Made by a program: the position numbers and the translations under genes. Below, piece after piece: positions 1-50,757 of a DNA stretch of 50,757 nt; within the stretch, counting starts at the first letter, position 1, and every line of letters begins with the position of its first letter. The notes beneath the pieces were generated by a model. It saw only the letters and a program-made list of their open reading frames with translations, searched no databases and was not told the origin of the DNA. The DNA is from [Limnothrix rosea] IAM M-220 (GTDB lineage: Bacteria; Cyanobacteriota; Cyanobacteriia; Cyanobacteriales; MRBY01). The stretch covers positions 133,380-184,136 of the forward strand of contig NZ_MRBY01000001.1 of the NCBI RefSeq assembly GCF_001904615.1, written 5' to 3'.

Positions 1-974
1 ACCATTGGGTATGGGCGTTCTCCTGCGTAATTTCCGGGCGGATCATAGCTACAAACCCAAATTTCAAAGTCATCTTCCCGCGCCATGGCACAACCTAGTT
101 GAGTTGTTTCGTGCCAGACCATTTGGGTATAGTGGCCGCACATTAAGCCCATGCATTGATTGCTTTCGTAGTCATAATCTTTCACTTCTGAACCCCAGAG
201 ATTTACGACAAAGCTGGGGGTCATATGGCGTTTGGTTGCTTTTGCTAGGTTTTCACCGTGGGGATTTTGGGAAACTGGTCGGTGATACATGTCGCGTTCT
301 GCTAAGAGGTGTTCTGCCCAAATTTTTGAGTGTTCTACCAACTCGTCTGACCAGGTTAGGGGAGCCACTCCGACTTTCGCGCGCCATTCGTTATGGATAT
401 CGAGCATTTCGGCGATCGCCTCGGGGGTGGATAGATCGTAATTGTCTGTCTCAAAACCTAGGGCTTGGGCTTCGGCGAGGGTGAGTAGTTGGTGACGTTT
501 AACGTTCGTGGTGTGGGAATCGTCGTTGTAGCTAATTTCGTAGCGATCGCCGCCGTAGCCTCCTAATTGATAGCCTGTAATGACCCCTTCACGGTAGGTT
601 TCGCCTTCCGCAACGATGACCGGTAGACCCACTTGAAAAATACGACGAGCTTGGGGGCGACTTGTGGTTTTCTTTCTTAGGCGATCGCCCCTGACATTAT
701 TTTCAGTGAAACCAATATCTAAGTAACGAACGCTGTAGATTGTTTTTTGCTCTAAGAATTGCACCGACAGGATTTCCCCAGAGCGCCACTGGTTATTGCG
801 CTGAACTTCGACGCGATCGCCGACAGTAAAATTTTCGACTGTTATCGCTTCCATGGTTGAAGCAACAGGAGATGGGGGCTGGACTGCTGGCGACGCTGAG
901 ACGGAACCCAGTGGTAAGAGTAGGGGCGTGACAACGAGAGAAGCGAGAGAAACGAGAGAACTTTTTAACCACAT
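1..974 (-). CDS. Secreted CAP/SCP (PR-1-like) domain protein with two Tudor-like repeats, 3' end cut by window edge
   Basis: Translating the minus strand from ATG at 974 gives 324 residues with no stop before the window edge. Residues 1-28 form a signal peptide (MWLKSS start, hydrophobic core, ASA cleavage region). Residues about 49-100 and 114-165 are two similar Tudor/SH3-like barrels (VG-x-V-V ... YxxxY ... NV pattern). Residues about 185-324 are a CAP domain: HNEWR, HGENLA, GHYTQMVWH and WVCSYDPPGNYAGERPY are all recognisable, and only a few C-terminal residues can be missing. The family is extracellular; bacterial CAP proteins have mostly unknown functions. The gene is divergent from purT. 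The signal peptide decides the start; TTG codons upstream are less likely. Confidence 0.88.
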   Translation of the reverse strand, partial: MWLKSSLVSLASLVVTPLLLPLGSVSASPAVQPPSPVASTMEAITVENFTVGDRVEVQRNNQWRSGEILSVQFLEQKTIYSVRYLDIGFTENNVRGDRLRKKTTSRPQARRIFQVGLPVIVAEGETYREGVITGYQLGGYGGDRYEISYNDDSHTTNVKRHQLLTLAEAQALGFETDNYDLSTPEAIAEMLDIHNEWRAKVGVAPLTWSDELVEHSKIWAEHLLAERDMYHRPVSQNPHGENLAKATKRHMTPSFVVNLWGSEVKDYDYESNQCMGLMCGHYTQMVWHETTQLGCAMAREDDFEIWVCSYDPPGNYAGERPYPM

Positions 975-1288
975 GGACAAAACAGACTGGTAAATACGAC
1001 AAGGGCAAAGTAAATAGATTATTTCGTCGCCCTATCTGCTTTAACATCCGTGATTATGACCAAATTTAACTAAATATCGTGATTTTTTCGTAAAGAAGGT
1101 GAATATTCTGAGTTTTGTGAGTCCATTGAATTTGCTTTTCCCAGTAAAAAAAGAGGACTACTTTACCCTGTGACCACAGGGATTTTGCCTTGATAATATT
1201 TGGGAAGATTACGAAGCGTTGGTTTGGGTAGTCCGCCTCGATATGATGATTGGTGGCAAAAAAACTATTGAAAGAGAAGGCTAAAGTT
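975..1288. other. Intergenic region between divergent CAP gene and purT
   Basis: This 314-bp stretch has no convincing gene. It must carry the promoters of both flanking genes. The one clear structure is the inverted repeat at 1166-1181, listed separately. A TAATAT hexamer at 1194-1199 could be the purT -10 box. Short translations through it are low-complexity and lack supporting features. Confidence 0.5.
1166..1181. promoter_or_regulatory. Inverted repeat CCCTGT-GACC-ACAGGG upstream of purT
   Basis: The perfect 6-bp arms (7 bp if the spacer is counted as AC) lie about 110 bp before purT. They overlap a TGTGAC hexamer at 1169-1174 that sits 19 bp upstream of the TAATAT at 1194-1199. The position fits an operator overlapping a -35 box. 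It could also be a weak hairpin followed by TTTT. The regulator is unknown. Confidence 0.3.
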
Positions 1289-2458
1289 ATGGCGATCGCA
1301 TTACCGAAGAAAATCATGATGTTAGGTTCAGGCGAATTGGGGAAAGAAGTGGTGATTGCAGCCCAACGCCTTGGTAATACCGTGATTGCAGTGGATCGCT
1401 ATGACAATGCTCCTGCCATGCAAGTGGCGGATTATCGTGAAGTGATTTCGATGTTGGACGGTGAAGCCCTAGAAGCCGTCGTAAAAAAATATGAGCCGGA
1501 TTTTATCGTGCCGGAAGTGGAGGCCATTCGCACGGAAAAGCTACTGGAATTTGAACAGCAGGGCTATACCGTTATTCCCACTGCCGCCGCGACGAATTTC
1601 ACAATGAACCGCGATCGCATTCGGGATTTAGCCCACAATGAATTAGGATTACGCACGGCGAAATATGCCTATGCCACCAGCCTTGAAGAGTTGACCGCTG
1701 TCGCCCAAGAAATTGGGTTTCCCAACGTAATTAAGCCCGTCATGTCTTCTTCTGGCAAGGGGCAATCCATTGTACAAACGGCCTTCGAGCTAGAGAAGGC
1801 TTGGAATTATGCCATTGAAGGGGCGCGGGGAGATACCGCCAAAATCATCATCGAAGAGTTTATTGATTTTGAAGTTGAGATTACCCTGATGACCGTCAAG
1901 CAATGGGCAGGGGAAACCCTCTTTTGTCCGGCGATCGCCCACCGACAAGAACGGGGAGATTATCAAGAATCTTGGCAACCAGTGGGGTTAACGGATGCCC
2001 AAGTGAAAGATGCTCAAGACATTGCCTGCAAGGTGACGAATGCTCTCGGTGGTGCTGGGATTTTTGGGGTGGAATTTTTTATCACCAAAGACGAAGTGAT
2101 TTTTTCTGAGCTATCGCCCCGTCCCCACGACACAGGTATGGTGACGATGATCTCCCAAAATCTCAACGAATTCGAATTACATGTACGCGCAATCTTAGGA
2201 TTACCAATCCCTACCATTGAACAGTTAGGAGCTGCCGCTAGTGCGGTGATTTTAGCCGACCAAAACAGCGAAACAATTTCTTTTGCTGGTGTCGCAGAAG
2301 CCTTAGCTGAACCCCAAACAGATTTGCGTTTATTCGGTAAGCCGGATTCTCGTCCCTACCGTCGCATGGGTGTTGCTTTGGCGAAGGGGAAAGATACCGA
2401 TGAAGCCCGTAAAAAAGCCTTTAACGCGGCTCAAAAGGTCAAAATCACTTATGACTAA
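1289..2458 (+). CDS. purT: Formate-dependent phosphoribosylglycinamide formyltransferase (GAR transformylase 2)
   Basis: PurT is an ATP-grasp enzyme that makes formyl-GAR from GAR, formate and ATP in step 3 of purine synthesis. The 389-residue protein matches the family throughout: [11 protein letters not shown] at 10-20 (N-terminal nucleotide-binding fold), [11 protein letters not shown] at 149-159 (ATP-grasp loop) and [11 protein letters not shown] at 273-283 (Mg/ATP and substrate site). The start at 1289 is preceded by GAGAAGG at 1274-1280 with good spacing. An in-frame upstream start at 1250 would add 13 lysine-rich residues absent from the family. The stop overlaps the next gene by 8 bp, so the two are probably co-transcribed. 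purM also lies in this window at 37794. Confidence 0.97.
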
Positions 2459-3221
2459 GAATTACTACTTTTCTAAGTTTCGATCACAGGAATTTTATGC
2501 TCTTTGTGAATTACTTTGTTCAATTTTCAACACATCTTCCACAGAATTAACCGGATTTTATCAAGCACTATCACGGGATTTAGAAAAGCCAGATTACCCT
2601 AAGCCTTTTGCCGGTCGAAGTTTTTTTCAGTCACTGAATAAAGATTTTCAAGAAGTTTATCAATCTTCTCCTGTTGTCTCTGTTGACTTACCGAGTATCT
2701 GGGAGTGGGACGATAGCAATACTGACAAACCGACAGTTGTCCTTATTGGTCAAGATCCTAAAATGAACTATCGCTTCACTGACTTAGTGATTGGTACGCC
2801 CTATGGTTTGCATCACAAAGACTCACGAAAAGGCAAGCAAAAACCGAGTCATTATTGGGTCATGATTCAAGACATTATGAATCTTGGTTATCGAGTCTAT
2901 TTGACAGATATTTGGAAACTTTGGGTTTGCGATCCAGCTTCTCCATTCAAAGGCAAAAACTTAAATAAGGTAGATCGTGATCGTTTTGTATCAATTCTGA
3001 AACAGGAAATTACATTACAGAAGCCTGATGCTGTCATCACTTGGGGTCGCCCAGCTCAGCAATCTATCGACTACCTTAAATTACCATATCTACATTTGAA
3101 TATTCCTCATCCAAGTCCAATGCCTAATTCCGCTTGGAAAGCATTAGTTGGAAAGCAAAGCTTTGAAAATAAACTGATCTATTGGCGCCAATTTTTAAAA
3201 GATAATCTGGAGGCTAGATGA
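2451..3221 (+). CDS. Uracil-DNA glycosylase superfamily-like protein
   Basis: The 256-residue protein has the spaced motifs of the UDG fold: GQDPK at 100-104 (compare GQDPYH, the water-activating loop of family 1 UDG), ITWGRPA near 196-202, and HPSP at 220-223 (the DNA-intercalation and catalytic His loop). The N-terminal 85 residues are not recognised. A role in base-excision repair or base recognition is inferred from the motifs; true uracil activity is not certain because the residues after GQDP differ from canonical enzymes. The ATG at 2451 overlaps the purT stop and its own stop overlaps the dacB start (ATGA). The gene is more AT-rich than its neighbours and has no HIP1 site, which hints that it was inserted into the operon. 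Confidence 0.62.
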
Positions 3222-4702
3222 TGTTTAAACAAACTATGGCGATCGCCGCCGGTTTAATGCCACTCAGTTCTCTGGTGTTTTCTCCTATTGCCTACGCTCA
3301 AGTAGAGAATACTTGCAATCTAGAAGCGCAGATTTCTAATATTTTAAATAGTGAAAAATACAATCAAGCCCAGTGGGGGATCGCTATTCAAGACCTAACC
3401 CAAGACACTTTAGTTTACGGAAAAAATGCAAATACTTTATTTGTGCCCGCTTCAAATGCAAAGCTCTTTACCACAGCCGCAGCCCTAGAAAAAATTGACA
3501 CAGACTATCAATTTGCGACAAAGGTTTATGCGATTGGCTATGGCTCAAATCTAGAAAAATTGATTATTCGTGGAGGAGGTGATCCCACCGCAGATACCAC
3601 GGAGCTTCAGGATATTGTTGCTCTCCTGAAAAGCCGGGAAATTTCCGCCATTGAGCAGGTGATCGTTGACGATAGTTTATTCCCAGAACCCGATATTCAT
3701 CCGACATGGGAATGGTCAGATTTAGCCTTTTACTATGCACCGCCAGTGAATAGTTTAATGCTAGATAAAAATACGGTTGCGCTTTCCTTAACACCAAGCG
3801 CTGTCGGACAACCAGCACAGCTTCAGACCCTTAACGATGAAAACCATGAGGCGATCGCCCTCAGCCAGTGGCAAATTAATAATCAACTCATCACCTCAGA
3901 AGCCGGCACAAACTACCAAGGATCTGTCACGCAAACCTTTGGTACGAATGAATTAGTAATTAAAGGTCAAATTCCAGCCGATGCTGATGCCGATATTTGG
4001 CGACTTTCAATTCCTAATCCGACCCAAAATGTGATGAACCAATTACTCTATGAATTCGCAAAACAAGGGATTCAAGTTAATCGCTCATTAGTCACAAATT
4101 CAGAGTTTACGGAATATGATCAAGCCTTCACTGTGACAACAATCACTTCACCATCTTTGTCAGGGATTTTAGGAGCCGCAAACCGCGATAGCAGTAATCT
4201 CGAAGCAGAAAGTTTACGCCATTTTTTAGGGACATTAGACCCAGAAAAAACAGGCGCACAGGTAATAACTGAAACGTTAATTAAACTAGGTGTCACAGAA
4301 AATAGTTTTGTCATTAAAGACGGCTCCGGTTTATCGCGTCATAATCTCGCCTCACCCCGTAGCCTTGTGGAGCTGCTCGCCGCCATGGCAGACCATCCCG
4401 ATGCAGAGGTGTATCAAAATTCCTTGGCGATCGCCGCAGAAACAGGCACCTTAAGCCGTCGCTTTGTGGACACCCCCATGGCCGGAAACTTTTACGGTAA
4501 GACAGGCACAATGACCAACGTTGTGACCCTTTCCGGTTATCTCGAACTAGACGGCGATCGCACCTTGGCACTAAGTATCCTCGCCAACCAATCCCCCCAA
4601 CCCGCCAGTATTACCCGCCAAGGCATAGACGATATCATTCAAAAAATTCATCACTGGGGCGAAAACTGCTTAGGGACGATCCCCACTGCTCCCACCCTAT
4701 AA
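3218..4702 (+). CDS. dacB: D-alanyl-D-alanine carboxypeptidase/endopeptidase (PBP4, peptidase S13)
   Basis: This low-molecular-weight penicillin-binding protein trims peptidoglycan in the periplasm. Residues 1-27 are a signal peptide ending AYA. The active-site tetrad S79-N-A-K82 lies in PASNAKLFT. The conserved DGSGLSRHN segment is near 370-376 and the KTGT motif starts at K428. The length of 494 residues is normal for class C PBPs, which carry an insert between the first two motifs. Tandem ATGs at 3218 and 3221 are available; GGAG at 3209-3212 supports this start region. The 4-bp overlap with the preceding gene implies translational coupling. Confidence 0.93.
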   Translation: MMFKQTMAIAAGLMPLSSLVFSPIAYAQVENTCNLEAQISNILNSEKYNQAQWGIAIQDLTQDTLVYGKNANTLFVPASNAKLFTTAAALEKIDTDYQFATKVYAIGYGSNLEKLIIRGGGDPTADTTELQDIVALLKSREISAIEQVIVDDSLFPEPDIHPTWEWSDLAFYYAPPVNSLMLDKNTVALSLTPSAVGQPAQLQTLNDENHEAIALSQWQINNQLITSEAGTNYQGSVTQTFGTNELVIKGQIPADADADIWRLSIPNPTQNVMNQLLYEFAKQGIQVNRSLVTNSEFTEYDQAFTVTTITSPSLSGILGAANRDSSNLEAESLRHFLGTLDPEKTGAQVITETLIKLGVTENSFVIKDGSGLSRHNLASPRSLVELLAAMADHPDAEVYQNSLAIAAETGTLSRRFVDTPMAGNFYGKTGTMTNVVTLSGYLELDGDRTLALSILANQSPQPASITRQGIDDIIQKIHHWGENCLGTIPTAPTL

Positions 4703-4742
4703 ATCCCGTTAAGATCAAACATCAGAAGTAACCGAGGAAAAC

Positions 4743-5333
4743 ATGACTCCCGATACCGTGACCCAAGTACTCAGCGATTTTTTTCCTGAGGCGCAAATTG
4801 ATCAGCCCGACCGTAAAACATGGAAAGTTCATGAACCGGAAAAGCGATTTCACTTGCTGGTGAGCACCTCAAAGGACGGTAAATATCTACGCGCCTTCGT
4901 TCCCATTGCCCCTCAAAATGAAGCAGAACCCTATTACGAAAAACTTCTGGAACATAACTTTAGTGAAACGAAACTGACCCGCTACGCCGTGAACCAAAAT
5001 TTACTATGGGGTGCATTTAAATACCCCATCGGGATCCTTGAACCGCAACAGCTCCACGAAGCATTAGAGGAATTACAAGGTTTGCATCGACAAAACCTCA
5101 GCCCATTTTTTAATCAATTAGCCGAAGAAAAAGTCCGAGAAATTGTTGCCGCCGCTAAAGCCCAAGGCCAAACGATGGCAATGACCATGCAAACGATTAC
5201 CCGGTTTTATGAAGAGGGGATTATGGGGGGCTTAGACCAAGATCCACGCCAACAGCAACAGGCTCTCATTGCGTGGCAATATCAGCTCGAACGGCTCTGG
5301 AATGAAGACAAAAATCAAGATCCCGAAAGCTAA
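4743..5333 (+). CDS. Conserved hypothetical protein, possible YbjN/CesT-like fold
   Basis: I do not recognise a named family. The 196-residue soluble protein has an N-terminal half (about 1-110) that alternates strands and helices in a way reminiscent of YbjN or type III secretion chaperone folds (KTWKVHEPEKRFHLLVS, then KYLRAFVPI). The C-terminal half is helical and rich in Gln, Glu and Ala, and ends with a charged tail. There is no signal peptide or membrane helix. AACCGAGGAAAAC just before ATG at 4743 supplies a Shine-Dalgarno sequence. It lies 40 bp after dacB and may share its transcript. The fold suggestion is inference only. Confidence 0.7.
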   Translation: MTPDTVTQVLSDFFPEAQIDQPDRKTWKVHEPEKRFHLLVSTSKDGKYLRAFVPIAPQNEAEPYYEKLLEHNFSETKLTRYAVNQNLLWGAFKYPIGILEPQQLHEALEELQGLHRQNLSPFFNQLAEEKVREIVAAAKAQGQTMAMTMQTITRFYEEGIMGGLDQDPRQQQQALIAWQYQLERLWNEDKNQDPES

Positions 5334-5487
5334 AGAGTTGCGAAGAAATTTGCAAAAAATTGGGGATTTATCTTAATCGGCCGTGGAAAAGTAAATGGAA
5401 TGATTAAAATGTTAAGAGTAAGCTGAATCACTCCCGTGGCTCAGTCATATTAAAAGTTGCACTAAATCAGTTTAGAGATAAAGCATC

Positions 5488-6279
5488 ATGGGATTATTAG
5501 ATCGTCTTGGTCGCGTTGTCAAAGCGAACCTCAATGATATGGTCAGTAAGGCGGAAGACCCTGAGAAGGTTCTCGAACAAGCCGTTCAGGATATGGGCGA
5601 AAATTTGGTGCAGTTGCGCCAGTCCGTTGCCCGGGCGATCGCCGCACAGAAAAAGACCGAACAGCAATACAACAAAAACCAGATCGAAGCGAGCAATTGG
5701 CAAAAACGTGCTGAACTGGCGATCGGGAAAGGTGATGAAGGTTTAGCAAGGGAAGCTTTAGTCCGTAAAAAGAGTTTTGCGGATACAGCAGCAACCCTCA
5801 AGGCACAACTGGATCAGCAAAACCAGCAGGTCAACACCCTCAAGGAAAACTTAATTGCCCTAGAGAGCAAAATCCAAGAGGCAAAAACCAAGAAAGATAT
5901 GCTCAAGGCGCGTGCTAATGCGGCGAAGGCCAATGCCCAGCTCCAAAACACCATGAACAATATCGACACGAGCAGTGCGATGGGTGCATTTGAGCGGATG
6001 GAAGACAAGATTATGGAGCTAGAAGCCCAGTCTGAATCCATTAATGTGATCGGTAGCTCCAATCTAGAGCAACAGTTTGCGGCGCTCGAAGCCTCTAGCT
6101 CTGTGGATGATGAGTTGGCGATGCTGAAGGCGGCTGCCCAGCAAAACACACCCGCTCTAACTGGCACAGAAACTGAAGATATTAGCGATACACCGACGGA
6201 TTCTGCCACCTCTGATGAGGATTTTGCGGCGGTGGATGCGGAGCTTGAAGCCCTTAAGTCTCAAATGAAAAATATCTAA
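5488..6279 (+). CDS. vipp1: Vesicle-inducing protein in plastids (Vipp1/IM30), PspA family ESCRT-III-like membrane remodeller
   Basis: The protein begins MGLLDRLGRVVKANLNDMVS, the amphipathic membrane-binding helix of Vipp1. Then come EDPEKVLEQAVQDM and long coiled-coil helices to about residue 215. A low-complexity acidic linker follows (about 220-245), then a short C-terminal helix (AAVDAELEALKSQM). The linker plus extra helix is what separates Vipp1 from PspA. At 263 residues its length is normal. Vipp1 forms ring and rod oligomers at the cytoplasmic or thylakoid membrane and is needed for thylakoid biogenesis and stress protection. It stands alone with its own 150-bp leader and is followed by a likely terminator at 6329-6359. 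Confidence 0.93.
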   Translation: MGLLDRLGRVVKANLNDMVSKAEDPEKVLEQAVQDMGENLVQLRQSVARAIAAQKKTEQQYNKNQIEASNWQKRAELAIGKGDEGLAREALVRKKSFADTAATLKAQLDQQNQQVNTLKENLIALESKIQEAKTKKDMLKARANAAKANAQLQNTMNNIDTSSAMGAFERMEDKIMELEAQSESINVIGSSNLEQQFAALEASSSVDDELAMLKAAAQQNTPALTGTETEDISDTPTDSATSDEDFAAVDAELEALKSQMKNI

Positions 6280-6328
6280 TTCACATCGTCATTGACTTGA
6301 TCGGTGCGACTTTGGGATAACGTCATGG

Positions 6329-6359
6329 GGGGATTTAAAGGCTATTTCCCCTCTTTTTT
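6329..6359 (+). terminator. Probable intrinsic terminator after vipp1
   Basis: A GGGGA/TCCCC stem (6329-6333 with 6347-6351) encloses a 13-nt loop and is followed by a T-rich run from 6354. The stem is short, so confidence is moderate. Confidence 0.55.
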
Positions 6360-6511
6360 GTTTTTGATGCGTGATTAAAATTAATGCATGATTAAATTGC
6401 GCAATAGTGCCATGTATTGCTGTTCATAAAGCGTCTGTGTCAGCGATCGCCGAAAACTGTTAACGTATAAAACCGTTCATGTTTATCGTAAAGCAAAGGA
6501 GTTCACCGCTC

Positions 6512-6838
6512 GTGAGTGGCAGCGTTTTAGAAATCACTGATTCTCAGTTTGAACAAGAGGTTCTCAATTATGATCAGGATTTATTGGTCTATTTTTGGGC
6601 AAGCTGGTGTGGTCCCTGTCGTTTGGTGTCCCCCTCTATTAACTGGGCCGCGCAAGAGTATGGCGATCGCCTCAAGGTTGTCAAACTAGAGATTGACCCC
6701 AACCCTGATGCGGTGGCGAAATGTCAAGTTGAAGGTGTACCTGCACTGCGCTTTTTTAAGGCCAAAGAAGTGGTTGCTAGCCATGAAGGGGCGATCACCA
6801 AGCAAGGGCTACAATCTTTCGTCGAAGCACAACTTTAA
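6512..6838 (+). CDS. Thioredoxin
   Basis: This is a classical thioredoxin fold of 108 residues with the redox motif WCGPC at 32-36 and the cis-proline loop EGVPAL. It reduces disulfides in target proteins in the cytoplasm. A GTG start at 6512 is preferred over the ATG at 6479, because AAAGGAG at 6495-6501 sits 10 nt upstream of the GTG and the extra 11 residues are not thioredoxin-like. It is followed after only 12 bp by an aminotransferase, so the two may be co-transcribed. The ferredoxin-thioredoxin reductase variable chain is encoded 9 kb away at 16082. Confidence 0.92.
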   Translation: MSGSVLEITDSQFEQEVLNYDQDLLVYFWASWCGPCRLVSPSINWAAQEYGDRLKVVKLEIDPNPDAVAKCQVEGVPALRFFKAKEVVASHEGAITKQGLQSFVEAQL

Positions 6839-6850
6839 CGCGTCTTTTTT

Positions 6851-8020
6851 ATGTACTTTTCCCAGCGACTAGGGCAGCTTTCCGCTAATGTCTTTGCAGA
6901 TATGGATAAGGCGAAGGCTGCTGCTGTTGCTGATGGACACTCATTAATTGATCTATCTTTGGGTTCTTCGGATCTCCCAGCTTCTCCCGTGGCTATTAAA
7001 ACGATCCATGCGGCTCTTGATGATCCCAGCACCCACGGCTATGTGCTGCACCGTAATACCCAAGATTTTCGGGAGGCGATCGCCCACTGGTATACCGAGC
7101 GTTATGGGGTGGCGGTGGATGCAGATACTGAAGTTTTACCCCTAATTGGTTCCCAAGAAGGGACTGCCCATTTGCCCCTTGTACTAATGGATCCCGGCGA
7201 TGTCGCTTTATTGCCAGATCCCGGTTATCCCTCCTACGCGGGTGGGGTTGCCCTCGCGGGTGGTAAAGCCCATTATTTTCCATTGACAGCCGAAAATCAG
7301 TATTTGCCCGACTTTGAGGCTATTCCTCGCGACATTTTGCCTCCCACGCGGTTCATGATTCTTAGCTATCCCCATAACCCCACAACAGGGGTGGCGACGC
7401 TAGATTTTTTTAGAAAAGCAGTGGCTTTTTGCCAAGAGCACGAATTAATTCTCGTCCATGATTTTCCCTATAACGATATGTTTTTTGGGGAAACGCCGCC
7501 GCCCTCTGCCCTCCAAGCTGATCCTGAAAAAGCTTGTACCATCGAACTTTTTACGTTTTCCAAGTCCTTTAATATGGGTGGTTTTCGTGTTGCTTTTGCC
7601 ATTGGTAATGCTGAGGTTATTGGTGCGTTACGGCGATTAAAGGCTGTGGTGGATTTTAATCAATATGCCGGAACGCTCAGTGGGGCGATCGCCGCATTGG
7701 AGCATGACCAAGATACGATCTCGAAAAATGTTGCGGTGTACCAAGCTCGCCGTGATGCCCTTGTGGAAGCACTAAACGCATCGGGTTGGGATGTGCCCAA
7801 ACCAGACGCAACGTTGTATGTTTGGGCGAAATTACCAACGAGCTGGCAAAAAACAAGTTTAGAGTTTTGTACTGAGTTAGTTGCTCAGACGGGCGTGGCT
7901 TTATCGCCGGGATCAGGCTTTGGCACAATGGGTGAAGGCTATGTGCGATTTGCCTTGGTGCGGGAACCGGTGATTTTACGGGATGTAGTAGACAAAATCG
8001 ATAGTTTTTTAGCGTTGTAA
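6851..8020 (+). CDS. PLP-dependent aminotransferase, class I/II (aspartate/LL-diaminopimelate aminotransferase-like)
   Basis: The 389-residue protein has the fold-type I hallmarks: YPHNPTTG with N176, VHDFPYNDM with D204 (pyridine nitrogen contact) and Y207, and TFSKSFNMGG with the Schiff-base lysine at K238. The C-terminal GYVRFALV segment holds the substrate carboxylate arginine. It resembles LL-DAP/aspartate aminotransferase-like enzymes, but the substrate cannot be fixed from sequence. It starts 12 bp after thioredoxin and ends 10 bp before the PEP-synthase-like gene, so the three genes probably form one transcription unit. Confidence 0.88.
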   Translation: MYFSQRLGQLSANVFADMDKAKAAAVADGHSLIDLSLGSSDLPASPVAIKTIHAALDDPSTHGYVLHRNTQDFREAIAHWYTERYGVAVDADTEVLPLIGSQEGTAHLPLVLMDPGDVALLPDPGYPSYAGGVALAGGKAHYFPLTAENQYLPDFEAIPRDILPPTRFMILSYPHNPTTGVATLDFFRKAVAFCQEHELILVHDFPYNDMFFGETPPPSALQADPEKACTIELFTFSKSFNMGGFRVAFAIGNAEVIGALRRLKAVVDFNQYAGTLSGAIAALEHDQDTISKNVAVYQARRDALVEALNASGWDVPKPDATLYVWAKLPTSWQKTSLEFCTELVAQTGVALSPGSGFGTMGEGYVRFALVREPVILRDVVDKIDSFLAL

Positions 8021-8030
8021 TTAAACAAAC

Positions 8031-10775
8031 ATGATGACAATGACACAGGTTTGGGGTTGTTTGATTGTTTTAGTCGCAGCTCCTTTTTTGGGTGCTTTCA
8101 TTGTCTTGCCGCAACAGGTTGGCGATCGCCGACTTTCTCGTGCGGATACAGGCTTAAAATTCGCCCTCGAACTTGTCCTTGGCGCAGGCATTGTTTTGTT
8201 AACGCGTCAATTTTTTCCCAGTACTTCACCGTGGGAACTTTTAGGATTACTCGCGCTTGTGATGGGACGCTATTGGCGAAAACAGGAAGCGGCCATGATT
8301 GCAGTGTTGGGGGGACTCCTCCTCCATGATTGGCAAATTACTTTATTGGTGGGCTTTATCGGCTTTGTGGGTCTCACGATGTTCCGGCAAATTCGCTGGG
8401 GGGTGTGGGAAATTTTGACCCTGATCACCTTGGCGTTGGTAATCCGTTACGGAAATCAGTCGGGATATATCGTGGCGGCGATCGCCCTGAGTGGCACATT
8501 AGCTTGGATTAGCAGCAAAGCGCCGGACAACCGTGATGTGTGGAGGTTATTTAAACCAGAGGCCAAATTTTCGAGCCTTGATCAACCTCTAAATCCACGA
8601 CAGGCAGGCCAAGGGGCAGCAAAGCTGAGTCACCTTAAACAACAGGGTTTTCCTGTATTGTCCGGTTGGCTTTTGGGAGCTGGCGATGATTTACTCGCGC
8701 TACTGCAATTTCTACAACCCGATGGCGATCGCCCGTTTATGGTGCGGCTGTCGAGCGAAAAACCCAGCAAACGTTTTCAAATTCCCATTGAACAATTAGC
8801 CGATTCCCAAGCTTTAGAGTCAGCAATTTTAAACACTTTTTCCCGGGAAGATTTAGGCCAGCAAAGTATTCTCATTCAAGCTCAACCCCAAGCTGTGTGG
8901 TCGGGGATCACCTATAGTCGTGCGCCCCTCGGCTATCAAGATACCCAAGCACCGCTGACGGAAGTGTTGCCCGATCTTATTACGCCGCTCATTGTCGGCG
9001 ATCGCACCCCCCAGCAATATTTTGGTTTAGAAAAACCCAAGTTACAGGGAAAAGTATTACCGGAGCGTATTCCGCCCATTGCCATCATTCGGGAAGCGGC
9101 TCAACTGAGTCGTCGTCTAGAAATAGAATTTGGCACACCCCAGTCGATGGAGTGGTGTTTTGACGGGAAAAAACTGTGGATTTTGTGGGTACGTTCGATT
9201 GATTGTTTTGGGCAAGTGTGGACGCGGGAATATTTGCAAACTCTGATGCCTCTGCCGCTCCAGCCCTTAAGCGCTTCTCTCTTTAAACAAACTGGCGAAC
9301 AGGCGATCGCCAATATTATGAATGTTTTTACGCCGCAACCCAAGCCAGAGCCAACGCAACTGAGCCTGTCCGCTTCACCACCGGAATTTATTACCCACTA
9401 TCGCGGCTATAGCTACTGCAGCCATACCCGAAGCAACCATTTTCTTGAGACCATTGACCTGAGCTGGGCTGCCTTACCCCAAATTACCAAGGCGCGCTTT
9501 CGTAGTATTTTGACCCGTCCGGCACTGTTTTTTCGTTATCTGCGATGGGATATGGGCTGGCAAAAAGAACTCACCCAAGACATTCAGCGGCAAATAACAC
9601 CAATCCTCAAAACGATTACATTGACCAATGACATTAAAGAGCAGCCTTTAACTCTGGCTGAACTAGGGCAAAATGTCGAGCAACTGCACCGATTACTGGG
9701 TAATGTATTAACCCATTATCTCAAGGGACAAATTATTCTCCGGACAAGGCGATCGCTGCTCAAAGTTAACGTCGCGACGCGGGAAATATCTCAAGAGTTA
9801 CAGGCATTAATGCGGATTGCGCGGGATATCCAAAATTTACTGCCCACAGAAGGGATCGCAACCCGAGCAGAACTTTTTGCCACCCTCGCCGATCAGCCCG
9901 ATGGCGAAAATATTTTTCAACAAATTGACCGGTGGCTGGCAGATTACGGTCATCAGGGAAATTATCCATGGGAACTGGCTCAAAAACGCTGGTGGGAAGA
10001 TCCGGGCACAATTCGTCAGTGGATAACGGAGCTGCTCTATGGCAAGGAGCGATTGTCCCAGGACACAACTGGGGCACATGAAAGTGGCTGGCGACAGGGC
10101 TATTTGCTGCGGACAGAACAACGTTTAGGGACTGTGCAGGATTTAATGTGGACTTGTTTAGCTCAGTTGCGGTGGTCATTGCTGGCGATCGCCGACCATT
10201 GGGTTCAAGTTGGCAAATTAGACTGTGCAACGGATATTTTCTGGTTACGCCTCGCCGAAGTGGAAGAACTAAATATTGCAACCGACCCACAAAAATTGTC
10301 TTTACTCATCCAACACCGCCGCGCTGTCTTTAATGCTGAGCGTCAAGACACTGCGCCGCCTCCCCTAAAAATTTATGGGCAACCTCAAATCCGTGAGGCG
10401 ATCGCCGATCGCTGTCTAGATACAAAAGATCCATTGCAAGGACAGGTTGCTAGTGCGGCCGCCGTTGTTGCCCAGGCGAAATGTTGTCGATATTTACAGC
10501 ATCCCCCCTCCATTGGCAAAAATGATATTTTGATTGTGCCCTACCTCCATGAAACCCTCTTTCCTTTCCTACCCCAACTGAAAGGCGTGATCACCACCCA
10601 AGGGGGACTTTTTTCCCAGGGGGCGAGATTGGCGAGGGAGTTACGACTACCCATGATTATTAATGTGCCCAATGCCCTAGCGGTGATTCAGACGGGACAG
10701 TGGCTGCGCTTAAATAGTCGTACGGGTCAGGTGGAACTTTTACCCGATGATTGTCTCTTTATCAATAACGGCTAG
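8031..10775 (+). CDS. Membrane-anchored PEP synthase/PPDK-like protein lacking the phosphohistidine
   Basis: The 914-residue protein starts with about 150 residues of hydrophobic segments (roughly four to five helices). An ATP-grasp-like PPDK N-terminal domain follows (about 190-390: LKQQGFPVLSGW, FMVRLSS, SMEWCFDGKKLWIL). The central region is helical. The C-terminus (about 845-905) is a swivelling 'PEP-utilisers mobile' domain. In active PEP synthase or PPDK this domain carries a catalytic His in a GG-x-x-(S/C)-H-(A/G) motif; here it reads GGLFSQGARLARE, with Gln at 863. The usual Q-x-RP ending of the ATP-grasp motif is also altered (WILWVRSI). A regulatory, binding or different transfer role is therefore likelier than PEP synthesis. 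Three nearby ATGs (8031, 8034, 8040) are possible starts. Confidence 0.75.
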   Translation: MMTMTQVWGCLIVLVAAPFLGAFIVLPQQVGDRRLSRADTGLKFALELVLGAGIVLLTRQFFPSTSPWELLGLLALVMGRYWRKQEAAMIAVLGGLLLHDWQITLLVGFIGFVGLTMFRQIRWGVWEILTLITLALVIRYGNQSGYIVAAIALSGTLAWISSKAPDNRDVWRLFKPEAKFSSLDQPLNPRQAGQGAAKLSHLKQQGFPVLSGWLLGAGDDLLALLQFLQPDGDRPFMVRLSSEKPSKRFQIPIEQLADSQALESAILNTFSREDLGQQSILIQAQPQAVWSGITYSRAPLGYQDTQAPLTEVLPDLITPLIVGDRTPQQYFGLEKPKLQGKVLPERIPPIAIIREAAQLSRRLEIEFGTPQSMEWCFDGKKLWILWVRSIDCFGQVWTREYLQTLMPLPLQPLSASLFKQTGEQAIANIMNVFTPQPKPEPTQLSLSASPPEFITHYRGYSYCSHTRSNHFLETIDLSWAALPQITKARFRSILTRPALFFRYLRWDMGWQKELTQDIQRQITPILKTITLTNDIKEQPLTLAELGQNVEQLHRLLGNVLTHYLKGQIILRTRRSLLKVNVATREISQELQALMRIARDIQNLLPTEGIATRAELFATLADQPDGENIFQQIDRWLADYGHQGNYPWELAQKRWWEDPGTIRQWITELLYGKERLSQDTTGAHESGWRQGYLLRTEQRLGTVQDLMWTCLAQLRWSLLAIADHWVQVGKLDCATDIFWLRLAEVEELNIATDPQKLSLLIQHRRAVFNAERQDTAPPPLKIYGQPQIREAIADRCLDTKDPLQGQVASAAAVVAQAKCCRYLQHPPSIGKNDILIVPYLHETLFPFLPQLKGVITTQGGLFSQGARLARELRLPMIINVPNALAVIQTGQWLRLNSRTGQVELLPDDCLFINNG

Positions 10776-10786
10776 CTTCCGCTAGC
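10771..10786. other. Hairpin GCTAGC-TTCC-GCTAGC over the stop codon
   Basis: The perfect 6-bp stem spans the TAG stop of the upstream gene. No T-run follows; instead TACAAT at 10791-10796 could serve as a -10 box for the glycosyltransferase gene. It may be an attenuator, mRNA 3'-end structure or operator. The function is unknown. Confidence 0.3.
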
Positions 10787-10821
10787 GGGGTACAATCTCA
10801 TCAACTTTTGTTTTTTCCTCT

Positions 10822-12612
10822 ATGCAACGATCCCAGATCTTCCAGCGTTGGTTTCACACCTACGAAAAATCTCCCCTGACGATTCATATTTTGACGGCGA
10901 TCGCCCTGAGCTTCTTGGGTGGCCTTGCTTTCCTATGGCGGTTGGGGAGTGTCGGTTTGGTCGATGAAACCGAGCCAATGTTTGCAGAGGCAGCGCGGCA
11001 AATGTTAGTTACGGGAGATTGGATTACACCCTATTACAACGATGTCACCCGCTTTGATAAACCGCCTTTGGTTTACTGGCTAATGGCGATCGCCTATAAA
11101 GTTGTCGGGACAAATGCCTGGGGCGCAAGATTACCCTCTGCCCTCGCGGCGATCGCCCTGATGGTGATGATCTTTATGGTGTTGCGTACATATGGCTTTT
11201 CCACAGCCGCCGCCACAGAACAACCAGACCAGCCAAAAACCCAACAAAAATTATGGTTAGCCGCCCTACTCGGTAGCGCCTTAATTGCCCTCAACCTCCA
11301 AACCATTGTCTGGGCAAGAACAGGTGTTTCGGATATGCTCCTAAACGCTTGTATTGGTAGCAGTTTAGTCTGTTTTTTTTGGGGCTACGGGAGCGGTGGT
11401 CGTCCTTTAAACCGTTGGCTCCCAAATCCTTGGTACCTTGCCGCTTACGCCTCCCTCGGTTTGGCGGTGCTTGCCAAGGGGCCTGTGGGATTGGTTTTGC
11501 CCGGGCTAACGATTATGGTTTTTTTGATTTATCTTGGTCGTTTTTGGTCAGTCTTTCTAGAGGCAAAACCCTGGATTGGGGCGCTGGTTTTCGCCGGGAT
11601 CACTTTACCTTGGTATGTCCTAGTGATCCTCCGCAACGGTCAAGCTTATCTCGATACATTTTTTGGCTATCACAACTACGAAAGATTTACCGGGGTGGTT
11701 AATGGCCATGCTGCGCCCGTTTATTTTTATATACCCGTTGTTTTGATCGGCTTTATTCCCTGGTCTCTGTACCTACCTGCGGCGATCGCCCGTTTGAAGC
11801 TCCACAAAATAAGCGAATGGCGAGATCAGCCCCGCTCTGCGCATCTCGGAATTTTTGCCACCGCGTGGTTTGCCACAGTTTTCGGCTTTTTTACCATTGC
11901 CGTTACCAAACTACCGAGCTACACCATTCCACTTTTACCCGCTGGTTCAATTTTAGTGGCCTTACTCTGGAGCCAAATGATTCTAGAACCGCAACAAAAA
12001 AGCCATTTTTTCTGGTGGAGCGGCGCTGTTAACGTCGCATTCCTTGGATTTCTTGCTGGTTTTTTAATCTATAGTCCCCAAGTCATTGGTTTCGATCCCG
12101 CCGCACCAAACCTTGACAGTAGCTTCAGAAACTCAGTATTGCCGATCCTCGGAGCAAGCATTTGGGCGATCGCCATGCTGACGGCAGGCATTAGCTTATT
12201 TCGATCCCGCCTCGGACTTTTACTGAGCAACATTTGTGCCATGGTGCTATTTGTAGCACTAGTGCTGTTACCCATGGGTACACTCCTCGACCAAAACCGC
12301 CAGATCGGTCTCCGGGCGATCGCCGCAACCATTACTGAAATGAGGCATTCAGACGAAAAAGTCGTTATGATTGGGTTTGAAAAACCGAGTTTAGTATTCT
12401 ACGCAGGAGTCCACGTCGATTTCTTTGAAGAAACAGAAGAGGCCATCACTTTTATTGACAATAATTATCCCCAAGACCAAGAAACAAAAATATTCCTTAT
12501 TGCCCGCGATAAATACCTCAAAAAATTACCCTTTGACCTACAAAATAACGACATAATCCAAGAAAATATCCCCTACAAACTCCTATACCTCAGCTACGAT
12601 AAATTCCAGTAG
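10822..12612 (+). CDS. ArnT/PMT-like glycosyltransferase (GT39/GT83 clan), integral membrane
   Basis: The 596-residue polytopic protein has about ten to twelve hydrophobic helices. The first periplasmic loop carries VDETEPMFAEAARQML with D48 and E49, the acidic pair typical of the ArnT/PMT family. FDKPPLVYW follows, also a family signature. These enzymes move a sugar from a polyprenyl-phosphate carrier to lipid or protein on the outer face of the membrane; the acceptor is unknown. A soluble C-terminal tail (about 505-596) follows the last helix. It lies 150 bp upstream of kaiA, but no functional link is evident. Confidence 0.87.
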   Translation: MQRSQIFQRWFHTYEKSPLTIHILTAIALSFLGGLAFLWRLGSVGLVDETEPMFAEAARQMLVTGDWITPYYNDVTRFDKPPLVYWLMAIAYKVVGTNAWGARLPSALAAIALMVMIFMVLRTYGFSTAAATEQPDQPKTQQKLWLAALLGSALIALNLQTIVWARTGVSDMLLNACIGSSLVCFFWGYGSGGRPLNRWLPNPWYLAAYASLGLAVLAKGPVGLVLPGLTIMVFLIYLGRFWSVFLEAKPWIGALVFAGITLPWYVLVILRNGQAYLDTFFGYHNYERFTGVVNGHAAPVYFYIPVVLIGFIPWSLYLPAAIARLKLHKISEWRDQPRSAHLGIFATAWFATVFGFFTIAVTKLPSYTIPLLPAGSILVALLWSQMILEPQQKSHFFWWSGAVNVAFLGFLAGFLIYSPQVIGFDPAAPNLDSSFRNSVLPILGASIWAIAMLTAGISLFRSRLGLLLSNICAMVLFVALVLLPMGTLLDQNRQIGLRAIAATITEMRHSDEKVVMIGFEKPSLVFYAGVHVDFFEETEEAITFIDNNYPQDQETKIFLIARDKYLKKLPFDLQNNDIIQENIPYKLLYLSYDKFQ

Positions 12613-12763
12613 TACAGTCCCTAAATGACCACTCCCATTAGGAAATCAAGCACAGCAAAAATAAGTGACCACGAAAATTAACATTATTTTTATAATGGTG
12701 GTAATCTTCCCCCTTTAAAATAAAAACTTCATTACTATTGCCGACCTTTACTCCTGTACACTT

Positions 12764-13660
12764 TTGTCTAAACTTCTCCTCTTTACCCTTGGCTTAAATA
12801 GTAGCTTGAAGAAAAGGCTTGCTTCACTATTAGAAGCAGATCGCTATAGTATGCAACATTTTCAATGCAATCAAGAATCCTACAAAATTTTGGCAGAAAA
12901 AAAAGAAAATATTGACTGTCTAATTACCATGTATACCGCTGAAATAGGCGAGTATTTTCAACCCCTATCTGAAGCAGGCATTGTTTTACCAAATGTTATT
13001 TTAATCCCAGAAAAAAACAACAAAGAAACTGAAGCTCGCGTCAAAACATTCTCCTACCATTCTGCGGAAAAAGAGCTTGAAATCGAAAAGATTGATACTC
13101 TTGGTTTGGTTATTGATCAGGCAATTACCCAATTTTTATATCTAGCACCAAGCTGCACACTGATTGAGAAACAAGAAATTTCCAAGAAAGTAGATGGCCT
13201 CGATGAACGCCAAGCTTTTTTACTATTACAGCAGCGCCGCCTCGCCGATAAACTAAAGGAAAGACTTGGGTATTTAGGTGTCTATTACAAACGTAATCCC
13301 CAATATTTTTACCGGAATCTTTCCCCTGAAGACAAACATGAATTCAGGCAACAGTTTAGAGCCGATTATCGGGAAATTGTCCTTGATTATTTTAATGGTA
13401 ATCCACCGACTAATCAGGCTATTGACCAATTCGTTAATCAAGCTTTCTTTGCAGATGTTTCGGTGTCATACATTCTCGAAACCCATATGTCTCTCATGGA
13501 CGAATTTGCCCAACAGTTGAAATTAGAAGGACGCAGTGAAGACATACTTTTAGATTATCGTCTAACCTTAATTGATATTGTGGCGCATCTGTGTGAAATG
13601 TACCGCCGCTCAATCCCAAAGGAGGATTTACCTTTTGAACTCCTATTCAGGATGGATTAG
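12764..13660 (+). CDS. kaiA: Circadian clock protein KaiA
   Basis: KaiA stimulates KaiC autophosphorylation by binding its C-terminal A-loop tail. The 298-residue protein has the N-terminal pseudo-receiver domain (about 1-135) and the C-terminal four-helix dimer domain (about 165-298). The latter has near-invariant stretches LGYLGVYYKR, LMDEFAQQL, GRSEDILLDYRLTL and HLCEMYRRSIP. The reading frame opens at 12719 after a TAA and offers no ATG or GTG before the pseudo-receiver domain, so the start is TTG at 12764, without a visible Shine-Dalgarno sequence. Full length matches S. elongatus KaiA. kaiB follows after 64 bp. Confidence 0.96.
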   Translation: MSKLLLFTLGLNSSLKKRLASLLEADRYSMQHFQCNQESYKILAEKKENIDCLITMYTAEIGEYFQPLSEAGIVLPNVILIPEKNNKETEARVKTFSYHSAEKELEIEKIDTLGLVIDQAITQFLYLAPSCTLIEKQEISKKVDGLDERQAFLLLQQRRLADKLKERLGYLGVYYKRNPQYFYRNLSPEDKHEFRQQFRADYREIVLDYFNGNPPTNQAIDQFVNQAFFADVSVSYILETHMSLMDEFAQQLKLEGRSEDILLDYRLTLIDIVAHLCEMYRRSIPKEDLPFELLFRMD

Positions 13661-13724
13661 GATAAATGATGGGCTTATTTAAATTCACTCCACTTTCCCT
13701 TACCTATTCTCCGCATGCTTCCCT

Positions 13725-14039
13725 ATGAATCCCCTTAAAAAAACTTATGTTTTAAAGCTATACGTGGCTGGTAACACTCCGAATTCAGTCCGTGCTCTCA
13801 AAACGCTCAAAAATATTTTGGAAATAGATTTTAAAGGTGTGTACGCATTAAAAGTAATTGATGTCTTACAAAATCCTCAATTGGCAGAGGAAGACAAAAT
13901 ACTTGCTACGCCGACCCTCTCGAAAGTCTTGCCACCGCCTGTCCGAAAAATCATTGGTGATCTATCGGATCGTGAAAAAGTTCTTATTGGTTTAGACCTT
14001 TTATATGAGGAGTTTTTGGAGCGTGAAAATGATTTATGA
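13725..14039 (+). CDS. kaiB: Circadian clock protein KaiB
   Basis: KaiB is the fold-switching thioredoxin-like protein that binds KaiC's CI ring, captures KaiA and resets the cycle. The 104-residue protein matches the family closely: [14 protein letters not shown], the [10 protein letters not shown] segment, and [22 protein letters not shown], which contains the prolines linked to fold switching. The C-terminal tail is acidic. There is no clear ribosome-binding site before ATG at 13725. A 183-bp gap with a HIP1 site at 14048-14055 separates it from kaiC. Confidence 0.97.
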
Positions 14040-14222
14040 CGGTTTCGGCGATCGCCTATCAAAACATTTGACATGTCGAAGTCTTTCAAGAGATGACGGC
14101 TTAGCGAGATAAATGTTTTAAATTTAATCACTTCAAGCAAAAAATCAACTTTTTTAAAATTCTTTTTTCTCTTTTTAAACTCCCTTTAGATTTCATCTTT
14201 TACAACACCCAGACGTTAAGCA

Positions 14223-15773
14223 ATGAATCAGCCAATCTCTGCTAATAATGGAGCCATTAAAGGCGTACAAAAAATTCGTACCCTCATTGAGGGTCTTGAT
14301 GAGATTAGTCATGGCGGTTTGCCTTCTGGGAGAACAACCCTAGTTAGCGGCACCTCCGGTACCGGAAAAACCCTCCTCGCCATCCAGTTTCTCTATCACG
14401 GCATCAAGCACTTCGATTATCCGGGTCTATTTGTCACCTTTGAAGAATCTCCTCGCGACATTATTCAAAATGCCCACAGTTTCGGGTGGGATCTCCAGAG
14501 CCTCGTGGACGAAGGAAAGTTATTTATCCTTGATGCTTCTCCTGACCCTGATGGTCAAGAAGTCGTTGGTAACTTTGACCTGTCAGCATTAATTGAACGG
14601 ATTCAATATGCGATTCGCAAATATGACGCTAAGCTCGTCTCCATCGACTCGGTGACGGCAGTATTTCAACAATATGATGCGGCTCCGGTCGTGCGGCGGG
14701 AAATTTTTCGGTTAGTGGCGCGCCTGAAATATTTATCGGTAACTTCGATTATGACGACGGAGAGGCTCGATGAATATGGTCCTGTGGCGCGTTTTGGCGT
14801 TGAAGAATTTGTTTCAGATAATGTCATCATTTTACGGAATGTTTTAGAGGGTGAACGGCGGCGGCGAACGATTGAAATTTTGAAGCTCCGGGGTACAACC
14901 CATATGAAAGGAGAGTATCCTTTTACCATCACCAACGATGGGATCAACATCTTCCCCCTCGGCGCAATGCGTTTAACCCAGCGTTCTTCTAATGCGCGTA
15001 TTTCCTCTGGTGTTGAAACCTTGGATCAAATGTGTGGTGGTGGCTTCTTTAAGGATTCGATTATTCTTGCCACTGGTGCGACGGGTACTGGTAAAACTTT
15101 GCTCGTGAGTAAGTTCCTTGAAGAGGGTTGTCGTAAAGGGGAAAGAGCTATTCTTTTTGCCTATGAGGAATCGCGCGCACAGCTTTCTCGAAATGCTTCG
15201 TCGTGGGGCATTGATTTTGAGGAAATGGAGCAGAAAGGTCTATTGAAATTGCTCTGTTCTTATCCGGAGTCGGCGGGCTTAGAGGATCATTTGCAGATGA
15301 TCAAATCGGAAATCTCGGAGTTTAAGCCTTCTCGGATTGCGATCGATTCGCTTTCTGCTTTGGCGAGGGGTGTAACTAATAATGCTTTCCGCCAGTTTGT
15401 GATTGGGGTAACGGGTTATGCTAAGCAGGAGGAAATTACCGGTTTCTTTACGAATACGACGGATCAGTTTATGGGGGCTCACTCGATTACGGAGTCTCAT
15501 ATTTCGACGATTACGGACACGATTTTGATGCTGCAATATGTGGAGATTCGGGGTGAGATGTCCCGGGCGCTTAATGTTTTTAAGATGCGTGGTTCTTGGC
15601 ACGATAAGGGTATTCGTGAATATTCGATTAGTGAGGGTGGTGCGCTAATTAAGGATTCTTTCCGGAATTATGAGCGGATTATTAGTGGTTCTCCCACTAG
15701 GATTTCTGTGGATGAAAAGAGTGAGCTGACTCGTATTATGCGTGGTGTTCAGGATAAAGCGATGGATGACTAA
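14223..15773 (+). CDS. kaiC: Circadian clock ATPase/autokinase KaiC
   Basis: KaiC is the double-RecA hexameric core of the clock. The 516-residue protein has CI (about 1-245) with Walker A GTSGTGKT (K49) and catalytic E74/E75, and CII with Walker A GATGTGKT (K291) and E315/E316. The phosphorylation pair in the TESHISTITDT segment corresponds to S428 and T429, by alignment with S431/T432 of S. elongatus (offset -3 from a shorter N-terminus). The C-terminal A-loop and KaiA-binding tail are present. All key residues are intact. The 183-bp leader contains a TTGACA hexamer at 14068-14073 but no good -10 box, so an internal promoter is unproven. A strong terminator follows. Confidence 0.98.
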   Translation: MNQPISANNGAIKGVQKIRTLIEGLDEISHGGLPSGRTTLVSGTSGTGKTLLAIQFLYHGIKHFDYPGLFVTFEESPRDIIQNAHSFGWDLQSLVDEGKLFILDASPDPDGQEVVGNFDLSALIERIQYAIRKYDAKLVSIDSVTAVFQQYDAAPVVRREIFRLVARLKYLSVTSIMTTERLDEYGPVARFGVEEFVSDNVIILRNVLEGERRRRTIEILKLRGTTHMKGEYPFTITNDGINIFPLGAMRLTQRSSNARISSGVETLDQMCGGGFFKDSIILATGATGTGKTLLVSKFLEEGCRKGERAILFAYEESRAQLSRNASSWGIDFEEMEQKGLLKLLCSYPESAGLEDHLQMIKSEISEFKPSRIAIDSLSALARGVTNNAFRQFVIGVTGYAKQEEITGFFTNTTDQFMGAHSITESHISTITDTILMLQYVEIRGEMSRALNVFKMRGSWHDKGIREYSISEGGALIKDSFRNYERIISGSPTRISVDEKSELTRIMRGVQDKAMDD

Positions 15774-15805
15774 TGTAGAGCGTCCACGAGTTTGAACGTT
15801 TTGAG

Positions 15806-15830
15806 AAAGAGGGCGATCGCCTTCTTTTTT
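15806..15830 (+). terminator. Intrinsic terminator of the kai operon, built on a HIP1 palindrome
   Basis: The stem AAAGAGGGC (15806-15814) pairs with GCCTTCTTT (15819-15827) around the loop GATC. It is 9 bp with one G-T wobble and runs into a T-run ending at 15830. The upper stem and loop are the HIP1 sequence GGCGATCGCC itself. Located 33 bp after the kaiC stop. Confidence 0.88.
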
Positions 15831-16081
15831 ATTGTTAGTTTTATTGTCAGTGGCTTCTTTTGTCGGTTTAACTGAAGTCATGAAAGGATTGAAGCCATGG
15901 CTAGTTTTAACTATCGCTAAAGCGGCGATCGCCACCCTAAAGTTTGCCCTAGGAATCTCATCCAAACAAGTCCAAATTTTTAGTCGCCAAAATATAGAAA
16001 TACCGCACTATATTTCGGTGTTCACCATCGAGAATGATGAAATTAGATAAATTAAGACCACAGACAAGTATGGAAAGCCCG

Positions 16082-16291
16082 TTAAATCACTTCAATCTCT
16101 TCTTCTTTTAAATGTGCTATGTATTTTTTCTCAAATCGCACTTTTATAGGCAAAGTTGCGGTGATAGGGCGACCGATGATCCCTTCGATTTCCCCTTCTA
16201 GACCTTTTAGATCAAAAGCCTGTTTGCGATGCTGGGGATAGTTGTAAACAATGACCGATGTCGTGACACGGATGCGATCGCCAACGTTCAT
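16082..16291 (-). CDS. ftrV: Ferredoxin-thioredoxin reductase, variable (alpha) chain
   Basis: The 69-residue SH3-like protein begins MNVGDRIRVTTSVIVYNYP and contains QAFDLKGLEGEIEGI and the HLKEEEIEV tail, all typical of the FTR variable subunit. It stabilises the catalytic Fe-S subunit that passes electrons from photosystem I-reduced ferredoxin to thioredoxin. The catalytic chain (ftrC) is not in this window. It stands alone, convergent to kaiC and divergent from the flotillin gene. Confidence 0.92.
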   Translation of the reverse strand: MNVGDRIRVTTSVIVYNYPQHRKQAFDLKGLEGEIEGIIGRPITATLPIKVRFEKKYIAHLKEEEIEVI

Positions 16292-16550
16292 AAAACTGAC
16301 TTGTCCTCTCTCGAAATTCTAGAAAATTTAGACGCTTTTATATCCAGCGAATAACCAGACCATTGTACATAGCTGTGGGGACTCTCGTGTAACCATCCAC
16401 TGATTTCTCATTTTGCTCGCTCTATCTGGGCGATCGCCGCTCTCTTTTGTAAAGAATATGAGACGTAAATAAAGATTGTTTAGAGGTTGAATAGCCTGAG
16501 GGTAGATGAATGCAAAATAAGACTATGACCGCATACCAAGGATATTTAGC

Positions 16551-18650
16551 ATGAAGTTTTGGCTAACGTTTCTCCAAGCCTTGCCTGAGCTAACCGACTC
16601 TGAGCTACAGAACATTCAAGAGAGTGACTTCTTTCGACAGCATTCTGAAACGAGTGAAACGGCGATCGCCACAAGTCTGACTGAAGTTCCTAGCTCTACA
16701 ACAGTGGCGCAACTTCCCCTCGGCGGTGCGGTCATCTTTCCGGGCATTGTTGTCAGCTTGATTGTCCTTTTCTTGATCGCGGTTTGGTCCTACACCCGCG
16801 TCTATGTGATTACGCCAAATAACGAAGCTTTTGTGCGCACTGGTGGCGTGATTCGTAAAAAGAAAACAGTGATTTTAAATGGCGGTTGTATCGTGCTGCC
16901 CGGCTTCCACGAGCTGACACGCGTACCGTTGCGAGAAATCTCCATCGACGTTGAGCGTACCGGCAATCTAGCAGTGCGGACACAGGACTATCTCCGTGCC
17001 AATATGCGCGTGACATTTTATGTGTGCATTAATGCCAAAGAGGAAGATGTCCTAGTCTCGGCTGCCAGACTATCGAAGCAAGGCAGAATTTCCGAAGATG
17101 ATATCAAAGATGCCCTAGAAAAACGGGCTGATGATGCGATTCGCGCGGCAGCAAAGCGTAAAAGTATTGCCGAAATTGACTCCGATAAATTGGGTTTTGC
17201 CGATGAAGTATTGAACCTGATTCAGCAGGATCTCAAAAAAGTTGGTTTAACCCTCAACAATATTGCCATCTCAGAAATCGAAGAGAGCGATACCTACGAC
17301 GAAAATAATTTCTTTGATGCCCAAGGGGTGCGATTGCGCACGGAAACCATCCAAAAATCCATTAAACAAAAGCTCGAAGTCGAACTTAGTATCCAAAAAG
17401 AAAAGCGGGAATTGGAGCTGAATACGAAAGTGGAAATCGAAGAGCAAGAACTTTCTGCCGAACAAAAATCCTTGAAACTCGCGAAGTCCAAAGAAGAGGC
17501 AAAACTCGACCAAGCGAAAGCCATTGAATTTCTCAAGGCGCAACAGGCTCAAGAGATCCAAGCATCACAGGATCAAGAGTTAGCAAAGATTGAGCGCAAT
17601 AAAATCCTGCAAGAAAAGGCCGTTGAAGAGGAAAAAATTCAAAAGAAACTGGCGATTCAGCAAAGTCAAATTGCCGCTGACATTGAACTAGAGGAGCAAA
17701 ATAAAGCGCTCAAAGTTGCTCGCACTCAACAACAGCAACAGGCGGAAATTGCGGAGATTAATCGCCAAAAAACAATTGATGCTTCCCAGCTAAAGGCTCA
17801 GGTGGCCGTTGCGGAAGCTCAGCAAGAATCGCAAATCGCTAAAGAGGAGGCGGCGATCGCCATTGCGAATAAAGAAAAAGAACGTTTCGCCGCCGAAGCC
17901 GAGCGTACCCAAGCGGAAGAAGCTGTTGCCACAGCCCAAGCGGTTGAACAGGCAGAACGGGAACAACGCCTTGCCATTATTGACGCAGAGAAAGATGCCA
18001 ATCAAAAACGGATTGCCGACCAAAACGTGGTAGAAATTGACGTTTTCCGTCGTCGCCGCCAAGCAGAAATTGCCCGTCAAGCGGCAGAGCTAGAGGCAGA
18101 ATCAATTCGCACCTTAGCCGAAGCAAACCGCTATAAAGCCCTAGCTGATGCCCAAGGTAAGCAAGCCTTGATTGAAGCAGAAAATGCCCTTAGCAATGCC
18201 AACCGTACTGCTGAACTAATTAAAATTTTGCTGCCGATGATTGCAGAGCAACTGCCGGATATTATGCTGTCGCTAGCGCCCCAACCGGGGGTTTTGGGGG
18301 ATGCGAAAATTTTTGCGTTTCCCGGTGGTGGCATGAATGGCAATGGGGGATCGGGTATGGAAGATATTAATAAGCTACTTTTGTCGACTAGCGGCATTTC
18401 CCTCATTAATACGTTTCTCAATGAAGGAAAATTAGGGGAATTGCTTGGTCAAGTCAAGATGTTCCTCAACGATAATTCGGCGGATACGGGTTCATCGCAA
18501 ATCCTTGACGATATTGAGTCTTTAATTGATTCTTTTCAACGGGATCAAGATGTGAGGACGACTGCTGCTTCGGAGACCAATCCTTCGACGGCGTTTACGC
18601 CCAGTCGTTTAATGACACCGCCTGATGATGGGGAAAGTGAAGGAGCTTAG
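16551..18650 (+). CDS. Flotillin/YqiK-family SPFH membrane scaffold protein
   Basis: The 699-residue protein has an unusual acidic and Ser/Thr-rich N-terminal stretch of about 55 residues. One membrane helix follows (about 59-80), then the SPFH/band 7 domain (about 82-240: NNEAFVRTGG, DYLRANMRVTFYV). A very long Ala/Glu/Gln coiled coil runs about 245-560. The C-terminal domain ends in a Gly-rich linker and polar tail. Flotillins form large oligomers at ordered membrane microdomains. No NfeD partner gene is adjacent. The start at 16551 is supported by the continuity of the N-terminal extension; a ribosome-binding site is weak (AAGGATATTTAGC). Confidence 0.87.
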   Translation: MKFWLTFLQALPELTDSELQNIQESDFFRQHSETSETAIATSLTEVPSSTTVAQLPLGGAVIFPGIVVSLIVLFLIAVWSYTRVYVITPNNEAFVRTGGVIRKKKTVILNGGCIVLPGFHELTRVPLREISIDVERTGNLAVRTQDYLRANMRVTFYVCINAKEEDVLVSAARLSKQGRISEDDIKDALEKRADDAIRAAAKRKSIAEIDSDKLGFADEVLNLIQQDLKKVGLTLNNIAISEIEESDTYDENNFFDAQGVRLRTETIQKSIKQKLEVELSIQKEKRELELNTKVEIEEQELSAEQKSLKLAKSKEEAKLDQAKAIEFLKAQQAQEIQASQDQELAKIERNKILQEKAVEEEKIQKKLAIQQSQIAADIELEEQNKALKVARTQQQQQAEIAEINRQKTIDASQLKAQVAVAEAQQESQIAKEEAAIAIANKEKERFAAEAERTQAEEAVATAQAVEQAEREQRLAIIDAEKDANQKRIADQNVVEIDVFRRRRQAEIARQAAELEAESIRTLAEANRYKALADAQGKQALIEAENALSNANRTAELIKILLPMIAEQLPDIMLSLAPQPGVLGDAKIFAFPGGGMNGNGGSGMEDINKLLLSTSGISLINTFLNEGKLGELLGQVKMFLNDNSADTGSSQILDDIESLIDSFQRDQDVRTTAASETNPSTAFTPSRLMTPPDDGESEGA

Positions 18651-18747
18651 GTGAGGTGGGTGGGCTCTGCCCTAAGGGGAGGCTGAGCAGTCCAACGTAA
18701 AACTCAATAGGTTACTATGGCAGACGATTAGCTTTGGGGCATTTAGT

Positions 18748-19932
18748 GTGCTGTATTCTTGGCGAAAATGGAGTGTGTGTTTGGTGGCGATCGCCGCCCT
18801 GTGGGGTTGCAATCAATCCGGTTCCCTAGAAGATAGTCTCGCGCCGGATCCCCAGTTATCCCAGCAACCGACGGTGTTGGGTGAGGGCAACTCTAATGCT
18901 GATTTACCTGAAGATTTTCCGGCAGAAATTCCCCTTTACCCCAATGCGACGTTAATTCAGTCTCAAGATAATGAAACCGTTTGGGTGATCGCCGACAATG
19001 TTGAGCAACTAGAGACTTTTTACCGTGATACCTTGGCCGCAGAAAATTGGAATATTGTGGCGACAGAGCCAGCGGAGCTAAATTACCAACAGCTTGTGGC
19101 GACGAAAAATAATATTGAGCTGAGTATTGCCATCCCCACCGACTCCGCCCCCGCAGCCGAAGAGTCTGAACAGGCTGTTGTCGGTACGACCTTTGTATTG
19201 AGCTATCAAATCCTTGATGTACAGCCGCAACTAGATGCGGTGGAACCGTTAGAGGGCAACGAAAATCCTGCGACAACTGAGGAAAACCCTGCCCCATCAA
19301 TACCGACAAATTCCTCTAAAAAGACACCGGAGCAAGTGCGAGATCTGGTTGCCCTAGACGTGTTTAAAAATGGGGACTTTCAAAGTAATGAAATCATTAG
19401 TCGCCGCCAGTTTGCCCGGTGGCTTTTTAAAGCCCATAACGCCATTTACGGCGATCGCCCCAATCAACAAATTCGCCCAGCCAATAGTACTAGTAGTGCC
19501 GCATTTCAAGATGTGCCCAGTAGCGATCCCGACTTTCGTTTCATTCAAGGGCTAGCCGAGGCAGGCATTATTCCTTCAAAATTAACCAGCGCCACCAATG
19601 CCAGCACCTTCCGCCCCGATGCTCCCCTAACCCGCGAAACTTTGATCACTTGGAAAGTACCTTTAGATCGTCGTCAAGCTCTCCCCCCAACGACCCTAGA
19701 ACAAATTGCGGAAACATGGGGATTTCAAGATGCCGCCGAAATCGATTCCCGTGCTCTTCAGGCTCTCTATGTCGATTTCCAAAATGGTGACCAAGCTAAT
19801 ACCCGTCGCATTTTTGGCTACACAACGTTATTTCAACCGACCAAACCAGTCACCCAAGCAGAAGCGGCGATCGCCCTGTGGTATTTCGGCTTTCAAAGTG
19901 ACGGCATTTCCGCAGCAGACATTTCACCTTGA
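18748..19932 (+). CDS. Lipoprotein with S-layer homology (SLH) domain
   Basis: The 394-residue protein has a signal peptide with lipobox LWGC, so lipidation at C21 is expected. Residues about 50-160 form a small alpha/beta domain (EIPLYPNATLIQSQ, NVEQLETFYRDTL). A Pro/Glu/Asn-rich linker follows (about 160-195). Residues about 205-385 contain SLH-type repeats (AFQDVP ... FIQGLAEAGII ... FRPDAPLTRETLI; FQPTKPVTQAEAAIALW). In cyanobacteria SLH domains commonly anchor proteins to peptidoglycan or the outer envelope. The start is GTG at 18748, with no good alternative nearby. It may be co-transcribed with the flotillin 97 bp upstream. Confidence 0.85.
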   Translation: MLYSWRKWSVCLVAIAALWGCNQSGSLEDSLAPDPQLSQQPTVLGEGNSNADLPEDFPAEIPLYPNATLIQSQDNETVWVIADNVEQLETFYRDTLAAENWNIVATEPAELNYQQLVATKNNIELSIAIPTDSAPAAEESEQAVVGTTFVLSYQILDVQPQLDAVEPLEGNENPATTEENPAPSIPTNSSKKTPEQVRDLVALDVFKNGDFQSNEIISRRQFARWLFKAHNAIYGDRPNQQIRPANSTSSAAFQDVPSSDPDFRFIQGLAEAGIIPSKLTSATNASTFRPDAPLTRETLITWKVPLDRRQALPPTTLEQIAETWGFQDAAEIDSRALQALYVDFQNGDQANTRRIFGYTTLFQPTKPVTQAEAAIALWYFGFQSDGISAADISP

Positions 19933-19997
19933 TTTTTTTCAATCGAGTTCTTGTAAAAATATAGTAATTTCGAATAAATTCTAGAGTGTTTCTTTGT

Positions 19998-20030
19998 CCT
20001 TCCTTGGGGAAGGTGGTCGAAGACCGGAAG
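19998..20030. repeat. Short double-hairpin repeat-like element
   Basis: Two adjacent hairpins, CCTTCC-TTGG-GGAAGG (19998-20013) and GGTC-GAA-GACC (20015-20025), are followed by GGAAGGGG. The style is that of short dispersed intergenic repeats common in cyanobacteria. It lies 65 bp after the SLH lipoprotein gene and could also stabilise that mRNA's end. Other copies cannot be checked in this window. Confidence 0.45.
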
Positions 20031-20161
20031 GGGTTTCGATAAGTTACGCAACTTACAGAGAAATTGCACAAAACTCTCTCACCAGAAAGGCATTGATCCT
20101 TATTCGCAAACACCGTAACTTTTTTAAAGGCTGTAAAAGATTCAATGTCGTAACCAAAGAC

Positions 20162-20197
20162 AAAAAAAGCCTCGATCTTCAGCAAAGATCGAGGCTT
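20162..20197 (-). terminator. Intrinsic terminator of ho1
   Basis: A perfect 13-bp stem (20167-20179 with 20185-20197) surrounds a 5-nt loop. Read on the minus strand it is followed by seven T. It lies about 28 bp beyond the ho1 stop. Confidence 0.9.
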
Positions 20198-20224
20198 GTA
20201 GTGATTTGAGGTTTTAGACGAAAC

Positions 20225-20938
20225 TTAGTTTGCCGCAGACATTTCTGTACTGCCCTTGGCGCGGCGACGCGTCAAAGTATTAAAGAGCATCGTGCCGATC
20301 GCCTTCACGAGATTACCTTCTAGCTCTTGGAACATTTTCATGTTCATGCCGAAAGCATCATTCGCTTCCTCAACAATACGATCCGCCATTTCTTGCTCGA
20401 CATCAAGGCTATTCATTGCCGCACGGTACTTGTCTTTAAATGCTTTCTCGTCGTCGATAGTATCAAACTCATAAAATGCAGTGCCGTCGCCATCGAGGTT
20501 CATGGCATTTTGAGCAATTTTCTTGAGGATTTGACCACCAGAAAGATCACCGAGGTAACGGGTGTAAGAGTGGCTAATCAATAGCTCAGGGGCTTCGTTC
20601 GCCACTTGGTGAATACGATCTACGTAAGCCTGACCAGAGGGCGTAATCTTAATTTGGGATTGCCAGTTTGCACCGTAATAAAAACGCAAGTCGGTTTCAA
20701 GACTTTCTTTGCGGTTGAGTTCGGGGAAGTAAATTTGAGACACGATGGGATGATCCTTGAGACGCTCCATCTCCTCTTCCATCGCCGAGTAAACAAAGTA
20801 GAGATCCGTCACTAACTTCCGGTAGGACTTCTTCTCGACCACACCTTTCAGGAAGCATTTTACGAAGCCAACGTTCTCTGCCATTGTGTGGGATGTTTTG
20901 GTTCCCTCTCGTAACATTGTTGCTAAGTTAGCGACCAT
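20225..20938 (-). CDS. ho1: Heme oxygenase (biliverdin-producing, ferredoxin-dependent)
   Basis: It cleaves heme to biliverdin IX-alpha, CO and iron, the first step toward phycobilins and phytochrome chromophores. The 237-residue protein has the proximal heme ligand H17 in GTKTSHTMAEN and the distal-helix signature YLGDLSGGQILKK at 128-140. YFPELNRKESLETDL is also diagnostic. The C-terminal tail (about 220-237) is longer and polar but within the family range. The gene is single and is followed by a strong terminator. A related isoform (ho2) cannot be excluded from sequence alone, but ho1 is the better fit. Confidence 0.95.
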   Translation of the reverse strand: MVANLATMLREGTKTSHTMAENVGFVKCFLKGVVEKKSYRKLVTDLYFVYSAMEEEMERLKDHPIVSQIYFPELNRKESLETDLRFYYGANWQSQIKITPSGQAYVDRIHQVANEAPELLISHSYTRYLGDLSGGQILKKIAQNAMNLDGDGTAFYEFDTIDDEKAFKDKYRAAMNSLDVEQEMADRIVEEANDAFGMNMKMFQELEGNLVKAIGTMLFNTLTRRRAKGSTEMSAAN

Positions 20939-21248
20939 AGAAATAAATACCTTGTTTGTTTAGTTGGACGAATAACAGTAAAAGTTTGTTAAAAAAAGTA
21001 AACAAGCCTAAAAGTGCTTGGTTCGTAGAGTAACGGTTTTTTTGATGTTTTGCTATTAAGTTTTTTTACGCTGGATTGTTGCAAAAGTTATTGTTGGTCA
21101 ATGGTGCAAAATCTTTTGCTGCACAGGTTTTTGGCGATCGCCGCCCCGACAAATGATGTTTCCTAAAGGGGGCAATTGTAACGTTATAAATGAAATTGTT
21201 TAGGGAAAAATAGCGGCGATCGCCCTGTTGAGATTTAGCCAATATTTA
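20939..21248. other. Intergenic region upstream of ho1
   Basis: This 310-bp AT-rich leader lies between aspA and ho1, both on the minus strand. It contains two HIP1 sites (near 21135 and 21215) and no open frame of note. It presumably holds the ho1 promoter. I see no convincing operator. Confidence 0.5.
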
Positions 21249-22652
21249 TTAGGAATTAGTCGGCAACTGACTCATTTTTTCTAGGTCAAGCACCTGAGCT
21301 AAGGTTTTTTCATCCATGAGGCCTTTTTCGAGCACAATCTGACGGAGGGATTTACCCGTTTGCAGGGATTCTTTGGCAACATCGGCTGCATTGAGATAAC
21401 CGATATGGGTATTGAGGGCTGTGACAAGGGCAAGGCTCCCTTCGGCATAGGCGTTACACCGTTGCTCGTTCGCCGTAATGCCTGCAATACATTTTTCGCT
21501 AAGGGCTTTGATGGTATTACCGAGAATTTCGATGCTGTGGATCAAATCGTAGGCAATCAGCGGCATCATCACGTTCAGCTCTAGCTGTCCTGCTTGGGCG
21601 GCAAAGGCGATCGCCGTATCGTAGCCCATCACCTGAAAACAAACCATGGAAGTCATTTCAGCCATTACCGGATTGTATTTGCCGGGCATAATCGAAGAGC
21701 CGGGTTGCACTGGCGGCAACTGAATTTCCTTTAAACCTGTATTTGGCCCCGAATCCATTAACCGCAAATCGTGGGAAATTTTAACCAGATCTTGGGCAAG
21801 GTTACGCAGGGAACCAGACACATTCACAAAGGGCGACATGCTTTGCATCGCTGCCATCAGGTGAGGCGCGGAAGTTAAAGGCTGTCCAATCAATTCACTC
21901 AGAATTTCAGCCACGCGAAAACGGTATTGAGGGTGAGTATTCAGGCCTGTGCCGGACGCGCTCCCGCCTAAGCCCAGAACTGTGAGATCCTTCGCTGCTG
22001 TTTCAATGCGTCCCATGTGAGCCGTCAAAATTTCCGCCCATGCGCGAAAACCTTCCCCCAATCTCACGGGCACTGCATCTTGCATGTGAGTCCGCCCAGA
22101 TTTAACGATATTGGCAAATTCTTCTGCTTTATTGTCCAGAGCGGCGATCGCCCCAGAAAGCGCCGGATACAAACAATGTTCAAGGGCGAGGAGAGAGCCA
22201 ATACGAATCGCTGTCGGAATGACATCATTAGTCGATTGACCGTAGTTCACATGATCATTGGGACTTACTTTTTGATAATCACCCTTGTCGCCGCCGAGAA
22301 TCTCTAAAGCGCGGTTCGACAACACCTCGTTGACATTCATGTGGTGGGAAGTGCCAGCACCCGCTTGGTAGACATCCACCACAAATTGCTCCCGTAACGC
22401 TCCCCTGAGGACTTCATCTGCCGCTTTGACGATGGCTTCACTAATCTCTGGCGGAATACAGCCCAGCTCTCCATTGGCGATCGCCGTTGCCTTTTTAATC
22501 AGCACGCAGGCATCCACATAGGTATGGAGGGGCTTAATCCCACTAATCGGAAAATTTTCCGTCGCCCGTAACGTTTGAATGCCGTAATAAGCATTACTGG
22601 GGATTTGGCGATCGCCCATCGAGTCCTTTTCAATCCGGTAATCCATCGTCAT
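21249..22652 (-). CDS. aspA: Aspartate ammonia-lyase (fumarase/aspartase superfamily)
   Basis: It converts aspartate to fumarate and ammonia. The 467-residue protein shows aspartase-type features: YYGIQTLRATENFPIS near 22-37, VDVYQAGAGTS near 92-102, QLELNVMMPLIAYD, KCIAGITANEQRC, and TGKSLRQIVLEKGLM near the C-terminus. The superfamily signature is GSSIMPGKYNP at 318-328; the usual residue after Lys is Val, here Tyr. Fumarase C is the alternative, but the N- and C-terminal signatures favour aspartase. The start at 22652 has GAAGG about 10 nt upstream. Confidence 0.85.
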   Translation of the reverse strand: MTMDYRIEKDSMGDRQIPSNAYYGIQTLRATENFPISGIKPLHTYVDACVLIKKATAIANGELGCIPPEISEAIVKAADEVLRGALREQFVVDVYQAGAGTSHHMNVNEVLSNRALEILGGDKGDYQKVSPNDHVNYGQSTNDVIPTAIRIGSLLALEHCLYPALSGAIAALDNKAEEFANIVKSGRTHMQDAVPVRLGEGFRAWAEILTAHMGRIETAAKDLTVLGLGGSASGTGLNTHPQYRFRVAEILSELIGQPLTSAPHLMAAMQSMSPFVNVSGSLRNLAQDLVKISHDLRLMDSGPNTGLKEIQLPPVQPGSSIMPGKYNPVMAEMTSMVCFQVMGYDTAIAFAAQAGQLELNVMMPLIAYDLIHSIEILGNTIKALSEKCIAGITANEQRCNAYAEGSLALVTALNTHIGYLNAADVAKESLQTGKSLRQIVLEKGLMDEKTLAQVLDLEKMSQLPTNS

Positions 22653-22806
22653 CGCAAAACATCCTTCAAAAATTGTCCTTTGCTAGTGTACGACTAGACC
22701 CTACGTCTCATTTTGAAGAAAAGTTATTAGTCCTTGATTACCCAGTCATTGCAATCCGTGAGTTATGGTCATGCCAGAAAATTATGAAACAAGCAAAAAT
22801 CTCAAG

Positions 22807-22836
22807 TCCCCCTTACAAAGGGGGATTTAGGGGGAT
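22807..22836. repeat. Dispersed-repeat-like hairpin with trailing GGGGGAT
   Basis: TCCCCCTT (22807-22814) and AAGGGGGA (22818-22825) form an 8-bp hairpin with loop ACA. TTTAGGGGGAT follows. This arrangement is a familiar short intergenic repeat in many cyanobacterial genomes. It lies between divergent or convergent features upstream of aspA. Confidence 0.6.
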
Positions 22837-22877
22837 CCCGCGTTTCAGACTTCATTGAAAAGACCATACAACCAAAA

Positions 22878-23570
22878 TTAATCCTTCTTTTGCCAAGCCG
22901 GATGTTGGAACAAAGCCAAAATCACCTTTGTGCCGCGCAACTGATTTGTCGTCGGCAAATGCCCTTGGGGCGCATCCAAACTCCACGTAAACTCTTTCGG
23001 ATATCGAGCAAAAGAACGACCATTACGCCAAGCGATTTTATCCCAGAGAGAGTTGAAATTTTTACCGAGGGACAGCCAAATTTTACGCTGCACAGAAAAA
23101 CCAAATTTGCCCCCAGAATAAACACGCCAGAGCAAATCAATCATATAAAGATCATGGGCAGGAAAACGCTCCACTTCAGTGAAATAGAGCCATTTACGCT
23201 TAACCGCAGACTCGCCAGCTAGCTCCCACATTTTCCGAACTGTGAGTAGATCCGCCTCAAGAAAATCCTCTTCGATCAATTTATCTTGGATTTCTTGGTA
23301 ATCAACCCCCCTAGTGGAAGTGAGCTCCACCACACCTTCTGGAAATTCCTGTTGCAGAAACAATAAATTATCAGAGGTTTGGTGCTGATTTAGAACCTGA
23401 ATAATGCGTCCTGTCACTGGCGTTGGTTCTTTGTCTTCTTGAGATAATAAGTATTCCCGCAAACACTTAAAGCCCAGCTCGCCTTGATTAACTAGCGCAG
23501 GAATTTCCGCAAGCTGCTTTTTGGCAGTTAATGCTGAAAAATCTTGCAGTAAATCGCTAGTTGCCTCCAT
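22878..23570 (-). CDS. gun4: Tetrapyrrole-binding regulator GUN4
   Basis: GUN4 binds protoporphyrin IX and Mg-protoporphyrin and activates Mg-chelatase (ChlH), steering tetrapyrroles into chlorophyll. The 230-residue protein has an N-terminal helical-repeat domain (about 1-85) and the GUN4 core (about 88-230): DYQEIQDKLIEEDFLEAD, WLYFTEVERFPAHDLYMIDLLW, GKFGFSVQRKIW and FTWSLDAPQGHLP. Both the length and the two-domain layout match the Synechocystis protein. It is monocistronic as far as can be seen, with ho1 in the same 3-kb neighbourhood. Confidence 0.95.
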   Translation of the reverse strand: MEATSDLLQDFSALTAKKQLAEIPALVNQGELGFKCLREYLLSQEDKEPTPVTGRIIQVLNQHQTSDNLLFLQQEFPEGVVELTSTRGVDYQEIQDKLIEEDFLEADLLTVRKMWELAGESAVKRKWLYFTEVERFPAHDLYMIDLLWRVYSGGKFGFSVQRKIWLSLGKNFNSLWDKIAWRNGRSFARYPKEFTWSLDAPQGHLPTTNQLRGTKVILALFQHPAWQKKD

Positions 23571-23943
23571 ACAAATCGTTTCTCCGTAAGGTCAGTTCAG
23601 TGCTTAATAATCGGGATGCTTTTAGCGGCGCGCCCATGGAAAAATGAGACGCTCCTTCTTTAACTGCTGAAATCGATGCAAGTCACTATCAAACCAGACT
23701 ATCACAGGAAACTAGGAGAAATATTTATGGTTCTTTAAAAATCTTTTTGATCAGGCCAATTGTTGCCCTTGGGTTGACATAATTCAGAATAGTGCTGTGA
23801 TGTTTCTCCAGTGTGATCGCCAGTGCGTTACGGCGATCGCCAAAGGCATTGGAGGGGCTTTTATGGGGAGGACGAGGCATAGAAACGATTGTGATGTGGC
23901 GATCGCCATTTCTCGTCTTCACCTTGCCGCCGCTAGGGTGGCA
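23571..23943. other. Intergenic region with clustered HIP1 sites
   Basis: This 373-bp gap lies between gun4 and the response regulator. Two full HIP1 octamers occur near 23833 and 23900. Short open frames exist on both strands (about 65 codons each) but are biased by the HIP1 palindromes, and neither has a convincing start or protein character. I see no assigned feature. Confidence 0.45.
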
Positions 23944-24606
23944 CTACTTTTCTTTGGGATCCGGTGCTTGATAACCTTTCTCATAGGCAAATCTTACTAA
24001 CTGGGCGCGGTTGTCCAGCTGTAACTTACCTAAAATATTACTCAAGTGAGTTTGTACCGTACGGGGACTAATAAATAAATTTTCACTAATCTGCTTATTG
24101 GTTAAACCCTGTACGACTTCCCAAAAAACACGAATTTCCGCTGGAGTAAGGGGTAAAGGTTCCGGCTCTGGCTCCGTTGATTTGGCCTCTTGGATATTCA
24201 CAGAATCTACTAACCGCAAAATTTCAGCATGGATCTGTTGGGTGCGCTCTAGCTGCCGTTCAATCTTCGCTAGCAACTCCTGCATCTCAAAGGGCTTCGT
24301 TAAATAGTCATCGCCACCAGAAGAGTGACCCTTTAAGCGATCCTCAAGCTCGTCTTGACCAGAAAGAAATATGAAAGGAACCAGTTGCCCTGACGGCATT
24401 GCCCGGAGACGCTGGCAAAACTCTAGTCCATTCATGGCGGGCATATTGACATCAGAGACAATGACATCAGGTTGGTATTTTTCCCAAATTTGCAGAGCCA
24501 TGTCTCCAGAAACTGCCATTTCCACCTGATAACCGCATTGGGTTAGGAAATTTTGCAATATTTTGCGTAGGATAGGGTCGTCATCCACGACCAAAACTCG
24601 TTTCAT
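23944..24606 (-). CDS. NarL/LuxR-type response regulator
   Basis: The 220-residue protein has a receiver domain (about 1-120) with acidic pocket DDD at 8-10, phospho-acceptor D52 in VSDVNMPAMNG and K105 in YLTKPFE. A helical linker with a Glu/Pro stretch (about 125-152) leads to a LuxR-type helix-turn-helix (about 153-200: LTPAEIRVFWEVVQGLTNKQISENLFISPRTVQTHLSNIL). It is an orphan, with no histidine kinase gene next to it. The architecture resembles Ycf29/NblR-like regulators of cyanobacteria and algae, but I cannot assign one of them. Confidence 0.9.
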   Translation of the reverse strand: MKRVLVVDDDPILRKILQNFLTQCGYQVEMAVSGDMALQIWEKYQPDVIVSDVNMPAMNGLEFCQRLRAMPSGQLVPFIFLSGQDELEDRLKGHSSGGDDYLTKPFEMQELLAKIERQLERTQQIHAEILRLVDSVNIQEAKSTEPEPEPLPLTPAEIRVFWEVVQGLTNKQISENLFISPRTVQTHLSNILGKLQLDNRAQLVRFAYEKGYQAPDPKEK

Positions 24607-25172
24607 GGCGTAATCATGTTCGGTAAGTTGCGATGAGAGTATGAGCAGGAAAGAAAGTAACTTTTCGTAATTTGGGCATTACCCTTCTACAGCTTAATAG
24701 CTTTTATTCAAAAATCTGAAAATTGCATCAGGAAAACTACTTAAAGTGATAATTTCCCGGTTTTTTTGCCCAAAATACAAAGTAAAGTTACATCATCAGC
24801 GGCTTTTCGGCTATGCCGCGGCGAATGGCGATCGCCTCGCGCCCAAGATAATACACAACATACAAGAGGGTTAATGCCGTTTTCGTTACGCATAACAGCC
24901 TAGGTTCATGGTTTTTTGTCTGTCGACTCAACCTAGTCAGCCATTTTGCTGATCTTGAGCTGACCTAGCAAAGCATCATTATTGGGTCTTGGGATCTGGG
25001 GAATTTAAAACCACCAATGTGAGTAACAGACCATGTTTTCACACTTTATCTCGCTGAATATGCAATAAAAATACAGATTTATTTACATTTTTTTGTAAAC
25101 TAAGGGGAATATTAATTTGCCCTTGGTCTCAAGCCAACGCGCCACGGGAATGCTAGGAGGTCATCGTCTGTT
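24607..25172. other. Long intergenic region between divergent response regulator and cruF
   Basis: These 566 bp hold no open frame longer than about 15 codons with sensible composition. They contain one HIP1 site near 24828 and an inverted repeat at 25082-25099 (listed separately). A strong Shine-Dalgarno sequence AGGAGGT at 25155-25161 serves cruF. The size suggests long leaders or an unannotated small RNA. Confidence 0.5.
25082..25099. promoter_or_regulatory. Inverted repeat TTTACA-N6-TGTAAA upstream of cruF
   Basis: The perfect 6-bp arms flank six T, about 75 bp before cruF. Each arm matches the core of the RpaB HLR1 half-site (TTTACA), but HLR1 is a direct repeat while this is inverted. 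It may be an operator for a dimeric regulator. Inference only. Confidence 0.35.
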
Positions 25173-26087
25173 ATGAACAAAAGTCTCAAACCGGAAGAAT
25201 ATCTATTGTGGGGTCATGTTATTTCAATGGTATTTGGTTTAGCGGGTTTACTCCTCGTTTTACCCCATCCCGGCTTCGTTGCTAGTTTGCCTGAGTTTGG
25301 CAAATTAGCGTTTCGCTTATCGATGGCAAATGGCGGTGTCGTGTACATGGTTTTGGGGATGTTGGCCATCGCTCTGTATGGTTACCGACTACTCGGCCCT
25401 GCAAAATTGTTTGTTTTTCTAGTGCCCGCATTGCTCGTCTCTGTTTCTGCGGAGCTGATGGGTACAAGTACGGGTTTCCCTTTCGGGGATTATCACTACA
25501 CTACGGGTTTGGGCTATAAGATTGCTGGGCTTGTGCCGTTTACGATTCCGCTGTCGTGGTTTTATCTCGGTTTTAGTAGTTTTCTCATTGCGCGGGTGGG
25601 TCTGCAGAAATATAATTTGCCCCGTTTTGTTTATTCCCTCGCGGCGATCGCCCTCGGTGCGTTATTGCTCACCTCTTGGGATTTCGTTTTGGATCCCGGT
25701 ATGAGCCAAACTTCTGTACCTTTTTGGGAATGGGAAGTTGTTGGTCCCTTCTTTGGTATGCCCTACGAAAACTTCACTGGCTGGTTCGGCACAGGGGCAA
25801 TCTTTATGGGTATTGCCAGCTTATTTTGGGGGAAAGAAAAAATGGAATTTTCCCGCGAACAACTGTTTTTGCCCTTTGCGATGTATCTCAGCAACTTTGT
25901 CTTTGCCACAGTGATGAGTCTTGGTGGTGGCATTTTTGGGCCTTTGCCCCTCGGGTTTGTCCTTGGTTTATTTCCCGTAGTTGCGCTGTATTTCAGCATT
26001 CCTAAGGCAAGTGATCAAGCTGTTACGATTCCCGCCATTGATGGCAACCTTCCTACGGACAAGATGCCTATCACGGCAGGTCGCTAA
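25173..26087 (+). CDS. cruF: Gamma-carotene 1',2'-hydratase CruF (carotenoid biosynthesis, DUF422)
   Basis: CruF adds water to the psi end of gamma-carotene-type substrates on the way to myxol glycosides. The 304-residue integral membrane protein has about seven to eight hydrophobic helices. It carries the family's polar inter-helix motifs SAELMGTSTGFPFGDYHY and SWDFVLDPGM, plus a conserved P-F/YENFTGW segment. AGGAGGT lies 11 nt upstream of the ATG. cruG follows after 92 bp with a terminator between them, so the two may be separately transcribed. The cruF-cruG neighbour pair is known from Synechococcus sp. PCC 7002. Confidence 0.92.
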   Translation: MNKSLKPEEYLLWGHVISMVFGLAGLLLVLPHPGFVASLPEFGKLAFRLSMANGGVVYMVLGMLAIALYGYRLLGPAKLFVFLVPALLVSVSAELMGTSTGFPFGDYHYTTGLGYKIAGLVPFTIPLSWFYLGFSSFLIARVGLQKYNLPRFVYSLAAIALGALLLTSWDFVLDPGMSQTSVPFWEWEVVGPFFGMPYENFTGWFGTGAIFMGIASLFWGKEKMEFSREQLFLPFAMYLSNFVFATVMSLGGGIFGPLPLGFVLGLFPVVALYFSIPKASDQAVTIPAIDGNLPTDKMPITAGR

Positions 26088-26104
26088 TTATTAAAAAAAA
26101 TTTT

Positions 26105-26132
26105 CCCCCAACTGTTGTTTTGGGGGTTTTTT
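26105..26132 (+). terminator. Intrinsic terminator after cruF
   Basis: CCCCCAA (26105-26111) pairs with TTGGGGG (26120-26126) around an 8-nt loop, followed by six T. Confidence 0.85.
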
Positions 26133-26179
26133 GTATTCATTTTTATTTGAAACATTGATTCAGAAGGGCATTCATTCGT

Positions 26180-27382
26180 ATGGATTGGTTTAGTGCAGAA
26201 TTTGTCGGTGGGATTTCGCTGTTTTTCTTGGTGTTACAAGGTAGTGCCGCCATCATTGTTTTGTCGCGGTTTGCGAAAGGTGCTGTACGCCGTCCTCCCC
26301 TAACGCCTAAACCGTCCAATTCTGATAATCTTGCCTCTGTGACCGTCGTTGTACCGACATTAAATGAAGCAGAACGCATTCAGCCTTGCCTTGATGGATT
26401 AGGTCAGCAGAGCTATGAAGTGCGAGAAATTTTGGTCGTTGACAGTAATTCGACCGATGGCACTCAGGACAAAGTTTTAGCGATGGCTAAGATAGATCCT
26501 CGTTTTCGGCTATTAACCGATGACCCATTGCCAGAGGGTTGGGTGGGAAGACCTTGGGCGTTAAATTGGGGTTTTGAGAAAAGTTCGCCTGAAAGTAAAT
26601 GGTTTCTTGGCATTGACGCAGATACGGAGCCGCAACGGGGCATGATTGCGAGTTTGCTCCAGGCTGCTGAGGAAGAAAATTTTGATCTGGTTACCCTCTC
26701 GCCGCAATTTATTTTGCAGTATCCGGGGGAGTGGTGGTTACAGCCTGCTCTACTGATGACGTTGCTATTTCGCTTTGATGTGGCGGGAATTCGCAATCCT
26801 GATCAGGATTCGGTGATGGCCAATGGTCAATGTTTTCTCTGTCGCCGCGAAGTTTTAGAAAAAGTTGGCGGCTACAGTTCGGCGGCTAGTTCTTTTTGTG
26901 ATGATGTGACGTTAGCGAGAAATATTGCAAAGGCGGGTTATCGAGTTGGTTTCCTCGATGGGGCAAAGGTAATTAAAGTCCGCATGTATGAGGGTCTCAA
27001 AGAAACTTGGGATGAGTGGGGGCGATCGCTGGATCTAAAGGATGCCACGTCTAAATCAGAACTGTTGGGACAACTTTGGCTACTGATTATGGTGCAAGGA
27101 TTGCCGTTGCCATTTACTTTATTATTTTTGGGTCTTGAGCATTGGGGCACACATGGACTCTTTTTTACGAGTCTATTGGGTTTAAATGCCGGATTATTGG
27201 TTGTGAGGTTTGCGATGCTCTTGGCGATCGCCGGGTCTTATGATCGCAGCCGTTATCCAAACAAAAATTCTTTATTATTTTGGCTATCGCCTTTTGCGGA
27301 TCCCCTTGCTGTACTGCGGATTTTCCTGTCAGCCAATACAAAATCAATTGCATGGCGCGGAAGGAATTATCATCAGACTTAA
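26180..27382 (+). CDS. cruG: 2'-O-glycosyltransferase CruG (GT2 family)
   Basis: CruG glycosylates the 2'-hydroxyl of myxol-type carotenoids. The 400-residue protein has an N-terminal membrane helix (about 8-30). The GT2 catalytic domain shows VVPTLNEAERI near 58-67, VVDSNSTDGT near 86-95 and the metal-binding D-A-D at 146-148. GWVGRPWALNWG near 120-131 and the CDDVTLA segment are typical of this subfamily. Two or three C-terminal hydrophobic helices (about 285-380) anchor it. Context next to cruF supports the assignment over a generic GT2. Confidence 0.9.
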   Translation: MDWFSAEFVGGISLFFLVLQGSAAIIVLSRFAKGAVRRPPLTPKPSNSDNLASVTVVVPTLNEAERIQPCLDGLGQQSYEVREILVVDSNSTDGTQDKVLAMAKIDPRFRLLTDDPLPEGWVGRPWALNWGFEKSSPESKWFLGIDADTEPQRGMIASLLQAAEEENFDLVTLSPQFILQYPGEWWLQPALLMTLLFRFDVAGIRNPDQDSVMANGQCFLCRREVLEKVGGYSSAASSFCDDVTLARNIAKAGYRVGFLDGAKVIKVRMYEGLKETWDEWGRSLDLKDATSKSELLGQLWLLIMVQGLPLPFTLLFLGLEHWGTHGLFFTSLLGLNAGLLVVRFAMLLAIAGSYDRSRYPNKNSLLFWLSPFADPLAVLRIFLSANTKSIAWRGRNYHQT

Positions 27383-27496
27383 ATCCCGTTTATGCGATAG
27401 GTCTAATCTAATAACATGATTTAGTGGTAGAAATTTCTAAGTAAAACCTTTAATATAACTACCAATCAATATTTTAATAGCTGAGGTTCAAAAGCG

Positions 27497-28036
27497 ATGC
27501 ATATTTCTCGCTTGATAACTTGTGGTTTTATTGCCGGTTTAGGTATTTCTATATTCTTTACTGTCAAAGAAAGTGGATATGCTCAAACAGCAAATTCCGA
27601 GCCAATTATCAGTATGTCACCTCCCACAACTGAAAGTCCTATAGGAACTCGTCAAGGTTTAGAAGAACTTGCAGACCTCTTCGAAGCATCAGAGGCTACA
27701 AAGGCTAAGCCTATCAGACAAGTGGTGATTTCTCTTCCCGACGATATGCCTGATCAATATCGTCGTCGAGTAGCTGCTAATACTGCTATCCGAGAGTTTT
27801 TTCTGATTGCAGACAAAAAATCGTTTAAGTATGATGGTGATGTTCCAAGATCTGCCCCTGATATCACTGCTCCTCAAGGATTTAAAGCAGCACTCCCGAA
27901 TGGTGGAACTATCGCTCTAAAGTTGAGAAAAGAAAATAATGGAAAGAAGCAAAGGACTGTTGGGGTATTGCGATTAAAAGATCATCAAATTCTTGGGTTT
28001 GAAGAGGTCAACCAAATTGAATTCATTGAAAAGTGA
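27497..28036 (+). CDS. Exported hypothetical protein
   Basis: I do not recognise this protein. It has 179 residues with a signal peptide (about 1-30, core CGFIAGLGISIFFTV, ending YAQ). A polar stretch follows (about 31-65), then a mixed charged domain (about 70-179) with GTIALKLRKENNGKKQRTVGVLRL. It opens an AT-rich stretch without HIP1 sites and has codon use unlike cruG just upstream. The ATG at 27497 follows TGAGGTTCAAAAGCG, which supplies a weak ribosome-binding site. Periplasmic location is inferred from the signal peptide. Confidence 0.7.
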   Translation: MHISRLITCGFIAGLGISIFFTVKESGYAQTANSEPIISMSPPTTESPIGTRQGLEELADLFEASEATKAKPIRQVVISLPDDMPDQYRRRVAANTAIREFFLIADKKSFKYDGDVPRSAPDITAPQGFKAALPNGGTIALKLRKENNGKKQRTVGVLRLKDHQILGFEEVNQIEFIEK

Positions 28037-28239
28037 CTTCTGCATTTTAAGCACTTTAATTTAATGCTTTAGAGTGTGTCGTCAATTAAAGAGTGAAGCC
28101 TCTTAATAGCAGCAATGGTTTCAGTGTTTTCAAGAACAAACTCAATTGCCTGCTGTGATTAGCCTTGAAGCCTAAATGATTACAGCTTCTAGGGATTCTC
28201 ATTTTGAAGTAAACATTTAAACATCTACTCGATATCTGT

Positions 28240-28773
28240 ATGAAGTTCAATTTCAAACACACATTAGCTTTTGGAACGGCATTACTTACAGGATTACTAT
28301 TCGGAAATATTGCTGCTGGTGTCGCCAAAAATGAAAATTTTTCATTCCCTATTTATGAGATTGAAGCTCCAGACGGTTCATACTTAATCGCGGCGAGCAC
28401 TCAGCTTGATAACTTACTTTATAACTTCACTTTTAGGTACAACAACACTGTTCGCTATTATAAAATTCCATCCCCTGATCATTATGCAGCGTACACGTTA
28501 GCGTGGCTTGAGTTTAGCAACATTGCTCAAGTATCTACCATATCTCCTCCTATATACTCACCTAGTGCAGGCTTTATTTATACTGCTAGACTAAAAGGTG
28601 TAGGTACTACAAATTTAAGGGAGTATGGTTCATCCCCACAGACAGAACCAACAATAGATATCCTCAATCACTATACAAGGACACTTAACGGTCAAACTTT
28701 TGACCAAGTCCGAGAAGTCAAGTTCCCATATACTAAACCTCTTTTCTGCCCTGTATCTACAACTAGTTGCTAG
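28240..28773 (+). CDS. Secreted hypothetical protein with C-terminal cysteine pair
   Basis: I do not recognise this 177-residue protein. Residues 1-29 look like a signal peptide (KFNFKH start, hydrophobic core, AGVAKN). The mature part is rich in Tyr, Ser, Thr and Pro, with many short predicted strands (FTFRYNNTVRYYKI, YTARLKGVGTTNLREYG) and no membrane helix. It ends LFCPVSTTSC, so a terminal disulfide loop is possible. The next gene starts 29 bp downstream, suggesting co-expression. AT-rich composition differs from the surrounding genome. Confidence 0.66.
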   Translation: MKFNFKHTLAFGTALLTGLLFGNIAAGVAKNENFSFPIYEIEAPDGSYLIAASTQLDNLLYNFTFRYNNTVRYYKIPSPDHYAAYTLAWLEFSNIAQVSTISPPIYSPSAGFIYTARLKGVGTTNLREYGSSPQTEPTIDILNHYTRTLNGQTFDQVREVKFPYTKPLFCPVSTTSC

Positions 28774-28802
28774 TGAGTATTCTTGAACACAATTAAGAGA
28801 AT

Positions 28803-29426
28803 ATGATGTTTACTTTAACAGAGGAAGAATATCGTCGGAGAGCAAAACCTGAGTTAATGAAAATTTTCTTAGACACAAATTCCCACGCTCCTATTTTTGG
28901 GAGCAATGTTGAGAAGGTGAAGCTCATATATAAATATTTTCCCCCCAATCTAGAACTTATTAATGCTCTTATCGACTCTGCCTCAAACTTGGGAGATTCA
29001 AGTCTGTATTTATCTATTGTTAACATTGTTAGTACTGACACATCTGTTACTAAGAATTGGGAAATTCCTTTTGATAAAATATCTGCTTATTTATCTGCTG
29101 ATATAGATTCTTCTGGAATGGCTTATCAACTTGAGAATGTTATTTATTCACCTCAAGGAAAATGGGCGTTACTATACACATTTGAAAAATATGGTGTATT
29201 AGCAGGATGTGAACAGTTTATCGATGATTTCTCGCGAAAATTCCCAGATATTGATAGACAGATATTAGATTACTTAGGTCTGTTTCAAGAATGTATTAAC
29301 TCTGAAGGAATAGGCAGGGTTAATACTACTTGGTTAGGTTCATTTTTGAAGACAGTCTATGGACTTAATAAAGCTAGGAAGTTATTAGAAAAAACTAGCC
29401 TTGAAGAGTACGTGAATATTTTTTGA
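28803..29426 (+). CDS. Hypothetical cytosolic protein, weakly immunity-protein-like
   Basis: I cannot assign a family. The 207-residue protein has no signal peptide or membrane helix. The N-terminus is helical and charged (LTEEEYRRRAKPELMKIF). The centre carries NVIYSPQGKWALLYTFEKYGVLAG, a pattern that recalls small immunity or SMI1-like proteins, but the similarity is impressionistic. It follows the secreted protein by 29 bp. Two ATGs are available at 28803 and 28806. AT-rich and HIP1-free, like its two upstream neighbours, which suggests recent acquisition. Confidence 0.62.
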   Translation: MMFTLTEEEYRRRAKPELMKIFLDTNSHAPIFGSNVEKVKLIYKYFPPNLELINALIDSASNLGDSSLYLSIVNIVSTDTSVTKNWEIPFDKISAYLSADIDSSGMAYQLENVIYSPQGKWALLYTFEKYGVLAGCEQFIDDFSRKFPDIDRQILDYLGLFQECINSEGIGRVNTTWLGSFLKTVYGLNKARKLLEKTSLEEYVNIF

Positions 29427-29541
29427 ACTAAGACTTGATAAATTCAGTAGATTTTTTACATGCATCAATAGTGAGTGTTATTTGTTCGAAATAGATACAA
29501 GCTATGAAATTGAGTGCGGTACTCTCACCAATGTTTAAGGG

Positions 29542-29727
29542 TCAGCAGTAATTGATCTTATGCTGAATAAAGGATTTTAATTTGTCCTCAACGGTGTGGA
29601 AAGTTTGCAAATTGACACTACAGCTACGACGAAAGTTTGGTGGTGACAGCTCTTCTAATTCTTCGTGATATACTTCTTGAGTTTCTTCGTTGTTCTAATT
29701 CCACCCTTTTTTATTCATGCCGTTCAT
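29542..29727 (-). pseudogene. Broken small gene with in-frame TAG
   Basis: On the minus strand, ATG at 29727 opens MNGMNKKGWN, then TAG (29695-29697), then 50 more sense codons in the same frame to TGA at 29542-29544. The second part reads as a plausible acidic-then-basic protein (NNEETQEVYHEELEEL ... VEDKLKSFIQHKINYC) and has no other stop. A point nonsense mutation in a 61-codon gene, or the tail of a lost larger gene, would explain it. I do not recognise the product. Nothing else is evident in the gap 29427-29741. Confidence 0.4.
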
Positions 29728-29741
29728 ATAAGAAGTCTGCT

Positions 29742-30254
29742 TTATTGAGGTTGGCGAGGAAAAATAAATAACTCTCCTTCTTGTTTAAAATGCTGATGCC
29801 GATGCAGCCCTTGGGATAAAAATCCTGCTTTTTTCGCAACGGCGTGGGCTGAGTAATTTTCTGGATGACAATAGGCTCTTACTTCCGCTTTTTTTGCGAG
29901 TTCGGCGACTAATCCTCGTAGGGCTTCCGTCGCAATACCTTGATTTTGATGGGCTTCATTAATACTGTAATAGCATTCTAAAATGCCCTCTGTGTAAGGT
30001 GCGTAGCCACAAGAGCCGACGTATTGATTGTTTTCTTTGGTGGCGATCCCATAGGAGTGAATCGGCTCGGCTGTGCCATAGGCTTCGTAGACAAAATTAA
30101 ATAGGGCGATCGCCCCGGCTTCTGTTTTTTGGTCTGGCTCAAACATCAAATATCGCGTCGAGTTCTCATTCAACATAAAGCTCAAAAAATGCGGTAAGTC
30201 TGCTGTTTCAAATCTTCGGATGAGCAGTCGTTCTGTTTCTAGGGGGACATTCAC
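29742..30254 (-). CDS. GNAT-family N-acetyltransferase (RimJ/RimL type)
   Basis: The 170-residue protein begins with the typical LETERLLIRRFETADLPHFLSF. It carries the acetyl-CoA binding motif NQGIATEALRGLV (Q/R-x-x-G-x-G/A) and ends with the PENYSAHAVAKKAGF motif common in RimJ/RimL-like enzymes. The target (protein alpha-amine, small amine or antibiotic) is unknown. The start is GTG at 30254, with GGAG about 8 nt upstream. It is divergent from the DUF1995 gene. HIP1 sites reappear in this gene, which marks the end of the AT-rich patch. Confidence 0.88.
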   Translation of the reverse strand: MNVPLETERLLIRRFETADLPHFLSFMLNENSTRYLMFEPDQKTEAGAIALFNFVYEAYGTAEPIHSYGIATKENNQYVGSCGYAPYTEGILECYYSINEAHQNQGIATEALRGLVAELAKKAEVRAYCHPENYSAHAVAKKAGFLSQGLHRHQHFKQEGELFIFPRQPQ

Positions 30255-30427
30255 AGTGATTTCTCCGTTTCTTTTTAATAGTAATTGAGTGAGATTTGCA
30301 AAGTCATAATCTCAAGGCGATCGCCGCCAATAGAAAAAACGAGCACCATAGTTTTGACGAAGCCGACAGCCTAGTTTGATAATAACTAGAAGTATTAAAT
30401 TCCAAGTTGTCTTGTGTGCCGTTGATT

Positions 30428-31183
30428 ATGTCGAATCTCCCAAAGTCCTTTGAAGAAACCCTAGAACAGGCAAAAACTGCCACGCTCACTAGTTTGGAAG
30501 CTGGATGTGGTCGCGTGCTGGTGGAGCTTTGTTTTCCAGAAATTGCCCTAAAAGCACAAAGCTTAGCGTGGAATTTTTCCCAGCTTTTCGTTGAGGAATA
30601 TGGTTCTGGCCTGCGGGTGTTGTTTCCGGATACGGGAGCAGCAGCTTTGGCAAAACGGGATTGGGGTGACATTGAATTTAACGTCACGGACATTGGCTCT
30701 TCCCGTAGCCCTGTGGAATACAAGATTAACGACGCGGATCAAATTTTTATTGTGGTTTGTCCGTCGTCGGTGGAAGTTGCTCAGGTGGAAAAACTCTGTA
30801 ATCTCGCTGGCGATCGCCCAGTAATTATGTTGATTCCCCAATTGGAAGATGTGTCCATTGTGGGCATTGGCTATGCGGCGCGGCAACTGCGGGAGCGTTT
30901 TATTAGTACCCTAGAAAGCGCCTATTACATTCGTCCCTACGAAGGCGCTATGGTGTGGCGTTCTTTCCCCTCAGGTTGGGAGGTGTACCTAGAAAAAGAA
31001 GAAGAAGGAGAATATGAACTGATCGCCACAGAAGCGACTAAACCCCTCGGTGAATATTTAGACCGTTTACTATTAGCCGCCGTTGCACCGGAAGATGGTG
31101 CAGAAGGTGAAACAAATACCAAAATTAAAAAGCGTGGCATTCTTGGTGAACTGCAAAGTTTCCTCAAAGCCCTCAGTAACTAA
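30428..31183 (+). CDS. DUF1995 family protein (LPA3-like)
   Basis: The 251-residue soluble protein has the DUF1995 layout: LPKSFEETLEQAKTAT at the start, a Rossmann-like core with LVELCFPEIALKAQSLAWNF, VLFPDTGAAALAKRDWG, QIFIVVCPSS and PVIMLIPQLED, then YIRPYEGAMVWRSFPSGWEVY. Plant LPA3, with the same domain, assists photosystem II assembly; a photosynthetic accessory role here is inference. ATG at 30428 is chosen because upstream TTG/GTG options add residues outside the family. It is followed by a metallophosphatase 14 bp downstream, probably in one operon. Confidence 0.82.
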   Translation: MSNLPKSFEETLEQAKTATLTSLEAGCGRVLVELCFPEIALKAQSLAWNFSQLFVEEYGSGLRVLFPDTGAAALAKRDWGDIEFNVTDIGSSRSPVEYKINDADQIFIVVCPSSVEVAQVEKLCNLAGDRPVIMLIPQLEDVSIVGIGYAARQLRERFISTLESAYYIRPYEGAMVWRSFPSGWEVYLEKEEEGEYELIATEATKPLGEYLDRLLLAAVAPEDGAEGETNTKIKKRGILGELQSFLKALSN

Positions 31184-31197
31184 CTCTGCAATTTCTG

Positions 31198-32130
31198 ATG
31201 TCTGAGCATTCTTCTCCTAAATCTGAACTGAAAATCGCCATCGTCGGGGATATCCATGACCAATGGGATGAATTGGGCGATCGCCGTGCCCTCGAACTTT
31301 TAGCTGTAGATTGCGTGTTATTTGTCGGGGACTTTGGCAACGAAGCTGTCGATCTTGTGGCACAAATTGCCGCCTTGCCCCTACCGAAAGCCGCTATTTT
31401 CGGGAACCATGATGCCTGGTATACCGCCTCCGATTGGGGTCGCAAAAAAGCCCCCTACGACCATGCCCTAGAAGACCGTGTTCAGTTGCAACTTGATCTA
31501 CTCGGAGATCACCATGTCGGTTATGGTTGCCTTGATTTCCCCAGTTTAAATTTGTCCATTATCGGCAGTCGTCCGTTCAGTTGGGGTGGTGAAAAATGGA
31601 AAAATAAGCGATTTCTGAGCGAGCGTTTTGGGGTCAATAGTTTCGAGGAATCCCTTGCCCTGATGATGCGTCACGTACAATCTGCCCAATGCGATAACCT
31701 AATTTTCCTCGGACATAATGGCCCCACAGGTTTAGGTGTAGAACCAGAAGATATGTGTGGTCGCGACTGGAATCCCCTTGGTGGTGATTTTGGGGATCCA
31801 GACTTTGCACAGGCGATCGCCGCCACAAAAAAACTCGGCAAAAATATTGCTTTCGTCACCTTCGGGCATATGCACTACACCCTGCGTCACCGCAAAGATC
31901 GACTACGCACCCGCGTCAAATGCCAAGACCAAACCCTCTACGTCAATGCTGCCCAAGTGCCGCGCCTCAAACAATATCCAAACGGCGATCGCCACCATGC
32001 CTTTTCTGTCGTGACCCTCAGCGAAGGCAGACCAAAAAAATCAGAACTAGTCTGGGTGAACCCAAATCAAGGAACCCAAGAACGCCAAACCCTCTGGGAT
32101 TGTCATCAGCTCGAACTCGCTTCCTCCTGA
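31198..32130 (+). CDS. Calcineurin-like metallophosphoesterase (cyanobacterial TIGR04168-type)
   Basis: All five metal-binding motifs are visible in the 310-residue protein: GDIHDQW near 17-23, VGDFGN near 43-48, GNHDAWY near 69-75, GHNGP near 173-177 and GHMH near 224-227. These ligate two metal ions. The substrate is not known; this cyanobacterial and plastid subfamily is named only by its fold. It starts 14 bp after the DUF1995 gene. Its last 25 bp overlap the end of the convergent VOC gene. Confidence 0.88.
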   Translation: MSEHSSPKSELKIAIVGDIHDQWDELGDRRALELLAVDCVLFVGDFGNEAVDLVAQIAALPLPKAAIFGNHDAWYTASDWGRKKAPYDHALEDRVQLQLDLLGDHHVGYGCLDFPSLNLSIIGSRPFSWGGEKWKNKRFLSERFGVNSFEESLALMMRHVQSAQCDNLIFLGHNGPTGLGVEPEDMCGRDWNPLGGDFGDPDFAQAIAATKKLGKNIAFVTFGHMHYTLRHRKDRLRTRVKCQDQTLYVNAAQVPRLKQYPNGDRHHAFSVVTLSEGRPKKSELVWVNPNQGTQERQTLWDCHQLELASS

Positions 32131-32525
32131 GTGATTTCAATAACATTACCATCAGGATCTTGCAAAAATAGCGCCTGCCGACCCGACGCGCTCATTTGAT
32201 AAATACAACCTTGGGCTTCTAACTGCGATCGCACCACTTGCAGATCTTTGACACCAAAAGCAACGTGGGGATTGCGGCCAATTTTTTCAGGATTTTGAAT
32301 GGGCGCAGTAAAATTTGGATCTTCAATTAAATGAAACTGGGTATCACCAAGTTGATACCAAATACCTGCGTAATTAAAAGGTCGTGGCACCTTGGGTAGT
32401 TGCAAAAGTTGATCGTAAAATTTTTCCGAGCGTGCTCTGTCCGACACCAAAATCGCCACATGCAGACAGCGGGTAATTTTAATATCTGCAATATCTGCGC
32501 TAATCTCGACACTCTTGTGGGTCAT
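32106..32525 (-). CDS. VOC/glyoxalase-fold protein
   Basis: The 139-residue protein has the two-module vicinal-oxygen-chelate pattern. Its first metal-ligand position is H22 in CLHVAILVSD, the next is QFHLIED, then PHVAFGVKD, and finally DPDGNVIEI with the last Glu. Such proteins include lactoylglutathione lyase-like, dioxygenase and isomerase enzymes; the substrate cannot be assigned. The 3' end overlaps the metallophosphatase gene by 25 bp on the opposite strand. Confidence 0.85.
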   Translation of the reverse strand: MTHKSVEISADIADIKITRCLHVAILVSDRARSEKFYDQLLQLPKVPRPFNYAGIWYQLGDTQFHLIEDPNFTAPIQNPEKIGRNPHVAFGVKDLQVVRSQLEAQGCIYQMSASGRQALFLQDPDGNVIEITQEEASSS

Positions 32526-32633
32526 TTTGTCGTTAGCCTTTTTTGTTTTTGTGATTTATTTAGGCTCATTTTAAAAGCTTCTTGACCCCATCCCCAATGT
32601 TCTTAGCAACAATCGCATACAACACTGTAGCTA

Positions 32634-32939
32634 TTAAGCATCGGTTGCCGCAAAATTCGACCAGCCTTTAATTTTATTACCAATCCGAAACGAAATCGCC
32701 TGTGCTAGTCCTAAATGATCTGCTCCCATTAGAATCATGAAAGCTTGTTTCTTAACGCTGCTTAATTCGTCGGGACAATCTTGGAAATCCAGGCAAAGAA
32801 CAGTGGATTGATCCCAAACTTCTCGGTGTAGTCGGCAAGCGTCAGGCAAAATCAGTAAGACTTTACGAAAACGGGCGAGAGCCTCTTGTTCGAATGCTGC
32901 GCTGCTACCTTGGGTCGAAGAAAATTGATGTTCAGCCAT
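32634..32939 (-). CDS. Small hypothetical protein
   Basis: I do not recognise this 101-residue protein. It is soluble, with a helical N-terminus (GSSAAFEQEALARFRKVLLILPD), a Cys-containing centre (VLCLDFQDCPDELSS) and MILMGADHLGLAQAISFRIGNKIKGW near the C-terminus. Composition is ordinary for the genome and the frame has a sensible ATG start at 32939. It lies alone between the VOC gene and the petE terminator. A conserved cyanobacterial hypothetical is likely. Confidence 0.65.
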   Translation of the reverse strand: MAEHQFSSTQGSSAAFEQEALARFRKVLLILPDACRLHREVWDQSTVLCLDFQDCPDELSSVKKQAFMILMGADHLGLAQAISFRIGNKIKGWSNFAATDA

Positions 32940-33240
32940 AATCCATTGAACTCTAAAGCTCTTTCTTCAACGTTAGAACTCCTAATGGCGATCGCGAGTA
33001 TTGCTTCAGAATAGTTATCTTTGCTAGGAGTACATAACCTAAAGCGATAAAGGCTTAATTCTAATTGTTTATAATTACGAAGATAGGCTGATATTTTTAA
33101 AGTAAAGTGTTTGACTCCAGCTCGGCGATCGCCACCAGTTTTTAATCGGTTAGCCCCGCCACTATCGGTTCATTAAGCAGATATTGCAAGATATATTTTC
33201 AAGGCCTATTTAAAGCTATCCAAGAAATTTGGTAGAAAAT
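32940..33240. other. Intergenic region upstream of small hypothetical gene
   Basis: About 300 bp of AT-rich sequence with HIP1-type sites near 32988 and 33125. No gene-like frame or clear signal is seen. It lies between the minus-strand hypothetical gene and the petE terminator, so it must hold the former's promoter. Confidence 0.45.
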
Positions 33241-33281
33241 AAAAAAAGCTGGAAACCCCATTACTTTTAGGCATCCAGCTT
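33241..33281 (-). terminator. Intrinsic terminator of petE
   Basis: AAGCTGGA (33246-33253) pairs with TCCAGCTT (33274-33281). On the minus strand the stem runs into seven T. It lies 44 bp beyond the plastocyanin stop. Confidence 0.85.
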
Positions 33282-33325
33282 AATTGAAAGATTTAATTTT
33301 AGGTTTCGTTCAGTCGCCCATTGCT

Positions 33326-33730
33326 TTACTGAACAGTAATTTTGCCGACCATGCCAGCGCCACGGTGGGGTTGACAATAGTAGGAGTAATCACCGGCTGG
33401 AGCATCAGCGGGAATAGTGATGGCATACTCTTGATTGGGTGTCATCATGAGCTTAGGCTGGGAAAGACTTTCTGCTAATTCAGCGCCACCGGGATTGCTG
33501 TTCGCGTCAAAAACAACATTGTGGGGAAACACCTTATTGTTAACCCAAGTGATAGTGTCACCAGCTTTAACGCTAAGTTGAGCCGGTTGAAAGGCGAGCA
33601 TACCGTTATCTGCACCCATTTTGATAATGTGATCTTCGGCTAATGCTGTGGGGGAAAATAGCCCGAAAATGCAAGCTACTGCGGCAACCATCATGGCTAG
33701 TCGCTTGCCGAGGAGAGAGAGTCGTTTCAT
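33326..33730 (-). CDS. petE: Plastocyanin precursor
   Basis: Plastocyanin is the soluble copper carrier between cytochrome b6f and photosystem I in the thylakoid lumen. The 134-residue precursor has an N-terminal targeting peptide (cleavage after A31 in SPTALA). All four copper ligands are present: H70 in FPHNVVF, and C119, H122 and M127 in YYCQPHRGAGMVG. The start at 33730 is chosen over the in-frame ATG at 33736 because AGGA (33736-33739) sits 5 nt upstream of 33730 and would overlap the other. Copper-dependent regulation is common for petE, but no operator is recognised here. Confidence 0.96.
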   Translation of the reverse strand: MKRLSLLGKRLAMMVAAVACIFGLFSPTALAEDHIIKMGADNGMLAFQPAQLSVKAGDTITWVNNKVFPHNVVFDANSNPGGAELAESLSQPKLMMTPNQEYAITIPADAPAGDYSYYCQPHRGAGMVGKITVQ

Positions 33731-34176
33731 GGTCATCCTGAGAAAATATTACGTCGAATTTACTTTTATTTACTATAGCAAGAACTTTTGTCAATATTTT
33801 TCTTGTTGTCCTTAGATCATTGGTAGTTAGTTTGCGAAATGATGTTGCGGCGATCGCCAAATTCCCTCTTCAAGGTTTGAATACAGACAAAGAAATCCCT
33901 CTAAAGCTTTAGTTAACTGGCTTTCCCGATCTGCTTTCAGCAAGGTAAAAGGGGATTTTGTGTGGGGAAAATATAACATTATTAATTTCTACTCAGCATA
34001 AACGGTCAGTTTTGGCAATTATTTTGGGGCGATCGCTGGCAAACAAACTTTGTATTTCGTTACAATTTGTTTAGGTCTATGGAACCCATAGGTTCTGGGG
34101 CAGAAAAGAAAAATAGCAGATTGTTTGACCTCTTTTTGCCTCAGTGCGCAGTCATCCATCTCACTTATTTTTTCTT
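33731..34176. other. Divergent promoter region between petE and doxX-like gene
   Basis: These 446 bp have no supported gene. On the petE side a TTGACA hexamer and TATAGT are visible near 33790 and 33775, but their spacing (11 bp) is poor for one promoter. On the doxX side two overlapping inverted repeats occur at 34077-34095 (CTATGG/CCATAG and GAACC/GGTTC), which cannot form together. Confidence 0.4.
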
Positions 34177-34692
34177 ATGAATTTTAAAAATACCCTTACG
34201 GCGGTTTTTAAGCCGACCCTAGAAGCTGATATCAAGTCTCAAATTGCGTGGACTGTTTTCCGAGTTACTGTCGGCATTTTTATGGTGCACAATGGCCTCG
34301 ATAAGCTGTCTGATATTGAAGGTTTTGCGGCGGCTTATGTTGAATATATTGGCTTGCCTTTCCCCATTTTCTTCAGTTATGTAGCGGCTTTCACGGAGCT
34401 TTTAGGTGCGCCCCTCGTTGCTCTTGGTTTGTTGACTCGTCCCGCTGCATTTGGTCTTTTTTCGACAATGCTCGTGGCGATGTACCACCACATTTCGGTA
34501 GCTGGACTGAGTATTCCTTACCTTGAATTGTCGGCGATTTATGCATCTTGCTTCCTCTTTTTCACTGTCAATGGTGCAGGTGTAATTTCCATCGATGCGT
34601 TGATTGCAAAAGCCCTAACTGGCGATGTTGTTGATGAAGCTCAGCGAGATGTATTAGAGAAAAACTACCAAGCTGAAACTGTCGCTAAATAG
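34177..34692 (+). CDS. DoxX-family membrane protein
   Basis: The 171-residue protein has four hydrophobic helices with the DoxX signature FRVTVGIFMVHNGLDKL in the first and AAFTELLGAPLVALGLLTR in the second to third. DoxX proteins are membrane subunits of quinone-linked oxidases or redox stress systems, and most members have no tested role. ATG at 34177 is preferred to GTG at 34144, which would add 11 residues unlike the family. No good ribosome-binding site is visible for either. It is followed by the hairpin-bearing repeat and a terminator. Confidence 0.82.
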   Translation: MNFKNTLTAVFKPTLEADIKSQIAWTVFRVTVGIFMVHNGLDKLSDIEGFAAAYVEYIGLPFPIFFSYVAAFTELLGAPLVALGLLTRPAAFGLFSTMLVAMYHHISVAGLSIPYLELSAIYASCFLFFTVNGAGVISIDALIAKALTGDVVDEAQRDVLEKNYQAETVAK

Positions 34693-34730
34693 TTTGCGGT
34701 GATGTGAATTTTTTAGGGATTATAGTCATA

Positions 34731-34824
34731 GTCGGCAAGATTGGTGGGGGTTTAACATGTTAAACCCCTACAGGATAAGGTTTTGAAGTTTATCTGATAT
34801 CTTAACTTTGATGGTTTTAATTAT
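34731..34824 (+). repeat. 94-bp direct repeat, copy 1 (with 22-bp palindrome)
   Basis: Aligns without gaps to 34963-35056 at about 73 of 94 positions; most differences are transitions. It contains a perfect palindrome at 34747-34768 (arms GGGGTTTAAC and GTTAAACCCC). It lies 38 bp after the doxX-like stop. Confidence 0.85.
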
Positions 34825-34894
34825 ACCGACCCATGATGAGGCGATCGCCTGAAACGTTTTGAGTCAATGTGAATACCATTAATCCAAATTTTTT

Positions 34895-34926
34895 AACCCC
34901 ACAGAATCCTGTGGGGTTCTTTTTTG
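34895..34926 (+). terminator. Intrinsic terminator downstream of doxX-like gene
   Basis: AACCCCACAG (34895-34904) and CTGTGGGGTT (34909-34918) form a perfect 10-bp stem with an AATC loop, followed by a T-run. It sits between the two repeat copies. Confidence 0.93.
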
Positions 34927-34962
34927 TCTATAAAAATCGGTGCTTATTTAGATCTAGTCGTC

Positions 34963-35056
34963 GTCGGCAAGATTAGTAAGGGTTTGACCTGTTAAACCTT
35001 TACAGGGAAGGGCTTTAAGGTCTATCGGATGTCTTAACTTTAATGGCCTTAGCTAT
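34963..35056 (+). repeat. 94-bp direct repeat, copy 2
   Basis: Gap-free partner of 34731-34824. The hairpin at 34979-35000 keeps all ten pairs if read as plus-strand RNA (two become G-U wobbles). It ends 17 bp before the panC-cmk stop codon, on the opposite side of the terminator from copy 1. Confidence 0.85.
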
Positions 35057-35073
35057 TTCTTTTCGGCTAATAG

Positions 35074-36588
35074 TTACAGGGTTTTATGCATTGCCGTAAT
35101 TTTTTCGACCACCTGTTCAATGGTCATGCCATCAGTCACGATTTCAACTGCATCAGCGGCTTTTACAAGGGGGGCAATTTTGCGGGTACTGTCGAGGCGA
35201 TCGCGCTCTGTGATGTCAGTTTCTAATTTTGCGAGGTCGACTGTTTCACCTTGGGCTTCGAGATCTTTGGCTCGGCGACGGGCACGTTCTGCAGGCGTTG
35301 CGGTTAAAAAGATTTTTACTTCAGCATCAGGAAAAACGTGAGTACCGATATCCCGCCCCTCAGCGACAATGCCTCCTTGTTTGCCCATATTTTGCTGTTG
35401 TTTGACCAATGCTTCTCGCACAGCGGCTTGAGCGGCGACGACTGAGACTTGTGCTGTTACAGTTGGTGTACGAATCGCCGTGGTTACATCATGGCCGTTT
35501 ACCAGAACAGTAGTCGGTTTTTCTGGGTCTTCAGAGGGCTTTAATTCGACAGTCGCGCCGCTAACGAGTTCAGCAACGGCAATTTCATCTTTTGGATCAA
35601 GCTTGTTTTCTAAAACGAGCCAGGCGATCGCCCGATACATTGCGCCTGTATCAAGAAAGAGTAAGCCCAGTTCATCGGCAACGCGGCGGGTAACTGTTGA
35701 TTTCCCAGCGCCAGCGGGGCCATCAATTGCAATAATCGGTTGGCGAGAATTCAGCATGACATTATCAATGAGACGAGTTGCTCCGACATGGGCGGCAATA
35801 GCCAGTAAACCAGATTCTGTCACTGTTGTGAGGGGCTGTAAGGTTTCGGGATGCACGAGTTCGATATATTGCAGTTTCACCTCAGGACATTTTTTGAGGG
35901 TTTGATGGGCGATCGCCAACAATTTTTCGCCCTCCCGTTCCCCTGTTTTAAAAAGTTGGTGGGCAGCGGCTAACGCTTGGGACAAACCTAGAGCTTGAAT
36001 TTTTTCTGCGTCACTTAGATACTGATTTCGAGAACTGAGGGCGAGGCCAGATTCCTCCCGCACGATGGGGCAGCCTTGAATTTTGACAGGTAAATATAAG
36101 TCTGTGGCCAGTCGTTTAATGATGGCTAATTGCTGCGCATCTTTTTCGCCAAAGTAGGCAATAGTTGGACGCACCAGTTGCAGAAGCTTTACAACAATTG
36201 TCGCTACACCAACGAAGTGACCCGGACGATATTTGCCGCAAAGGGTGTGGGTCATGGAATTAGGCGGCACAATTTCTACCGATTCTGCCTGACCATAAAT
36301 TTCGTCAACGGAGGGCGCAAAAATCAAATCCACACCCAAGCTTTCGCAAAAGTGGCGATCGCCTTCTAGGGTGCGGGGATATTGATCAAGATCTTCATTT
36401 TCACCAAATTGGAGGGGGTTAACGAAAATGCTAACCACCACAAAATTAGTTTCAACCCTTGCCCGACGAATAAGACTACCGTGCCCTGCATGCAAAGCCC
36501 CCATCGTCGGCACAAAGCCAACTTCTTTTTCCGGGGCGATCGCCGCCAAAGCAGCCTGCAAGCCAGCAAGGGTTTTAACCAAAATCAT
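35074..36588 (-). CDS. panC/cmk: Bifunctional pantothenate synthetase / cytidylate kinase
   Basis: The fused 504-residue enzyme joins pantoate and beta-alanine (PanC, residues about 1-280) and phosphorylates CMP/dCMP (Cmk, residues about 284-504). PanC shows PTMGALHAGHGSL with the HxGH nucleotide motif at 33-36, then FVNPLQFGENEDLDQYPRT and GEKDAQQ. Cmk shows the P-loop GPAGAGKS at 290-297, LDTGAMYRA and GRDIGTHVFPDA. The fusion is characteristic of cyanobacteria. rlpA lies 20 bp upstream on the same strand, so the two are probably co-transcribed. Confidence 0.96.
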   Translation of the reverse strand: MILVKTLAGLQAALAAIAPEKEVGFVPTMGALHAGHGSLIRRARVETNFVVVSIFVNPLQFGENEDLDQYPRTLEGDRHFCESLGVDLIFAPSVDEIYGQAESVEIVPPNSMTHTLCGKYRPGHFVGVATIVVKLLQLVRPTIAYFGEKDAQQLAIIKRLATDLYLPVKIQGCPIVREESGLALSSRNQYLSDAEKIQALGLSQALAAAHQLFKTGEREGEKLLAIAHQTLKKCPEVKLQYIELVHPETLQPLTTVTESGLLAIAAHVGATRLIDNVMLNSRQPIIAIDGPAGAGKSTVTRRVADELGLLFLDTGAMYRAIAWLVLENKLDPKDEIAVAELVSGATVELKPSEDPEKPTTVLVNGHDVTTAIRTPTVTAQVSVVAAQAAVREALVKQQQNMGKQGGIVAEGRDIGTHVFPDAEVKIFLTATPAERARRRAKDLEAQGETVDLAKLETDITERDRLDSTRKIAPLVKAADAVEIVTDGMTIEQVVEKITAMHKTL

Positions 36589-36608
36589 GGGTTATGTCGC
36601 GCCTTAGA

Positions 36609-37472
36609 TTACCGAAGAATCTCTAGTTTGACATTTCCCACACCAGAAGACATCAAACCAATTTGCTGGGCAGAACCCTTAGACAAATCAATTTCCCGAC
36701 CACGGATGAAAGGACCACGATCATTAATGCGGACAATCACAGATTTGCCATTACGCATATTTGTCACACGCACTCTGGTGCCGAAGGGCAATGTTTTGTG
36801 CGCCGCAGTCATCGCATACTGATTAAAACGTTCACCATTAGCTGTGCGACGACCGTGGAAGCCCGGCCCATACCAAGACGCATGGCCTGTAAAAGAACGC
36901 ACAACTTTGAGAACAGGCTCAACAACTTTAGGCTCAGGTTTGCCAATAATCTCCGTGATTGGTTCTGCATCCCCAAGTAAACGACGCAAACGGTTTGCCG
37001 CAATTAGGGCATCTTGCTCACGATTGTTCGTGCTATCAGCGAGGGTGACATTTTCATCAACCTTGACAACCACATCTTCGCCATAGACGAGGGCGTACTG
37101 ATTTTCAGATTTCCATTGCACAGCAAGCTTGGCCGCATCAAAATCAGGAGCCTCAGCCAGTTGATTAATCTTAGAAGAAACCACAGTGGCGATCGCCTCA
37201 GTTTCAGTCCCCGGGAGGTCACTAGGATCGCGGAAGGTCAGAACCGGCAAACGGTTAATGTAGAGAGTCGTTGCAGTCCGTCCTTCAAAAGGATAGGAAA
37301 AAATTGTAGCGAGGGAATCTAAAGCCTGATCCGTATCGAGAGTTTGAGTCCGGGCAATCTCTGTGCCGCCATTATCTGCATTAGCAGAGGTCAAACTAGA
37401 AGCAAAAGGAATAGTAATAACAGTGGCAAAGGTCGCCAAAAATAGAAAAAGAGGTTTTCGTTTAAAAGACAT
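36609..37472 (-). CDS. rlpA: RlpA-like double-psi beta-barrel septal/envelope protein
   Basis: The 287-residue protein has an N-terminal signal peptide ([21 protein letters not shown]). A cyanobacterium-type middle region follows (about 35-190) with [31 protein letters not shown]. The RlpA double-psi barrel (about 195-287) has [44 protein letters not shown] and [16 protein letters not shown]. RlpA proteins act on denuded glycan in the cell wall, some as lytic transglycosylases. The start at ATG 37472 fits the signal peptide; a TTG 7 codons upstream is less likely. No SPOR domain is present. panC-cmk follows 20 bp later. Confidence 0.88.
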
Positions 37473-37793
37473 CCAAAAAGTAATTGAGTTCAACTACCAG
37501 CAACGTCATTTTTTCCGAAGAAACAGGTAATGACCCTGTGGCATCAAGACCCGTACTAAAAAATAGCCGAGTCCCACCCAGAAAAAAACGATGTGATTTC
37601 GTTACATTTCTTAAGCCGACTCAGAGTATCACAGGCTTTTTCTACGCAACATCCGTATACGTCACAAAAAATTTAACTCAACAAAGCCAAAGCATAGACA
37701 GTCAATAAAGGTTAAAGCACGGTAAAATCAGCTGTCTGGCATGCCCGTACCTACGGAATTGTTCACTGTAAACTAATAACCAATCTTTATCGC
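37473..37793. other. Divergent promoter region between rlpA and purM
   Basis: These 321 bp have no supported gene. A TAAAAT near 37722 could be a purM -10 box. I see no PurR-type or riboswitch-like element and no HIP1 octamer. Confidence 0.45.
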
Positions 37794-38819
37794 ATGGACT
37801 ACCAACAAGCAGGAGTAGATATTGAAGCAGGGCGTTCTTTCGTCAAAACCATCAAGGATAATGTCGAAAGCACATACCGTCCCGGCGTGCTCGGTGGACT
37901 CGGAGGCTTTGGGGGCTGCTTTGAAATTCCGGCAGGTTATCGACAGCCAGTTTTGATTTCTGGAACAGATGGTGTCGGTACAAAACTAAAAATTGCCCAC
38001 CAAACAGATCGCCATCACACGGTTGGGATCGATCTAGTGGCAATGTGCGTTAACGATATTTTGACGGCTGGTGCGGAGCCGCTGTTTTTCTTGGATTATT
38101 TAGCAACGGGCAAATTAGAACCACAGCAGTTAGCGAATGTTGTGCAGGGTGTTGTCGAAGGCTGTAAACAAAGTGGCTGTGCCTTGCTCGGTGGTGAAAC
38201 GGCGGAAATGCCGGGTTTTTACCAAAAGGGGGAATATGATGTTGCGGGCTTCTGTGTGGGCATCGTGGAAAAAGATCAAATTCTCGATGGTTCAAAAGTT
38301 GAAGTGGGAGATGTGGCGATCGCCCTAGGTAGTAGCGGTGTGCATAGCAACGGTTTTTCCCTTGTCCGCAAAATTATTGAAATGAATGGCCTTGATTGGA
38401 GCGCTACTCCTTCAGAATTTGGCGGTAAAACTTTGGGTGAAGTATTTTTGACCCCAACGCAGATTTACGTCAAAGTCATTCAGGCAGCATTAAAATCAGG
38501 CCTCGATATCCACGCCATGGCTCACATTACTGGCGGCGGTTTACCCGAAAATTTACCCCGTTGTCTTAAGGCCGATCAGTCTATGCAAATCGAGACGAGT
38601 GCTTGGGAAATTCCTGCCGTTTTTCAATGGCTCCAAAACGCTGGAGATGTCCCCTCTGCGGCAATGTGGGACACTTTCAATATGGGGGTTGGTTACGTTG
38701 TGATTGTGCCTGCGGCGATCGCCGATGAAAGTTTAGCTTGGTTCCAGTCCCAAGATATGACCTGCTTTAAAGTGGGTGAAGTGGTGTCCGGACAAGGAGA
38801 AGTACTCGGTTTGACCTAG
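37794..38819 (+). CDS. purM: Phosphoribosylformylglycinamidine cyclo-ligase (AIR synthetase)
   Basis: PurM closes the imidazole ring of AIR from FGAM with ATP, step 5 of purine synthesis. The 341-residue protein matches the family throughout: [11 protein letters not shown] near 34-44, [13 protein letters not shown] near 56-68, [11 protein letters not shown] near 80-90, [11 protein letters not shown] near 133-143, [13 protein letters not shown] and [14 protein letters not shown], and DTFNMGVG near the C-terminus. It stands as a single gene with its own promoter region and is unlinked to purT at 1289. Confidence 0.97.
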
Positions 38820-38907
38820 GTCGAGTTGTTGTGAAAAATTTTCGAGATAAGGTCTGAATCCAGCCGTATTTTAATGTTTAGTCAACAGAAATTTAGTCGC
38901 AAGCAAT

Positions 38908-39357
38908 ATGTTTTCTTCTCCCTTTGATAACCAAGCACCGCAACCCCAAGAAAAGTGGCGATCGCACGTTGACTGGTTTGTCCAAGACTACCAACCCCAA
39001 TTGGCCGCCCTCACCTGGGGACTACAGCAGGAATGGCAAAACGACGGCACAATTTTAGGCATTGATCTCCAGCCAAAACCCCACTTTATTCCCTGCTCGC
39101 CAGAGGCTCTACAAACCCTAAACAAGCGCGTTGGTGGACGCATTCAAGAAATTCTCGGCATTATTAACGGCACAAATCCCGATAAAGAAACAGTGATTCT
39201 TTGTGTCGGCGGGGGCCAAGTAAAACTCATTTATTTTGAAGCAGAGCAAAGCCCTGAAGAATGTTTCCAAACCTATGGTGATAACCTCGATAAATTAATC
39301 GCTGACCTAGAAACCATTATGGCGGACACCATTCAGCTTGGATCTGCGACGAAGTAA
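38908..39357 (+). CDS. Conserved cyanobacterial protein (DUF1817-like)
   Basis: The 149-residue soluble protein has SHVDWFVQDYQPQLAALTWGLQQEW near the N-terminus, LGIDLQPKPHFIPCSPEALQTLNKRVGGRIQEILGIIN in the centre and TVILCVGGGQVKLIYFEAEQSPEECF in the C-terminal half. The pattern is that of a small family restricted to oxygenic phototrophs that I associate with DUF1817. The biochemical role is unknown to me. It has no close operon partner; purM ends 88 bp upstream. Confidence 0.72.
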   Translation: MFSSPFDNQAPQPQEKWRSHVDWFVQDYQPQLAALTWGLQQEWQNDGTILGIDLQPKPHFIPCSPEALQTLNKRVGGRIQEILGIINGTNPDKETVILCVGGGQVKLIYFEAEQSPEECFQTYGDNLDKLIADLETIMADTIQLGSATK

Positions 39358-39442
39358 CGATCTGCTACGAAAAATGGGTAATAACAGGTGATTTTCTTAC
39401 AATTAAGACAAGATATCCCTCAAAATCTCCTAGGAAGGCTTC

Positions 39443-39910
39443 ATGATTACGAAAACCGTTGCCGAAATAATGACGGCTGAGCCTGTTGTCGTAAAAAAAA
39501 ATACGCCTCTTTCTGAAGCAATTCAGATTTTGGTTGATCGCAAAGTCAGTGGTCTACCCGTCGTTGATGACCATATGAAATTGGTCGGCATTATCTCGGA
39601 AGGGGATCTGACTTGGCAGGAAACAGGGGTGGATACGCCGCCTTATATTATGCTCCTCGACAGTGTGATCTATCTCCAAAATCCAGCAAAACACGATAAA
39701 GAAATCCATAAAGCTCTAGGACAAACTGTCGGCGAAGTGATGAGCGATAAAGTTGTAACCATCACACCCGATAAGATGGTGCGGGATGCCGCTCATTTGA
39801 TGCACGAAAAACATGTCGGACGCTTGCCTGTCCTTGAGTCGGGAAGTCGGAAGGTATTAGGGATTATTACCCAAGGTGATATTATTCGGGCAATGGCTCA
39901 AGCGTCCTAA
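39443..39910 (+). CDS. CBS-domain pair protein
   Basis: Two CBS motifs form one Bateman module in 155 residues: CBS1 about 6-60 (MTAEPVVVKKNTPLSEAIQIL, GLPVVDDHMKLVGIISEGDL) and CBS2 about 93-150 (EVMSDKVVTITPDKMVRDAAHLM, GRLPVLESGSRKVLGIITQGDII). They are separated by an unusually long linker of about 30 residues. Such modules bind adenine nucleotides and usually act as regulatory sensors. AGGAAGG precedes the ATG by 4 nt. The HEAT-repeat gene begins 28 bp downstream, so the two are likely co-transcribed. Confidence 0.9.
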   Translation: MITKTVAEIMTAEPVVVKKNTPLSEAIQILVDRKVSGLPVVDDHMKLVGIISEGDLTWQETGVDTPPYIMLLDSVIYLQNPAKHDKEIHKALGQTVGEVMSDKVVTITPDKMVRDAAHLMHEKHVGRLPVLESGSRKVLGIITQGDIIRAMAQAS

Positions 39911-39938
39911 TCTGACCAAAATTCGGTGAAATTCATCT

Positions 39939-40595
39939 ATGTCTTCTATTGATTCTGTTCAAAAGCTCCTCAGCTCCGAAGTGTTTGGCGATCGCATTTC
40001 TGGTCTCAATAAGTTGCGGGTCTTTGAGCCGAAGGATGCTTTTCCTCTGATTCAGCCGCTTCTCAAAGATAAAGAAGCGCGGGTGCGCTATGCGGCCGTG
40101 AGTCAGATGGATGCTGTTGGTGTGGGTTTTGAGAATGAAGCTTTAGCTTTATTGCGGGATGCCCTCAGCAACGACCCTGAGATTGATGTTAAAGCGGCTG
40201 CGGCCGATGCGATCGCCGGACTAAAGATCAAAGAAGCCTATCCTGATCTCGAAGCGGCATATCGTTCTACCAATGAGTGGTTGTTGCAATTTAGTATCGT
40301 GGCGGCGATCGGCGAGCTGGGAGAGCCCAAAGCCTTTGATTTACTTAAAGAAGCCCTCGAATCCGAAACAGAACTGGTTCGCACCAGCGCCATTAGTGCC
40401 CTCGGAGATTTAGGCGATCGCCGCGCCATAGAACTACTAATCCCCTTCATCAAAGATGCTGACTGGCAAACCCGCTATCGCGTTGCCCAAGCTTTTGGCC
40501 GGATTGGTGGCGACGAAGTGAAACCCTACCTCGAACAACTCGCAACCGACGAACAAGCCGCCGTTGCCGATGAAGCCAAACATCATCTCCAATAA
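39939..40595 (+). CDS. nblB: HEAT-repeat protein of the NblB/phycobilin lyase-like family
   Basis: The 218-residue all-helical protein consists of about six HEAT/PBS-lyase repeats, for example ARVRYAAVSQMDAVG, IDVKAAAADAIAGL, ELVRTSAISALGDLGD and WQTRYRVAQAFGRIG. Length and repeat layout match NblB, which takes part in phycobilisome degradation and chromophore removal during nutrient stress. CpcE/CpcF-type bilin lyases share the fold, so the symbol is tentative. It is co-directional with the CBS protein 28 bp upstream and followed by tRNA-Ala. Confidence 0.72.
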   Translation: MSSIDSVQKLLSSEVFGDRISGLNKLRVFEPKDAFPLIQPLLKDKEARVRYAAVSQMDAVGVGFENEALALLRDALSNDPEIDVKAAAADAIAGLKIKEAYPDLEAAYRSTNEWLLQFSIVAAIGELGEPKAFDLLKEALESETELVRTSAISALGDLGDRRAIELLIPFIKDADWQTRYRVAQAFGRIGGDEVKPYLEQLATDEQAAVADEAKHHLQ

Positions 40596-40662
40596 AACAC
40601 CTTGCAAACATATTTCACCTTGACAACACCGAAATAATTGCGGCAATATATATTGCACATTC

Positions 40663-40735
40663 GGGGCTATAACTCAGCTGGTAGAGTGTCACAATGGCAT
40701 TGTGAAAGTCAGCGGTTCGAATCCGCTTAGCTCCA
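40663..40735 (+). tRNA. tRNA-Ala (anticodon GGC)
   Basis: A full 73-nt cloverleaf can be drawn. The acceptor stem is GGGGCTA/TAGCTCC with a G3-U70 wobble, the alanine identity element. The D-arm is ACTC/GAGT, and the anticodon stem TCACA/TGTGA holds the loop ATGGCAT (anticodon GGC, reading GCC). The T-arm is AGCGG/CCGCT with TTCGAAT, and the discriminator is A. The CCA end is not encoded. Confidence 0.97.
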
Positions 40736-40769
40736 TTAACAATTCACCCACATAATCCATACCTTTCTT

Positions 40770-41150
40770 AAACCGAACTCAGGTTACCGGAGGTTAGGGG
40801 GGTGAAGCAGAGCGTGACCGAAGGGAACAAGTTTGATACGATTGAATCAACGGCTCAAACGCCGAAAATAATAAAGGTTGCTACACCCACAGGCGGCTCA
40901 GGAAACGATTTAGATACTGACCAACCGAATGACAACCGAAAACGGCCATAAGCCAAAACTGAATATTTCCATCTGCGATGGGGCGCGTCGTGGATGTAAA
41001 ACCAAAATACCCGGTGAGACGGTCTGGCGACGAATACCGCATGTGAATTACATCTTCTAGTTAAGGGTCTGTGACACAGAAATCTCAAAAGCCATACCGC
41101 TTTGCGGTTAGTGGGAGAGCGTCAACCAACAGGACCAGCGCTTCATGTTA
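40770..41150 (+). other. Unexplained structured noncoding block between tRNA-Ala and sodB
   Basis: About 380 bp with no believable protein but many small hairpins: CGGC/GCCG (40851-40864), CCATC/GATGG (40969-40981), ATGT/ACAT (41041-41053), TCTGT/ACAGA (41068-41080) and ACCGC/GCGGT (41096-41108). Purine-rich connectors such as GTGAAGCAGAGCGTGACCG and GGGAACAAG separate them. The style recalls domain I of bacterial group II introns, but no 5' GTGYG boundary, maturase or domain V is visible, so it would be a fragment. A novel structured RNA is the alternative. The 77-codon minus-strand frame through it is not protein-like. Confidence 0.5.
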
Positions 41151-41250
41151 AGATTCAAAGTGTTTAGTTTTATGAACAACTCTTACTTCAGAATCATCCT
41201 GAGATATGGAACTCTGGAGTATTTTGAACACACCACGAGGAAATATCACT

Positions 41251-41850
41251 ATGGGATACGAACTTCCTGCATTGCCGTACGACTATACAGCTCTTGAGCC
41301 TCACATTTCCAAAAGCACTCTTGAGTTCCACCACGACAAGCACCACGCTGGCTACGTTGCTAAGTACAACGCAGCGGTAGAAGGCACTGATTTGGATGGC
41401 AAGAGCATTGAAGATGTGATCAAGGCGATCGCCAAAGATCCCGCTAAGTCAGGTTTATTCAACAATGCTGCTCAAGCTTGGAACCACAGTTTCTATTGGA
41501 ACTGCATGAAAGCTGGTGGTGGCGGTCAGCCTACTGGTGCGCTCGCAGACAAGATTAATGCGGACTTTGGCAGCTTTGACAAGTTTGTCGAAGAGTTTAA
41601 AGCAGCTGGCGGAACCCAGTTCGGTAGTGGCTGGGCATGGCTCGTGCTTGACAATGGTACGCTCAAAGTAACGAAGACTCTTAACGCTGGTAACCCCATG
41701 ACTGAGGGGCAAACTCCTCTGTTGACGATGGATGTTTGGGAACATGCTTATTATCTTGATTACCAAAATAAGCGCCCCGACTACATCTCCACATTCTTGA
41801 CTGAGTTGGTTAATTGGGACTTTGTTGCGGCGAATCTTGCTGCGGCGTAA
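41251..41850 (+). CDS. sodB: Superoxide dismutase (Fe type)
   Basis: The 199-residue protein has the four metal ligands in their usual places: His in STLEFHHDKHH, His in AWNHSFYW, and Asp and His in DVWEHAYYLDYQNKRPDY. The AAGGTQFGSGWAWLV segment is of the iron type. It detoxifies superoxide in the cytoplasm. The start at 41251 is preceded by GAGG at 41237-41240; an in-frame upstream ATG at 41206 would add 15 residues foreign to the family. A terminator follows 90 bp downstream. Confidence 0.96.
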   Translation: MGYELPALPYDYTALEPHISKSTLEFHHDKHHAGYVAKYNAAVEGTDLDGKSIEDVIKAIAKDPAKSGLFNNAAQAWNHSFYWNCMKAGGGGQPTGALADKINADFGSFDKFVEEFKAAGGTQFGSGWAWLVLDNGTLKVTKTLNAGNPMTEGQTPLLTMDVWEHAYYLDYQNKRPDYISTFLTELVNWDFVAANLAAA

Positions 41851-41940
41851 AGCTGTTGATCTGATGTGTTGGTTGCTTTTGTGAAGTTATCCTAGTGCAT
41901 CACATCCTTAGTAAATTAGATGCCAATTAATTTGTGATGA

Positions 41941-41970
41941 AGAGTCTGTAGCTGTTACAGGCTCTTTTTG
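41941..41970 (+). terminator. Intrinsic terminator of sodB
   Basis: A 10-bp stem (41941-41950 with 41956-41965, one T-G wobble) with a GCTGT loop is followed by a T-run. The hairpin overlaps the last codons of the convergent glycosyltransferase gene. Confidence 0.82.
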
Positions 41971-43682
41971 CTGGTTGGCAACACTACGGGGCAAAGAAAG
42001 CGACGGTAATGAAAACCGGAAATATTATCCTTCGGTTCAGCTAGGCGATCGCACTGTTCGGCAGATGGTGCGACGGGGGTATTAACCATCCACAGTTCAA
42101 AATCCTTCTGTAAAGTCTCTGTGCTCTGCTGCAAGATTGGTTGGGGATTACGATTGTCGCCACTGAGAATGAAAAAGTGAGGTGATATTGAGTTTTTTTG
42201 TTCTTGAAATGCCCAAGCAATACCCAGAAGAGTTCGTAATTCGGCGGCGCTGCGATCGCGGGTGGCAATGACCAGAGGTTGATCGGCAAGGTGATGGGTT
42301 TGGATAAAGGCGGCGATCGCCCGTGTATTTTCTGGTTTGCGATAGGCGGTGTCAAAATTTGTGGCTAAAGAACCAACAAACATCAAAATCAAAATGGCAA
42401 TGGTTATAGGCTTTTTATTTTGTTGCCAAAAATAATTTAATGCTGTTGCGATTAGGAAAAGAACAGCAGGCAAATAAATAAATTGGTAGCGGGGCGCAAG
42501 GCTGACATCAAGTTTGGCGACATAAATTAAACCAAGAAAAGTCAGTAAATTCGCGCCAATCACGTTGAGGAAAATACGGCTTTCTAAATTTTTTGTAGCC
42601 ACTCGAATTGCTCGAAATAGCTGCGGACTAAGCCAAAGAAATGTGCCGACAAGGGCGATCGCCGCAATGATTACGATTATTCTTGATTGTGCTTCGAGAG
42701 GAAAAGTAAATGCGGTTCCCCAAAGCCACAGCAGCAAACGACCGATGGGGGCGATCGCCTCAAAGCTAAAACCGTAATCCTGACTGAGCCAAGACGTTAA
42801 TTTGCTGTCGGAATTGCCAGACCAGGTTTCTAGCAAAATTGAAATCATCACAACATTGGCGAGTAAACCCAGCATTACCCTTCGCCAGGGTGCTTTGAAT
42901 ATGTGCGTTAAAAATGCTTGAAATGTGTTCGGCTTACGTAGCGAAAAACCGGAATCTGCAACATAAAAACGGAGTAGCACTAACCCTTCTGCCCAAATGT
43001 GCAACACCATAAAAAAATGGCTGGCAATGCCAAAACCATTCACGATTAGCCAAAAAATAATAAGCTGAAAGGATGGCGATCGCCCTGCTTTTACTGCGCG
43101 AATAATTGCGACTAAACAGCCTAAAGAAAGACAAACCCAAATGAGTGCCAAGCTATAGTGACGGGCTTCTTGGGATAAATAAACGGCGAAAGGTGAAATG
43201 GCGATCGCCACGGCAAAAAAATGAGCGACTCGACGCATCTTTGTACAAAACCAACCCAAGCCAAAACCGACTGGAATTAACGCGACACCAAACAGCGCAC
43301 TCAGCGATCGCCCGACCCAGATTGAAATAAACCCTCCATCCGTTGACCATAGCCTGAGCCACAAATGCGTTAGCCAAAAGTACAGAGGCGGGTGATTACT
43401 TTCAGTTAAAAGACTGCTGGTAACAAAATTGAGAGAAGTGGTTGCGTCAAATTTAAGCGGTGATAACAGAATCTCTTGGCTAATAAGCTGATCGAAGGGA
43501 ATGCCTCGGAATCCTGCACCCAAACTAAAAACGAGGGTTGCCCACTCATCTCCCCATACGGGTTTGAGCGTCAGATTCCCAAACCGCAAACAAAAACCGA
43601 TGGCTACCCAAAGTCCGAGTAGCCACCAGTCTTGTTTTGTTATTTTTTCCGTCACAGTCGACAACCGCAATAGTTCTCCCAA
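41955..43682 (-). CDS. GT39-like membrane glycosyltransferase (ArnT/PMT-like)
   Basis: The 575-residue polytopic protein has about ten hydrophobic helices. The first loop carries LKPVWGDEWATLV with the acidic D-E pair of the family, then NHPPLYFWLTHLWLRLW, the second common motif, and QEARHYSLAL. The last about 110 residues are soluble. It should use polyprenyl-phosphate sugars on the outer leaflet; the acceptor is unknown. The start is uncertain: TTG at 43682 is the outer limit, and a TTG at 43670 has GGGAG 5 nt upstream. The second such enzyme in this window, but not closely similar to the one at 10822. Confidence 0.83.
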   Translation of the reverse strand: MGELLRLSTVTEKITKQDWWLLGLWVAIGFCLRFGNLTLKPVWGDEWATLVFSLGAGFRGIPFDQLISQEILLSPLKFDATTSLNFVTSSLLTESNHPPLYFWLTHLWLRLWSTDGGFISIWVGRSLSALFGVALIPVGFGLGWFCTKMRRVAHFFAVAIAISPFAVYLSQEARHYSLALIWVCLSLGCLVAIIRAVKAGRSPSFQLIIFWLIVNGFGIASHFFMVLHIWAEGLVLLRFYVADSGFSLRKPNTFQAFLTHIFKAPWRRVMLGLLANVVMISILLETWSGNSDSKLTSWLSQDYGFSFEAIAPIGRLLLWLWGTAFTFPLEAQSRIIVIIAAIALVGTFLWLSPQLFRAIRVATKNLESRIFLNVIGANLLTFLGLIYVAKLDVSLAPRYQFIYLPAVLFLIATALNYFWQQNKKPITIAILILMFVGSLATNFDTAYRKPENTRAIAAFIQTHHLADQPLVIATRDRSAAELRTLLGIAWAFQEQKNSISPHFFILSGDNRNPQPILQQSTETLQKDFELWMVNTPVAPSAEQCDRLAEPKDNISGFHYRRFLCPVVLPTSKKSL

Positions 43683-43788
43683 ATCATACAGAGTTTGTCA
43701 CACTGCTGAAGGGCGATCGCCATTATCTAGGCGGCAAGGACTATAACTTTCATTGAAATGCAAGTACGACATGTAAGGCAGAGTAAAA

Positions 43789-44247
43789 TTACTCTTCACC
43801 CGGCACAAACTCTTCGTAGCTGCCACCGACGCTAATACCTGTGTTGAAGATTTCAGCATCAGTCAAGGTCAAGTCTTCCATCGATGCCCCCATTACAAGA
43901 GTGTCGTACATTTTTGCGGCAGTGAAATCAACGCGATCTAAACGAGCATCATTGAGGACTGCATTAGTTAAAAATGCCTCGGTCATATCAGCACCCGCTA
44001 GATTTGCACCCGTCAAATCCGCACCCTCAAGGTTCACATGGGCTAGGTTTGCATAGCTGAGGTTTGCATCCCGCAAATCAGCACCGATCAAATGCGCACC
44101 AGCTAGCTCTGCCCCTACTAAATTACAGCCTTGGCAAGCGCCCGTTTCTAAAAGCTGACGGACATGGTCTGGATTTTCACCGTTCGCAGGTCTGGCGATC
44201 GCCAATGTTGCTGTGATCGCAGCTAATACTAAAAATAAGCGTTTCAT
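43789..44247 (-). CDS. Exported pentapeptide-repeat protein
   Basis: The 152-residue protein has a signal peptide (MKRLFLVLAAITATLAIARPA, cleavage near ANG). A CQGC motif follows near 38-41, then about eleven tandem A(D/N)L-x-x pentapeptides (about 45-130: AELAGAHLIGADLRDANLSY and on). These build a right-handed quadrilateral beta-helix. The TGACQGCNL lead-in is common in cyanobacterial lumenal or periplasmic pentapeptide proteins. Function is unknown. The tail is acidic (EEFVPGEE). Confidence 0.9.
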   Translation of the reverse strand: MKRLFLVLAAITATLAIARPANGENPDHVRQLLETGACQGCNLVGAELAGAHLIGADLRDANLSYANLAHVNLEGADLTGANLAGADMTEAFLTNAVLNDARLDRVDFTAAKMYDTLVMGASMEDLTLTDAEIFNTGISVGGSYEEFVPGEE

Positions 44248-44615
44248 AGATATTACTCCTCATACTTCGTTGTTAAACTTTTGGGGGATTTTGTATCTTT
44301 GCTTTCTAGGCAAAAAGACATATTCTCCTTCAACCCCTACCGCACCTATTCCCGAAATCAATTAATCGAAAAAATATAATCAATAAACTCAAAATAAATA
44401 AGTGCTTTTTTAACTCACACTTTAATTATTTCACAATCCCGAAAGCCCTATGGGCAAAAGACTTAAGACGTTACATTTCAGTGTTTTGAAAAGTACGATA
44501 GTTGCTCATATTTATTATAACAAATCTTCATGATTTTCGCCAGTCTACACAGTTTAGAAAAGACAAGTATTATGATGACTAAATAATTTATTTTTCGTCA
44601 TATTGAGTATTTATT
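44248..44615. other. AT-rich divergent promoter region
   Basis: These 368 bp are strikingly AT-rich and HIP1-free. They lie between the pentapeptide gene and the Ca2+-ATPase gene. A 27-codon frame starting at 44450 lacks support. No clear operator is seen. Confidence 0.45.
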
Positions 44616-47441
44616 GTGCGTGACTCTTCCATTTCTTTTGATTCATCAGAACAGCATTTGCCTTGGTATCAAACAAGTATTCGAAAGATTCTCGAACAGT
44701 TACAGGTGGATCCCCAACTGGGTCTAGATCAGGAGACTGCGCAACAACGTTTACTGGTTCATGGCACCAACGAGATACAAGAGGGAAAAGGGCGATCTCA
44801 ATGGAAAATTTTGTTGGATCAGTTCCAGGACATCATGCTACTGATGTTGATCGTGGTGGCGATTGTTTCTGGGGTCTTGGATTTTACGGATCTACGTAAT
44901 GGGGGGTTTGAGTCTGGCTCTTTTCCGTTTAAGGATACGATCGCCATTCTGGCTATTGTGGTGATCAATGGGGTTTTGGGGTTTGTGCAGGAGAGCCGTG
45001 CGGAAAAAGCCCTAGCGGCCCTAAAAAAAATGTCGTCCCCTAAGGTTCGGGTGCTGCGGGATGGGCGGATCCAAGAAATTGACGGCAAAATGGTTGTGCC
45101 GGGGGATATTGTGTTTGTTGAGGCTGGGAGCCAGCTCTGTGCTGATGGTGTTTTGTTGGAGGCGGCAAATTTACAAATTCGTGAGTCGGCGTTAACTGGT
45201 GAAGCTACGCCTGTTGTGAAAGAGGTTAATGTTGGGGGCTTTACTACGGAAAAAAGTTTGGGCGATCGCCTCAATATGGTGTTCACGGGCACAGAGGTTT
45301 TAAAGGGGCGGGGTAAGTTTGTGGTGACAGCCACGGCGATGGCAACGGAGCTGGGCAATATTGCCACGATGCTCCAGGGGGTCGAATCGGAGGATACGCC
45401 GTTACAGAAAAGGATGGCACAGCTCGGTAATGTCTTGGTCACTGGCTCCATTGTCATTGTGGTGCTCGTGGTGGTGATTGGCTGTTGGCAGGTGGGAAAT
45501 CTCAGCCGCTTGAAAGAATTGATTGAGGTTTCCTTGAGTATGGCGGTGGCTGTTGTGCCGGAGGGGTTGCCTGCTGTGATTACGGTGACTTTGGCGATCG
45601 GCACCCAGCGCATGGTGAAACGTAATGCTTTGATTCGTAAATTACCCGCCGTTGAAACCCTTGGTTCTGTCGATACGATTTGTTCCGATAAAACCGGAAC
45701 TCTCACCCAAAACAAAATGGTGGTGCAGGAAGTGGAAACCCTTGACCATGCCTTCCGAGTGACAGGTAATGGCTATGCGCCAGCAGGGGATTTTATTCGA
45801 CGCGGTGAGGCGATCGCCCCCCAAAGCGATGCTGCCCTCCAACAGCTTTTATTAGGTTGTTTACTCTGTAACGACGCTAATCTGAGTCAGCAAGAAAAAG
45901 AGTGGCAGGTTATTGGTGACCCCACAGAAGGAGCCCTATTAGCGCTAGCGGCTAAGGGTCATCCGCACTACACAGAAATGCCGAAGCAATGGCAAAGATT
46001 AGGAGAATTCCCCTTTTCCTCGGAGCGTAAACGCATGAGTGTCATCGGCAGAAATCCTCAAGACACAGAGGGTGACGAGTTTGTCTATGAGCTATTTTGC
46101 AAAGGCTCTCCGGAGATAATTTTGGCGCGATGTCTGCAATACCAGACGAACAGTGGTATTCAAAAACTAGAAGAGGGCGATCGCCGGGAAATCCTCCAGC
46201 GCAATGAACACCTTGCCCAGCGGGGCTTGCGGGTTTTGGGATTTGGCTATCGTCGTTTAGCAGAAATTCCCACTTCTCAAGATGACGATACTGCCGAAAA
46301 AGATATGGTGTGGCTTGGCCTAGTGGGAATGCTCGATGCGCCTCGCCCCGAAGTTCGTGATGCGGTCGTGAAATGTAAAGCCGCCGGGATTCGTCCCATC
46401 ATAATTACCGGTGATCATCCCTTTACAGCCAAGGCGATCGCCCAAAACCTAGGCATTGCCGATGCCAACACCAAAAGTCTCACAGGCATTGAACTCGAAA
46501 AACTGTCCCAACCAGAATTAGAAACCATTGTCGGCGATGTCAGTGTGTATGCCCGCGTTTCCCCAGAACACAAACTGCGCATTGTCCAAGCCCTACAAAC
46601 TAACGGTCGGTTTGTGGCGATGACGGGCGACGGTGTGAACGATGCCCCAGCCCTTAAAAAAGCCGATATTGGTATCGCCATGGGCATTACAGGCACAGAT
46701 GTCAGTAAAGAAGCCAGTGATATGGTTTTGCTCGATGACAACTTCACAACCATCGTCGCCGCCACCGAAGAAGGACGAGTAGTGTTTACCAATATCCGCC
46801 ATTTCATCCAATACATTTTAGGTAGCAATGTCGGCGAAGTGTTGACCATTGCCGCAGCGCCCCTCCTCGCCTTACCCACAGTGCCCCTAAGTCCCCTACA
46901 AATTCTCTGGATGAACCTTGTGACCGATGGTGTGCCAGCCCTTGCCCTTGCCGTCGAACCAGCAGAACCTGATGTGATGGAGCGCCGCCCCTTTAGCCCC
47001 CAGGAGAGCATTTTCGCAAGGGGATTGGGTTTTTATATAGTACGCGTCGGCATTGTTTTTGCGATTATTACAATTTCCCTAATGATGATCGCCTTCAACT
47101 ATCCCGAACTCGGTATCGATGCCGATAGCTGGAAAACAATGGTATTTACTACCCTGTGCCTCTCTCAAATGGGTCATGCGATCGCCGCCCGTTCCCGTAC
47201 CCGTCTCACCCTCGAATTAGATTTTTTCCGTAACCCCTATTTGATTTGGGCTGTACTCGGTACGACACTACTACAACTCGCATTGATATACATTGCCCCC
47301 CTACGCAACTTTTTTGAGACCCAGCTCCTGACCATGACCCAACTAGCCATTTGCCTCGGCTTTAGTACTTTGATGTTCGTCTGGGTAGAGCTCGAAAAAT
47401 TACTGATTCGCTGGTTTTTTTCAAAAAGACAACAAAAATAG
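44616..47441 (+). CDS. P-type Ca2+-transporting ATPase (type IIA, PacL/SERCA-like)
   Basis: The 941-residue cation pump has TGEA at 194-197 (actuator loop, usually TGES), PEGLP at 315-319 in M4 and the phosphorylated D358 in CSDKTGTLT. TGDGVNDAPALKKADIG forms the hinge. Calcium-site residues comparable to SERCA are present: Glu in PEGL, Asn and Glu in YILGSNVGEVL (M5), Asn/Thr/Asp in NLVTDG (M6). Ca2+ export is therefore the best call; Na+ or mixed specificity cannot be excluded. The start is GTG at 44616 without a clear Shine-Dalgarno sequence. There is no operon partner. Confidence 0.92.
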   Translation: MRDSSISFDSSEQHLPWYQTSIRKILEQLQVDPQLGLDQETAQQRLLVHGTNEIQEGKGRSQWKILLDQFQDIMLLMLIVVAIVSGVLDFTDLRNGGFESGSFPFKDTIAILAIVVINGVLGFVQESRAEKALAALKKMSSPKVRVLRDGRIQEIDGKMVVPGDIVFVEAGSQLCADGVLLEAANLQIRESALTGEATPVVKEVNVGGFTTEKSLGDRLNMVFTGTEVLKGRGKFVVTATAMATELGNIATMLQGVESEDTPLQKRMAQLGNVLVTGSIVIVVLVVVIGCWQVGNLSRLKELIEVSLSMAVAVVPEGLPAVITVTLAIGTQRMVKRNALIRKLPAVETLGSVDTICSDKTGTLTQNKMVVQEVETLDHAFRVTGNGYAPAGDFIRRGEAIAPQSDAALQQLLLGCLLCNDANLSQQEKEWQVIGDPTEGALLALAAKGHPHYTEMPKQWQRLGEFPFSSERKRMSVIGRNPQDTEGDEFVYELFCKGSPEIILARCLQYQTNSGIQKLEEGDRREILQRNEHLAQRGLRVLGFGYRRLAEIPTSQDDDTAEKDMVWLGLVGMLDAPRPEVRDAVVKCKAAGIRPIIITGDHPFTAKAIAQNLGIADANTKSLTGIELEKLSQPELETIVGDVSVYARVSPEHKLRIVQALQTNGRFVAMTGDGVNDAPALKKADIGIAMGITGTDVSKEASDMVLLDDNFTTIVAATEEGRVVFTNIRHFIQYILGSNVGEVLTIAAAPLLALPTVPLSPLQILWMNLVTDGVPALALAVEPAEPDVMERRPFSPQESIFARGLGFYIVRVGIVFAIITISLMMIAFNYPELGIDADSWKTMVFTTLCLSQMGHAIAARSRTRLTLELDFFRNPYLIWAVLGTTLLQLALIYIAPLRNFFETQLLTMTQLAICLGFSTLMFVWVELEKLLIRWFFSKRQQK

Positions 47442-47545
47442 ACCGTTAGAGTACATTGTTAATAAATCATCATTCTGTATAGAGATTATCTTTTTTGGGT
47501 AGTTCCCTTGAGTACTATTAGGCGGTTAGACCTATAAATAAACCT

Positions 47546-49720
47546 ATGACTGGAAACGAAGCACGCGTTCAAGCCGTTCAGCAAATTATCAGCCGTACTC
47601 CCATCGGTTGTAGTGCCCCATCTTCCCTAGAGGAGATTTGGGCAACGAACGTATTTGACCTGAGTAAAATGCAGGCTTGTCTTCCTAAGTCTGTTTTTAA
47701 GTCTATTAAAAAGACAATTACGACAGGCGAGAAGCTTGACCCATCCATCGCGGAAACCGTTGCAACCGCAATGCGCGACTGGGCTATTTCGAAGGGCGCT
47801 CTTTATTACGCTCACGTCTTCTACCCAATGACAAACTTGACGGCAGAGAAGCATGATGGCTTCATCTCCCCTCAAGGTGAAGGTAAAGTTATTTCCGAAT
47901 TTTCTGGCAAGCTTCTCGTACAGGGTGAGCCTGACGGTTCTTCCTTCCCTAACGGTGGTATCCGTGACACCTTTGAAGCCCGTGGCTACACCGCATGGGA
48001 TGTGACTAGCCCTGCCTACATTATGGAAACAGAGAATGGGTCTACCCTCTGTATTCCAACGGTTTTTGTCTCTTGGACTGGGGAAGCACTCGATAAGAAA
48101 GTGCCTCTCCTCCGTTCTATTGATGCGATGGACGAAGCGGCAGAGCGAGTGTTGAAGCTTCTTGGTCACACGGATATTGCCCGCGTTAACTCCAGCTGTG
48201 GTGCTGAGCAGGAGTATTTCCTCGTTGATTCTAATTTTGCGTACCAACGCCCTGATCTCGTTCTTGCTGGTCGTACTCTTTTCGGTAAGGCTCCGGCTAA
48301 GGGTCAGCAATTTGATGATCACTACTTCGGTGCTATTCCTGAGCGTGTTCAGGTCTTTATGCAAGATGTTGAAACTCAGCTCTATAAGCTCGGTATCCCG
48401 GCTAAGACTCGCCATAATGAAGTTGCTCCCGGCCAATTTGAAATTGCGCCTGTTTTTGAAGCGGCTAATGTGGCCAGTGACCACCAGCAGCTCATTATGA
48501 CGACCCTTAAGGCTACTGCGAAGAAGCATGGTTTTATGTGTCTTCTCCATGAAAAGCCTTTTGCTGGTATCAATGGTTCTGGTAAGCATGTTAACTGGTC
48601 TGTGGGTAATCCTACCCAAGGTAATCTCCTTGATCCTGGTGATTCTCCCCATGAGAATGCTCAGTTCCTCGTCTTCTGTGGTGCTGTGATTCGTGGTGTG
48701 CACAAGTATGGTCCTTTGATGCGTGCGGTGATTGCGAATGCGAGTAATGACCACCGTCTTGGTGCTAATGAAGCGCCTCCGGCGATTATGTCTGTTTACC
48801 TTGGTTCTCAGCTTGAGGAAGTATTTGAGCAAATTAAGAATGGCTCTGTTGCTGATTCTAAGAAGAAGGGTGTGATGGATCTTGGTGTTGCTGTTCTGCC
48901 TTCTCTGACTAAGGATGCTGGCGATCGCAATCGTACTTCTCCTTTTGCCTTCACTGGTAATCGCTTTGAGTTCCGTGCTGTGGGTTCTAGTCAATCTGTT
49001 GCGGGCCCCTTAATCGCCCTCAATACGATGTTGGCTGATTCTTTGACTTGGGTTGGCGATCGCCTCGAAGCAGAGTTGGCTAAAGGCCTTGAACTGAGCG
49101 ATGCTATCCTCACTGTCCTGAAGGAAATCATGGAAAAGCATAGTGTTGTGATCTTTGGTGGCAATGGCTACTCCGAAGAGTGGCACAAAATGGCCGTGGA
49201 AGAGCGGGGTCTTAAGAACCTTCCCACCACTGCGGATGCTCTACCTTGGCTCAAGGATGAAAGTATTAGTCAGCTATTCAAGAATACGGGTGTGTTGACC
49301 CCCATCGAGCTAGAAAGTCGTTTTGAAGTTTACGCTGAGCAATACATCATGTCCATTGATGTGGAGGCTAAGGTAGTCGTCGATGTGGCGAAGACCATGA
49401 TTTACCCTGCAGCGATTTCTTATCTTTCTGAGCTGGCTGACACTAGTGCGAAGCTGGGCAATATGGGCATTTCCCTCGACAAGTCCATCGCTGAAACTGT
49501 TGCAGGTCTTGCTAATGATCTCGTTGCGTCTGCGGACAAACTGGAAGCGGCGATCGCCAAGGAAGATTTCGATTCTACCGAAGAGCACATGCAATACTGT
49601 GCAGGCACACTTCGTCCCATGATGGATGAAGTACGTGGCTTTGCAGATGCCCTCGAAGGACTTGTGGCAGACAGCGCATGGCCCCTTCCCACCTACCAGG
49701 AAATGCTCTTTATCAAATAA
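47546..49720 (+). CDS. glnN: Glutamine synthetase type III
   Basis: GSIII makes glutamine from glutamate and ammonia and forms large dodecamers; cyanobacterial glnN is usually induced by nitrogen starvation. The 724-residue protein has the GSIII-specific N-terminal region, then [10 protein letters not shown] near 223-232, [29 protein letters not shown] near 289-317, [19 protein letters not shown] and the [23 protein letters not shown] active-site stretch. Codon use is markedly biased (many GCT, GGT, CTT), suggesting high expression. No perfect GTA-N8-TAC NtcA box is visible in the 104-bp gap upstream. A terminator follows. Confidence 0.97.
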
Positions 49721-49782
49721 TTTCTGAAATGCTTTGATTAGAGTCACCTTGTAAGCGTGGCCTAATTTCAATCAACCCAGTC

Positions 49783-49814
49783 AATCTCTCCAATATATTG
49801 GGGAGATTTTTTTG
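49783..49814 (+). terminator. Intrinsic terminator of glnN
   Basis: An 11-bp stem (49783-49793 with 49798-49808, one wobble) around TATA is followed by seven T. It ends where a longer upstream start of the next gene would lie, which argues for the later start at 49901. Confidence 0.92.
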
Positions 49815-49900
49815 TGGAGATCTTGACTAGGGTTATCCGGCAGCTTGCAAAATTAGTGGGGACGTTTATAATTTTCGGGACACTCACTTTACAAAACTTC

Positions 49901-50566
49901 ATGGACGCAAAAACAATTGTCTTCTGCGATTTCGACGGCACGATTACGACTGCCGATACCTTTGGCGATGCCCTAGGAAAATTTGCGCCTGAAATTTCTG
50001 TCGATATTCTGCCGAAGCTCTACCATCGCGAAATCACCTTGCGAGAAGGTGTGCGAACGATCCTCGAAGCCATTCCTTCCGAGCGTTTTCCCGCTTTTGT
50101 CGATGAAGTGAACGATAAGCAAACGCGACCGGGCTTTAGTGAGTTCTTGCAATTTTTGACTGCGAATCAAGTGCCTTGTGTTGTTGTTTCTGGTGGTTTG
50201 GTGGCAATGGTCGAGCGCGTATTGGCTCGTATGGGTACAGATGGTCAACCCCACCGTGCCCATATTGAAACGGTTGCTGCCATGAACATTGATACCCAAG
50301 ACGAATTTTTTACTATTATCTCGCCCTTTGAGGGAGGCACGGAATTGGTTGAAAAGGTTCAGGTGATGGCAAAGTACCAATACCAAAAGGCGATCGCCAT
50401 CGGTGATTCATTGACGGACATTAATATGGCGCTGGAGGCAGATTTAGTATTTGCCCGCAGACATTTGCGCGACTACCTCGACCAAGAAGGCAAAACAAAT
50501 TATGTCCCTTGGGAAACTTTTGATGATATCCGCAACTATTTAGAAACTAACGGCTTTCCCGCCTAG
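49901..50566 (+). CDS. HAD-family phosphatase, MtnX-like (methionine salvage)
   Basis: The 222-residue protein starts MDAKTIVFCDFDGTIT, with the HAD nucleophile D10 and D12 in DFDGT. It has VVSGG near 96-100 (motif II Ser), a Lys-containing motif III region, and IGDSLTDINMALEADLVFAR as motif IV. The closest recognisable subfamily is MtnX (2-hydroxy-3-keto-5-methylthiopentenyl-1-phosphate phosphatase); phosphoserine phosphatase-like enzymes are the alternative. ATG at 49901 is chosen because an in-frame GTG at 49814 falls inside the glnN terminator. No other salvage gene is visible here. Confidence 0.85.
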   Translation: MDAKTIVFCDFDGTITTADTFGDALGKFAPEISVDILPKLYHREITLREGVRTILEAIPSERFPAFVDEVNDKQTRPGFSEFLQFLTANQVPCVVVSGGLVAMVERVLARMGTDGQPHRAHIETVAAMNIDTQDEFFTIISPFEGGTELVEKVQVMAKYQYQKAIAIGDSLTDINMALEADLVFARRHLRDYLDQEGKTNYVPWETFDDIRNYLETNGFPA

Positions 50567-50696
50567 TACCTGCTTACAGTTTGCTCAAAAGACAGAGGGG
50601 CATGAAAGCTGAATTGGGCACATAATGGATGCGAAGAAATTTGCTTTGATCAACCTCAGTTTGGGTTAAGGATTTCGCCTCAATGCTTCAGGGAAA

Positions 50697-50757
50697 AGGA
50701 GACACGGGGACATTGAAATAGGGAGACACGGAGAGGGGGAGGCACGGGGACATTGGG
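50697..50757. repeat. G-rich imperfect tandem repeat at right edge
   Basis: Units of the form GGAGACACGGGGACATTG recur: a full one at 50698-50715, a partial one near 50722-50737, and another with GGAGGCACGGGGACATTG near 50738-50755. The array continues past the window. Short G-rich repeats like this are dispersed in many cyanobacterial genomes. Lies 130 bp after the phosphatase gene. Confidence 0.65.

Follow-up and report, generated by a model that had tools for sequence, protein, structure and literature searches.

A probable decayed, ORF-less IS200/IS605-type element carrying a TnpB guide-RNA scaffold upstream of sodB in a cyanobacterium

The locus between tRNA-Ala and sodB

The window analyzed here, a stretch of 50,757 nucleotides from [Limnothrix rosea] IAM M-220, belongs to a draft cyanobacterial assembly of 4.07 Mb in 92 contigs (G000). 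A tRNA-Ala (GGC) gene was located at 40663..40735 by ARAGORN and by Rfam (RF00005, 65.1 bits). It is followed at 41251..41850 by sodB, which encodes an Fe/Mn superoxide dismutase (Pfam Sod_Fe_N and Sod_Fe_C; start codon placed from a sister-genome alignment). These genes and all the features of the block between them lie on the plus strand. The sole open reading frame of at least 60 aa in the block, a 77-aa minus-strand frame, is not believable as a gene, and the block is noncoding, as the earlier note had held. At the Rfam gathering thresholds the tRNA was the sole match in the whole window, and a search of 40600-41400 at E<=10 added four matches far under their gathering scores, which are taken as chance. 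The block had also been described as highly structured. This holds for 41003-41125, where a covarying structure of 17 pairs was found, and fails for the block as a whole, which gains no stability over its shuffled versions (MFE z = +0.70; 73 of 100 shuffled sequences fold equally well or better). Elsewhere in the window, a single 504-aa ORF (35074-36588, minus strand) resembles, by eye, a fusion of pantothenate synthetase with cytidylate kinase.

The stretch 40785..41125 is probably the left-truncated remnant of an ORF-less, TnpB-derived element of the IS200/IS605 type, delimited by comparison with two paralogues (L002 and L003), with relatives in other genomes (L022 and L023) and with empty sites. 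Its left-end remnant (40785..40832), placed through the alignment with L002, is missing the first ~30 nt present in that paralogue. The 3' part (41003..41125) corresponds to the right-end guide-RNA scaffold of a tnpB element (the tnpB 3' end plus the right end), as judged from covariation and the covariance model R1. It includes the subterminal palindrome of the right end (41092..41111; ccataccgctttgcggttag) and the right terminus GTCAA (41121..41125). The terminus is the common end in three alignments (A1-A3), beyond which the flanks diverge; one A3 row stops one base short of it through the choice of coordinates. Comparison with sister genomes identifies the sequence from 41126 onward as the original upstream flank of sodB. 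Within it, 41126..41141 would provide the 16-nt guide of a transcribed scaffold, by analogy with the ISDra2 reRNA, and 41142..41154 is a block conserved in an alignment of four sister genomes (TTCATGTTAAGAT), probably the core promoter of sodB. The tRNA gene is outside the element.

The truncated left end is abutted by the last 26 nt of another short repeat that is dispersed in the genome (40761..40786; acctttcttaaaccgaactcaggtta), recognized from matches in the same genome and from comparison of the flanks of 17 copies (L004-L020). It is at this stretch that 36 of the 40 own-genome DNA matches to the block sit, each 25-38 nt long, and the repeat end gave one match in the window and none in 100 shuffles. 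Several of the 36 genomic copies of this repeat (...TTTCTTAAACCGAACTCAGGTTA) lie close to contig ends.

Copies and relatives of the element

The four remaining own-genome matches are the window copy itself, a match of 27 nt and the two paralogues, L002 on contig C10 (86% identical to the window copy) and L003 on C13 (76%). The genus seems to include Picosynechococcus, since a pattern from the sodB leader of the sister genomes has its one hit among the genome contigs in Picosynechococcus sp. PCC 7117. The block was matched in two of six genomes in the genus search, and an order-wide search of 291 genomes, in which two candidates per genome were scored, found matches in three (the own genome, G002 and G143). 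The L023 element is matched 42 times in G143, including 12 full-length copies of 414-431 nt whose longest frames reach 83-92 codons, so that they carry no transposase gene. The window block had no match in the plasmid collection, and 11% of the length of the L023 element was matched in two Acaryochloris plasmids. The exact pattern GGCTCAGGAAACGATTTAGATAC gave no match in the genome contig collection.

A second ORF-less family was noticed in G143 (L044 at about 298-781, and similar copies). Its first ~126 nt are in common with the G143 version of the present element, its interior is different and its right end resembles that of L029/C56-type tnpB elements; it is perhaps chimaeric. An autonomous version was also looked for within interrupted G143 copies. 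The sequence that interrupts L048 resembles, by eye, a different transposase gene, which makes it a nested insertion and not a partner.

Ends of the IS200/IS605 type

L002, L022 and L023 are preceded by CTAC or CTAT, begin with CA and have GTCAA as their last letters, with a palindrome close to either end, and L022 and L023 have both ends in common. Of 31 rows compared, 26 have CTAT or CTAC just before the left end; the others are L068 (CTAA), L074 (CTAG), L103 (TTAT) and two rows that look like false matches (L057 and L075). The same ends occur on L069, an element in G003 with a Y1 transposase TnpA (PF01797, E 1.2e-36) and a divergent tnpB (OrfB_IS605). This tnpB is interrupted by an insertion that we take to be IS1-like, as named by eye from its ORFs. 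L022 matches L069 at the left end (81%, E 1e-17) and at the right end (73%, E 4e-17), L023 does so with E 2e-15 and 1e-16, and L002 with E 7e-13 (its positions 1-79 being the left end, 78% identical) and 7e-07. Near-terminal palindromes of the IS605 type are thus found at both ends of these three elements in the comparison with L069. What is left of these features in the window copy is the right palindrome and a portion of the left end, and by itself this copy matches L069 weakly (26.5 bits, E 0.014), as does L003 (E 0.012). The link between the window copy and L069 runs mainly through L002 and L022. The right palindrome of the window copy reads ACCGC/GCGGT where L002 and L003 read ACTGC/GCAGT; both sides have changed and pairing is preserved. 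Related ends also occur on two further tnpB elements, L029 in G002 and C56 in the own genome.

For the middle ~170 nt of the window copy (about 40833-41002), blastn against L069 and the further tnpB loci that were tried gave no match, so a deletion junction is demonstrated for a younger family described below and not for this older one.

Insertion sites

The junctions of L022 can be read from an empty site. In G003 this reads TTTATCCTAC joined directly to TAGAAAGTG, the flank beginning TAGAAAG, and G004 agrees with it (TCCTACTAGAAG). The filled site reads CCTAC / CAGAATCC...GCGTCAA / TAGAAAGTG. At the window locus, the sodB upstream region could be aligned in four sister genomes (G002-G005), G001 being matched over the tRNA part alone. 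All four have tRNA-Ala (GGC) nearby and lack the element, and where the window reads GCGTCAA / CC they read GTCTCTAC / CC, with CTAC at the junction. The left junction of the window copy is itself lost, and its CTAC is known from these four empty sites. These sites show insertion after CTAC, with no duplication of the target. Comparable target motifs are TTGAT for ISDra2 and TTAC for IS608, according to the available text of PMC8612924.

The earlier note had suggested, as one of two options, a truncated intron that landed next to the tRNA gene. The proximity of this gene looks incidental, because the CTAC motif belongs to the sodB upstream region. All four relatives conserve a block, CGGATGTCTCTACC, immediately upstream of a promoter-like TTCATG..AAGAT or AGGAT, and it is missing from the window because of the insertion. 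The loss of this block may be the loss of a regulatory site.

A covarying guide-RNA scaffold at the right end

The last ~120 nt of the element align to tnpB 3' ends and the right end. An alignment of 16 sequences, from tnpB genes and ORF-less copies, supports a structure of 17 pairs in which 94.5% of the cells are paired and 11 pairs have changed on both sides. On four of five measures none of 500 shuffled alignments equalled this result, and on the fifth one did; when the structure was slid along the alignment at most 50% was paired. The covariance model R1 built on this alignment scores the window at 77.8 bits (E 3.2e-19; the window is one of the 16 training rows, and E-values of R1 come from a shortened calibration). 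Of 195 genomes searched in the order, 120 have an R1 match at E<=0.001, representing 70 of 94 genera; these figures include the four training genomes. A second alignment was made from 25 matches outside the training set, drawn from the 27 loci L149-L175 after omission of L149 (from a training genome) and L151 (whose score equals that of L150). In it, 98.5% of the cells are paired, 19 of 24 pairs show two-sided change and none of 500 shuffles was as good on any of the five measures; this alignment leans towards the structure, because it is fitted to the model and consists of top-scoring hits.

The earlier note's suggestion of an undescribed structured RNA stands in part. The 3' third covaries strongly, and the families of Rfam 15 gave no match to six scaffold loci at E<=1. 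The kind of RNA is a known one, the right-end-element guide RNA (reRNA) of TnpB. By its sequence and position the scaffold fits a TnpB reRNA, which begins at the tnpB 3' end, covers the right end and includes a further ~16 nt of flank, and it may be inferred to have served as a TnpB guide RNA in the past.

A younger deletion derivative in the same genome

R1 finds 12 scaffolds in the own genome. One lies on an apparently full-length tnpB element (C56, 1,382 nt) and one on a broken tnpB (C20); those on C4, C10 and C13 belong to the element family at the window, and that on C9 (L128) is counted as a right-end remnant, because neither tnpB nor an L069-type left end was found there above chance. 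The other six are copies of one tnpB deletion derivative, at C14:33224, C6:58109, C6:307, C49:22248, C7:48280 and C43:803 (L103, L104, L179, L176, L177 and L178, respectively). In this derivative, codons from near the start of tnpB are fused to codons from near its end at a common CAACTGC microhomology. Five copies have both ends and are 347-350 nt long, L178 has no left end, and the flanks all differ. One common junction in six places implies a single deletion followed by spread. The derivative shows how the older family at the window may have arisen.

ORF-less elements with both ends and a reRNA scaffold may borrow TnpA for their movement and TnpB for their retention, and would in this way be transposons that carry only a guide; each copy may make its own locus-specific guide RNA. 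This proposal is a tentative one and rather unlikely to be right. It suits the younger copies better than the decayed window copy. Counting against it, the scaffold of the young derivative shows no extra constraint, with a mean pairwise difference of 0.057 as compared with 0.054 in the adjacent tnpB remnant (five of the six copies compared, L178 having no left end).

Origin and state of the window copy

The best explanation, to which we assign a probability of roughly 0.93, is that the block descends from an IS200/IS605 (TnpB) transposon in a cyanobacterium related to Picosynechococcus and is now a decayed element without an ORF, which was inserted at CTAC, has kept a reRNA scaffold and is most likely inert. 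The ancestor would have been a tnpB-carrying element that lost its gene body and kept both end palindromes together with the tnpB 3' end and right end. A non-autonomous derivative would then have been inserted after the CTAC upstream of sodB, presumably mobilized by a Y1 TnpA in trans through single-strand excision and insertion; L069, with its matching ends, carries a TnpA of this type. Decay of the left end and of three scaffold pairs followed. A lasting effect of the insertion, if there is any, would be that a conserved portion of the sodB promoter region, on its upstream side, was displaced.

The window copy has decayed: its left end is gone and three of its scaffold pairs are broken. It keeps 14 of 17 pairs and L003 keeps 15, whereas all 17 are intact in L002, L022, L044, L103, L104 and each of five tnpB rows. 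L128 and L105 have 16 of 17. Two G143 type-1 rows have 13 of 17, and broken pairs alone are no bar to spread, because this type has nonetheless reached 12 full copies in that genome. A search of the own draft genome for a Y1 transposase (PF01797, E<=0.001) gave no match, while six of the seven genomes searched have one; with an assembly in 92 contigs, a TnpA gene could lie in an unassembled repeat, and the null result is no proof of absence. The lost left end, the broken pairs and the lack of a Y1 transposase match together indicate that the window copy is probably inert.

Could the copy still work as a guide RNA in trans, transcribed towards sodB, loaded by the TnpB of C56 and using 41126-41141 as its guide? 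The scaffold is still recognizable at the R1 score given above with most of its pairs standing, and the genome has a tnpB with OrfB_IS605 and TNB domains (L102). However, the three broken pairs set it apart from the five intact tnpB-element rows, and the tnpB of C56 is of another subfamily whose scaffold has an extra insert, so that such activity is very unlikely. A regulatory RNA or leader of sodB, co-opted whatever its transposon origin, is likewise highly improbable, as far as sequence comparison can tell. The copy does lie directly upstream of the promoter-like block of sodB, in place of the motif conserved in all four sisters. Against this, none of these sisters has the element here, related copies occupy unrelated loci, and the window copy is decayed.

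HEARO, the RNA of IscB, was considered because it too belongs to the IS200/IS605 superfamily and occurs beside IscB genes in G143. This genome (L056-L065 and L036) has 36 matches to the RRXRR/IscB family, some of which are fragments of a single gene, and HEARO RNA lies next to those that were scanned; TnpB has 141 matches there, and the ORF-less elements number at least 12. An ORF-less HEARO element at the window can be given hardly any credence. The HEARO model RF02033 gave 12 hits (130-149 bits), all at IscB-bearing loci and none on the elements in the scanned loci, and no match in 40600-41400 (E<=10), in L002, L003, L022 and L023 (E<=1) or in L044, L045, L047, L024, L026, L049, L053 and L054 (E<=1). 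The three HEARO matches displayed begin with GTCA(A/G)C, whereas GTCAA is the terminus of the element, which also aligns to tnpB 3' ends, and RRXRR has no match in the own genome.

The truncated group II intron proposed by the earlier note, for which hairpins and purine-rich linkers speak, is practically dismissed, since RF00029 (domains V-VI; E<=1) and the GIIM maturase domain (E<=0.1) have no match in the own genome, Rfam searches of the window and of L002, L003, L022 and L023 gave no intron match, and the family aligns instead to IS200/IS605 elements, at both of their ends and at the tnpB 3' end. The earlier note had itself named alignment to an IS end as an outcome that would speak against its proposals, and this is what was found.

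Relation to known systems and implications

The closest known counterparts appear to be PATEs, such as HqIRS71 of Haloquadratum walsbyi. The available text of PMC3119063 describes them as short and transposase-free, with near-terminal IS605-type palindromes and no target duplication, some of them having arisen by internal deletion; HqIRS71 retains part of the C-terminal coding region, with all ORFs disrupted. The element family at the window is likewise short and transposase-free, with end palindromes of the IS605 type and no target duplication. It differs from the PATEs, as that text presents them, in its cyanobacterial host, in that the retained 3' part is a covarying guide-RNA scaffold, and in the left truncation of the window copy. 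The window element is best filed as a decayed PATE-type member carrying a TnpB reRNA scaffold.

The reRNA of ISDra2 is ~150 nt long and consists of the tnpB 3' end and the right end, with the last ~16 nt coming from the flank, according to the portions available of PMC8612924 and PMC10278001. Compared with the TnpB reRNA (omega-RNA) so described, the scaffold at the window has the same composition, a subterminal hairpin near the 3' end, what would by analogy be the same guide position in the flank, and a left motif in common with the transposition target. Unlike the ISDra2 system in these portions, the element has CTAY as its left motif in place of TTGAT, and it no longer carries tnpB. HEARO (RF02033) is, in the available text of PMC9755519, a guide RNA of the same transposon superfamily with another scaffold, a guide at the 5' end and association with IscB, and its model does not match the element. 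Among the titles and abstract openings searched, none mentions cyanobacterial reRNA elements that lack an ORF.

What appeared to be an orphan structured RNA has become a recognizable transposon remnant, and a false 'new sodB riboregulator' is averted. An alignment and a covariance model are now available for a cyanobacterial TnpB guide-RNA scaffold that matched no family of Rfam 15. The genome carries one apparently full-length tnpB alongside many ORF-less guide scaffolds, and this coexistence allows a direct test, in a photosynthetic bacterium, of whether non-autonomous elements are served by TnpB in trans.
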